From assembly GCA_945983355.1 (NCBI GenBank), contig CAMFSU010000018.1:1-35689 (forward strand): 35,689 nt of DNA, written 5' to 3'. The stretch is from an uncultured Clostridia bacterium. GTDB lineage: Bacteria > Bacillota > Clostridia > Oscillospirales > Acutalibacteraceae. The notes under the pieces were generated by a model, which saw only the letters and a list, made by a program, of their open reading frames with translations, was not told the origin of the DNA and ran no database searches. The stretch's first letter is position 1; each line of letters starts with the position of its first letter. The position numbers were made by a program, and so were the translations under genes. This document shows positions 1 to 35,689 of this stretch, piece by piece.

Positions 1-215
1 TTATATAACTTCGGCAGCATACCGGAATGGTCAATATGTGCGTGTGTCAAAAAAACGGAATCAATTTGATTTGCGGCAATCGGAAGACTGATGTTTTGGA
101 AAACATCCTTGCCTTGCTCCATTCCGCAATCAACCAAAAAGTATCTATTATTTATTTCCAAGAGAGTACAGCTTCCTGTAACTTCGTGAGTCGCTCCAAT
201 AAATTGTATTCTCAA
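1..215 (-). CDS. Metallo-beta-lactamase-fold RNA hydrolase (5' part only)
   Basis: Reading the minus strand from a TTG at 215-213 gives 71 codons that run off the left edge. A strong GGAGGT site (228-223) sits 7 nt upstream, which decides the TTG start; no ATG is available. The peptide opens LRIQFIGATHEVTGSCTLLE and has the metal-binding signature THAHIDHSG at residues 58-66, corresponding to the HxHxDH motif of the metallo-beta-lactamase fold. The pattern GA-HEVTGSC at the N-terminus is typical of the YSH1/beta-CASP group of exo- or endoribonucleases (COG1236-like). What is seen is only the first strands and the first metal motif; the beta-CASP domain would lie outside the window. It is divergent from the V-ATPase operon. 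Family assignment is good; the exact RNA substrate cannot be stated. Confidence 0.82.
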   Translation of the reverse strand, partial: MRIQFIGATHEVTGSCTLLEINNRYFLVDCGMEQGKDVFQNISLPIAANQIDSVFLTHAHIDHSGMLPKLY

Positions 216-243
216 TTGCTACACCTCCAATGCTTCTGATTAT

Positions 244-271
244 ATTATACAATATAATTCAAGAATTACAA
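244..271 (-). promoter_or_regulatory. Promoter for the metallo-beta-lactamase gene
   Basis: On the minus strand TTGTAA (271-266) is followed after 16 nt by TATAAT (249-244), about 30 nt upstream of the TTG start. This is a plausible SigA promoter in an AT-rich stretch, so the -35 assignment is less certain than the -10. Confidence 0.5.
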
Positions 272-321
272 CTCAAAGAAAATACACTTTACACTGTTCT
301 AAAATATTGTCATTAAAACTA

Positions 322-350
322 TTGACGAAAAACGATAAATATGTTAAAAT
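322..350 (+). promoter_or_regulatory. SigA-type promoter ahead of the V-ATPase operon
   Basis: TTGACG (322-327), a 17-nt spacer and TAAAAT (345-350), with a TG at 342-343 that makes an extended -10. Transcription would begin near 357. It is the only convincing promoter seen between the divergent left gene and subunit E, and a terminator-like hairpin follows it by about 25 nt. Confidence 0.65.
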
Positions 351-379
351 AATTAAAATTGAATAATTATTTTAGCATT

Positions 380-427
380 AATGGATCCAGCTGTCTGCAG
401 AGAAAGCTGGATCCATTTTGTTTTTTT
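380..427 (+). terminator. Terminator-like hairpin in the V-ATPase leader
   Basis: A perfect 13-bp stem AATGGATCCAGCT (380-392) / AGCTGGATCCATT (405-417) encloses a 12-nt loop. It is followed by TTG and seven T residues (421-427). This is the form of a strong intrinsic terminator reading on the plus strand. No plus-strand gene lies upstream to be terminated, because the left neighbour reads away. It therefore either attenuates the V-ATPase operon or ends a short transcript of about 70 nt. Confidence 0.75.
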
Positions 428-464
428 GCAGCAAAATTGACTAAATATAAAAGGAGATAGAATT

Positions 465-1073
465 ATGGAAGTTCAACTTCAGGAGCTTATTGAGCAGATT
501 AAGAAGGATGGTGTTGAAACCGCTGAAGCAGAAGCTAAGGCTATTGTTGAAGCGGCAAAGTTAGATGCCGAAAAGATTATTGCCGATGCACAGGCACAGG
601 CAGATAAAATCTTGAGCCATGCAAAAGTTGAAACCGAGCGAATGACGAAATCAAGCGAGGATGCTATTCGTCAGGCGGGTCGCAATCTGCTTATTTCTTT
701 CAGAGAAAGTGTAACGAGAGAGCTTAATGCTATCGTTAGCGAAAATGTTACTGCTGTATATTCATCGGATGCATTCAAAGGGCTGATTATCAGCATTGTT
801 GAAAATTGGGCAAACAAGCCGGATGCAGAAGATATCGCAGTGATTTTGAATACTCAAGACCTTAATAAGTTGGAAGAAACCTTACTGTCAGCACTTAAAG
901 AAAAAATGTTAAAGGGTATCACTTTGAAGGCGAATGATAATTTTGACGGTGGATTCCGCATCGCTGTCAATGACGGCAGCGCATATTACGATTATTCAGC
1001 AGAGGCAGTTGTGGATATGCTTTCAAATTATCTTAGCCCTAAGGTTACCGAGCTTTTGAAAGAGGCGAAGTAA
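465..1073 (+). CDS. ntpE: V-type ATP synthase subunit E
   Basis: 202 residues. Subunit E forms the peripheral stalk that ties the catalytic A3B3 head to the membrane sector. The N-terminal half (about 1-80) is a charged, Ala/Glu/Lys-rich helix expected to be a coiled coil, with ERMTKSSEDAIRQAGRNLL marking the end of the stalk helix. The C-terminal half is the compact mixed alpha/beta domain that contacts the head. The start is supported by AAAAGGAG about 8 nt before the ATG. It is the first gene of the operon and lies 5 nt before the DUF2764 gene. Length and composition fit the bacterial subunit E family. The specific call rests on low-complexity helix features plus strong operon context, so it is slightly less certain than A and B. 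Confidence 0.88.
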   Translation: MEVQLQELIEQIKKDGVETAEAEAKAIVEAAKLDAEKIIADAQAQADKILSHAKVETERMTKSSEDAIRQAGRNLLISFRESVTRELNAIVSENVTAVYSSDAFKGLIISIVENWANKPDAEDIAVILNTQDLNKLEETLLSALKEKMLKGITLKANDNFDGGFRIAVNDGSAYYDYSAEAVVDMLSNYLSPKVTELLKEAK

Positions 1074-1078
1074 TAACT

Positions 1079-1636
1079 ATGGCTGAATATTATTTAATAT
1101 CGCAGTTGCCGTCTTTGGATGGGATAAGTGAAAATACTCCCCTTCCGATTACCGAAGAACGATTTGCAGAGCTTTGTAATCGATTTTTAGGAAAAAGAGC
1201 GCAGGAAATGCTGAGTAAGCTTACCCTATCACCTCCCAAAAACAGCGAGGAATCCGCCTCTGCATTGATTGATGCCTGGAACGAAAGCGAGAGAAACCTT
1301 CGGTTTGCTCTTGGCAAAGTTCGGGCAGAGAAAATGAAGAAGCCATTTGATACAGAGAATAGAATTTTTCCAGTGGAGTATATCAAGGCAGCGAGTGCAG
1401 CAATAGAAATCGAAAATCCAATGGAAGCAGAAAAATATCTAAACAGTTACCGCTTGGAAATCTTAGAAGCGTTAAGACCTATGGATAGTTTTTCTGAGGA
1501 TTATATTTTCTATTACGGACTAAAATTAAAATTGCTTCTTCGCATAAGGCAGTTTGATACAAAGAGCGGAGAAAAAGCATACAAAAATATATACGACTCC
1601 ATTTTAAATGGAGATAGGTTGGAGGCAAAACAATGA
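1079..1636 (+). CDS. DUF2764 protein of the V-ATPase operon (possible subunit C counterpart)
   Basis: 185 residues beginning MAEYYLISQLPSLDGISENTPLPITEERF. The YYLISQLP opening followed by a helical, charged body is what I recognise as DUF2764. In chlamydiae, spirochaetes and Bacteroidetes, genes of this family sit in the same place, between subunits E and A of V-type ATPase operons. No catalytic motif or membrane segment is visible. The stop overlaps the start of subunit A by 4 nt (ATGA), so the two are probably translationally coupled. The position suggests a structural role at the central or peripheral stalk. Since no separate subunit C gene is present, it may take the place of that subunit. 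That last point is inference; the biochemical role is not established. Confidence 0.8.
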   Translation: MAEYYLISQLPSLDGISENTPLPITEERFAELCNRFLGKRAQEMLSKLTLSPPKNSEESASALIDAWNESERNLRFALGKVRAEKMKKPFDTENRIFPVEYIKAASAAIEIENPMEAEKYLNSYRLEILEALRPMDSFSEDYIFYYGLKLKLLLRIRQFDTKSGEKAYKNIYDSILNGDRLEAKQ

Positions 1637-3402
1637 CCGAAAATAAAGGAAAGGTAGTAAGCATAAACGGAAACTTGGTGTCGGTAGAGTTTGACGGCAA
1701 CGTTTCTATGAACGAAATATGCTATGTTTTTGTGGGTGATACCGCCCTTAAAAGCGAGGTTATCCGTATAAAAGGCAACATTGCTCAAGTACAGGTTTAT
1801 GAAATGACCGATGGTATTCAGTGTGGGGATACGGTTGAATTTACGGGAGATATGCTTTCGGCAGATCTTGGCCCCGGATTGCTCGGTCAGATATATGACG
1901 GACTGCAAAATCCGCTTCCTGTTTTAGCTCAGCAGGCAGGCTGGTTTTTGGAAAGAGGAATTTACGCAGACGGACTGAATTTGGAAAAGAAATGGGAGTT
2001 CACACCGACTGCTAAGGTTGGTGATATTGTTCGTGCGGGTGAACACATCGGCACCGTTCCCGAAGGCCCGTTTACACATAAAATTTTTGTTCCCTTTTAT
2101 CTTCTTGGAAACTATACGGTAAAATCCATTGCCGAAAAGGGCGAATATACCGTTAAGGAAACGATTGCAGTTTTAACCGATGAGCGTGGTCGTGAAATAC
2201 CCGTATCTATGTCGTTTAAGTGGCCTGTTAAACGTGCGGTAAAATGTTATAGTGAGAGATTGGCACCTGCCGAAACAATGGAAACCAAGGTGCGACTTAT
2301 CGACTCTTTCTTCCCTGTAGCAAAAGGCGGAACCTATTGCACTCCCGGACCGTTCGGCGCAGGTAAAACGGTACTACAGCATACCACATCAAAATATGCG
2401 GATGTAGATATCGTTATTATTGCCGCCTGCGGAGAACGTGCAGGTGAAGTTGTTGAAACACTGACTGAGTTCCCCGAACTGACCGACCCCAAAACCGGTC
2501 GTTCACTTATGGAACGAACCATTATCATATGTAATACTTCCTCTATGCCCGTTGCCTCCCGTGAAGCTTCGGTTTATACTGCGGTAACACTTGCCGAGTA
2601 CTATCGCCAAATGGGACTTGATGTTCTTATGTTGGCAGACTCAACATCTCGCTGGGCACAGGCGATGCGTGAAATGTCGGGCAGACTTGAAGAAATCCCC
2701 GGTGAAGAGGCTTTCCCTGCATACTTGGAATCCTATATTGCGGCATTTTACGAAAGAGCAGGCTATGTACGCCTACCCGACGGCAGTACGGGTTCCGTTA
2801 CTATCGGCGGTACAGTATCCCCTGCAGGCGGCAACTTTGAGGAACCCGTAACGCAGGCGACTTTAAAGGTTGTTGGTGCTTTCCACGGTCTTTCTCGTGA
2901 GCGTTCGGATGCAAGAAAATATCCTGCTATCGACCCGCTTATCTCGTGGTCAAAATATAACAGCGTTATTGACGGAGAAAAATTGGAATTTTGTAAGGGC
3001 ATTCTTCATCATGGTGACGAGATCGGCTCAATGATGAAGGTTGTCGGTGAAGAAGGTACTACTCTTTCTGATTACATTACCTATTTAAAATCTGAAATGC
3101 TCGATGCTGTTTATCTGCAGCAGAACTCCTTTGATTTGGTTGAGGCAAACTGCGGAAAACAGCGTCAACGCTATGTTACCGATAAACTCGTGCATATTTT
3201 AGGTAGTAATTATGCTCTTCAAAATAAAGATGATGCGCGAGGCTTCTTTAACCGTATGCGCCAGAAATTCATCGACTGGAATTACACCGAGTTTGAGAGC
3301 GAATCATTTAAAAAAGCAGAAGCTGAGATTGATGAATTGTATCGCAAGGGTGACGGCAAATTAGCCGCACCTGCCGAAAAATTATTAAAGGATGGTGAAT
3401 GA
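1633..3402 (+). CDS. ntpA: V-type ATP synthase catalytic subunit A
   Basis: 589 residues, normal for the family. It is the catalytic nucleotide-binding subunit of the A3B3 head. The P-loop reads GPFGAGKTV at about residues 239-247, with the catalytic lysine at 245. GACGERAGE-type motif ([12 protein letters not shown]) follows the P-loop and carries the general-base glutamate region, and [21 protein letters not shown] is the expected downstream catalytic segment. An N-terminal barrel domain (about 1-75) and the non-homologous insertion specific to subunit A (about 110-190) are present. The start overlaps the DUF2764 stop by 4 nt and has a GGAGG site in the 3' end of that gene. The stop overlaps subunit B by 4 nt, which should help keep the A and B subunits in equal amounts. 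Confidence 0.97.
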
Positions 3403-4700
3403 GAGTGAATAAGGTATATAATCGAATAGAATCCATTACCGGTAATGTTATCACTGTCCGAGCAAATGATGTTAAGTATAAGGAATTGGCACAGATCAAC
3501 ACACGCTTCGGCAAGTCCTTGGCTCAGGTTAATAAAATTGAGGGGGATATTGTTTCTCTGCAGGTTTTTGCCGGCGGTCAGGGCGTTTCCACAGGAGATG
3601 AAGTTCGTTTCCTCGGTCACGAAATGCGAGTATCTTTCAGTGAAGATTTATTGGGTCGTATATTTAACGGCTCTGGTGAACCCAGAGATAAAGGCCCTGC
3701 ACTTAACGAGAATATGAAATCTATCGGCGGTCCCTCTGTTAATCCCACGAAACGTATTCTTGCCAACCGAATGATGAGAACCAACATTCCTATGATTGAT
3801 ATGTTCAACACCTTGGTTGTTTCTCAAAAGTTGCCTATTTTCTCTATTTCGGGTGAGCCGTACAATCAACTTCTTGCCCGAATTGCAATGCAGGCAGAAG
3901 CCGACGTAATCGTTCTTGGTGGCATGGGTCTTAAATATGATGATTTTTTATATTTTAAGGATGCGCTTTCCAAGGGCGGCGCACTCAGTAAAACCGTTAT
4001 GTTTATTCATACCGCTTCCGATCCTACTGTTGAGTGTATGATGATTCCCGATATGGTGTTGGCGGTAGCAGAGCAATTTGCACTTCAGAATAAAGACGTA
4101 TTGGTGCTCCTTACCGATATGACCAACTTTGCTGATGCCATGAAGGAAATTGCCATTACGCAGGAACAGGTTCCCTCCAACCGTGGATATCCCGGTGACC
4201 TGTATTCTCAGCTTGCATCCCGTTACGAAAAGGCGGTTGACTTTGCTGATTCGGGTTCGGTTACCGTTTTAGCCGTTACTACAATGCCCGGTGATGATGT
4301 AACTCACCCTGTTCCCGACAATACAGGATATATTACCGAAGGTCAGTATTACCTTAAAGGCGGTCGCATAGAGCCGTTCGGTTCTCTTTCCCGACTAAAA
4401 CAAAACGTAAACGGTAAAACACGAAAAGACCATCGGGCTCTTATGGATGCAATGATTCGCCTTTATTCTTCCTACAAGGAAACGCTTGAAAAGAAAAATA
4501 TGGGCTTTTCTATGAGCCGTTGGGACGAAAAATTGCTGAAATACGGTGAGCTTTTTGAAAGCAAGCTAATGTCGCTGTCGGTTAATCTTATGCTTGAAGA
4601 TGCACTTGATTTGGGATGGGAGATTTTAGCTGATTGCTTCGAAAAGGACGAAACCGGAATCAAATCAGACCTTACTGATGAATTTTGGCCTAAAGGTTAA
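3399..4700 (+). CDS. ntpB: V-type ATP synthase subunit B
   Basis: 433 residues. This is the non-catalytic partner of subunit A in the head. As expected, the P-loop is degenerate: the position reads [17 protein letters not shown] instead of a GxxxxGKT. The typical [14 protein letters not shown] and [16 protein letters not shown]-type stretch (here [18 protein letters not shown]) are present, as is the [11 protein letters not shown] motif. The ATG overlaps the subunit A stop by 4 nt (ATGA). The C-terminal region is helical. Length is at the short end of the family (about 430-470). It ends 14 nt before subunit D. Confidence 0.97.
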
Positions 4701-4714
4701 GGAGGTCTGTAGTT

Positions 4715-5347
4715 TTGGCAAAAATCAAACTGACTAAAAACGAGTTGAAGGTACAAAAGGACGCACTTAAAATGTACCGCAGATATTTGCCTACTCTGAC
4801 ACTGAAAAAGCAACAACTCCAATCGGAGATCCGTACAATTGAAGCCAAGGCGAAGGCTGTAAGAAAAGAAAGAGAAGACCTTGAATTCGGATTTCGTGAA
4901 TGGATCGCTGTTTTTAGTGAAATGGATGCCTTCCCAAAGGGAATTATAACCGTCAGCAATATTCGTAAAGGAAAAGGAAACATTGCGGGCGTTGATATTC
5001 CTACGTTTGAGGGCGCGGATTTCTCACGAGGAGATTATGACTTTTATGAAACACCTCTTTGGGTGGATATTGCCGCAAACCATATGGAAAAGGCAATGTC
5101 CCTTGATTTAGAGGCGAAAGTGTTAGATGAACAGGTCAGATTATTAGAGATTGAATTGCTTGCAACCTCTCAAAGAGTCAACCTGTTTGAAAAGGTTAAA
5201 ATCCCCGAAACCGAGGAAAATATCAAAAAAATATCGATTTATATGGCAGACCAACAGGTTAGTGCCGTAGTGCGTTCAAAAATATCAAAACGCAAGATAG
5301 CCCTTCGTAATGCTGTGGCTTCCGAAAAGGAGGTTTATTCATTATGA
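4715..5347 (+). CDS. ntpD: V-type ATP synthase subunit D (central stalk)
   Basis: 210 residues starting at a TTG; a GGAGGT at 4701-4706 lies 8 nt upstream and supports this start. Subunit D is the rotor shaft that turns inside the head. The sequence opens with KIKLTKNELKVQKDALKMYRRYLPTL, the long N-terminal helix, and ends with another long basic helix (AVVRSKISKRKIALRNAVASEKE), consistent with the antiparallel coiled coil of the family. Between them is the short globular part. No subunit F gene, the usual partner of D, is present in the operon. The stop overlaps the subunit I start by 4 nt. Confidence 0.93.
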   Translation: MAKIKLTKNELKVQKDALKMYRRYLPTLTLKKQQLQSEIRTIEAKAKAVRKEREDLEFGFREWIAVFSEMDAFPKGIITVSNIRKGKGNIAGVDIPTFEGADFSRGDYDFYETPLWVDIAANHMEKAMSLDLEAKVLDEQVRLLEIELLATSQRVNLFEKVKIPETEENIKKISIYMADQQVSAVVRSKISKRKIALRNAVASEKEVYSL

Positions 5348-7266
5348 TAGTGCCTATGAAAAAAGTATCTCTTATTATCAGAGAAAACAAAAAGGACGAA
5401 ACCCTAAAAAAACTTCGCAAATTAGGAATTGTCCACATTGAGATAACCGAAGGATCCGGTGAACGACTCGCCTCGCTCCGAGAACAAATTGCCTTACTTG
5501 AAAGTGCGATGTTTACGATTGGCAAAAGGAAAAACATAGAGCCGAAAGACGTGAGCACAATAGAGGCTTTGTCCGTTGCAACGAGAATTCAAGCTCTCGA
5601 TGCGGAGAAAAAGCAGTGTCAGGCAGAACGAATTGCACTCAGTTCCGAGCTTGACCGCTTAAAAAGCTGGGGCGACATTGATCCGAGAAGTATAGGAGAT
5701 TTGGAATCGAAAGGTTATGAGATATCCTTTTACGAGATGCCAAAGACCGAATATGAGTTGCTTGACGAAAGCATTAAAACCGTTCGAATTGATGCAACAA
5801 AATCAACCGTCAGATTTATGCTGCTTAAATCCAATAAGGAAGAAGTTGATGAAGCTGTTACAGCACTGAACACATACCGTTTGGCATTACCACAGCTTTC
5901 TACAGGCGAGATGAAGAAACGGCTTTCGAAACTCAGCACTCGTATAGACGAAATCGACGAAACGATCGCCTCCAATGCCTGTTATGTTGAGAGCATTAAG
6001 AGAGCCGTTGGGGCTACCGAAAAGGAAATTGAATTTGAAACCTATGCTACGGGTATGTCAGATGAAAAGTTATCGCCCGAAAGCGAGTCGCCACTTTCCG
6101 TTTCCTATTTCACAGGCTATATTGAGGCTGAAAATCTTGATAGGCTCAAGCAAACTGCCCAAAGCAATTCTTGGGGACTTCTCGTGGAAGAGCCTTCGAT
6201 TGAGGATAACGTTCCCACCAAGCTTAAAAACAACAAGTTTGTAAGTCTTATTTATCCGTTGACCGACTTTTTAGGCACCGTTCCCGGTTATTTTGAGTAT
6301 GACATTTCGGGTTGGTTTTTGGCGTTTATACTCATATTCTTCGGAATTATTTTCGGCGACGGAGGATACGGATTATTCATCTGTGCTGTTGCGGCAATCC
6401 CGATTATAAAATCGCTTATCACTAAAAAGCAGATTTCGCCCATGTTTTTACTTGTGGGACTGTTCGGACTCTCAACTGTTTTGTGGGGAACGCTTACTTG
6501 CACTTGGTTTGGACTTTCTCCGGAGCAGTTGCCTGCGTGGCTTAAGAGCTTATCCATACCGGTAATTTCAAATGTATATGCCGATAAGATATGGTATCCG
6601 TTCTGGACCAATGGCACCGCAGGGCTGACTACGGCTCAAAATCTGCAGATATTCTGTTTCTCATTGGCGCTGATACAGCTTACAGTTGCACATATAAAAG
6701 GTGCTTTGAGAAATAAAGGCTCCATCAAAATGCTTGGTGATATCGGTTCGATATTACAGCTTTTAGGTATCTACTATTTGGTGCTGAGTCTGGTTGTAAA
6801 CGCCGAGGTGTTCAGCTTCGGACTCGTAATCGGCGGCATTCCGGTAGGAACGGTCGCCATCGCATTGATAGGAATAGGCTTTGTCCTAAGTTTTGTATTT
6901 TCAAACTATGAAGGAAGCATTATCAAATCCATACTTTCAAGTCTTACCAACATTGTGTCGGTTTTGCTTGGTGTGGTAAATGTGTTTTCGGACATCGTTT
7001 CGTATATACGACTTTGGGCGGTCGGCCTTGCAGGTGCCGCAATCTCTGCTACCGTTAATGAGTTGGCAGGACCGTTACTTGGCAATTTTATGTTTATGAT
7101 ACTTGCCATTATTCTATTGGTGTTTGGTCACGGACTGAATATGATTTTAAACATTCTTTCAGTTATCGTTCACGGAATCAGACTCAATACCTTAGAGTTC
7201 TCCTCGCATTTAGATATGTCGTGGAGCGGGCATAAATTTAAACCGTTTAAAGAACAAATTGATTAA
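5344..7266 (+). CDS. ntpI: V-type ATP synthase membrane subunit I (a-subunit)
   Basis: 640 residues. It is the stator membrane subunit that forms the ion half-channels. Residues 1 to about 320 are cytoplasmic, with coiled-coil helices (RIDEIDETIASNACYVESIKRAV). From about 325 to 620 there are seven or eight hydrophobic segments, starting with GWFLAFILIFFGIIFGDGGYG. The key channel arginine lies in SYIRLWAVGLAGAAIS (Arg556), and the family motif GHGLNMILNILSVIVHGIR follows. A GGAGGT site within the end of subunit D precedes the ATG at 5344; a second ATG five codons downstream is a possible alternative. It ends 12 nt before subunit K. Confidence 0.96.
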   Translation: MIVPMKKVSLIIRENKKDETLKKLRKLGIVHIEITEGSGERLASLREQIALLESAMFTIGKRKNIEPKDVSTIEALSVATRIQALDAEKKQCQAERIALSSELDRLKSWGDIDPRSIGDLESKGYEISFYEMPKTEYELLDESIKTVRIDATKSTVRFMLLKSNKEEVDEAVTALNTYRLALPQLSTGEMKKRLSKLSTRIDEIDETIASNACYVESIKRAVGATEKEIEFETYATGMSDEKLSPESESPLSVSYFTGYIEAENLDRLKQTAQSNSWGLLVEEPSIEDNVPTKLKNNKFVSLIYPLTDFLGTVPGYFEYDISGWFLAFILIFFGIIFGDGGYGLFICAVAAIPIIKSLITKKQISPMFLLVGLFGLSTVLWGTLTCTWFGLSPEQLPAWLKSLSIPVISNVYADKIWYPFWTNGTAGLTTAQNLQIFCFSLALIQLTVAHIKGALRNKGSIKMLGDIGSILQLLGIYYLVLSLVVNAEVFSFGLVIGGIPVGTVAIALIGIGFVLSFVFSNYEGSIIKSILSSLTNIVSVLLGVVNVFSDIVSYIRLWAVGLAGAAISATVNELAGPLLGNFMFMILAIILLVFGHGLNMILNILSVIVHGIRLNTLEFSSHLDMSWSGHKFKPFKEQID

Positions 7267-7278
7267 AGGAGAATCATT

Positions 7279-7704
7279 ATGAATTTAGGATTATTAGGAA
7301 CAGCATTGGCAATGGGTATTGCCGCAATCGGCTCGGCAATCGGTATCGGTATTGCGGGTCAGGCTTCAATTGGTGCTTGGAAAAAGTGTTATATGAGCAA
7401 TAAGGCAGCCCCGTTTATTCTTACTGTTTTCGCAGGTGCGCCTCTTACACAGACTATTTACGGCTTCCTTTTGATGCAACAGATGAAGGGTTCCTCTGCC
7501 GATCCTGCCTTTTTGCTCGGTCTTGGAATTGCATCCGGTGTCGCCATGGCTTTCTCGGCTGTATTTCAGGGCAAAGCCGGTGCGGCAGGTGCCGATGCTT
7601 TAGCTGAAACAGGAAAAGGCTTTTCACAGTACATCACTGTTGTCGGTCTTTGCGAAACCGTTGCGTTGTTCGCACTCGTTTTCAGCATGGTAGCGTTAGG
7701 ATAA
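7279..7704 (+). CDS. ntpK: V-type ATP synthase rotor subunit K, probably sodium binding
   Basis: 141 residues making four membrane helices, a duplicated hairpin (16-kDa type proteolipid). Each half has the Gly/Ala-rich pattern expected for ring subunits. Only the second hairpin carries the ion-binding carboxylate, Glu126 in GLCETVALF. Thr57-Gln58 in APLTQTIYG and Gln97 in FQGKAGAAG match the sodium ligands described for Enterococcus hirae NtpK (Thr64, Gln65, Gln110, Glu139); the 29-residue spacing from Gln to Glu is the same. Sodium coupling is therefore likely, as an inference. AAAGGAG lies about 7 nt before the ATG. It is the last gene of the operon and is followed by a terminator. Confidence 0.96.
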   Translation: MNLGLLGTALAMGIAAIGSAIGIGIAGQASIGAWKKCYMSNKAAPFILTVFAGAPLTQTIYGFLLMQQMKGSSADPAFLLGLGIASGVAMAFSAVFQGKAGAAGADALAETGKGFSQYITVVGLCETVALFALVFSMVALG

Positions 7705-7720
7705 ATCTGAATACCTTTAT

Positions 7721-7757
7721 AAGGGCGTCGCAGTTTAAACGCGATGCCCTTTCTTTG
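7721..7757 (+). terminator. Intrinsic terminator of the V-ATPase operon
   Basis: Stem AAGGGCGTCGC (7721-7731) / GCGATGCCCTT (7741-7751), 11 bp with one G-U pair and a 9-nt loop, then TCTTTG. The T tract is short and interrupted, and the IS200 element begins only a few nucleotides later. Confidence 0.8.
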
Positions 7758-7766
7758 TATAACGAA

Positions 7767-7789
7767 AACCACGCGATAGTCGCGTGGTT
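7767..7789. repeat. Left-end subterminal hairpin of the IS200 element
   Basis: A perfect 10-bp inverted repeat AACCACGCGA (7767-7776) / TCGCGTGGTT (7780-7789) with loop TAG. TnpA of this family recognises such a single-stranded hairpin. On the minus strand it is followed by TTTTCG, so it could also stop transcription coming out of the element toward the V-ATPase operon. Confidence 0.75.
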
Positions 7790-7819
7790 CAGTGAAGGTT
7801 TACCGATAAACAAAAACAA

Positions 7820-7883
7820 AATCCTCCATTTGTGTTATTATAGCAGTGACCTGCCAGTCAAGCTAAAACACAAATGGAGGATT
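7820..7883 (+). promoter_or_regulatory. RBS-sequestering stem-loop in the tnpA leader
   Basis: A perfect 17-bp inverted repeat: AATCCTCCATTTGTGTT (7820-7836) and AACACAAATGGAGGATT (7867-7883). Short inner helices TAGC (7841-7844) / GCTA (7862-7865) and TGAC (7847-7850) / GTCA (7857-7860) extend it. The right arm holds the GGAGG (7876-7880) that should serve tnpA, so folding hides the ribosome site. This matches the known translational self-repression of IS200 elements. Confidence 0.85.
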
Positions 7884-7888
7884 AAAAA

Positions 7889-8353
7889 ATAAAAAAAGAA
7901 GAAATCAGTACAAATAGTTTAGCACACACAAAGTGGAATTGCAAGTACCATATAGTGTTTGCGGCAAAGTACAGGCGAAAAGTTTTTTATGCAGATAAAC
8001 GGTTAGAGATACGAGAAATATTGCGAAAGCTCTGCGAATGGAAAGGTGTAGAAATAGTAGAAGGGGAGGTATGCCTAGACCATATTCATATGCTGGTGAG
8101 TATCCCACCCAAAATGAGCGTTTCGGGATTTATGGGATATTTAAAAGGGAAAAGCTCAGTAATGATATTTCAAAAATGGGGCAATATGAAGTTCGCATAC
8201 CGAAACCGCGAATTTTGGTGTAAGGGATATTACGTAGATACCGCGGGTAAAAACACAAAAGCTATAAAGGAATATATTTCAAATCAATTAAAGCACGACC
8301 AAGAAAGTGACCAATTGAGTCTTTTTGACCCGCGGAACCCATTTAATGGGTAG
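7889..8353 (+). CDS. tnpA: IS200 TnpA transposase (HUH/Y1) with ATA at the start position
   Basis: The family's normal N-terminus (KKEEISTNSLAHTKWNCKYHIVFA) is encoded in frame, but the codon where ATG is expected, 8 nt after GGAGG, is ATA at 7889. An in-frame TAA at 7883-7885 rules out a start further upstream. The first standard start is GTG at 7955, which would remove 22 residues including the first core strand. Counting from ATA, the protein is 154 residues. The HUH motif is DHIHML (His65, His67) and the catalytic tyrosine is Tyr129 in KEYISNQ, with Gln133 after it. The body is intact, so this is either a copy silenced by a start mutation or one translated weakly from ATA. No tnpB is present. 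Confidence 0.85.
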   Translation: MKKEEISTNSLAHTKWNCKYHIVFAAKYRRKVFYADKRLEIREILRKLCEWKGVEIVEGEVCLDHIHMLVSIPPKMSVSGFMGYLKGKSSVMIFQKWGNMKFAYRNREFWCKGYYVDTAGKNTKAIKEYISNQLKHDQESDQLSLFDPRNPFNG

Positions 8354-8436
8354 TAAGTAAACAATGCATGGCTGGCAGGCCAACTAAGAAACGCACTTGT
8401 GCGTCGCCTGTATCGATTAGGGCTATGCCCGAAAAT

Positions 8437-8461
8437 GAAAAACCACCCGCTATGCGGGTGG
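8437..8461 (-). terminator. IS right-end hairpin acting as terminator for the greA-like gene
   Basis: CCACCCGC (8443-8450) / GCGGGTGG (8454-8461) with loop TAT is the right-end hairpin of the IS200 element. Read on the minus strand it is a GC-rich 8-bp stem followed by TTTTTC (8442-8437), placed 16 nt beyond the stop of the greA-like gene. It has all the parts of an intrinsic terminator for that gene. Confidence 0.7.
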
Positions 8462-8477
8462 ATATTTATTTATAATT

Positions 8478-8981
8478 TTAATATTTCCTAATCTCTAAGT
8501 TCTTATCATCTTCGCCTTTTGTTATTTTTTTAATTACTATATAATAACCGTAATCGCTATTTACCTTAACAAAAACCCGCTCGTTTTCTTTTTTGCCCAT
8601 CAGTGCTGTGCCCAAAGGTGATTCCTTGCTGATTATACCCTCCATCGAATTTTGGCGAAGGGTTGTCACAATTCGCACCGTTTCAACACAGTCGTCTTCT
8701 TCAACATAATAATCTACCGTATCAAAAAGCCCAACCTCGTCGGCACTGCTTGTGGCATCAATCACAATGGCGGTTTTAATCATATTTCTTAAATATCTAA
8801 TGCGGCTTTCGTTTTTACCGCGTTCACGCTTGGCGGCGTGGTATTCAAAATTTTCCGAAAGGTCACCAAAGCTGCGGGTAAATTTAACCTCTTCCAAAAT
8901 TTTGGGGCGCAAAACTGTAATGCGGTATTCAAGCTCGGCCTGCATTTTTTCAATATCAACCTTTGTTACTTCATCAAACAT
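8478..8981 (-). CDS. greA: GreA/GreB-family transcript cleavage factor
   Basis: 167 residues. GreA rescues backtracked RNA polymerase by stimulating transcript cleavage in the active site. The N-terminal coiled coil (about 8-75) has the tip motif SFGDLSENFEYHAAKRERGKNESRI, including the acidic residues Asp40 and Glu43 that hold the catalytic magnesium in this family. The C-terminal FKBP-like domain has ISKESPLGTALMGKKENERV. The protein is about 10 residues longer than typical GreA, with a charged tail. AGGTGA precedes the ATG. It stands alone, divergent from cysK. It could be a second Gre paralogue in this genome rather than the main GreA; that cannot be judged here. Confidence 0.88.
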   Translation of the reverse strand: MFDEVTKVDIEKMQAELEYRITVLRPKILEEVKFTRSFGDLSENFEYHAAKRERGKNESRIRYLRNMIKTAIVIDATSSADEVGLFDTVDYYVEEDDCVETVRIVTTLRQNSMEGIISKESPLGTALMGKKENERVFVKVNSDYGYYIVIKKITKGEDDKNLEIRKY

Positions 8982-8996
8982 TTTATCACCTATTAC

Positions 8997-9025
8997 ATTA
9001 TATAGATGTTTGACTAATTTTTCAA
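8997..9025 (-). promoter_or_regulatory. Promoter of the greA-like gene
   Basis: On the minus strand TTGAAA (9025-9020), exactly 17 nt, then TATAAT (9002-8997). It lies 16 nt before the ATG, so the leader is very short. Confidence 0.75.
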
Positions 9026-9039
9026 GTTTTAAAAAGCAG

Positions 9040-9068
9040 TTGCAAAATATTATATAAATGGTTAAAAT
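9040..9068 (+). promoter_or_regulatory. Promoter of cysK
   Basis: TTGCAA (9040-9045), 17 nt, TAAAAT (9063-9068), with the cysK ATG at 9087. No CymR-type or T-box leader is visible; the leader is only about 12 nt. Confidence 0.6.
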
Positions 9069-9086
9069 AAGTATGAGGTGTTATTT

Positions 9087-10007
9087 ATGGCATTATATAA
9101 TTCACTGGCTGAAGTGGTTGGCAACACTCCGCTTTTAAAACTTCAAAATTTTAAACTTAAATATGGCTTTGACTGTGAAGTTTTTGCTAAATTGGAATTT
9201 TTAAACCCTGCCGGCAGTGTTAAGGACAGGGTTGCTTTAAATATGCTTGAAACTGCTGAAGAAAACGGACAGCTTAAAAAGGGTGGAACGGTTATTGAGG
9301 CAACCTCGGGCAACACGGGTATTGGTCTTGCGGCAATTTGCACCGCAAAGGGATATAAATGTGTTATAGTTATGCCCGAAACAATGTCGATAGAGCGCCG
9401 AAAGCTTATTGCATCCTATGGTGCAAAGGTTGTGCTGACCGACGGTGCAAGGGGTATGGACGGTGCAATAGAAAAAGCCGAGCAATTAAACCGTGAAATA
9501 GAAAACAGCATTATTGCAGGGCAGTTTTATAACCCCGCAAACCCCGACGCGCACTATAAAACCACCGCGCCCGAAATTTATAATGATTTAAACGGCAAAG
9601 TGGATGTTTTGGTTTGCGGTATTGGCTCGGGTGGTACAATTACGGGCATTGGCAGGTTTTTAAAGGAAAAGAACAAAAATGTTAAAATAATCGGTGTAGA
9701 GCCGCTTTCTTCGCCCTTTTTGTCAACAGGTAAAAAAGGCGCGCATAAAATTCAGGGCATAGGCGCTGGGTTTATACCCGAAAATCTTGATACAAATGTT
9801 TATGATGAAATTATCACAGTGTCGGATGACGATGCAATAAATTTTGCAAAAGAAATTTGCCTTTTGGAAGGGCTTTCGGTTGGAATTTCGGCAGGTGCGG
9901 CGCTTTGTGGTGCTTTGGAAATTGCTAAAAGAGAGCGGGGTAAAAACATTGTGGTGATTTTGCCCGACGGTGCATCAAGATATATGTCAACCGAGCTGTT
10001 TGACTAA
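9087..10007 (+). CDS. cysK: Cysteine synthase (O-acetylserine sulfhydrylase)
   Basis: 306 residues from the ATG at 9087, chosen over the upstream in-frame GTG at 9078 because GAGGTG (9075-9080) is the ribosome site and covers that GTG. The enzyme joins sulfide to O-acetylserine to make cysteine, using pyridoxal phosphate. The PLP lysine is Lys46 in PAGSVKDR, the substrate loop is TSGNTG (73-78), and the phosphate-binding Gly loop is GIGSGGTITG. Length and motifs are normal for CysK; CysM cannot be fully excluded by eye. It has its own promoter and terminator and stands next to serC-serA, so the serine-to-cysteine route is grouped here. Confidence 0.95.
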   Translation: MALYNSLAEVVGNTPLLKLQNFKLKYGFDCEVFAKLEFLNPAGSVKDRVALNMLETAEENGQLKKGGTVIEATSGNTGIGLAAICTAKGYKCVIVMPETMSIERRKLIASYGAKVVLTDGARGMDGAIEKAEQLNREIENSIIAGQFYNPANPDAHYKTTAPEIYNDLNGKVDVLVCGIGSGGTITGIGRFLKEKNKNVKIIGVEPLSSPFLSTGKKGAHKIQGIGAGFIPENLDTNVYDEIITVSDDDAINFAKEICLLEGLSVGISAGAALCGALEIAKRERGKNIVVILPDGASRYMSTELFD

Positions 10008-10017
10008 AAAATAACAA

Positions 10018-10052
10018 ACTCCCCACGTAAACCTACTGCGAGGGGAGTGTTT
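10018..10052 (+). terminator. Probable terminator of cysK
   Basis: Stem ACTCCCC (10018-10024) / GGGGAGT (10042-10048), 17-nt loop, followed by GTTTT. The T run is short, so efficiency may be moderate. Confidence 0.65.
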
Positions 10053-10138
10053 TATGCCCAATTTCGTTAAAAAAATAACAAAGATTTCAAGAAATATCTG
10101 AAAAATCGAAAAACATTGACAAGGTTTTAACAATCCCA

Positions 10139-10167
10139 TTGACAAAGTCATACTGTTCGCATATAAT
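10139..10167 (+). promoter_or_regulatory. Consensus SigA promoter of serC-serA
   Basis: TTGACA (10139-10144), 17 nt, TATAAT (10162-10167): an exact consensus match. A second TTGACA at 10116-10121 starts 23 nt upstream within a repeated CATTGACAA and has no -10 of its own. The upstream copy could be a protein-binding half-site or chance. Confidence 0.85.
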
Positions 10168-10202
10168 GGGTAGCGTACACTAAATTTTTGGAGGTCATTA
10201 TT

Positions 10203-11285
10203 ATGGCAAGAGTTTATAATTTTAGCGCCGGTCCTTCTATGTTACCTGAAGAGGTTTTAAAAACTGCGGCCGACGAAATGTTAGAATATGGCACAAGCGG
10301 TCAATCGGTTATGGAAATGTCCCACCGTTCAAAAGAATATCAAGCAATTTTTGACGAGGCAGAGGCAAATCTTCGTGAAATTATGAATATTCCCGATGAC
10401 TATGCTGTTTTATTCTTGCAGGGTGGTGCATCTACCCAGTTTGCAATGCTTCCCTTAAATCTTATGAATAAGAACAACAAGGCAGACTTTATTATCACAG
10501 GTCAATGGGCTAACAAGGCATATAAAGAAGCCGCTCGTTACGGTGCGGCTCGCGAGGTTGCATCTTCAAAGGATAAAACCTTTAGCTATATTCCAAAGGT
10601 GACTGCCGACGATATCGACAAGGATGCCGACTATGTTCACATCTGCTTTAACAACACCATTTACGGTACAAAATATAACTATATTCCCGAAACAAACGGT
10701 GTTCCGCTTGTGGCTGATATTTCAAGCTGCATTTTGTCAGAGCCGATTGATGTTACAAAATTCGGTGTGCTTTATGCAGGCGCTCAAAAGAATGTTGCTC
10801 CCGCAGGTGTTACTATCGTAATTATCCGCAAGGATTTAATCGGCAATGCTATGGATATTACTCCCACAATGCTTAAATACGAAACACATTCCGAAAACGG
10901 CTCTATGTTCAATACTCCTCCTTGCTACTCAATCTATATTGCAGGCCTTACATTTAAGTGGATTAAGAAAATGGGCGGACTTGAAAAGATGAAGGAATTA
11001 AACGAAAAGAAGGCAAAAATTCTTTATGATTTCCTTGATAATTCTAAGATGTTCAAGGGCACAGTTGTTGCTGAAGACCGTTCACTTATGAATGTTCCCT
11101 TTATCACAGGCAATGATGAATTAGATGCTAAATTTGTTGCCGAAAGCAAAAAGGCCGGCTTTGTTAACCTTAAGGGTCACCGCAGTGTTGGCGGTATGCG
11201 TGCATCTATTTACAACGCAATGCCAATCGAAGGCGTTGAAAAGCTTGTAGAATTTATGAAGAAATTTGAAGAGGAAAATGCATAA
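10203..11285 (+). CDS. serC: Phosphoserine aminotransferase
   Basis: 360 residues from the ATG at 10203; GGAGGT (10190-10195) 7 nt upstream sets this start rather than the in-frame TTG at 10188 that overlaps it. The enzyme converts 3-phosphohydroxypyruvate and glutamate to phosphoserine and 2-oxoglutarate with PLP. The family opening YNFSAGPSMLPEEVL is present, along with FLQGGASTQF (phosphate loop, about 71-80) and the PLP lysine Lys196 in YAGAQKNVAPAGV. The C-terminal GHRSVGGMRASIYNAMP substrate-binding arginines are kept. The stop overlaps the serA start by one base. The downstream phosphatase serB is not in the window. Confidence 0.97.
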   Translation: MARVYNFSAGPSMLPEEVLKTAADEMLEYGTSGQSVMEMSHRSKEYQAIFDEAEANLREIMNIPDDYAVLFLQGGASTQFAMLPLNLMNKNNKADFIITGQWANKAYKEAARYGAAREVASSKDKTFSYIPKVTADDIDKDADYVHICFNNTIYGTKYNYIPETNGVPLVADISSCILSEPIDVTKFGVLYAGAQKNVAPAGVTIVIIRKDLIGNAMDITPTMLKYETHSENGSMFNTPPCYSIYIAGLTFKWIKKMGGLEKMKELNEKKAKILYDFLDNSKMFKGTVVAEDRSLMNVPFITGNDELDAKFVAESKKAGFVNLKGHRSVGGMRASIYNAMPIEGVEKLVEFMKKFEEENA

Positions 11286-12445
11286 TGTATAAGATTAAGA
11301 CATATAACAAAATTTCTAAATCGGGCTTAGAGGTTTTTGATGAAAAATATACTATCGGTGATGAAGTGGAAAATGCCGACGGTGCGATTGTTCGCTCGGC
11401 TGCACTTCACGACACCGAATTTCCCGCATCCTTAAAGGCAATTGCCCGTGCGGGTGCCGGCACTAATAACATTCCGATTGACCGTTGCAGTGAACAGGGT
11501 ATTGTTGTTTTCAACACCCCAGGTGCTAATGCAAATGCTGTTAAAGAGCTTGTTTTGGCGGGTCTTTTCCTTTCATCTCGCCGTGTTGTTTCAGGTATCG
11601 AATGGGCTAAAACCTTAAAGGGCAACGGTGCTGAAGTTGGCAAAATGGTTGAAAAGGGCAAGGGTGCTTTTGGCGGTCCTGAAATCAAGGGTAAAAAGCT
11701 TGGTGTTATCGGTCTTGGTGCTATTGGTGTTATGGTTGCAAATGCGGCTAATCACCTTGGTATGACCGTTTACGGTTATGACCCTTATTTGTCGGTTAAA
11801 TCTGCTTGGAACTTAAACCACAACGCAGTTTATATTAACGACATCAATGAAATTTATGCAAACTGTGACTATATTACAATCCATGTTCCGCTTGTTGATA
11901 GCACAAAGAAAATGATTAACGCTGACACTATTGCTAAAATGAAGGACGGCGTTAGAATTCTTAACTTCTCTCGTGCGGCTTTGATTGATGATGCTGCCCT
12001 TATCGCTGCATTAGAATCGGGCAAGGTTGCAGCTTATGTAACCGACTTCCCAACTGATGATGTTTTGGGTGTTGACGGCATAATTGCAATTCCTCACCTT
12101 GGCGCATCTACCCCCGAATCTGAAGATAACTGTGCTTCAATGGCCGCAAAAGAGCTTATTGATTATATCGAAAACGGCAACATTGTAAACTCGGTAAATC
12201 TTCCCGAGGTTACAATGCCCAGAAGCGGTGCAAACCGTGTTTGCGTAATTCACAAGAATGTTCCAAACATGCTTACGAAAATTACTGCACTTGTTTCAGA
12301 TGACGGTATCAATATCGAAAATCTTCTTAACAAATCACGCGGTGACTATGCTTACACTATGCTTGACATAGGCGAGGCAGATATCGCAACCCTTGAAAAA
12401 GAAATCAGAGATATTGAAGGTATTATCCGTGTAAGAATTATTTAA
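11285..12445 (+). CDS. serA: 3-phosphoglycerate dehydrogenase, short ACT form
   Basis: 386 residues. It oxidises 3-phosphoglycerate with NAD, the first step of serine synthesis. The Rossmann motif GLGAIG is at 143-148, the catalytic arginine at Arg230 (NFSRAALIDD) and the catalytic histidine at His271 (PHLGASTPE). The position usually held by the acidic partner of this histidine (Glu in the EP motif) reads DFPTDD (254-259), so an aspartate appears to serve. An ACT domain fills about 318-386 (VIHKNVPNMLTKITALVSDDGINIENL), and there is no intervening ASB domain. The ACT domain suggests feedback by serine. The start overlaps the serC stop (TAATG), so the two are coupled. Confidence 0.95.
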   Translation: MYKIKTYNKISKSGLEVFDEKYTIGDEVENADGAIVRSAALHDTEFPASLKAIARAGAGTNNIPIDRCSEQGIVVFNTPGANANAVKELVLAGLFLSSRRVVSGIEWAKTLKGNGAEVGKMVEKGKGAFGGPEIKGKKLGVIGLGAIGVMVANAANHLGMTVYGYDPYLSVKSAWNLNHNAVYINDINEIYANCDYITIHVPLVDSTKKMINADTIAKMKDGVRILNFSRAALIDDAALIAALESGKVAAYVTDFPTDDVLGVDGIIAIPHLGASTPESEDNCASMAAKELIDYIENGNIVNSVNLPEVTMPRSGANRVCVIHKNVPNMLTKITALVSDDGINIENLLNKSRGDYAYTMLDIGEADIATLEKEIRDIEGIIRVRII

Positions 12446-12451
12446 TAACAA

Positions 12452-12485
12452 AAAACCGCAGGTTGTAAAAAATCTGCGGTTTTCA
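12452..12485 (+). terminator. Intrinsic terminator of serC-serA
   Basis: Stem AAAACCGCAG (12452-12461) / CTGCGGTTTT (12474-12483) with a 12-nt loop, 7 nt past the serA stop. The T run is the distal part of the stem. Confidence 0.85.
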
Positions 12486-12507
12486 TTGTGAAATATCGTT
12501 ACTTTGC

Positions 12508-12536
12508 TTTACATTTTAATGTTTTTATTGTAAAAT
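12508..12536 (+). promoter_or_regulatory. Promoter of the flavoprotein-cmk-ispH-rpsA operon
   Basis: TTTACA (12508-12513), 17 nt, TAAAAT (12531-12536), about 27 nt before the TTG start of the first gene. Confidence 0.6.
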
Positions 12537-12562
12537 AAAAATGATAGGCAGGTGAGGGAATT

Positions 12563-13795
12563 TTGAAGAAAATTGTTATTATCGGCGGTGGTGCTGCGGG
12601 TATGAAGGCGGCTATAAGTGCGGCTTATAAATATAAAGGCGGCGGTGCTTTAATAACTGTGGTTGAAAAAAATTCCCGTCCGTGCCGTAAGGTTATGATA
12701 ACAGGTAAGGGTAGGTGCAATGTCACAAATAACTGTGACCTTGATGCGTTAATTTTAAACACACCGCGCAACCCTCGTTTTTTATATTCTGCATTTTCGG
12801 CTTTTTTGCCGCAAGATACCATGACTTTTTTTGAAAGCGTGGGCGTACCCCTTAAAACCGAAAGGGGAAACCGTGTTTTCCCCGTGTCTGACAAGGCGGT
12901 TGATATTGTTGACGCTTTGGTAAACACCGCAAAAGCGGTTGGGGTCAAGTTTATAAATGCAACTGCCACAGCGGTTTTGACCGAAAACGGCGCTGTTACA
13001 GGCGTTAAGCTTTTGGGTGGAGAGGTTTTACCCGCTGACAGTGTTGTAATAGCAACGGGCGGTGTGTCTTATCCTGTGACCGGCTCAACCGGTGACGGAT
13101 ACCGCATTGCAAAAACTTTGGGTCACAGCGTTAGCGAAATTTCCGGCTCGCTTGTGCCGATGGAATGTCACGAGGGTTTTTGCACACGCCTTTCGGGTCT
13201 AACCCTTAAAAATGTTACACTTTCGCTTTTTGAAAATGACAAGAAAAAAGCCGTATTTTGTGAGATGGGCGAAATGCTTTTCACTCATTTTGGTATATCG
13301 GGTCCGCTTGTTTTGTCGGCATCGGCCTATGTTAAAAGCGGTAAGAATTATAATGTCACTATTGACCTAAAACCCGCTTTAAGCATTGAGCAGCTTGACA
13401 ATCGCATTTTAAGGGATTTTTCTGAGCTTCAGAATAAGGATTTTCAAAATTCGCTTGATGCATTACTGCCAAAAAGCTTAATTTCTGTGGTGGTAATGTT
13501 ATCGGGCATAGAAAAGGACAAAAAGGTTAATCAAATCAGCCGTGAAGAGCGTTTAAGACTGTGCGAAGTAATTAAAAAATTCCCGCTTAAAATTACTGCT
13601 CTTCGCCCTGTGGAAGAGGCAATAATCACCCGTGGCGGTATTTCGGTTAAGGAAATTAACCCCGCAACTATGGAATCAAAGCTTGTAAAAGGGCTTTTCT
13701 TTGCGGGTGAGGTTATTGATGTTGATGCCTTTACAGGTGGTTTTAATTTACAAATTGCATTTTCAACCGGTTATTTGGCCGGTCAAAATGTTTAG
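12563..13795 (+). CDS. HI0933/BaiN-family FAD-dependent oxidoreductase
   Basis: 410 residues from a TTG at 12563 with AGGTGAGG 5-6 nt upstream; no ATG is available at this end. The FAD-binding Rossmann motif is IIGGGAAGMKAA (6-17), and the family tag ITGKGRCNVTN follows at about 46-56. A second dinucleotide region has ATGGVSYPVTGSTGDGYRIAK, and the C-terminal FAD contact is GEVIDVDAFTGGFNLQIAFSTG. These identify the HI0933/YhiN family (COG2081), usually annotated as an NAD(P)/FAD-dependent oxidoreductase. Most members have no proven substrate, and the bile-acid activity of BaiN should not be assumed. It is the first gene of an operon with cmk, an order common in Clostridia, and lies 26 nt before cmk. 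Confidence 0.92.
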   Translation: MKKIVIIGGGAAGMKAAISAAYKYKGGGALITVVEKNSRPCRKVMITGKGRCNVTNNCDLDALILNTPRNPRFLYSAFSAFLPQDTMTFFESVGVPLKTERGNRVFPVSDKAVDIVDALVNTAKAVGVKFINATATAVLTENGAVTGVKLLGGEVLPADSVVIATGGVSYPVTGSTGDGYRIAKTLGHSVSEISGSLVPMECHEGFCTRLSGLTLKNVTLSLFENDKKKAVFCEMGEMLFTHFGISGPLVLSASAYVKSGKNYNVTIDLKPALSIEQLDNRILRDFSELQNKDFQNSLDALLPKSLISVVVMLSGIEKDKKVNQISREERLRLCEVIKKFPLKITALRPVEEAIITRGGISVKEINPATMESKLVKGLFFAGEVIDVDAFTGGFNLQIAFSTGYLAGQNV

Positions 13796-13821
13796 ATATA
13801 TTATTTTTAAGGAGAAATAAT

Positions 13822-14484
13822 ATGATTTCTATAGCTATTGATGGTCCTGCCGGGGCAGGTAAAAGCACATTATCAAGAAAAGCAGCTGAAGCGCTCGGCT
13901 TTATTTATGTAGATACAGGTGCGCTTTACCGTACAGTTGGTCTTAAATTTTCAAAGGCGGGCTTTGACACCGCACTTAACTGTGATGTTGCAGAAATTTT
14001 AAAGGATACAACTGTTGATATTCGTTTTGTAGGCGGCGAACAGCGTGTATTTTTAGATGGCTGTGATGTTAGCGAAGAAATTCGCACTCCTATCGCTTCT
14101 ATGATGGCTTCTGCCGTTTCGGCAAAGGGCGAGGTTAGGGCATTTCTTTTGGAAATGCAAAGAAAGCTTGCAAGAGAAAACAATGTTGTTATGGATGGCC
14201 GTGATATCGGCACAGTGGTTTTACCCAATGCTACACTTAAATTGTTTTTAACTGCTTCAGCCGAAGACCGTGCACAGCGCCGTTATAATGAGCTTATTGC
14301 AAAGGGCACAAACGTGACCTTTAAAGAGGTTTATGATGATATGGTGCAGCGTGATTATAATGACTCGCATCGTGAAATCGCTCCCTTAAAGCAGGCCGAG
14401 GATGCCGTTTTGCTTGACACCACGGGCTTCGAGGCAGAGCAGTCGTTAGAGCTTATTTTAAAAACTATTAAGGAAAGAATTTAA
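13822..14484 (+). CDS. cmk: Cytidylate kinase
   Basis: 220 residues. It phosphorylates CMP and dCMP with ATP, needed for CTP/dCTP supply. The P-loop is GPAGAGKST (8-16), followed by the family stretch FIYVDTGALYRTVGL. The NMP-binding insert of bacterial Cmk (about 60-90) and VVMDGRDIGTVVLPNATLK are present, with the lid RAQRRYNEL. AAGGAGAAATAAT precedes the ATG. It ends 3 nt before ispH-rpsA. In many Clostridia a plsC-type acyltransferase lies between cmk and ispH; here there is none. Confidence 0.97.
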   Translation: MISIAIDGPAGAGKSTLSRKAAEALGFIYVDTGALYRTVGLKFSKAGFDTALNCDVAEILKDTTVDIRFVGGEQRVFLDGCDVSEEIRTPIASMMASAVSAKGEVRAFLLEMQRKLARENNVVMDGRDIGTVVLPNATLKLFLTASAEDRAQRRYNELIAKGTNVTFKEVYDDMVQRDYNDSHREIAPLKQAEDAVLLDTTGFEAEQSLELILKTIKERI

Positions 14485-14487
14485 TAT

Positions 14488-16530
14488 ATGAATGTTACAC
14501 TTGCAAAAACCGCGGGCTTTTGCTTTGGTGTTAACCGCGCGGTTAATACTGTTTATGACTTACTCCAAAAGGGTGAAAGGGTTTGCACCTTGGGGCCTAT
14601 AATTCATAATCCTCAGCTTGTTGATGAGCTTTCGCAAAAGGGTGTCAGAATTGTAAATTCACCCGATGAAGCAAAATCTGGCGAAACGCTTGTAATCCGT
14701 TCACACGGGGTGGAAAAATCGGTTATAGATTATTGCACCCAAAACGGAATAAAATTTGTTGACGCCACCTGCACCTTTGTTTCAAAAATTCATAAAATTG
14801 TTTATGAAAAAAGCCGTGACGGTTATGTTGTTATAATTGCGGGGGATATAAATCATCAAGAGGTTAAGGGCATTGTTGGACACAGCGTGGGTGACACTTT
14901 TGTTGTTCAGGATGACCTTGAGCTTGAAGATTTACTTAGAAAAAACGGCAATTTTGCCGAAAAAAACCTAATATTGGTTTCTCAAACCACATTTAATAAA
15001 AAAGTTTGGCAAAAAATCGAAAAAAATTTAAAAAAAGTGTGTACAAATGCAGAAATTTTTGATACAATATGTAATGCGACTGCGATGAGGCAGCAAGAGG
15101 CCTTTGAGCTTTCTAAACTAAACGATGCAGTGGTTGTTATCGGTGGTAAGGGTAGCTCAAACACAGCAAAGCTTTTTGATGTGTGCAAGGCAAATTGCAG
15201 CAATACATATTGGGTTGAAACTGCTGATGAGTTAAATATCAGTGATTTTTCAAATTATGAGAATGTCGCTGTCGTTGCGGGTGCTTCTACACCTGCAGGT
15301 ATAATAAAGGAGGTCCTAAAAACCATGTCGGAAAATTTACAACCGGTTGAGCAACTTGAAGAAGTAGAGGTTGCTCCCAAAAGCTTCGAAGAAATGACAG
15401 ACGAGGAAGCATTTGAAGCTTCACTCAACAGCTTAACAGGCGACCAGAAGGTTACAGGTGTAGTTATTGCTGTTAATCCTTCGGAAATCACAGTTGATAT
15501 TGGCAGAGGTGTTACAGGTTATGTAACCGCTGGCGAATATTCATCTGACCCCAACGTTAACCTTGTTGATGAAGTTAAGGTTGATGACAAATTAAATCTC
15601 ATCATCATGAAAATCAGTGACCAAGAAGGCACTGCAATGCTTTCAAAGCGTCGTTATGATGCTATTGCCGGTTGGGATAATATAAAGGCTGCTAAAGATT
15701 CAGGCGAAATCCTTAAGGGTGTCGTTCGCGAAATCATTAAGGGTGGCGTAGTTGTTTATATTGACAACGTTAAGGTATTTATCCCCGCATCTCAGGCAAC
15801 TGCTTCAAGAAACGATTCTCTTGAAGAATTAAAAGGCAAGGAAGTTTCCTTCCGTATTATTGAAATCGGTCGCGGCCGCAGAGCTATCGGTTCTATCCGC
15901 AGCGTATTACGCGAAGAAAAGAAAGCAGCCGAAGAAAAGATTTGGGCAAACATTGCCGTTGGTGACCGTTTCACTGGTACAGTTAAGTCACTTACAAGCT
16001 ATGGCGCATTTGTTGACATCGGCGGTGTTGATGGTATGATTCATATTTCTGAGCTTTCTTGGGCAAGAATTAAGAATCCATCAGAGGTTGTTTTGGTTGG
16101 CGATACTGTTGAAGTATATGTTAAAGACCTTGATGCTGACAAGAAAAAGATTTCTCTTGGCTACAAGAAGGAAGATGAAAACCCCTGGGTTATCTTCCAA
16201 AACAATTACAATGTTGATGATGTTGTTAAGGTTACCATCGTTAGTATGACAACCTATGGTGCATTTGCACGCATCATCCCCGGCATTGATGGTTTAATCC
16301 ATATTTCTCAAATCGCTAACAAGCACATTGCTAAACCTCAAGACGAATTAACCGTTGGTCAAGAAGTTGAAGCAAAAATCACTGCTATTGATCTTGAAAA
16401 GAAACGCATCAGTCTTTCTATTCGTGCTTTACTTCCCGAAGAAGAAAAAGCAGAAGAAGCTGTAGAAGAGGTTGCCGAAGCTGCCGTAGAAGTAGTAGAA
16501 GAAGCTCCCGCTGAAGAAGCTGCTGAATAA
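14488..16530 (+). CDS. ispH-rpsA: IspH - ribosomal protein S1 fusion
   Basis: 680 residues in one frame. Residues 1 to about 278 are IspH, the [4Fe-4S] enzyme that makes IPP and DMAPP in the last step of the MEP pathway. Its cluster cysteines are Cys12 (GFCFGV), Cys95 (DATCTFV) and Cys195 (TICNAT), and the SHGV and GASTPA motifs are present. Residues about 319-388, 405-475, 491-561 and 577-647 are four S1 RNA-binding repeats, the last two being the best conserved (GAFVDIGGVDGMIHISELSW and GAFARIIPGIDGLIHISQ). The tail (650-680) is strongly acidic. This fusion is known in Clostridia. The S1 half also has its own SD and ATG inside the gene, listed separately. It is the last gene of the operon and shares a terminator with the converging CDF gene. 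Confidence 0.97.
   Translation: MNVTLAKTAGFCFGVNRAVNTVYDLLQKGERVCTLGPIIHNPQLVDELSQKGVRIVNSPDEAKSGETLVIRSHGVEKSVIDYCTQNGIKFVDATCTFVSKIHKIVYEKSRDGYVVIIAGDINHQEVKGIVGHSVGDTFVVQDDLELEDLLRKNGNFAEKNLILVSQTTFNKKVWQKIEKNLKKVCTNAEIFDTICNATAMRQQEAFELSKLNDAVVVIGGKGSSNTAKLFDVCKANCSNTYWVETADELNISDFSNYENVAVVAGASTPAGIIKEVLKTMSENLQPVEQLEEVEVAPKSFEEMTDEEAFEASLNSLTGDQKVTGVVIAVNPSEITVDIGRGVTGYVTAGEYSSDPNVNLVDEVKVDDKLNLIIMKISDQEGTAMLSKRRYDAIAGWDNIKAAKDSGEILKGVVREIIKGGVVVYIDNVKVFIPASQATASRNDSLEELKGKEVSFRIIEIGRGRRAIGSIRSVLREEKKAAEEKIWANIAVGDRFTGTVKSLTSYGAFVDIGGVDGMIHISELSWARIKNPSEVVLVGDTVEVYVKDLDADKKKISLGYKKEDENPWVIFQNNYNVDDVVKVTIVSMTTYGAFARIIPGIDGLIHISQIANKHIAKPQDELTVGQEVEAKITAIDLEKKRISLSIRALLPEEEKAEEAVEEVAEAAVEVVEEAPAEEAAE
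15306..15327 (+). promoter_or_regulatory. Internal ribosome binding site and start for free S1 protein
   Basis: AAAGGAGGT (15306-15314) followed after 10 nt by ATG (15325-15327), exactly at the join between the IspH and S1 parts (residue 280, MSENLQPVEQLEEVEV). It is one of the strongest SD matches in the window and would give a 401-residue four-repeat S1 besides the fusion. Confidence 0.7.
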
Positions 16531-16544
16531 TTAAAGCAAAAATT

Positions 16545-16573
16545 AACACCGCTCGGTAAGAGCGGTGTTTTTT
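16545..16573. terminator. Bidirectional terminator between ispH-rpsA and the CDF gene
   Basis: Perfect 10-bp stem AACACCGCTC (16545-16554) / GAGCGGTGTT (16560-16569) with loop GGTAA. T-rich tracts lie on both sides: TTTT on the plus strand (16570-16573) and AATTTTTG on the minus strand. It sits between two converging genes and should serve both. Confidence 0.9.
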
Positions 16574-16586
16574 ATATGTATTTAAT

Positions 16587-17771
16587 TTATCTTCCTGTAA
16601 AGTCGCGTTCGACAGTTATTACGCAAGAAAAGGTTGGGTTGATAAGCTTTGCAATTTGTGAAATTTTTTCTTTAAGTTCTTTTTCAGAAAGGTTAAAGTT
16701 TTGTGGAATAACAACGTCAAACACAAGGTTTGTTTGAGTGTTAGCCATAGGTGTCATACGAAAGTCGTGAAGGGTTAATTCATCATTTATAATCTTTATG
16801 CCATCACTTAACTGTTGGCGGGTGAAATTAACTTCTTCGTTGTTTACATCCATTGGGTCCATATGTATTACAAGCATAACACCTAAATTATCAAAAATTT
16901 CCTTTTCGCACAAATCAATTTGTTCGTGACAATGAACAATGTCTATGTCCTGCGGTACTTCAACATGTACCGACGCAAAAAGCCGACCGGGACCATAGTT
17001 ATGTATCATAAGGTCATGTATGCCGACAAATTCATCGTGAGATAATATAGCAGTTTCAATATTGGTTATAAGCTCGGGCGAGGGTGGCTCACCTAAAAGG
17101 CGGTTTAGGGTTTCTTTTGCGGCGTTAATGCCTGCCCAAAGAATAAATAAAGCAACCGCAATGCCCATAACAGCGTCCAAATTAAAGGGTAGAGTAACTA
17201 ATTTGCTTACCCCTACCGAAAGCAAAATTACCGCAGTTGCGATTGAATCATTTAAAGAATCCTGTGCGGTGGCAAGTAAGGTTTCGGAATCGATTTTTTT
17301 GCCGATTTTTCGGTTAAAAAGGAAAAGCCAAAGCTTAAGTATAACCGATACAGCCAACACAATTATTGAGGCAATAGAATATGTAGGCATTGGTGTGCCA
17401 TTCGTTATAGCGGTGACCGACGTCTTCATAAGCTCAAAACCAACAAGCAAAATTAAAATTGCCACAATAAATGCCGACATATATTCAATTCTGCCGTGAC
17501 CAAAGGGATGGTCTTTATCGGCGGGCTTGTTTGCAAGCTTAAAGCCAAGAATCGTTATAACTGACGAGCCCATATCCGAAAGGTTATTAAGACCGTCAGC
17601 CACAATAGAAATACTGTGTGTAAGTGAACCAATCGCTATTTTAAAAGCACAAAGGAAAAGGTTGCAAAGAATACCCACAACACCGCTCAAACTGCCATAT
17701 TGCTCACGCGTGGCATTGTCTTTAACATTGTTTGGGTTTTTAATAAAAAGTTTGGTTAAAAGCGCAGTCAT
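16587..17771 (-). CDS. Cation diffusion facilitator (CDF) metal exporter, possibly for manganese
   Basis: 394 residues. CDF proteins export divalent metals in exchange for protons. Six membrane helices are expected over about 30-215, then a cytoplasmic ferredoxin-like domain (about 225-310: GIHDLMIHNYGPGRLFASVHVEV) and an extra C-terminal alpha/beta stretch to 394. The transport site on helix 2 reads ADGLNNLSDMGSS, giving NxxxD (Asn62, Asp66). Helix 5 reads AQDSLNDSIA, giving DxxxD (Asp171, Asp175). An Asn/Asp + Asp/Asp site is the pattern associated with manganese CDFs such as MntE, whereas zinc members usually have histidine. The metal remains an inference. The start overlaps the ddl stop by one base, so it is coupled to the cell-wall genes. 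Confidence 0.92.
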   Translation of the reverse strand: MTALLTKLFIKNPNNVKDNATREQYGSLSGVVGILCNLFLCAFKIAIGSLTHSISIVADGLNNLSDMGSSVITILGFKLANKPADKDHPFGHGRIEYMSAFIVAILILLVGFELMKTSVTAITNGTPMPTYSIASIIVLAVSVILKLWLFLFNRKIGKKIDSETLLATAQDSLNDSIATAVILLSVGVSKLVTLPFNLDAVMGIAVALFILWAGINAAKETLNRLLGEPPSPELITNIETAILSHDEFVGIHDLMIHNYGPGRLFASVHVEVPQDIDIVHCHEQIDLCEKEIFDNLGVMLVIHMDPMDVNNEEVNFTRQQLSDGIKIINDELTLHDFRMTPMANTQTNLVFDVVIPQNFNLSEKELKEKISQIAKLINPTFSCVITVERDFTGR

Positions 17772-18964
17772 TATAGCTTTGCCCCTTTGGCACCCTTTGC
17801 ACCAAATGACACGCCCGATAAAATGTTAGTATCAATGGTGTAGGTGATATTTTCACGGTTTCTTTGGCGCTTAAAGGCAAGCTCAATTAAGCGGTCAATA
17901 AGGTCACGGTATTTAATACCTGTTGCTTCCCACAAATAAAATGCAAGCGAGCCGGGGATGGTGTTAATTTCGTTGGCGTAAACCGTGTCGGTTGCGGTAT
18001 CAATCATAAAGTCAATTCTAACAACACCGCTGGCACCTATTGCTTTAAATATCTTACAAGCCAAATCTCTTATTTCTTCGCTTTTTTCGGGGGATAAATC
18101 GGCAGGGATTTTACGGCTTAGGGAAGCCATACCCTTGCTTGAACCACCCTTTTTGGCGTTATTTAAGTATTTATCCTCATACGATAAAATTTCATCGTTC
18201 ATAAAGGGTTCTTCGCAAACGCTGGCTTCACATTCGTCGGGGTTACCTAAAACCGAGCAGTTGATTTCACGAAGCGAGGTAATTGCCTTTTCCACCAAAA
18301 CCTTGTCAGCAAAAGAAATTGCAAGCATAAGCGCATCATCAAGCTCGTTTTCGGCATTAACCTTGGTGATACCAACGCTGCTGCCTAAATTAACGGGTTT
18401 AACAATAAGGGGGAAGCCGATTTCGGCCTTTATTTTGTCGCAAATTGCCTGTTTTTCGGCAACATATTCGCGTGCACGGAAGGTAATGCAGTCCAAAACG
18501 GGAAGCCCTGCATTTTTAAGCACATCCTTAAACACTGCTTTATCCATACCGACAGCCGATGAAATAATATCACAGCCAACATAGGGTAAATTTAAGTATT
18601 CTAAATAGCCCTGAATTGTGCCGTCTTCACAGTTGGTGCCGTGAACAATCGGGAAAGCAATATCAATAACTGTGCCAATATTTTTTGAAAACAGCTTTTG
18701 TTCAACATTTTTCATAACCACATTGCCGTTTTCACGCATAAAATAAACCTTTTTGCACTTTTTAAAAAGCTCGGGTAAATTGCGGTATTCTTCAATGGTG
18801 AAAAGGCAGTCGCCTGTGTACATTTCACCGTCTTTACTTACATAAACGGGTGTAATGTCATACTTTTCGCGGTTGATTGCTCTCATTGCCTGAACGGCGG
18901 AAATAATTGAAACCTCGTGTTCAACTGTTCGGCAACCGTAAAAAACTGCAACATTTGTTTTCAT
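17771..18964 (-). CDS. ddl: D-alanine-D-alanine ligase, long omega-loop form
   Basis: 397 residues. It makes the D-Ala-D-Ala dipeptide for peptidoglycan, using ATP. Seen are EHEVS with the substrate-binding glutamate (Glu15), HGTNCEDGTIQGYLE (109-122), KPVNLGSSVG (189-198) in the ATP-grasp fold, and NEINTIPGS (331-339) for magnesium and substrate. Tyr262 in SYEDKY lines up with the tyrosine that marks D-Ala-D-Ala rather than D-Ala-D-lactate ligases. The omega loop that follows (about 266-288) is roughly ten residues longer than in E. coli Ddl and rich in Gly/Ser/Lys. The C-terminus has a GAK repeated three times (388-396), whose purine-rich codons also supply the ribosome site of the next gene. 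It lies 13 nt after the MurF-like gene. Confidence 0.93.
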   Translation of the reverse strand: MKTNVAVFYGCRTVEHEVSIISAVQAMRAINREKYDITPVYVSKDGEMYTGDCLFTIEEYRNLPELFKKCKKVYFMRENGNVVMKNVEQKLFSKNIGTVIDIAFPIVHGTNCEDGTIQGYLEYLNLPYVGCDIISSAVGMDKAVFKDVLKNAGLPVLDCITFRAREYVAEKQAICDKIKAEIGFPLIVKPVNLGSSVGITKVNAENELDDALMLAISFADKVLVEKAITSLREINCSVLGNPDECEASVCEEPFMNDEILSYEDKYLNNAKKGGSSKGMASLSRKIPADLSPEKSEEIRDLACKIFKAIGASGVVRIDFMIDTATDTVYANEINTIPGSLAFYLWEATGIKYRDLIDRLIELAFKRQRNRENITYTIDTNILSGVSFGAKGAKGAKL

Positions 18965-18977
18965 AATATATCTACCT

Positions 18978-20534
18978 CTAATTCAAATAATTATCCGGCA
19001 AATCGTTTTCAAAAAGAACAACGGTGTTACTGTCGGCAAGCTTGTTATAAATCTCCATTGCCTCTTTAAAGGAAGCAACAATATGCATATTTTCTTTGTT
19101 AAAGTCGGTGGTGTTTACCGCGTCGGCCATCGGCTTTGAACGGTTAAGACCAACTAAAATAATTATATCGGCGTTTTTAGCCGCTTCAAGACCTAAATTA
19201 AAGTTACATTCATATTCTTTTTCGCCAAGCTCGATAAGACCTGGGGTAACAACAACCTTTTTCATACCCTCAAACGAGCCAAGCACTCTTACTGCTTCAA
19301 GGCAACCCTCGGGGTTAGAGTTATAAGCATCGTCAATTAAAAGCGAGCCCTTGTTAAAGGGCTTCATTTCAAGGCGGTGTTCTGCGGGCTTAAGGGATGC
19401 AACGGCATATTTAATGTCATCCACCGAAACACCCAATTCATACGAAAGGGAGGCCGCACCGATAATGTCGATAATGCTGTGAAGTCCCAAAAGCTTGGTG
19501 TTTAAATCAAACGAAATATTGCCAATGTGCATTGTAAAGGTTGAACCAAACCTACCATAGCTTATATTGTCGGCATAGTATTTAAAGTCCTTATTTGTGC
19601 CGTAAATTTTACAGTCACGGTCAAGCTGACGGCTAATTTCGGCACTGTCGCCGTTGGCAAACACCATACCGCCGTTTTTGTCGACAAAATCAGCAAGCTC
19701 AAACTTGGTTTTGTAAACATTTTCAATGGTTTTAAAGGTTTCAAGGTGCTGTGGACCAACCGATGTTATAAGCGCGTGGTGTGGCTTTGCAATAACGCAA
19801 ACCTCTTTAATGTTGCCAACCTCTTTGGCACCCATTTCACAAACAAAAACCTCGGTCTGTGGCTTTAAATCAGAACGGATAGTGCGGGTAACACCCATTG
19901 GTGTATTAAAGCTATGGGGTGTGCAAACCGTGTTGAATTTTTCGCTTAATATACGGGTTAAAATAAACTTTGTGGTGGTTTTGCCATAGCTGCCCGTAAT
20001 GCCGATAACCTTTAAATTTTTGTGCCGTTTTATAATTTTTTTAGCATCGGAAATGTAATAAGCGTTCACCAAATGTTCAACAGGTGAATTTATAATTCGG
20101 CAAGCAATGCAAAGCAGAGGCGTTGCCATAGCAAAAACAACAACTGCAAAATAGCTGTATTCTATAAATACACCCAAAACACAAAGAGCCGAAAGCAACA
20201 AAACAGTTGTCACAAAAAGGCGCTTAACACGTGCGGTCATAACAAGTGCCTTTACCGATTTTTTTTGTGTTTTAATTGCGGTGTTAAGGCGAAAGCCAAA
20301 AATCATAACCGCAAGTATAAAAGCAGGAATATAAAGCTTAAAAATCAGTAAAGCAGAAGCACCCGCCGCAAAGATAATATCAAAAATCAACCTTGTGCGG
20401 TAAAATGGGAACACCCATTTTAAATATCGCGAAATGTAATAAGAATTTTGTTGCAGCATTTGGTATTGACGAACGGTTGAGCATATACCCGACAATGCCA
20501 AAAATACAAGTGTTAGAATAAAAAATATCATCAT
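18978..20534 (-). CDS. Membrane-anchored MurF-like ligase
   Basis: 518 residues. The C-terminal two thirds is a Mur ligase: the ATP loop is GITGSYGKTTTK (178-189), EMGAKEVGNI (233-242) and ITSVGPQHLETF (256-267) are middle-domain motifs, and DAYNSNPEGCLEA near residue 400 is the MurF-type C-domain signature. MurF adds D-Ala-D-Ala to UDP-MurNAc-tripeptide. The usual N-terminal UDP-sugar domain is absent. In its place are about five hydrophobic segments (1-21, 48-67, 68-85, 105-123, 127-147). The ligase part would therefore be held at the membrane, and the acceptor might be lipid-linked or otherwise different. The start overlaps the hydrolase stop (ATGA), and Ddl follows directly. Mur-ligase membership is secure; the exact substrate is not. 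Confidence 0.85.
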   Translation of the reverse strand: MMIFFILTLVFLALSGICSTVRQYQMLQQNSYYISRYLKWVFPFYRTRLIFDIIFAAGASALLIFKLYIPAFILAVMIFGFRLNTAIKTQKKSVKALVMTARVKRLFVTTVLLLSALCVLGVFIEYSYFAVVVFAMATPLLCIACRIINSPVEHLVNAYYISDAKKIIKRHKNLKVIGITGSYGKTTTKFILTRILSEKFNTVCTPHSFNTPMGVTRTIRSDLKPQTEVFVCEMGAKEVGNIKEVCVIAKPHHALITSVGPQHLETFKTIENVYKTKFELADFVDKNGGMVFANGDSAEISRQLDRDCKIYGTNKDFKYYADNISYGRFGSTFTMHIGNISFDLNTKLLGLHSIIDIIGAASLSYELGVSVDDIKYAVASLKPAEHRLEMKPFNKGSLLIDDAYNSNPEGCLEAVRVLGSFEGMKKVVVTPGLIELGEKEYECNFNLGLEAAKNADIIILVGLNRSKPMADAVNTTDFNKENMHIVASFKEAMEIYNKLADSNTVVLFENDLPDNYLN

Positions 20535-21295
20535 TTTACTCCTAAAAAGCTGTTAATAATTGCCTGTGCTTCAAAGGGACGCTCGCAAAAGGAATAATGC
20601 CCCGTGCCCTTTATAACACAAAGACCGCTGTCTTTAATTTTGCTTTCAATAATTTTCGCATCCGAAAGGGGTGTTGCGGTGTCATTTTCGCCCCAAATAA
20701 GCAGTGTGGGGGCGGTAATGTTGTGCAAAATATCACGCAAATCGGTGTTAACCAAGCTTACAAGTGTTTTGCGAAGCACCTCGGGTGCGGCGTTATAATC
20801 TGCCGAGCCATAATAATTTCTTGCTTTTTGCAAAAGCCCCTCGCTGTAATTTTTAATAACAGGCAAGGTTAAACCCCATTTAATAACCTTAAAGCTTTTT
20901 GCCCTGAATTTTTGCTTAAAGCTTTTTTTAGGTATAAGCCCTGCTGAGTCTAAAAGCACAATTTTAGGTGGGTTAACCATACCGGTTGCTGCCATTTTAA
21001 GTGTAACTCTGCCACCGTGCGAATGACCGAACATAATAGGGTTTTCAATATTAAGCTTTTTCATAAATTTAAGAACAAAATCGCAGTAATCGTCCAAATT
21101 CCACGGGGTTTCCATTGTGTCAGAACCTGCACAGCCGGGGAAGTTAACCGCAACCACGCGGTAGTCATTTTTTAAAGAATTTATAATGCCGCGATAAACC
21201 AAAAACGATGAATTCCATCCGTGTAAAAGTAACACGGGCGCACCGCTGCCTTCTTCGGTATATTCTATGTTTAAGCCATCAATATCTATGTTCAT
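20531..21295 (-). CDS. Alpha/beta hydrolase
   Basis: 254 residues. The fold is clear: oxyanion motif LLLHGWNSS (22-30), nucleophile elbow GHSHGG with Ser92, acid Asp205 in WGENDTATPL, and His233 in GTGHYSF. It resembles the broad COG0596 group of esterases, lipases and peptidases, and has a helical cap between about 120 and 180 (basic: KKSFKQKFRAKSFKVIKW). No signal peptide is visible, so it is cytoplasmic. It is the first gene of the minus-strand unit with the MurF-like ligase, Ddl and CDF exporter, and it overlaps the ligase start. A role in cell-envelope precursor metabolism is suggested only by this context. Confidence 0.9.
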   Translation of the reverse strand: MNIDIDGLNIEYTEEGSGAPVLLLHGWNSSFLVYRGIINSLKNDYRVVAVNFPGCAGSDTMETPWNLDDYCDFVLKFMKKLNIENPIMFGHSHGGRVTLKMAATGMVNPPKIVLLDSAGLIPKKSFKQKFRAKSFKVIKWGLTLPVIKNYSEGLLQKARNYYGSADYNAAPEVLRKTLVSLVNTDLRDILHNITAPTLLIWGENDTATPLSDAKIIESKIKDSGLCVIKGTGHYSFCERPFEAQAIINSFLGVK

Positions 21296-21323
21296 AATAA
21301 CTCCATTATATAATATTAAATAT

Positions 21324-21332
21324 ATTATACCA
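21324..21332 (-). promoter_or_regulatory. Extended -10 promoter for the hydrolase-murF-ddl-CDF unit
   Basis: On the minus strand TGGTATAAT (21332-21324) is an extended -10, 28 nt before the ATG. No good -35 stands 17 nt upstream. A GGAG site follows just before the ATG. Confidence 0.55.
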
Positions 21333-21372
21333 AATATTTACTTGAAATAGAAGACCTAATTTTAAAAAAATC

Positions 21373-21403
21373 AAAAAAAGAACCCGCTTTTTGCGGGTTC
21401 TTT
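21373..21403 (-). terminator. Intrinsic terminator of the ABC transporter gene
   Basis: Perfect 11-bp stem AAAGAACCCGC (21377-21387) / GCGGGTTCTTT (21393-21403), 5-nt loop. On the minus strand the stem ends in a run of seven T residues (21379-21373). It begins 5 nt past the stop. Confidence 0.92.
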
Positions 21404-21407
21404 AAAA

Positions 21408-24400
21408 TCATTCGGTTCTAAGTGCGATTACAGGGTCTTTCTTGGCGGCGCTGCGTGACGGGATAATGCCCGAGAACATTGTTAAAATAACGCTTATTGC
21501 AACAAAAATTATTGCTGCTTCAATAGGCAGTACTGCCCTAAGATTTGAAAGACCTGTAAGAGTTTGTAAAATAATATTGATGGGTATACACAAAAGGTAG
21601 GTTATTGTTACACCCAAAAGTCCCGATATAAATCCGATTATTATGGTTTCGGCATTAAACATACTTGAAACATTGCGTTTTGAAGCACCGATGGCACGTA
21701 AAATACCAATTTCTTTTGTACGCTCTTGTACAGAAATTAAGGTGATAACACCAATCATAATTGAAGAAACAATTAAGGATACCGCAACAAATGCCATTAA
21801 AACATAGGTGATGGCGTTAATAATTGTGGTGATGGAGGACATCATTATACCGAGATAGTCGGTATAAGAAATTTTTTGTAAATCTTCAACCGAAGCGTTA
21901 TAGTCGGTTATCATTTTTTCAATAATGTCCTTATTTTCAAAGGAGCTTGCATAAATATTGATGGTTGAAGGGGTATCAAGCTCGACATAGCCAAGCTTTG
22001 CAAGGTTGTTATCAAGGGTTGAGCTTGAAAATTCCAAAACCTCGTCATAATAGGTTGCAAACTGTGCTTTGGTAAACTTCTTTGCAGCGGCATCAAGTGC
22101 TGCGGCCTTTTGGTCAACAGTCAGCATTGCAATTTGTCCCATAACACCTGCGGCATATTGTGCCTTGTATTGATTTTCAAGAATTGATGAATAAATTTCC
22201 TTTAATTCATCATCGGTCATATCTTTAAGGTATGATTTTATTTCGGTTTCGCTCATACCCGTTTGCTGAACAATTACAGGGGTTAGGGTTGTTTCAATTT
22301 GTGCACGCTTTGTACCCTTAAGGGTCGAGCTTACAAAATTTTCTACATCCTTTTTTTCAGGTATGCACATAATCTTGACATAGGTTTCGGCTTTGCCGTT
22401 TTTGTTAAGCTTTGAAAGGTACTTTTTAAATTCGGCCTTCTTTTCGTTATCGTCTAAATTATCGCTGTTTTCGCCAAATGGAAGTGCGGTGAAAATATCG
22501 GTTGTTTCATCTTTAAGCTGTGCATTGATTGCGGGGGAATCGCTCGCCTTTTCAACCACAAAGTCGGTGAGCTTTTTAGTGTAGCAAATCGAGCCAGAAA
22601 GCAATGTGGTAGAGGTACCATCTTTTGGACGGATAATGCCTGTAACCTTAAGCGGAATACCGTTTGCATAAAGGTATTTGAGGCCTGTTTCGGTTTCGCG
22701 AAGGTCGCTCCATTTACCTGTTTTTTCATCTAACGCATAGCAAGAGGAATTTAAAATTGTTTTAAATTCCATTTCGCAGATTTCCTTATAGCTCCACTTT
22801 TTGCCCTCGGTTTCAAGCGGCTTTTTATTAAGCACCGCTTCGGTCATTGCCTCAATTTCGGCTTGCGATTTAAGACCTAAGGCATAAAGTGTCATATCAT
22901 CAACTTCGTTATTTTCATCAACAACAAGAATAATTTCGTTGTAATCATTTGGCCAATTACCGTAAATAAGGTCATATTGCTTATGAATAAGCGGGTTGAT
23001 GAGCTCACCGTCGCGGCCGGTCAGCATTTCCTGCCAAAGCTTTGAGCTGTTGCTCATCATCGGACCTGACATCATGGGGCTTGACATCATCGGACTGCCA
23101 CCCATACCCGAAGCAAAGCCCGAAAGGTCCATACCAAAGTAATCACGCAAAATGCTTGTCATAAGCTCGCTCGAATCAGAGTGAATAATTTCACCGTCGA
23201 CGTTTTGGGTGTAAATCAGCATATTGAAATTATAGGTATACTGAACACCGTTTACCGCTTCGCGAAGTGTGGCATTTTCTTCCTTATCTTCAAGCGATTT
23301 TTCAAGGTGTGCCTTAAAAGCTTTAAGGTCGTTTTCGTTTGCTTCAAGCGAATTAAGTGCGTTCATCATTTCATAAATTGCCGATTTTTCATAAACGGCA
23401 TCCTTATCGTGCTCGTCGTGTGATTCAGCAACACCCATAAAGGTTTCCAAAAGCTCGGAAATTTCAAGGTTTTGCGATTCAAGGGTTAACGGGTAGGAGG
23501 AAAGTGTTTCTTCCTGAACTGAATCAATAAAAGCGGTTGTGCCCTGTGAAACCGCAAAAATCAGTGCAATACCGATAATACCAATACTGCCTGCAAAGCC
23601 GGTAAGCGCTGTTCTGCCCTTTTTGGTGAAAAGGTTATTAAGCGAAAGGCCAAAGGAGGTAAAAAATGACATTGAAGGCATTTTTTGTTTCTTCGTTTTT
23701 TCGGCCTTTGCCTTTTCTTTTTCGGCTTCTTCGTAAATTTCTTCGGCTGAAAGGGGTTTCGAGTCGGACAAAATAACACCGTCAAGCATTCTGACAATAC
23801 GGGTTGAATATTCTTCGGCTAAATCGGGGTTGTGGGTAACCATAATAACCAAACGGTCGTTGGAAATTTCCTTTAAAATTTCCATTACCTGCACGCTGGT
23901 TTCGGTATCTAATGCGCCGGTTGGCTCATCCGCCAAAATAATGTCGGGGTTATTAACAATAGCACGGGCAATGGCAACACGCTGCATTTGTCCCCCTGAC
24001 ATTTCGCTTGGTTTTTTACGAAGCTGGTCACCGAGACCAACTTTTTCAAGTGCTTCCTTTGCACGGCGGCGGCGTTCGCCTTTTGAAACGCCCGAAAGGG
24101 TTAATGCCAATTCAACATTTTTTAAAACATTTTGGTGGGGGATAAGGTTATAACTTTGAAAAACAAAGCCGACCGAATGGTTGCGGTAATTGTCCCAGTC
24201 CCTATCCTTGTAATTTTTAGTTGACTTTCCGTTAATAAAAAGGTCACCGCTTGTGTATTTATCAAGACCACCGATAATGTTTAAAAGGGTGGTTTTACCA
24301 CAGCCCGACTGGCCTAAAATTGAAACAAATTCGCTGCTGCGAAAGGTTAAATCAACACCTTTAAGCGCTTCAACCTTGCTGTCACCGGTTACATAGTCTT

Positions 24401-24425
24401 TTTTAATGTTTTTTAGGGTTAGCAT
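21408..24425 (-). CDS. ABC transporter: fused ATPase and FtsX/MacB-type permease
   Basis: 1005 residues. Residues 1 to about 225 are the ATPase: Walker [10 protein letters not shown] (38-46), signature MSGGQMQRV (142-150), Walker [13 protein letters not shown] (162-173), and switch histidine His198. A charged linker (230-250) leads to the first membrane helix (about 276-298). A very large extracytoplasmic domain follows (about 300-880), and three C-terminal helices carry the FtsX motif [19 protein letters not shown]. The topology is that of MacB, but the external domain is more than twice as long. It contains a Met/Pro/Ser-rich stretch (441-457). Such proteins are mechanotransmitters or exporters of peptides, lipids or drugs; the substrate is unknown. 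No separate partner gene is adjacent. AAAGGAAA precedes the ATG. Confidence 0.93.
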
Positions 24426-24459
24426 CTTTTATTTCCTTTCTGAAATATATCTCAATTAT

Positions 24460-24487
24460 ATTATAAAACAAATATGCCCATTTTCAA
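24460..24487 (-). promoter_or_regulatory. Promoter of the ABC transporter gene
   Basis: On the minus strand TTGAAA (24487-24482), 16 nt, TATAAT (24465-24460), 34 nt before the ATG. Confidence 0.6.
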
Positions 24488-24547
24488 TACTTTGTATTAA
24501 AGTTTAGAAAAATTTAACATTTTCACTATATTAAGAGGGTTAATTTG

Positions 24548-24576
24548 TTGACAACCATTTAATATTATAATATAAT
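24548..24576 (+). promoter_or_regulatory. Consensus promoter of typA
   Basis: TTGACA (24548-24553), 17 nt, TATAAT (24571-24576): both hexamers are exact. The ATG lies 47 nt further, behind AAGGAAG. Confidence 0.85.
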
Positions 24577-24623
24577 ATTAAGGTTAAAATGAGCAATTGT
24601 TTGTCTATGTAAGGAAGTATTTT

Positions 24624-26447
24624 ATGACTGAAATTAAAAATTTAAGAAACGTTGCAATAATCGCCCACGTTGACCACGGTAAGACAACTCTTGTGGACCA
24701 GCTTTTAAAGCAAAGCGGCACCTTCCGTGTTAACGAAGCGGTGGACGAGCGTGTTATGGACTCTAATGATTTGGAGCGTGAACGCGGCATAACAATTTTG
24801 TCAAAAAACACAAGCGTTATGTATGGCGATGTAAAAATCAACATTGTTGACACCCCCGGTCATGCCGATTTTGGTGGCGAGGTTGAGCGTATTCTCCAAA
24901 TGGTTGACGGCGTTTTACTGCTTGTTGACGCGTTTGAGGGTTGTATGCCCCAAACCCGCTTTGTGCTTAAAAAGGCGTTGGCGCTTGGCAAGAAAGCGGT
25001 TGTTGTTGTAAATAAAATTGACAGACCAATGGCAAGACCGCATGAGGTTGTTGACGAGGTGCTTGACTTATTTATCGAGCTTGGCGCCGATGAAGACCAA
25101 ATCGAGTTTCCTGTGGTGTTTGCTTCAGGCCGTGACGGTTATGCATCCTATTCGCCTGATATTAAGGGTGAGGATATGAAGCCCTTATTCGATGCTATCG
25201 TTAATGAAATTGACGCACCAAAGGGCGACACCGACGGTCCGCTTCAAATTCTTTTTACAAACATTGAATATGACGATTATCTTGGCCGAATTGGTGTTGG
25301 CCGTGTAATTCGTGGCAGTGTTAAAAGCGGTCAGCAGGTGGCAATTTACCATAAGGACGGCACAACCAAAAACGAAAAAATTGCAAAGCTGTTTATGTAT
25401 CGCGGTCTTAAACGCTTTGAAGAAGAAACTGCAAGCGTTGGTGATATTATTCAGGTTGCAGGTCTTCAAAATCTTGAAATCGGTGAAACTGCCTGCGATG
25501 TAAACAGTATCGAGCCGTTGCCTTTTGTAAAGATTGACGAGCCAACCCTTTCTATGAACTTTATGGTTAATAATTCACCCTTTGCCGGTAAGGAGGGCAA
25601 GTTTGTAACCTCTCGCAATCTTCGTGACCGCCTTTTTAAAGAGGTTATGACCAATGTGAGCTTGCGTGTTGAGGAAACCGATTCGGCTGACACCTTTAAG
25701 GTTTCAGGCAGAGGCGAATTACACCTTTCAATTTTAATTGAAACAATGCGCCGACAGGGTTATGAATTTCAGGTTTCTCCGCCCGAGGTTATTTATAAAA
25801 AGGATGCTAACGGCACCTTGTTAGAACCGATGGAGCTTTTAATGATTGAGGTGCCCGAAGAATATGTTGGCTCGGTTATGGAGCGACTTGGCACTCGCAA
25901 GGCCGAAATCAGAAATATGGGTACACGTGATGGCGGAACATCACATTTAGAGTTTTTAATTCCCGCGCGCGGTCTTCTTGGCTATCGTTCGCAGTTTATG
26001 ACCGATACCAACGGCAACGGCATTATGAACCACGTGTTTGACAGCTATCAGGAATATAAGGGCGATATTGACCAACGCCTTACCGGCTCAATAATTGTGC
26101 ACGAAACAGGCGAATCAACTGGCTATGGTCTTTTTAACACACAAAGCCGTGGCAGACTGTTTATTGGCCCGGGCACCCCCGTTTACGAGGGTATGATAGT
26201 TGGCGAAAATCCCAAAAATGAAGACATTGTTTGTAATGTTTGCAAGAAAAAGCAAATGACAAATACTCGTGCTTCGGGCAGTGATGACGCATTACGTCTT
26301 GTGCCGCACACACGGCTCAGTCTTGAACAGTCGCTTGAATTTATAAAGGATGACGAGCTGGTTGAAATTACTCCCGAAAGCATCCGCCTTCGCAAGAGAA
26401 TTCTTAATAAAGAAGAAAGAATGAAATACGAATCAAAGAGAAAGTAA
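24624..26447 (+). CDS. typA: Ribosome-associated GTPase TypA/BipA
   Basis: 607 residues from the ATG at 24624, chosen over an upstream in-frame start because AAGGAAG is correctly spaced here and the family begins with this sequence. TypA is an EF-G-like translational GTPase linked to ribosome assembly and stress. The G1 loop is AHVDHGKTT (14-22), switch II is [14 protein letters not shown], the G4 motif is NKIDRP, and [13 protein letters not shown] is switch I. Domains corresponding to EF-G II, III and V follow, and the TypA-specific C-terminal domain includes [19 protein letters not shown] and [18 protein letters not shown]. Length is standard. It heads a unit with the exonuclease gene, which starts 2 nt after its stop. 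Confidence 0.97.
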
Positions 26448-26449
26448 TA

Positions 26450-27343
26450 ATGAATTATATTATTCTTGATTTAGAGTGGGACAGCGTTTTTTATAAATCG
26501 GAAAAGCGGTTTATAAACCAAATTTTGCAAATTGGCGCTGTAAAGCTTAACGAAAAGTTTAAAATAATCGATACCTTTGAAGTAACTATAAAATCCGAAA
26601 TTTCTAAAAAGGTTACAGGGCGTTTTGCTCGGCTTACGGGCATTACAACCGAAAAAATGCTTTTAGGTAAGCCATTTGATGAGGCGGTTTTGGCTTATAA
26701 TGAGTGGGTAGGCGAAGATTTTGTGACAATGACTTGGAGCAATTCTGACCTTTACACCATTATGGAAAATGAAGAAAGTCTTTTAAAGGGTGTCAAGTTT
26801 AAAATCGAAAAATATCTTGATTTGCAAAAGTTTATTCAAAATGAATTAAAGCTTTCAGGGTATGAAGAAAAAAATCAAATTTCGCTTTCAAATGCGGCAG
26901 AGCTTTTAAGCATTAAAACCGATGATATAGATTTTCATACCGCAAAGGATGACAGCTTAGTCAGTGCTCATCTTCTTAAAAAGTGCTATAACAAGCAGCG
27001 CTTTGAAGCACTTATTAAGGATGTCAGCGACCCTGAATTTTTCAAACGGCTTCGTTTTAAAAGCTATGCAATTTCAAAATTAAGTGACCCTGATGTTGAT
27101 AAAAGCCAGCTAATATTTAATTGTCCCGAATGTAGTAAAAAAGCAAAACGTGTTTCGGGGTGGAAATATTCAAACCGTTGGTTTTGGGCCAACTTTACCT
27201 GCAGCTGCGGTAAAAGATTTTGCGGCAGGGTTTCGTTTAAGAAAACCTTTGACGATGTAATTGTTAGGCGTAATATCGGTGAATTTAAAATTAAAAAACC
27301 AAAAAATGAAACTGCTCAAACAGCAGTAGGAATAGGAGAATAA
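26450..27343 (+). CDS. DEDDh 3'-5' exonuclease with C-terminal Cys-rich ribbon
   Basis: 297 residues. The first 180 form an RNase T/DnaQ-like exonuclease: DLEWD (Asp7, Glu9), a middle aspartate in SNSDLY (Asp100), and HTAKDD with His163 and Asp168 in the H-x4-D spacing. It resembles the KapD/ERI group that trims RNA or DNA 3' ends. The C-terminal part (about 215-280) has CPEC (Cys225, Cys228) and CSCGKRFC (Cys251, Cys253, Cys258), which looks like a small zinc ribbon for nucleic-acid binding. This two-part layout is less usual. The gene lies between typA and the NSS transporter, with 2 and 4 nt spacers. The natural substrate is unknown. Confidence 0.85.
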   Translation: MNYIILDLEWDSVFYKSEKRFINQILQIGAVKLNEKFKIIDTFEVTIKSEISKKVTGRFARLTGITTEKMLLGKPFDEAVLAYNEWVGEDFVTMTWSNSDLYTIMENEESLLKGVKFKIEKYLDLQKFIQNELKLSGYEEKNQISLSNAAELLSIKTDDIDFHTAKDDSLVSAHLLKKCYNKQRFEALIKDVSDPEFFKRLRFKSYAISKLSDPDVDKSQLIFNCPECSKKAKRVSGWKYSNRWFWANFTCSCGKRFCGRVSFKKTFDDVIVRRNIGEFKIKKPKNETAQTAVGIGE

Positions 27344-27347
27344 AATT

Positions 27348-28886
27348 ATGTCAGAAACTAAACGCTCCACTTGGGGCTCAAGCGCAACCTTTATTTTGGC
27401 GGCTATTGGCTCGGCAGTTGGTCTTGGTAACGCTTGGCGTTTTCCAAACCTTGCGGCAAAGCATGGCGGCGGCGCATTTTTACTTGTATATATCGTTGCG
27501 TTGCTTGTAATAGGTATACCGCTTTTAATGATGGAAATTTCAATCGGCCGCAAAATGCGTTCGGGTGCACCGGGTGCTTTGCGCGGTATGAAAAAGTGGT
27601 TTGAGCCAATAGGTTGGGCTGCAACCACCAACGCTTTTGTAATTGTTACATATTACGCTGTTGTTTTTGCTTGGGTTATTATGATGGCAATCTTCAGCTT
27701 TAAGTTTATCGGTATGACAGGCGACAATGACGCCGCAAGCGGCTTGTGGGCAGGGCTTATTAAAACCACAGGCACAATTAAGGGATTTGGCACATTATCA
27801 ATTCCTGTTATTGCTTGTCTTTTGGCGGCTTGGGGTTCTATTTACTATTGCATCCGTAACGGTACAAAAAGCATTGATAAGGTTATTAAATATTTAATTT
27901 TCTTGCCGGTTGTTTGTTTTGTTATTATGACGATAAAGGGTGTTACAATGCCTGGCGCACTTAGGGGCTTGGCCGCATTCTTTATTCCTGATTTTTCAGC
28001 TCTTTCCGACCCGATGATTTGGGTTGACGCAGTTGGTCAGGTGTTTTACAGTATGTCGGTTATGATGGCAATTATGATTGCTTATGGCTCCTTCCTTGAT
28101 GATAAGAGCAATATTGCCCGTGACGGTTTGATTATTGCTTTCAGCGATTTGGCAGTTTCACTTTTAGCAGGTATTGTAATGTTTACCACAATGTACGGCA
28201 CAGGTATGGAAAATGTTTTGGCCGAAAAAGCAGGCCCCGGCCTTGCATTTATTGTTTATCCAACTGCTATTGTAAATCTTTCGGGTAGCGGCATATTTAA
28301 TGCGTTTTTCTCGTTTGTTTTCTATTTCTGCCTTTGCACCTTGGCAATTGACTCGGCTTTCTCACTTGTCGAGGGCATTTCAACCGCATTTTCAGATAAA
28401 TTTGGCACAAACAAAAAGAAAACCACAATTACAATTTGTGTAATTGCGGGCATTATTTCCTTGGTATATACAACAGGCGCAGGTCTTGCCGTGCTTGACA
28501 TTGTTGACAACTGGTGCAACAGCTTTACTCTTATTTTGGTTGGTATTGTTGAAACCATCGCGATTGGTTGGTTCTTTAAAACCGACAAGGTTGTTAAGGA
28601 AATTAATCGCAACGCCAATGGCTTTAAAATGCCGAAGGTGTGGTTCTATGCCGCAGTTAAGGTTGTCGCCCCCGTTGCTTTAAGTGTTATCTTTGTTTGG
28701 AACATTGTTAATTTGTTTGTAAATAATAAGGGACTTTATGGTGCTGCGGACGGATACAACTTACTCTCCAACATTTTGGGCGGTTGGTTAATTTTCGGCC
28801 TTTGTATTATCAGCGGTTTTGTTATCAATTTAATTAAGACCAAAAAACAGTCAAGCGAAGAAAAAACTTGGGAAGATATTGACTAA
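27348..28886 (+). CDS. Neurotransmitter:sodium symporter (NSS) family transporter
   Basis: 512 residues with about twelve membrane helices. The first helix carries the NSS signature IGSAVGLGNAWRFPNLAAKHGGGAF (about 20-43 region), including the unwound GLGN stretch that binds sodium and the substrate carboxylate. Helix 6 (GQVFYSMSVMMAIMIAYGSF) and helix 8 (CTLAIDSAFSLVEGISTAF) supply the remaining site residues. LeuT, MhsT and Tyt1 in this family import amino acids with sodium, so an amino acid is the likely cargo; which one cannot be read here. AGGAG precedes the ATG, and the gene is 4 nt after the exonuclease, so it is probably read from the typA promoter. No clear terminator follows. Confidence 0.93.
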   Translation: MSETKRSTWGSSATFILAAIGSAVGLGNAWRFPNLAAKHGGGAFLLVYIVALLVIGIPLLMMEISIGRKMRSGAPGALRGMKKWFEPIGWAATTNAFVIVTYYAVVFAWVIMMAIFSFKFIGMTGDNDAASGLWAGLIKTTGTIKGFGTLSIPVIACLLAAWGSIYYCIRNGTKSIDKVIKYLIFLPVVCFVIMTIKGVTMPGALRGLAAFFIPDFSALSDPMIWVDAVGQVFYSMSVMMAIMIAYGSFLDDKSNIARDGLIIAFSDLAVSLLAGIVMFTTMYGTGMENVLAEKAGPGLAFIVYPTAIVNLSGSGIFNAFFSFVFYFCLCTLAIDSAFSLVEGISTAFSDKFGTNKKKTTITICVIAGIISLVYTTGAGLAVLDIVDNWCNSFTLILVGIVETIAIGWFFKTDKVVKEINRNANGFKMPKVWFYAAVKVVAPVALSVIFVWNIVNLFVNNKGLYGAADGYNLLSNILGGWLIFGLCIISGFVINLIKTKKQSSEEKTWEDID

Positions 28887-28897
28887 AATTTATACAA

Positions 28898-28915
28898 TTT
28901 GCATAAAAATGCAAA
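28898..28915 (+). promoter_or_regulatory. ARG-box-like operator upstream of argG
   Basis: TTTGCATAAAAATGCAAA is an 18-nt palindrome matching 14 of 18 positions of the Bacillus AhrC/ArgR consensus (CATGAATAAAAATKCAAK). It lies 26 nt upstream of the argG -35. Further TGCAT half-sites occur at 28943-28947, 28974-28978, 28995-28999 and 29003-29007, the last two forming ATGCATAAATGCAT across the leader. ArgR control of the arg genes is a reasonable inference. Confidence 0.6.
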
Positions 28916-28941
28916 GAATAATATAAATTCCAACAAAACAC

Positions 28942-28970
28942 TTGCATATTTATTCGATATATGATATAAT
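28942..28970 (+). promoter_or_regulatory. Promoter of the arg-pro cluster
   Basis: TTGCAT (28942-28947), 17 nt, TATAAT (28965-28970), with a TG at 28962-28963 giving an extended -10. The -35 itself contains a TGCAT half-site. Confidence 0.8.
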
Positions 28971-29022
28971 TAATGCATATTTTTGAGAAAGAAATGCATA
29001 AATGCATACGGAGGTTTTAAAA

Positions 29023-30252
29023 ATGGCAAAAAAAGAAATTAAAAAGGTTGTACTTGCTTATTCAGGCGGGTTAGATACATCAATTATCATCCCTTGGCTT
29101 AAAGAAAATTACAACAACCCCGAAATAATTGCAGTTTCGGGTAATGTTGGTCAAGCAGACGAGCTTGAAGGTCTTGAAGAAAAGGCAATTAAAACAGGCG
29201 CTTCAAAAATTTATATTGAAAACCTTACCAAAGAATTTTTGGATGATTATGTTTTTCCCTGTGTTCAGGCAGGCGCACTTTATGAGGATTATATGTTAGG
29301 TACTGCTTTCGCTCGTCCTATCATTGCTAAAAGAATTGCTGAAATTGCAATCGCTGAGGGTGCTGACGCTATTTGTCACGGCTGTACAGGTAAGGGTAAC
29401 GACCAAGTTCGTTTCGAGCTTGCAATTAAGGCATTTGCCCCCGATATGACAATTATTGCACCTTGGCGTGAATGGGACATTAAATCTCGTGAAGAGGAAA
29501 TTGATTATGCTGAAGCGCATAATGTTCCTCTTAAAATTAACCGTGAAACCAACTATTCAAAGGATAAAAACATTTGGCACTTATCACACGAAGGTCTTGA
29601 TTTGGAAGATCCCGCAAACGAGCCACTTTATAACAAGCCCGGTTTTCTTGAAATGGGCGTTTCTCCTGAAATGGCACCCGACAAGCCAACTTATGTAACC
29701 ATCCACTTTGAAAAGGGTGTTCCAACCGCTATTGACGGTAAGGAAATGGATTCTGTTGGCATTGTTACCACCCTTAATAAGCTCGGCGGCGAAAACGGCA
29801 TCGGTCTTTTGGATATCGTTGAAAACCGTCTTGTTGGTATGAAGTGCCGTGGCGTTTACGAAACTCCCGGCGGTGCAATTCTTTACAAGGCACACAACGT
29901 GCTTGAAACTATTTGCCTTGACAGAGATACCGCACATTATAAAGCACTTGTTGCTCAAAAGCTTGCTGAAAATGTTTACAATGCACTCTGGTTTTCACCT
30001 TTGACTCAAGCAATTTTGGCATTCGTTAAGGAAACCCAAAAAACTGTTACAGGTGATGTTACCTTAAAGCTTTATAAGGGTAATATGATTAACGCAGGTG
30101 TTACCTCACCTTATTCACTTTACGACCCTGAAATTGCAACCTTTGACGAAGACGATGTTTACGACCAAAGCGAAGCAACCGGCTTTATTAACCTTTACGG
30201 TCTTTCAACCAAGGTTAACGCAAAAATGAAGGCAAAAAACGGCCTTAAATAA
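29023..30252 (+). CDS. argG: Argininosuccinate synthase
   Basis: 409 residues from the ATG at 29023. An upstream in-frame ATG at 29002 is rejected because GGAGGT stands between the two, about 7 nt before the chosen start. The enzyme joins citrulline and aspartate with ATP. The PP-loop [15 protein letters not shown] (12-26) binds ATP, and [15 protein letters not shown] and [15 protein letters not shown] are further family motifs. Length and motif order are normal. It is the first gene of the arg-pro run; a 97-nt gap with a long hairpin separates it from argH. Confidence 0.97.
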
Positions 30253-30264
30253 TTAACTAAAAAC

Positions 30265-30304
30265 AAATCGTCACGGTGCCTTTTGGCGCCGTAGACGATT
30301 TTGT
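30265..30304 (+). terminator. Long hairpin between argG and argH (possible partial terminator)
   Basis: AAATCGTCACGGTGCC (30265-30280) pairs with GGCGCCGT and GACGATTT (30285-30301) around a TTTT loop: 16 bp with one G-U pair and one bulged A. Only a short T run follows (TTTTG). It could end part of the argG transcripts, or protect their 3' ends, so that argH and later genes are made at a lower level. Confidence 0.55.
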
Positions 30305-30349
30305 CGCAATATTGCCCCTTTTAAAAATGGGGGAAAGGAATGTTTTTTA

Positions 30350-31735
30350 ATGGATAAAATGTGGGCGGGCAGATTCCAGAAAGCCCTTGATAAACAAGCG
30401 GATGATTTTAATTCTTCAATTCGTTTTGACTGCCGTATGTATAAGCAGGATATTACCGGCTCAATGGTGCACGCTACGATGCTTGCTAATCAGGACATCA
30501 TTTCTAAAACTGAAGCTGAGGTAATTATTAACGGCCTTAGCGGTATTTTAGAGGATATTGAAAGTGGTGTTTTAGCAATTGATATGGATGCCGAGGATAT
30601 CCATATGTTTGTCGAAGCCGAGCTTACTAAGCGTATCGGTGACACAGGCAAGAAATTACATACTGCAAGAAGCCGTAATGACCAGGTGGCACTTGATGTT
30701 CGCCTTTATCTTGCAAACGAGTGTGAAGAAATCGGCAAGCTTATTGTTGACCTCATCGGTGCAATTAAGGATAAGGCGGAAGAATATAAAGACGCTATTA
30801 TGCCGGGTTACACCCATCTTCAAAGGGCGCAACCTATAACCTTTGCACACCACATTTTAAGCTATGCCTTTATGTTAAAGCGTGACTTTGAGCGCCTGCA
30901 AGATGCATTGGGCAGAATGTGGTCACAGTGTCCCATTGGCTCTTGCGCTTTGGCGGGTACTACCTATAACACCGACCGCGTTTTCGAAGCTGAACGTCTT
31001 GGCTTTACAGGTGTTTCGCTTAACAGTATTGACGGTGTATCGGACAGAGATTTTTGTTTAGAACTTTTGTCGGACTATGCAATTTTAATGATGCACTTAT
31101 CACGCTTTTCGGAAGAAATTATTTTGTGGTCAAGCTGGGAATTTAAGTTTATCGAGCTTGATGATAGCTATACAACTGGCTCCAGCATTATGCCACAAAA
31201 GAAAAACCCCGATATGGCCGAGCTTGTGCGCGGTAAAACGGGTAGAGTTTACGGTGACTTAATGGCACTTCTGACCACATTAAAGGGTATTCCGCTTGCT
31301 TACAATAAGGATATGCAAGAGGATAAAGAGGCAATTTTTGACGCAGTTGACACTGTAAAAATGTGTTTAGGCGTATTTACTCCAATGGTTGCCACAATGA
31401 CCGTTTTAAAGGAAAATATGTATAAAGCGGCAGGCAATGGCTTTATTAACGCAACCGACCTTGCTGACTATATGGTTAAAAAGGGTATGCCTTTCAGAAC
31501 TGCTTATAAGCACGTTGGCGAAATTGTTGCATATTGCATTAAAGAAAACTTGGTATTGGATACATTACCAATTGAAAAATATAAAGAATTTAGCGATATT
31601 TTTGATAACGATTTGTATAATGAAATTTCACTTGAAACTTGTGTTGCAAAGCGTATTTCTGCGGGTAGTACAGGATATGATTCTGTTAATACACAAATAC
31701 AATATTTTAACGAATTTTTAAAGGAAAAGAGATAA
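30350..31735 (+). CDS. argH: Argininosuccinate lyase
   Basis: 461 residues. It splits argininosuccinate into arginine and fumarate. The superfamily signature [12 protein letters not shown] is at 277-288, with the catalytic serine in the loop (Ser278/279). [12 protein letters not shown] (105-116) and [10 protein letters not shown] with His156 (153-162) complete the active site contributed by neighbouring subunits. The opening KMWAGRFQ is typical. AAAGGA stands about 10 nt before the ATG, which is rather far. It lies 7 nt before argF. Confidence 0.97.
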
Positions 31736-31742
31736 GCTTATT

Positions 31743-32726
31743 ATGGATTTTAAAGGTAAAAGCTTTTTAAAGCTTCTTGATTTTACTCCTGCCGAAATCG
31801 ATTGCCTTATCGATTTGGCAAGTGAACTTAAACAAAAGAAAAAAATGGGCATTCCGCACCGTTTGTGCGAGGGTAAAAACATTGCCCTAATATTCGAAAA
31901 AACAAGCACCCGTACCCGTTGCAGCTTTGAGGTTGCGGCTTATGATTTGGGTATGGGGGTTACATATCTTGACCCACAGGGCTCGCAAATAGGCAAAAAA
32001 GAAAGCATTGCCGACACTGCCCGTGTGCTCGGTCGTATTTATGACGGTATCGAATACCGCGGCTTTGGTCAGGAAATTGTTGAAGAGCTTTCAAAATATG
32101 CGGGTGTGCCTGTTTGGAATGGTTTAACAAACGAATTCCACCCAACCCAAATTTTAGCCGACTTTTTAACCATTAAAGAAAAGTTTGGTAAACTTCGCGG
32201 CATTAACTTTGTTTATATGGGGGACGCCCGCTATAATATGGGTAATTCTTATATGGTGGGTGCCGCTAAAATGGGTATGAACTTCACCGTTTGCGCGCCC
32301 GAAAAATACTTCCCAAATAGTGATTTAATTGAAACCTGTCAGGCAATTGCCAAAGAAACAGGGGCTACTATCACCTTCGAAACTGACCCAATGAAAGCCA
32401 GCAAAAATGCTGATGTAATTGCAACTGATGTTTGGGTTTCAATGGGCGAGCCCGCCGAGGTTTGGGAAGAAAGAATAAAAGATTTATCGCCATATCAGGT
32501 TAATAAAAATGTTATGGATAATGCGGGCGAACAAGCAGTATTTATGCACTGCTTGCCGTCATTCCACGACCTTAATACAACACTTGGCAAAGAAATTGGC
32601 GAAAAGTTTGGTATATCCGAAATGGAAGTTACAAACGAGGTTTTCGAGAGCAGTCAGTCAATCGTATTTGACGAAGCCGAAAATCGTATGCACACAATAA
32701 AGGCCGTTATGGCCGCAACTCTTTAA
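31743..32726 (+). CDS. argF: Ornithine carbamoyltransferase
   Basis: 327 residues. It makes citrulline from ornithine and carbamoyl phosphate. The carbamoyl-phosphate loop STRTR is at 55-59, FHPTQILAD (132-140) follows, and HCLPSFHD (269-276) with the ornithine-binding cysteine Cys270 separates it from aspartate carbamoyltransferase. The anabolic role is favoured because it follows argG and argH, but a catabolic ArgF/ArcB type cannot be told apart by sequence alone; no arcA or arcC is nearby. The start has no strong SD; AAGAGA lies in the argH stop region. It lies 15 nt before proB. Confidence 0.95.
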
Positions 32727-32741
32727 TAGGGGATTTTTAAA

Positions 32742-33509
32742 ATGCGTATTGTTGTTAAAATAGGTACTTCGACCTTGGCTCATAAAACGGGACTTTTAAA
32801 TATTCACCGTGTGGAAGAGCTTTGCAAGGTTATGAGTGACCTTAAAAATGCAGGAAATGAAGTTATTTTGGTGTCTTCGGGCGCTATTGGTATGGGTGTT
32901 GGCAAGCTGTCCCTTGCTGAAAAACCCAGTGATATACCCACAAAGCAGGCGGCGGCCGCGGTTGGCCAATGCGAGCTTATGTACACCTATGACCGCTTGT
33001 TTTCGCAGTATAACCACACCGTTGCACAAATTCTTGTAACGGGCGAGGATATCGAACATACCGACCGCAAATTAAACTTTATAAACACAATGGCACGACT
33101 TTTAGAGTTGGGCGCATTGCCTATTATAAATGAAAATGACTCAGTTTCGACTGCTGAAATTGAAATTGGCGATAACGACACCTTAGGTGCTATTGTGGCA
33201 ACCGCAATAAATGCCGATTTGCTCGTGATTTTATCTGATATTGACGGTCTTTACACCGCCGACCCACATAAAGACAGCAATGCCTCACTTTTACATAAGG
33301 TGGAAAAAATTGACGAAAAAATTGAAGCGATGATAGGCGGCGTTGGAAGCTCGCTTGGCACAGGCGGTATGGCGACTAAAATTAAGGCAGCAAAGCTTGT
33401 GACAAAGCAGGGTATTGATATGGTTATTGCAAACGGCGATAACCCCGAAAATCTTTATGACATTGTTGACGGCAAAAATGTCGGCACAAGGTTTATTGGT
33501 GAAAAGTAA
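32742..33509 (+). CDS. proB: Glutamate 5-kinase without PUA domain
   Basis: 255 residues. It phosphorylates glutamate in the first step of proline synthesis. The amino-acid-kinase fold is clear: VVKIGTSTL (3-11), [13 protein letters not shown] (44-56), [21 protein letters not shown] (the last part with the substrate-binding Asn/Asp residues) and [13 protein letters not shown] near the end. E. coli ProB is 367 residues long because of a C-terminal PUA domain, and that domain is missing here, as in a subset of the family. AGGGGAT precedes the ATG. The stop overlaps the proA start by one base (TAATG), so the kinase and the reductase that takes its unstable product are coupled. Confidence 0.95.
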
Positions 33510-34738
33510 TGACAACCTTTGAAATTTTAAATAAAGCTAAAGCGGTGTCGCAAAACGCCGCATTAACAACCGAGATAAAGAATAACGCCCTTACCGCTAT
33601 GGCAAAGGCGCTTATTGACGCAACTGATGAAATTTTGGCAGCAAACCAAATTGATATGCAAAATGCAAAGGGCAAAATTAGCGACACAATGCTTGACCGC
33701 CTAATGCTTAATAGCGACCGCATTAAAGCCATGGCAAAGGGGATAGAGGATGTTCGCGATTTGCCCGATAATGTAGGCAAGGTTTTAAGCACACATACTT
33801 TGCAAAACGGACTTATTGTTAATAAGGTTGCAGTGCCTATCGGTGTTGTGGCAATTATTTATGAAAGTCGCCCAAATGTAACTTCTGACGCCGCGGCACT
33901 TGCCTTTAAAAGCGGTAATGTTTGTGTGCTTCGTGGCGGTAAAGAAGCATTTAATTCGGCCAAAGCCATTGTAACTGCCTTAAAGCAGGGGTTAAAATCA
34001 AACGGTATTAGTGAAGATTATGTAAACCTTGTTGAAGACACCACCCGCCAAAGCTCGTTTGAGCTTATGACAGCGGTTGGTCTTGTTGATTTGCTTATTC
34101 CACGCGGCGGCAAGGGCTTAATTCAGGCCTGTGTTGAAAATGCAAAGGTGCCTTGTATTGAAACGGGCACAGGCATTTGCCACATTTTTGTTGAAAAAAC
34201 CGCCGATATAGATATGGCGCTTAAAATTGTTGATAATGCTAAAACAAGTCGTCCGTCAGTTTGCAACGCGGCGGAGGTTTTGCTTGTTGATAAGGACATT
34301 GCAAATGAATTTTTACCAATGCTTTATGAAATCTTTAAGGGTAGGGTAGAGCTTCGCGGTTGTGAGGAAACTTGCGATATAATAGATATAAAACCCGCAG
34401 GTGAGGATGATTTTGACACCGAATTTTTGGACTTTATAATGGCGGTAAAAATTGTTGACGGTGTGTCGGCGGCGGTAAACCATATAGCTGCCCATTCTAC
34501 TCACCACAGCGAAAGCATTATAACAAACGACAATGCCGCAGCTGATTATTTCACTCTTTGTGTTGATTCGGCTGCCGTTTATGTCAATGCCTCAACCCGC
34601 TTTACCGACGGTGGCGAGTTTGGTCTTGGCTGTGAAATGGGTATTTCTACCCAAAAGCTTCACGCAAGAGGTCCTATGGGACTAAGGGAACTTAATACTT
34701 ATAAATATATCATCAAAGGAAACGGTCAGGTGAGATAA
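33509..34738 (+). CDS. proA: Glutamate-5-semialdehyde dehydrogenase (gamma-glutamyl phosphate reductase)
   Basis: 409 residues. It reduces gamma-glutamyl phosphate with NADPH. The aldehyde dehydrogenase-like catalytic cysteine is Cys252 in [23 protein letters not shown] (197-206) and [14 protein letters not shown]-type motif (here [17 protein letters not shown], 115-131) are family signatures, and [21 protein letters not shown] is the conserved C-terminal stretch. Length matches the family. The start overlaps proB, and proC begins 4 nt after the stop. Confidence 0.97.
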
Positions 34739-34742
34739 CATT

Positions 34743-35552
34743 ATGTCAACCAAAATGTTTGGGTTTATAGGTTGCGGTAATATGGGCGGTGCGCTTGCTA
34801 CCGCTGTTGCAAAATCGGTAAGGGGTAGTGAAATTTTACTTTCCGACCCTGATACTGAAAAGGCAACTGCATTAGCCGAAAAAATCGGTGCAGCTGTTTC
34901 AAATAACGAAGAAATTGTTAAAAACGCAAAATACATCTTTTTTGGTGTTAAGCCGCAGCTTATGGCGGAGGTTTTATCACCCCTTGCACCGCTTTTAAAG
35001 GCAAGGGAAGACCGTTTCATTTTAGTCACAATGGCGGCAGGGCTTGAAATTGCAAGGTATAACGAAATTTTGGATGCCAAATTGCCGACGATTCGCATTA
35101 TGCCCAACACACCCGTTGCTGTGGGCGACGGTATGATTTTATATGCAACCTGCCCTGTAATTACCGATGAAGAAGTGGCTGAATTTGAAAATGCGCTTAA
35201 ATATTCGGGCAAATTGGATAAAATCCCGCAGGATTTAATTGATGCGGGCTCGGTTATATCGGGTTGTGGCCCTGCGTTTGTTTATACCTTTGCTAATGCT
35301 TTGGCAAAAGCAGGCGAAAAGGTTGGTTTGCCACAGGATAAAGCCATTTTATATGCTGCACAAACCTTAAAGGGTGCGGCGCAGTTACTGCTTACAAGCG
35401 GTGAAAGCCCCGAAATTTTACGCCAGCGTGTATGCAGTCCCAAGGGCTCAACCATTGAAGGCGTTGAGGTGCTAATAAATTCTGAATTTGATAATATTAT
35501 AAACGATACTGTACAGGCATCATTTAAAAGAACAAAGGAACTCGGTAAATAA
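34743..35552 (+). CDS. proC: Pyrroline-5-carboxylate reductase
   Basis: 269 residues. It reduces pyrroline-5-carboxylate to proline with NADPH. The N-terminal nucleotide fold is FGFIGCGNMGGALATAV (5-21). GVKPQLMAEVL, RIMPNTPVAVGDGM and the C-terminal SGCGPAFVYTFANALAKAGEKVGL and SPKGSTIEGVEVL stretches are all family signatures. The family Gly-Ser-Pro-Ala tetrad reads GCGPAF, as in many ProC proteins. It is the last gene of the arg-pro run. Its expected terminator appears to be interrupted by the IS3-type element that starts 19 nt downstream. Confidence 0.97.
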   Translation: MSTKMFGFIGCGNMGGALATAVAKSVRGSEILLSDPDTEKATALAEKIGAAVSNNEEIVKNAKYIFFGVKPQLMAEVLSPLAPLLKAREDRFILVTMAAGLEIARYNEILDAKLPTIRIMPNTPVAVGDGMILYATCPVITDEEVAEFENALKYSGKLDKIPQDLIDAGSVISGCGPAFVYTFANALAKAGEKVGLPQDKAILYAAQTLKGAAQLLLTSGESPEILRQRVCSPKGSTIEGVEVLINSEFDNIINDTVQASFKRTKELGK

Positions 35553-35570
35553 AAAAACGACCTCATAAAG

Positions 35571-35689
35571 TGAAATAGTCAATAGTTAGTAGACACAAAA
35601 AACGAAATAATTTAAGCTGCCAGTTCAAGCCTGTATTGGACTGGCGGTTTTCTTTTCAGTTTGCGAACAGGACGTATGTAATTGAAATA
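35571..35689 (-). mobile_element. IS3-family element, 3' end only
   Basis: The putative terminal repeat begins TGAAATAGTCAATAG at 35571 on the plus strand, followed by TTAGTAGACAC, and about 15 nt later by the stop of a transposase reading inward on the minus strand. The rest lies beyond the right edge. The boundary is set by the TG dinucleotide and is approximate. Confidence 0.65.
35612..35689 (-). CDS. IS3-family transposase (orfB), C-terminal 25 residues
   Basis: The minus strand from the window edge to TAA at 35614-35612 encodes YFNYIRPVRKLKRKPPVQY then RLELAA. The pattern N-x-x-RP-x-KLK-x-K-x-PVQYR is the usual C-terminal end of the DDE integrase (orfB) of IS3/IS150-type elements. Only the tail is present, so the intactness of the gene cannot be judged. 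Confidence 0.75.
   Translation of the reverse strand, partial: YFNYIRPVRKLKRKPPVQYRLELAA

Follow-up and report, generated by a model that had tools for sequence, protein, structure and literature searches.

A hydrolase, a membrane-embedded MurF-type ligase, and an altered Ddl appear to replace MurF and Ddl in some gut Clostridia

MurF and Ddl are regarded as essential steps of cell wall synthesis, and in the textbook order both precede MraY. The window analyzed here, the whole 35,689-nucleotide stretch of contig CAMFSU010000018.1 from an uncultured Clostridia bacterium (Acutalibacteraceae), encodes a MurF-type ligase that is embedded in the membrane (TM-MurF) between the genes of an alpha/beta hydrolase and a Ddl. 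This raises the question of whether the three genes form a route beside the usual MurF or take its place, and at which point of the pathway they would act. As argued below, the hydrolase, TM-MurF, and an altered Ddl appear to stand in for MurF and Ddl in completing the cell wall peptide of some gut Clostridia, possibly on the membrane-bound precursor rather than the soluble one.

Table 1. Features of the module and its surroundings in the window.
Feature	Position	Strand	Remarks
Alpha/beta serine hydrolase (ABH)	20531..21295	-	254 aa; Pfam Abhydrolase_1, E 3.5e-26
TM-MurF, membrane-embedded MurF-type ligase	18978..20534	-	518 aa
TM-MurF membrane domain, residues 1-175, five predicted TM helices	20010..20534	-	Conservation, hydropathy
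TM-MurF Mur_ligase_M (ATP-binding) domain	19452..20000	-	PF08245, E 8.4e-34
TM-MurF Mur_ligase_C domain with MurF-type DDAYNSNP	19011..19379	-	PF02875, E 9.7e-10
Module-type Ddl	17771..18964	-	397 aa; PF07478 and PF01820
CDF cation-efflux transporter, operon gene 4	16587..17771	-	TAATG overlap with Ddl
Promoter-like TTGGTA-17-TATAAT directly upstream of the hydrolase	21305..21333	-	Weak
Terminator-like hairpin after the upstream ABC-FtsX gene, ahead of the operon	21377..21403	-	
Terminator-like hairpin downstream of the CDF gene	16545..16569	.	

The reading frames of the hydrolase and the ligase overlap by ATGA, which is compatible with translational coupling of the two, and 13 bases lie between the ligase stop and the start of the Ddl (Table 1). 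The frames of the Ddl and the CDF transporter overlap as well, and terminator-like hairpins flank the four genes on both sides; hydrolase, ligase, Ddl, and CDF transporter make up one operon. Promoter-like sites number 17 in the region against 12.9 expected, so the match upstream of the hydrolase is weak. The CDF gene follows the cassette in three of the four other loci read in the genus (G013, G007, and G022, not G024); it is a neighbor in the window's genus, outside the module proper. No vanX, vanH, or two-component genes were seen beside the module among the window's ORFs of at least 150 aa, judged by eye. Gene names at the loci (MurC/D/E, FolC, CarB, vanH/X/R/S, cmk, plsC, and ispH) were assigned by visual inspection or from resemblance to a small set of references, except where a profile is cited.

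TM-MurF is matched by Pfam Mur_ligase_M and Mur_ligase_C, and the Mur_ligase N-domain (PF01225) was not found in it by a Pfam scan that detected this domain in the positive controls, E. coli MurF and one canonical MurF of the order. The match to the MurF profile TIGR01143 begins only at profile position 69 and reaches 214.2 bits, below the curated cut-off of 288.6. Core positions of MurF are retained, including the P-loop, E-x-G, the H/K motifs, and the DDxYN-type motif, and the best PDB match of the family profile is E. coli MurF (1gg4; E 4.7e-57). Just past the Mur_ligase_C domain, TM-MurF ends in ENDLPDNY-LN, whereas canonical MurF ends in L-x-K-x-S. In a tree with E. coli, on a long branch, as the only MurF from outside Clostridia, 33 TM-MurF formed one group, sister to the 26 canonical MurF sampled (support 99/95 vs. 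98/92), and fell outside the canonical MurF clade.

Mean hydropathy over 67 homologues outlines three hydrophobic stretches in the membrane domain whose lengths fit 1 + 2 + 2 helices, from which five TM helices are inferred. By the positive-inside rule, Lys/Arg counts predict that the ligase part is cytoplasmic. Q28, Y32, T100, R102, R105, P151, and A164 are invariant in all 67 homologues and E153 is present in 66/67; all eight positions lie in predicted cytoplasmic loops. Between the window and 15 homologues, identity amounts to 23–76% in the membrane domain and 36–84% over the whole protein. Of 50 family members, at most two matched any given Pfam family in this domain. The window's domain has a likeness to diacylglycerol kinase (PF01219, E 9.1e-4; 19.5 bits, cut-off 22.3), and this origin was rejected as chance, given that the likeness occurs in only 2/50 family members. 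The anatomy proposed in the earlier note is thereby borne out: three adjoining minus-strand genes, the first two with an overlap that fits coupling, and a ligase that lacks the MurF N-domain, keeps the ATP domain and MurF-type C-terminal motifs, and is predicted to carry about five membrane helices instead.

No other MurF was found among the proteins of the window's genome, of which the assembly misses about 2%, nor was another ddl found. Thus, TM-MurF is not a second MurF but that of the lineage; judged by genome content, it is the cell's only predicted MurF, and the module Ddl the only predicted Ddl. Among 147 genomes of the order, 112 carry canonical MurF, 31 TM-MurF, none both, and four neither, with one genome (G137) counted as TM-type on a gene split over two contig ends and missed by the profile search, and another (G069) as neither on a contig-edge fragment with other motifs, despite a TM-type profile start. 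In one genome of the order that is 99% complete (G158), neither type was detected at E 1e-40. Of the 31 TM-MurF genomes, 30 showed the membrane domain, all 31 the module Ddl, and 30 the module hydrolase; neither the Ddl nor the hydrolase occurs in any of the 112 canonical-MurF genomes. This co-occurrence supports the earlier note's view that the three genes function as a single module. Its preferred reading, a second pathway, fared differently: it had named the lack of another murF, together with normal UDP-MurNAc-pentapeptide formation, as what would make the ligase simply the lineage's MurF, and the first of these is what the genome search found.

The genes are not always adjacent. A strict neighborhood rule places both neighbors beside the ligase at 57 of the 80 loci. 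The remaining 23 lie at contig ends, have wider overlaps or gaps, carry an extra gene in between, or differ in gene order, and at some of them, for example L107, L125, L143, and L145, no Ddl was found near the ligase. One genome (G057) keeps all three module genes on three contigs. Weaker Ddl-family matches occur in 4/31 module genomes (G099, G103, G144, and G172), so the module Ddl is not always the sole Ddl.

Six families of the order contain both MurF types, indicating that the swap recurred. The TM-MurF fusion is present in 34/37 genomes of the window's genus and in other Clostridia families; therefore, the joining of ligase and membrane domain is not chance. The other 3/37 carry a canonical ddl-murF pair and are exactly the 3/36 relatives that lack the module hydrolase. 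Two of these three keep an orphan membrane domain ahead of the CDF gene, with dN/dS between G004 and G032 of ~0.36 vs. ~0.09 for the CDF gene at a dS near saturation, a weak sign that selection on the orphan domain may be relaxed, though perhaps not absent. In module genomes, 14 murE regions were read, 10 of which held murE and mraY together; nine of the 10 have no room for murF, and the tenth holds a decayed murF remnant.

The window's Ddl passes the NCBIfam D-Ala-D-Ala model (334.5 vs. a cut-off of 262). Its identity as a Van-type ligase was rejected, as it falls far below the cut-off of every Van model among the 25 of 62 families listed. Mapped on E. coli DdlB, all 14 named catalytic positions are conserved in 79/79 module Ddl homologues. 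The residues that correspond to the Glu15-Ser150-Tyr216 triad, to Lys215, and to Arg255 are conserved in 79/79. DdlB Ser281 is Tyr in 78/79, and the same short loop motif occurs in 79/79. This second-substrate (D-Ala2) loop is four residues shorter in 29/29 of the module rows listed. The omega loop is longer among the rows listed, and a C-terminal tail is conserved. With the second-substrate loop remodeled, the dipeptide could differ from D-Ala-D-Ala.

In the hydrolase, S92, D205, and R96 are present in 77/77 aligned sequences, the window's included, and H233 in 99% of the 77. S92, D205, and H233 form the predicted catalytic triad, and R96 adjoins the nucleophile elbow. An Arg after the nucleophile elbow is a carboxylate binder. 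The most likely substrate of the hydrolase would be an ester or peptide from this pathway that bears a carboxylate; as a guess, the enzyme might trim stems back to the tripeptide usable by TM-MurF.

In the pathway proposed here, the altered Ddl would make the terminal dipeptide, most likely D-Ala-D-Ala, and TM-MurF would join it to MurNAc-tripeptide, using ATP and ordinary Mur ligase chemistry. In place of the UDP-binding domain, TM-MurF has a membrane domain whose cytoplasmic face is conserved and positively charged. This makes lipid-linked MurNAc-tripeptide (lipid I or II) the most likely acceptor, much as MurT, which likewise lacks the N-domain, is a ligase for lipid II; the lipid-linked acceptor raised in the earlier note is plausible, and we infer that the MurF step would follow MraY. 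We lean slightly toward a wholesale replacement of MurF and Ddl that operates at the membrane, with lipid-linked MurNAc-tripeptide as its probable acceptor. More tentatively, and at somewhat less than even chances, the pathway may be reordered throughout, with MraY transferring MurNAc-tripeptide, TM-MurF completing the stem on lipid I or II, the co-inherited Ddl feeding it, the constant hydrolase helping, and the terminal residue possibly non-standard.

It is rather unlikely, but worth weighing, that TM-MurF is the lineage's MurF on a tether, still using UDP-MurNAc-tripeptide and D-Ala-D-Ala, with a domain that only keeps it near MraY and MurG. TM-MurF is indeed the only MurF and has a MurF-like core, and conservation is lower in the membrane domain than across the full length, which would suit a tether. 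By the test used, no MraY column separated 10 module from eight canonical genomes; MraY shows no visible adjustment to a tripeptide substrate, a point for the tether and against the preferred reading. However, PF01225 is absent, the eight invariant or nearly invariant loop positions exceed what a plain anchor needs, and the constant hydrolase is left unexplained. A parallel pathway that runs alongside a standard MurF and serves a particular polymer or condition scarcely deserves credence. Canonical murF does occur in 2/22 other module genomes of a phylum sample (G546, in a van-like cluster, and G363, perhaps as foreign DNA), but no canonical murF was found in module genomes among the order's 147, and none matched over the cut-off in four isolate genomes (G575-G578). 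For the window's own genome, with no other MurF in an assembly missing about 2%, this reading was rejected.

It seems improbable that the terminal dipeptide produced and attached by the module is a non-standard one rather than D-Ala-D-Ala, edited or recycled by the hydrolase. The Tyr at Ser281, the shortened loop, and the C-terminal motif of TM-MurF unlike that of MurF would suit it, as would the van-like cluster of G546, which brings its own canonical MurF. Against it stand the unchanged triad, Lys215, and Arg255 equivalents and the scores of the window's Ddl, above the D-Ala-D-Ala cut-off and far below those of the Van models listed.

Replacement at the membrane, the preferred reading, matters in that a sister family replacing MurF and Ddl, with an unexplained hydrolase, could alter the point at which the D-Ala-D-Ala end is attached. 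The module is present in cultured bacteria (Butyrivibrio proteoclasticus P18, Ruminococcus flavefaciens MC2020, and Diplocloster agilis ASD5720), which makes the order of the steps testable. It also explains the apparent "missing murF" of such genomes, and TM-MurF is a target that inhibitors designed for soluble MurF may miss.

No description of the three-gene module was found in titles and abstract openings of the open-licence literature, and its parts are best placed beside known systems. With MurF (TIGR01143; PDB 1gg4), TM-MurF has the ATP-binding and C-terminal domains in common; it differs in its C-terminal end and in having a membrane domain where MurF has the UDP-binding N-domain. The module Ddl has the ATP-grasp domains and catalytic residues of Ddl, but differs from the standard enzyme at Ser281, in its second-substrate and omega loops, and in its C-terminal tail. 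MurT/GatD is the lipid II isoglutaminyl synthase, in which GatD, a glutaminase-type subunit, serves to amidate the stem. Like TM-MurF, MurT is a Mur ligase that lacks the UDP-binding N-domain and works with a partner enzyme, although TM-MurF scores only 21.3 bits against the MurT profile (cut-off 800) and its partner gene encodes an alpha/beta hydrolase rather than GatD. MurT acts on lipid II, a model for the proposed acceptor of TM-MurF, and its N-terminus is short and disordered, with 35–37 residues (PMC6113224), in contrast to the membrane domain of TM-MurF. A Ddl-family ligase and a MurF are encoded together, as in the module, in van clusters with murF: vanI of Desulfitobacterium hafniense has its own murF (PMC4229326), as do van loci of Ktedonobacteria (PMC9689679). 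Unlike in these clusters, no vanX, vanH, or two-component genes were seen by eye beside the window's module, its MurF and Ddl are the only ones of the cell, and its MurF is embedded in the membrane.

In the window, an alpha/beta serine hydrolase, a membrane-embedded MurF-type ligase (TM-MurF), a Ddl, and a cation-efflux (CDF) transporter are encoded by consecutive genes, with an ATGA junction between hydrolase and ligase, a 13-base junction between ligase and Ddl, and a TAATG junction between Ddl and CDF. The window is the complete contig C18, from a genome of 1.57 Mb that is 97.73% complete. Beside the operon, a cmk-like gene followed by an ORF resembling an IspH-S1 fusion occupies 13822-16530 on the opposite strand (names assigned by eye).

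Coordinates of the operon features in the window and of orphan membrane domains in two relatives from its genus
Feature	Position	Strand	Remark
Hydrolase	20531-21295	-	ORF
Ligase (TM-MurF)	18978-20534	-	ORF
Ddl	17771-18964	-	ORF
CDF transporter	16587-17771	-	ORF, last of four consecutive genes
Terminator-like hairpin	21403-21377		Upstream flank of the four genes
Terminator-like hairpin	16545-16569		Downstream flank of the four genes
Orphan membrane domains in G004 and G032	L056 7452-7985, L057 7611-8168		Frame still open

A Pfam scan of the window's TM-MurF matched Mur_ligase_M and Mur_ligase_C and did not match the PF01225 N-domain, which the identical scan found in two canonical MurF. This bears out the earlier note's description of a ligase carrying membrane helices in place of the MurF N-domain. 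Averaged over 67 homologues, the membrane domain has three hydrophobic segments, at about 5-21, 49-86, and 107-147, and their lengths are compatible with one, two, and two helices. With this division, mean Lys/Arg content is 4.1, 7.3, and 5.6 in loops A, C, and E vs. 0.3 and 1.0 in the two short loops, and because of this concentration loops A, C, and E are predicted to be cytoplasmic, together with the ligase. Q28, Y32, T100, R102, R105, P151, and A164 are invariant (67/67) and E153 is found in 66/67; all eight fall within the predicted cytoplasmic loops. Among 50 membrane-domain members searched against Pfam, every matching family was limited to at most two. Three loci (L099 5411-5989, L101 5408-5989, and L103 5399-5977) carry a stand-alone, diverged copy of 193-194 aa between the hydrolase and TM-MurF genes, so the membrane domain may have an independent use.

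Six Mur_ligase_M proteins are encoded in the window's genome, and by sequence and neighbors (names by eye) these are two MurE with the DNPR motif, MurD, MurC, FolC, and TM-MurF. The two MurE-like genes lie at 79348-79938 of contig C20 and 22969-23571 of contig C62. The MurF profile TIGR01143 gave nothing above cut-off in this genome, its top match being TM-MurF at 214.5 bits. Thus, the separate canonical murF that would have marked a second pathway, as the earlier note had considered, was not found there. In the dcw cluster, mraY directly follows murE. A PF07478 search identified the module Ddl as the sole Ddl; the other match, a 1058-aa frame, was set aside as resembling carbamoyl-phosphate synthase (by eye).

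Across the order, TIGR01143 was searched against 147 genomes, with a match list complete to about 1e-44, and MurF above cut-off was found in 112, whereas 31 had only a TM-type match starting at profile position 62-75. The module set, again 31, leaves out one of these, a contig-edge fragment (G069), and takes in a gene split across two contig ends (G137); the membrane domain was confirmed in 30, the exception being G130, whose contig begins inside the ligase. Both types occurred together in none of the 147 genomes, and four had neither (G047, G069, and G104, 62-85% complete, and G158, 99% complete). G158 has neither type at E 1e-40, yet encodes an ordinary Ddl. The partner genes follow the ligase in the co-occurrence analysis that the earlier note proposed. 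Module Ddl (5.9e-110 or better) was found in exactly the 31 module genomes, the best match in a canonical genome being 3.4e-87, and four module genomes (G099, G103, G144, and G172) have additional, weaker Ddl-family matches. Module hydrolase (1.3e-71 or better) was found in 30 genomes, all among the 31; it was missed only in G150, whose contig starts inside the ligase. The next hydrolase match (1.6e-22) is a second one within a module genome; canonical genomes reach 9.6e-20 at best. Fisher P values for 31 module vs. 112 canonical genomes are 4e-32 for Ddl and 5e-30 for hydrolase, without correction for kinship. Shared ancestry alone does not account for the pattern, since six families (f1, f7, f13, f18, f20, and f26) each contain both types. 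In G057, the three module genes are all retained on three separate contigs. Its dispersed hydrolase gene directly precedes a run of cmk, acyltransferase, and ispH similar to that of the window (names by eye).

Probable traces of replacement are found in individual genomes. Full-length TM-MurF is present in 34 of 37 genomes of the window's genus; the three without it (G004, G018, and G032) have a canonical ddl-murF pair and are exactly the 3 of 36 relatives without module hydrolase. In G004 and G032, a stand-alone membrane domain of 178-186 aa immediately precedes the CDF gene, at the expected end of the cassette; the G032 copy shares 68% identity with its counterpart in an intact relative. G018 (84% complete) yielded none. 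Conversely, among 14 murE regions of module genomes (the window genome's own and 13 others), both murE and mraY were identified in 10, and in nine of these the blast ends lie at most 180 bases apart. The tenth, G437, has a decayed, 266-aa MurF-like remnant between them (L220 6408-7205), with 18.8% identity across MurF residues 30-248. In canonical genomes, murF occupies a gap of 1372-1479 bases (7 of 13 regions measured).

Beyond the order, the membrane-domain profile matched 23 of 398 genomes in a phylum sample, the window's own included, and 20 of the other 22 lack MurF above cut-off. The exceptions with canonical MurF are G363 and G546. In G363, the murF gene shares its contig with leu genes and may be foreign. 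G546 has the module and also a canonical murF within an apparent vanR/S-murF-vanH-ligase-vanX cluster (L186 4129-11264; names by eye); in a tree, the MurF it encodes groups with those of two genomes from the window's family. The scan of named genome contigs covered the best 80 loci, 57 of which have both neighbors by a strict rule. Four of the named genomes (Butyrivibrio proteoclasticus P18, Ruminococcus flavefaciens MC2020, Diplocloster agilis ASD5720, and Lachnospiraceae bacterium P6A3) gave no MurF above cut-off, the top match in each being of the TM type. The fifth genome, labelled Muribaculaceae and probably derived from a mixed assembly, has, besides the TM ligase, an 830-aa frame matching the entire MurF profile. 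The ligase also appears under the titles Alistipes, Porphyromonadaceae, Synergistaceae, Bacteroides, Muribaculaceae, or Bacteroidales (L101, L107, L110, L116, L120, L125, L131, L143, L145, L146, L147, and L149); these records, of which L125 alone was checked, are probably mislabelled or mixed assemblies.

In a tree of the shared ligase domains with MurE as outgroup, 33 TM-MurF form one group (bootstrap/SH-aLRT 99/95) and 26 canonical MurF another (98/92), with bootstrap not fully settled and E. coli, on a long branch, the single non-Clostridia MurF; the two groups also stand apart in a quick tree. Conserved positions number 81 in the TM group (at least 90%) and 65 in canonical MurF (at least 85%); of those in common, 34 have the same letter and seven differ. 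Proteins of the TM group end in ENDLPDNY. Module Ddl retains E15, H63, K97, K144, S150, E180, E187, K215, Y216, R255, D257, E270, N272, and G276 of E. coli DdlB in 79/79 sequences. DdlB S281 is replaced by Tyr in 78 and His in one, within a short motif common to all 79, and the loop there is four residues shorter than in canonical rows (29/29 module rows displayed). The four module rows displayed have a longer omega loop, and the C-terminal tail is conserved (R366, R368, N380, L382, G388, and K390 at 95-97%; n = 73). In the hydrolase, the Ser-Asp-His triad is retained, as is an Arg that follows the nucleophile elbow; the window's copy fell below cut-off in all NCBIfam matches listed.

From comparative genomics, the three genes together very probably replace MurF plus Ddl. 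TM-MurF would then join the dipeptide to MurNAc-tripeptide on the cytoplasmic face of the membrane. Whether the acceptor is lipid-linked stands at about even chances: the absence of the UDP domain, a conserved, basic surface on the cytoplasmic side, and the parallel with MurT favor it, and MraY counts against it, as no column separated 10 module from 8 canonical genomes by the test used. No description of a membrane-embedded MurF was found among the listed titles and abstract starts of open-licence PMC papers. MurT, like TM-MurF, has no N-domain; its substrate is lipid II, and the authors of the MurT study consider that such an N-domain would be likely to clash with the membrane (PMC6113224).
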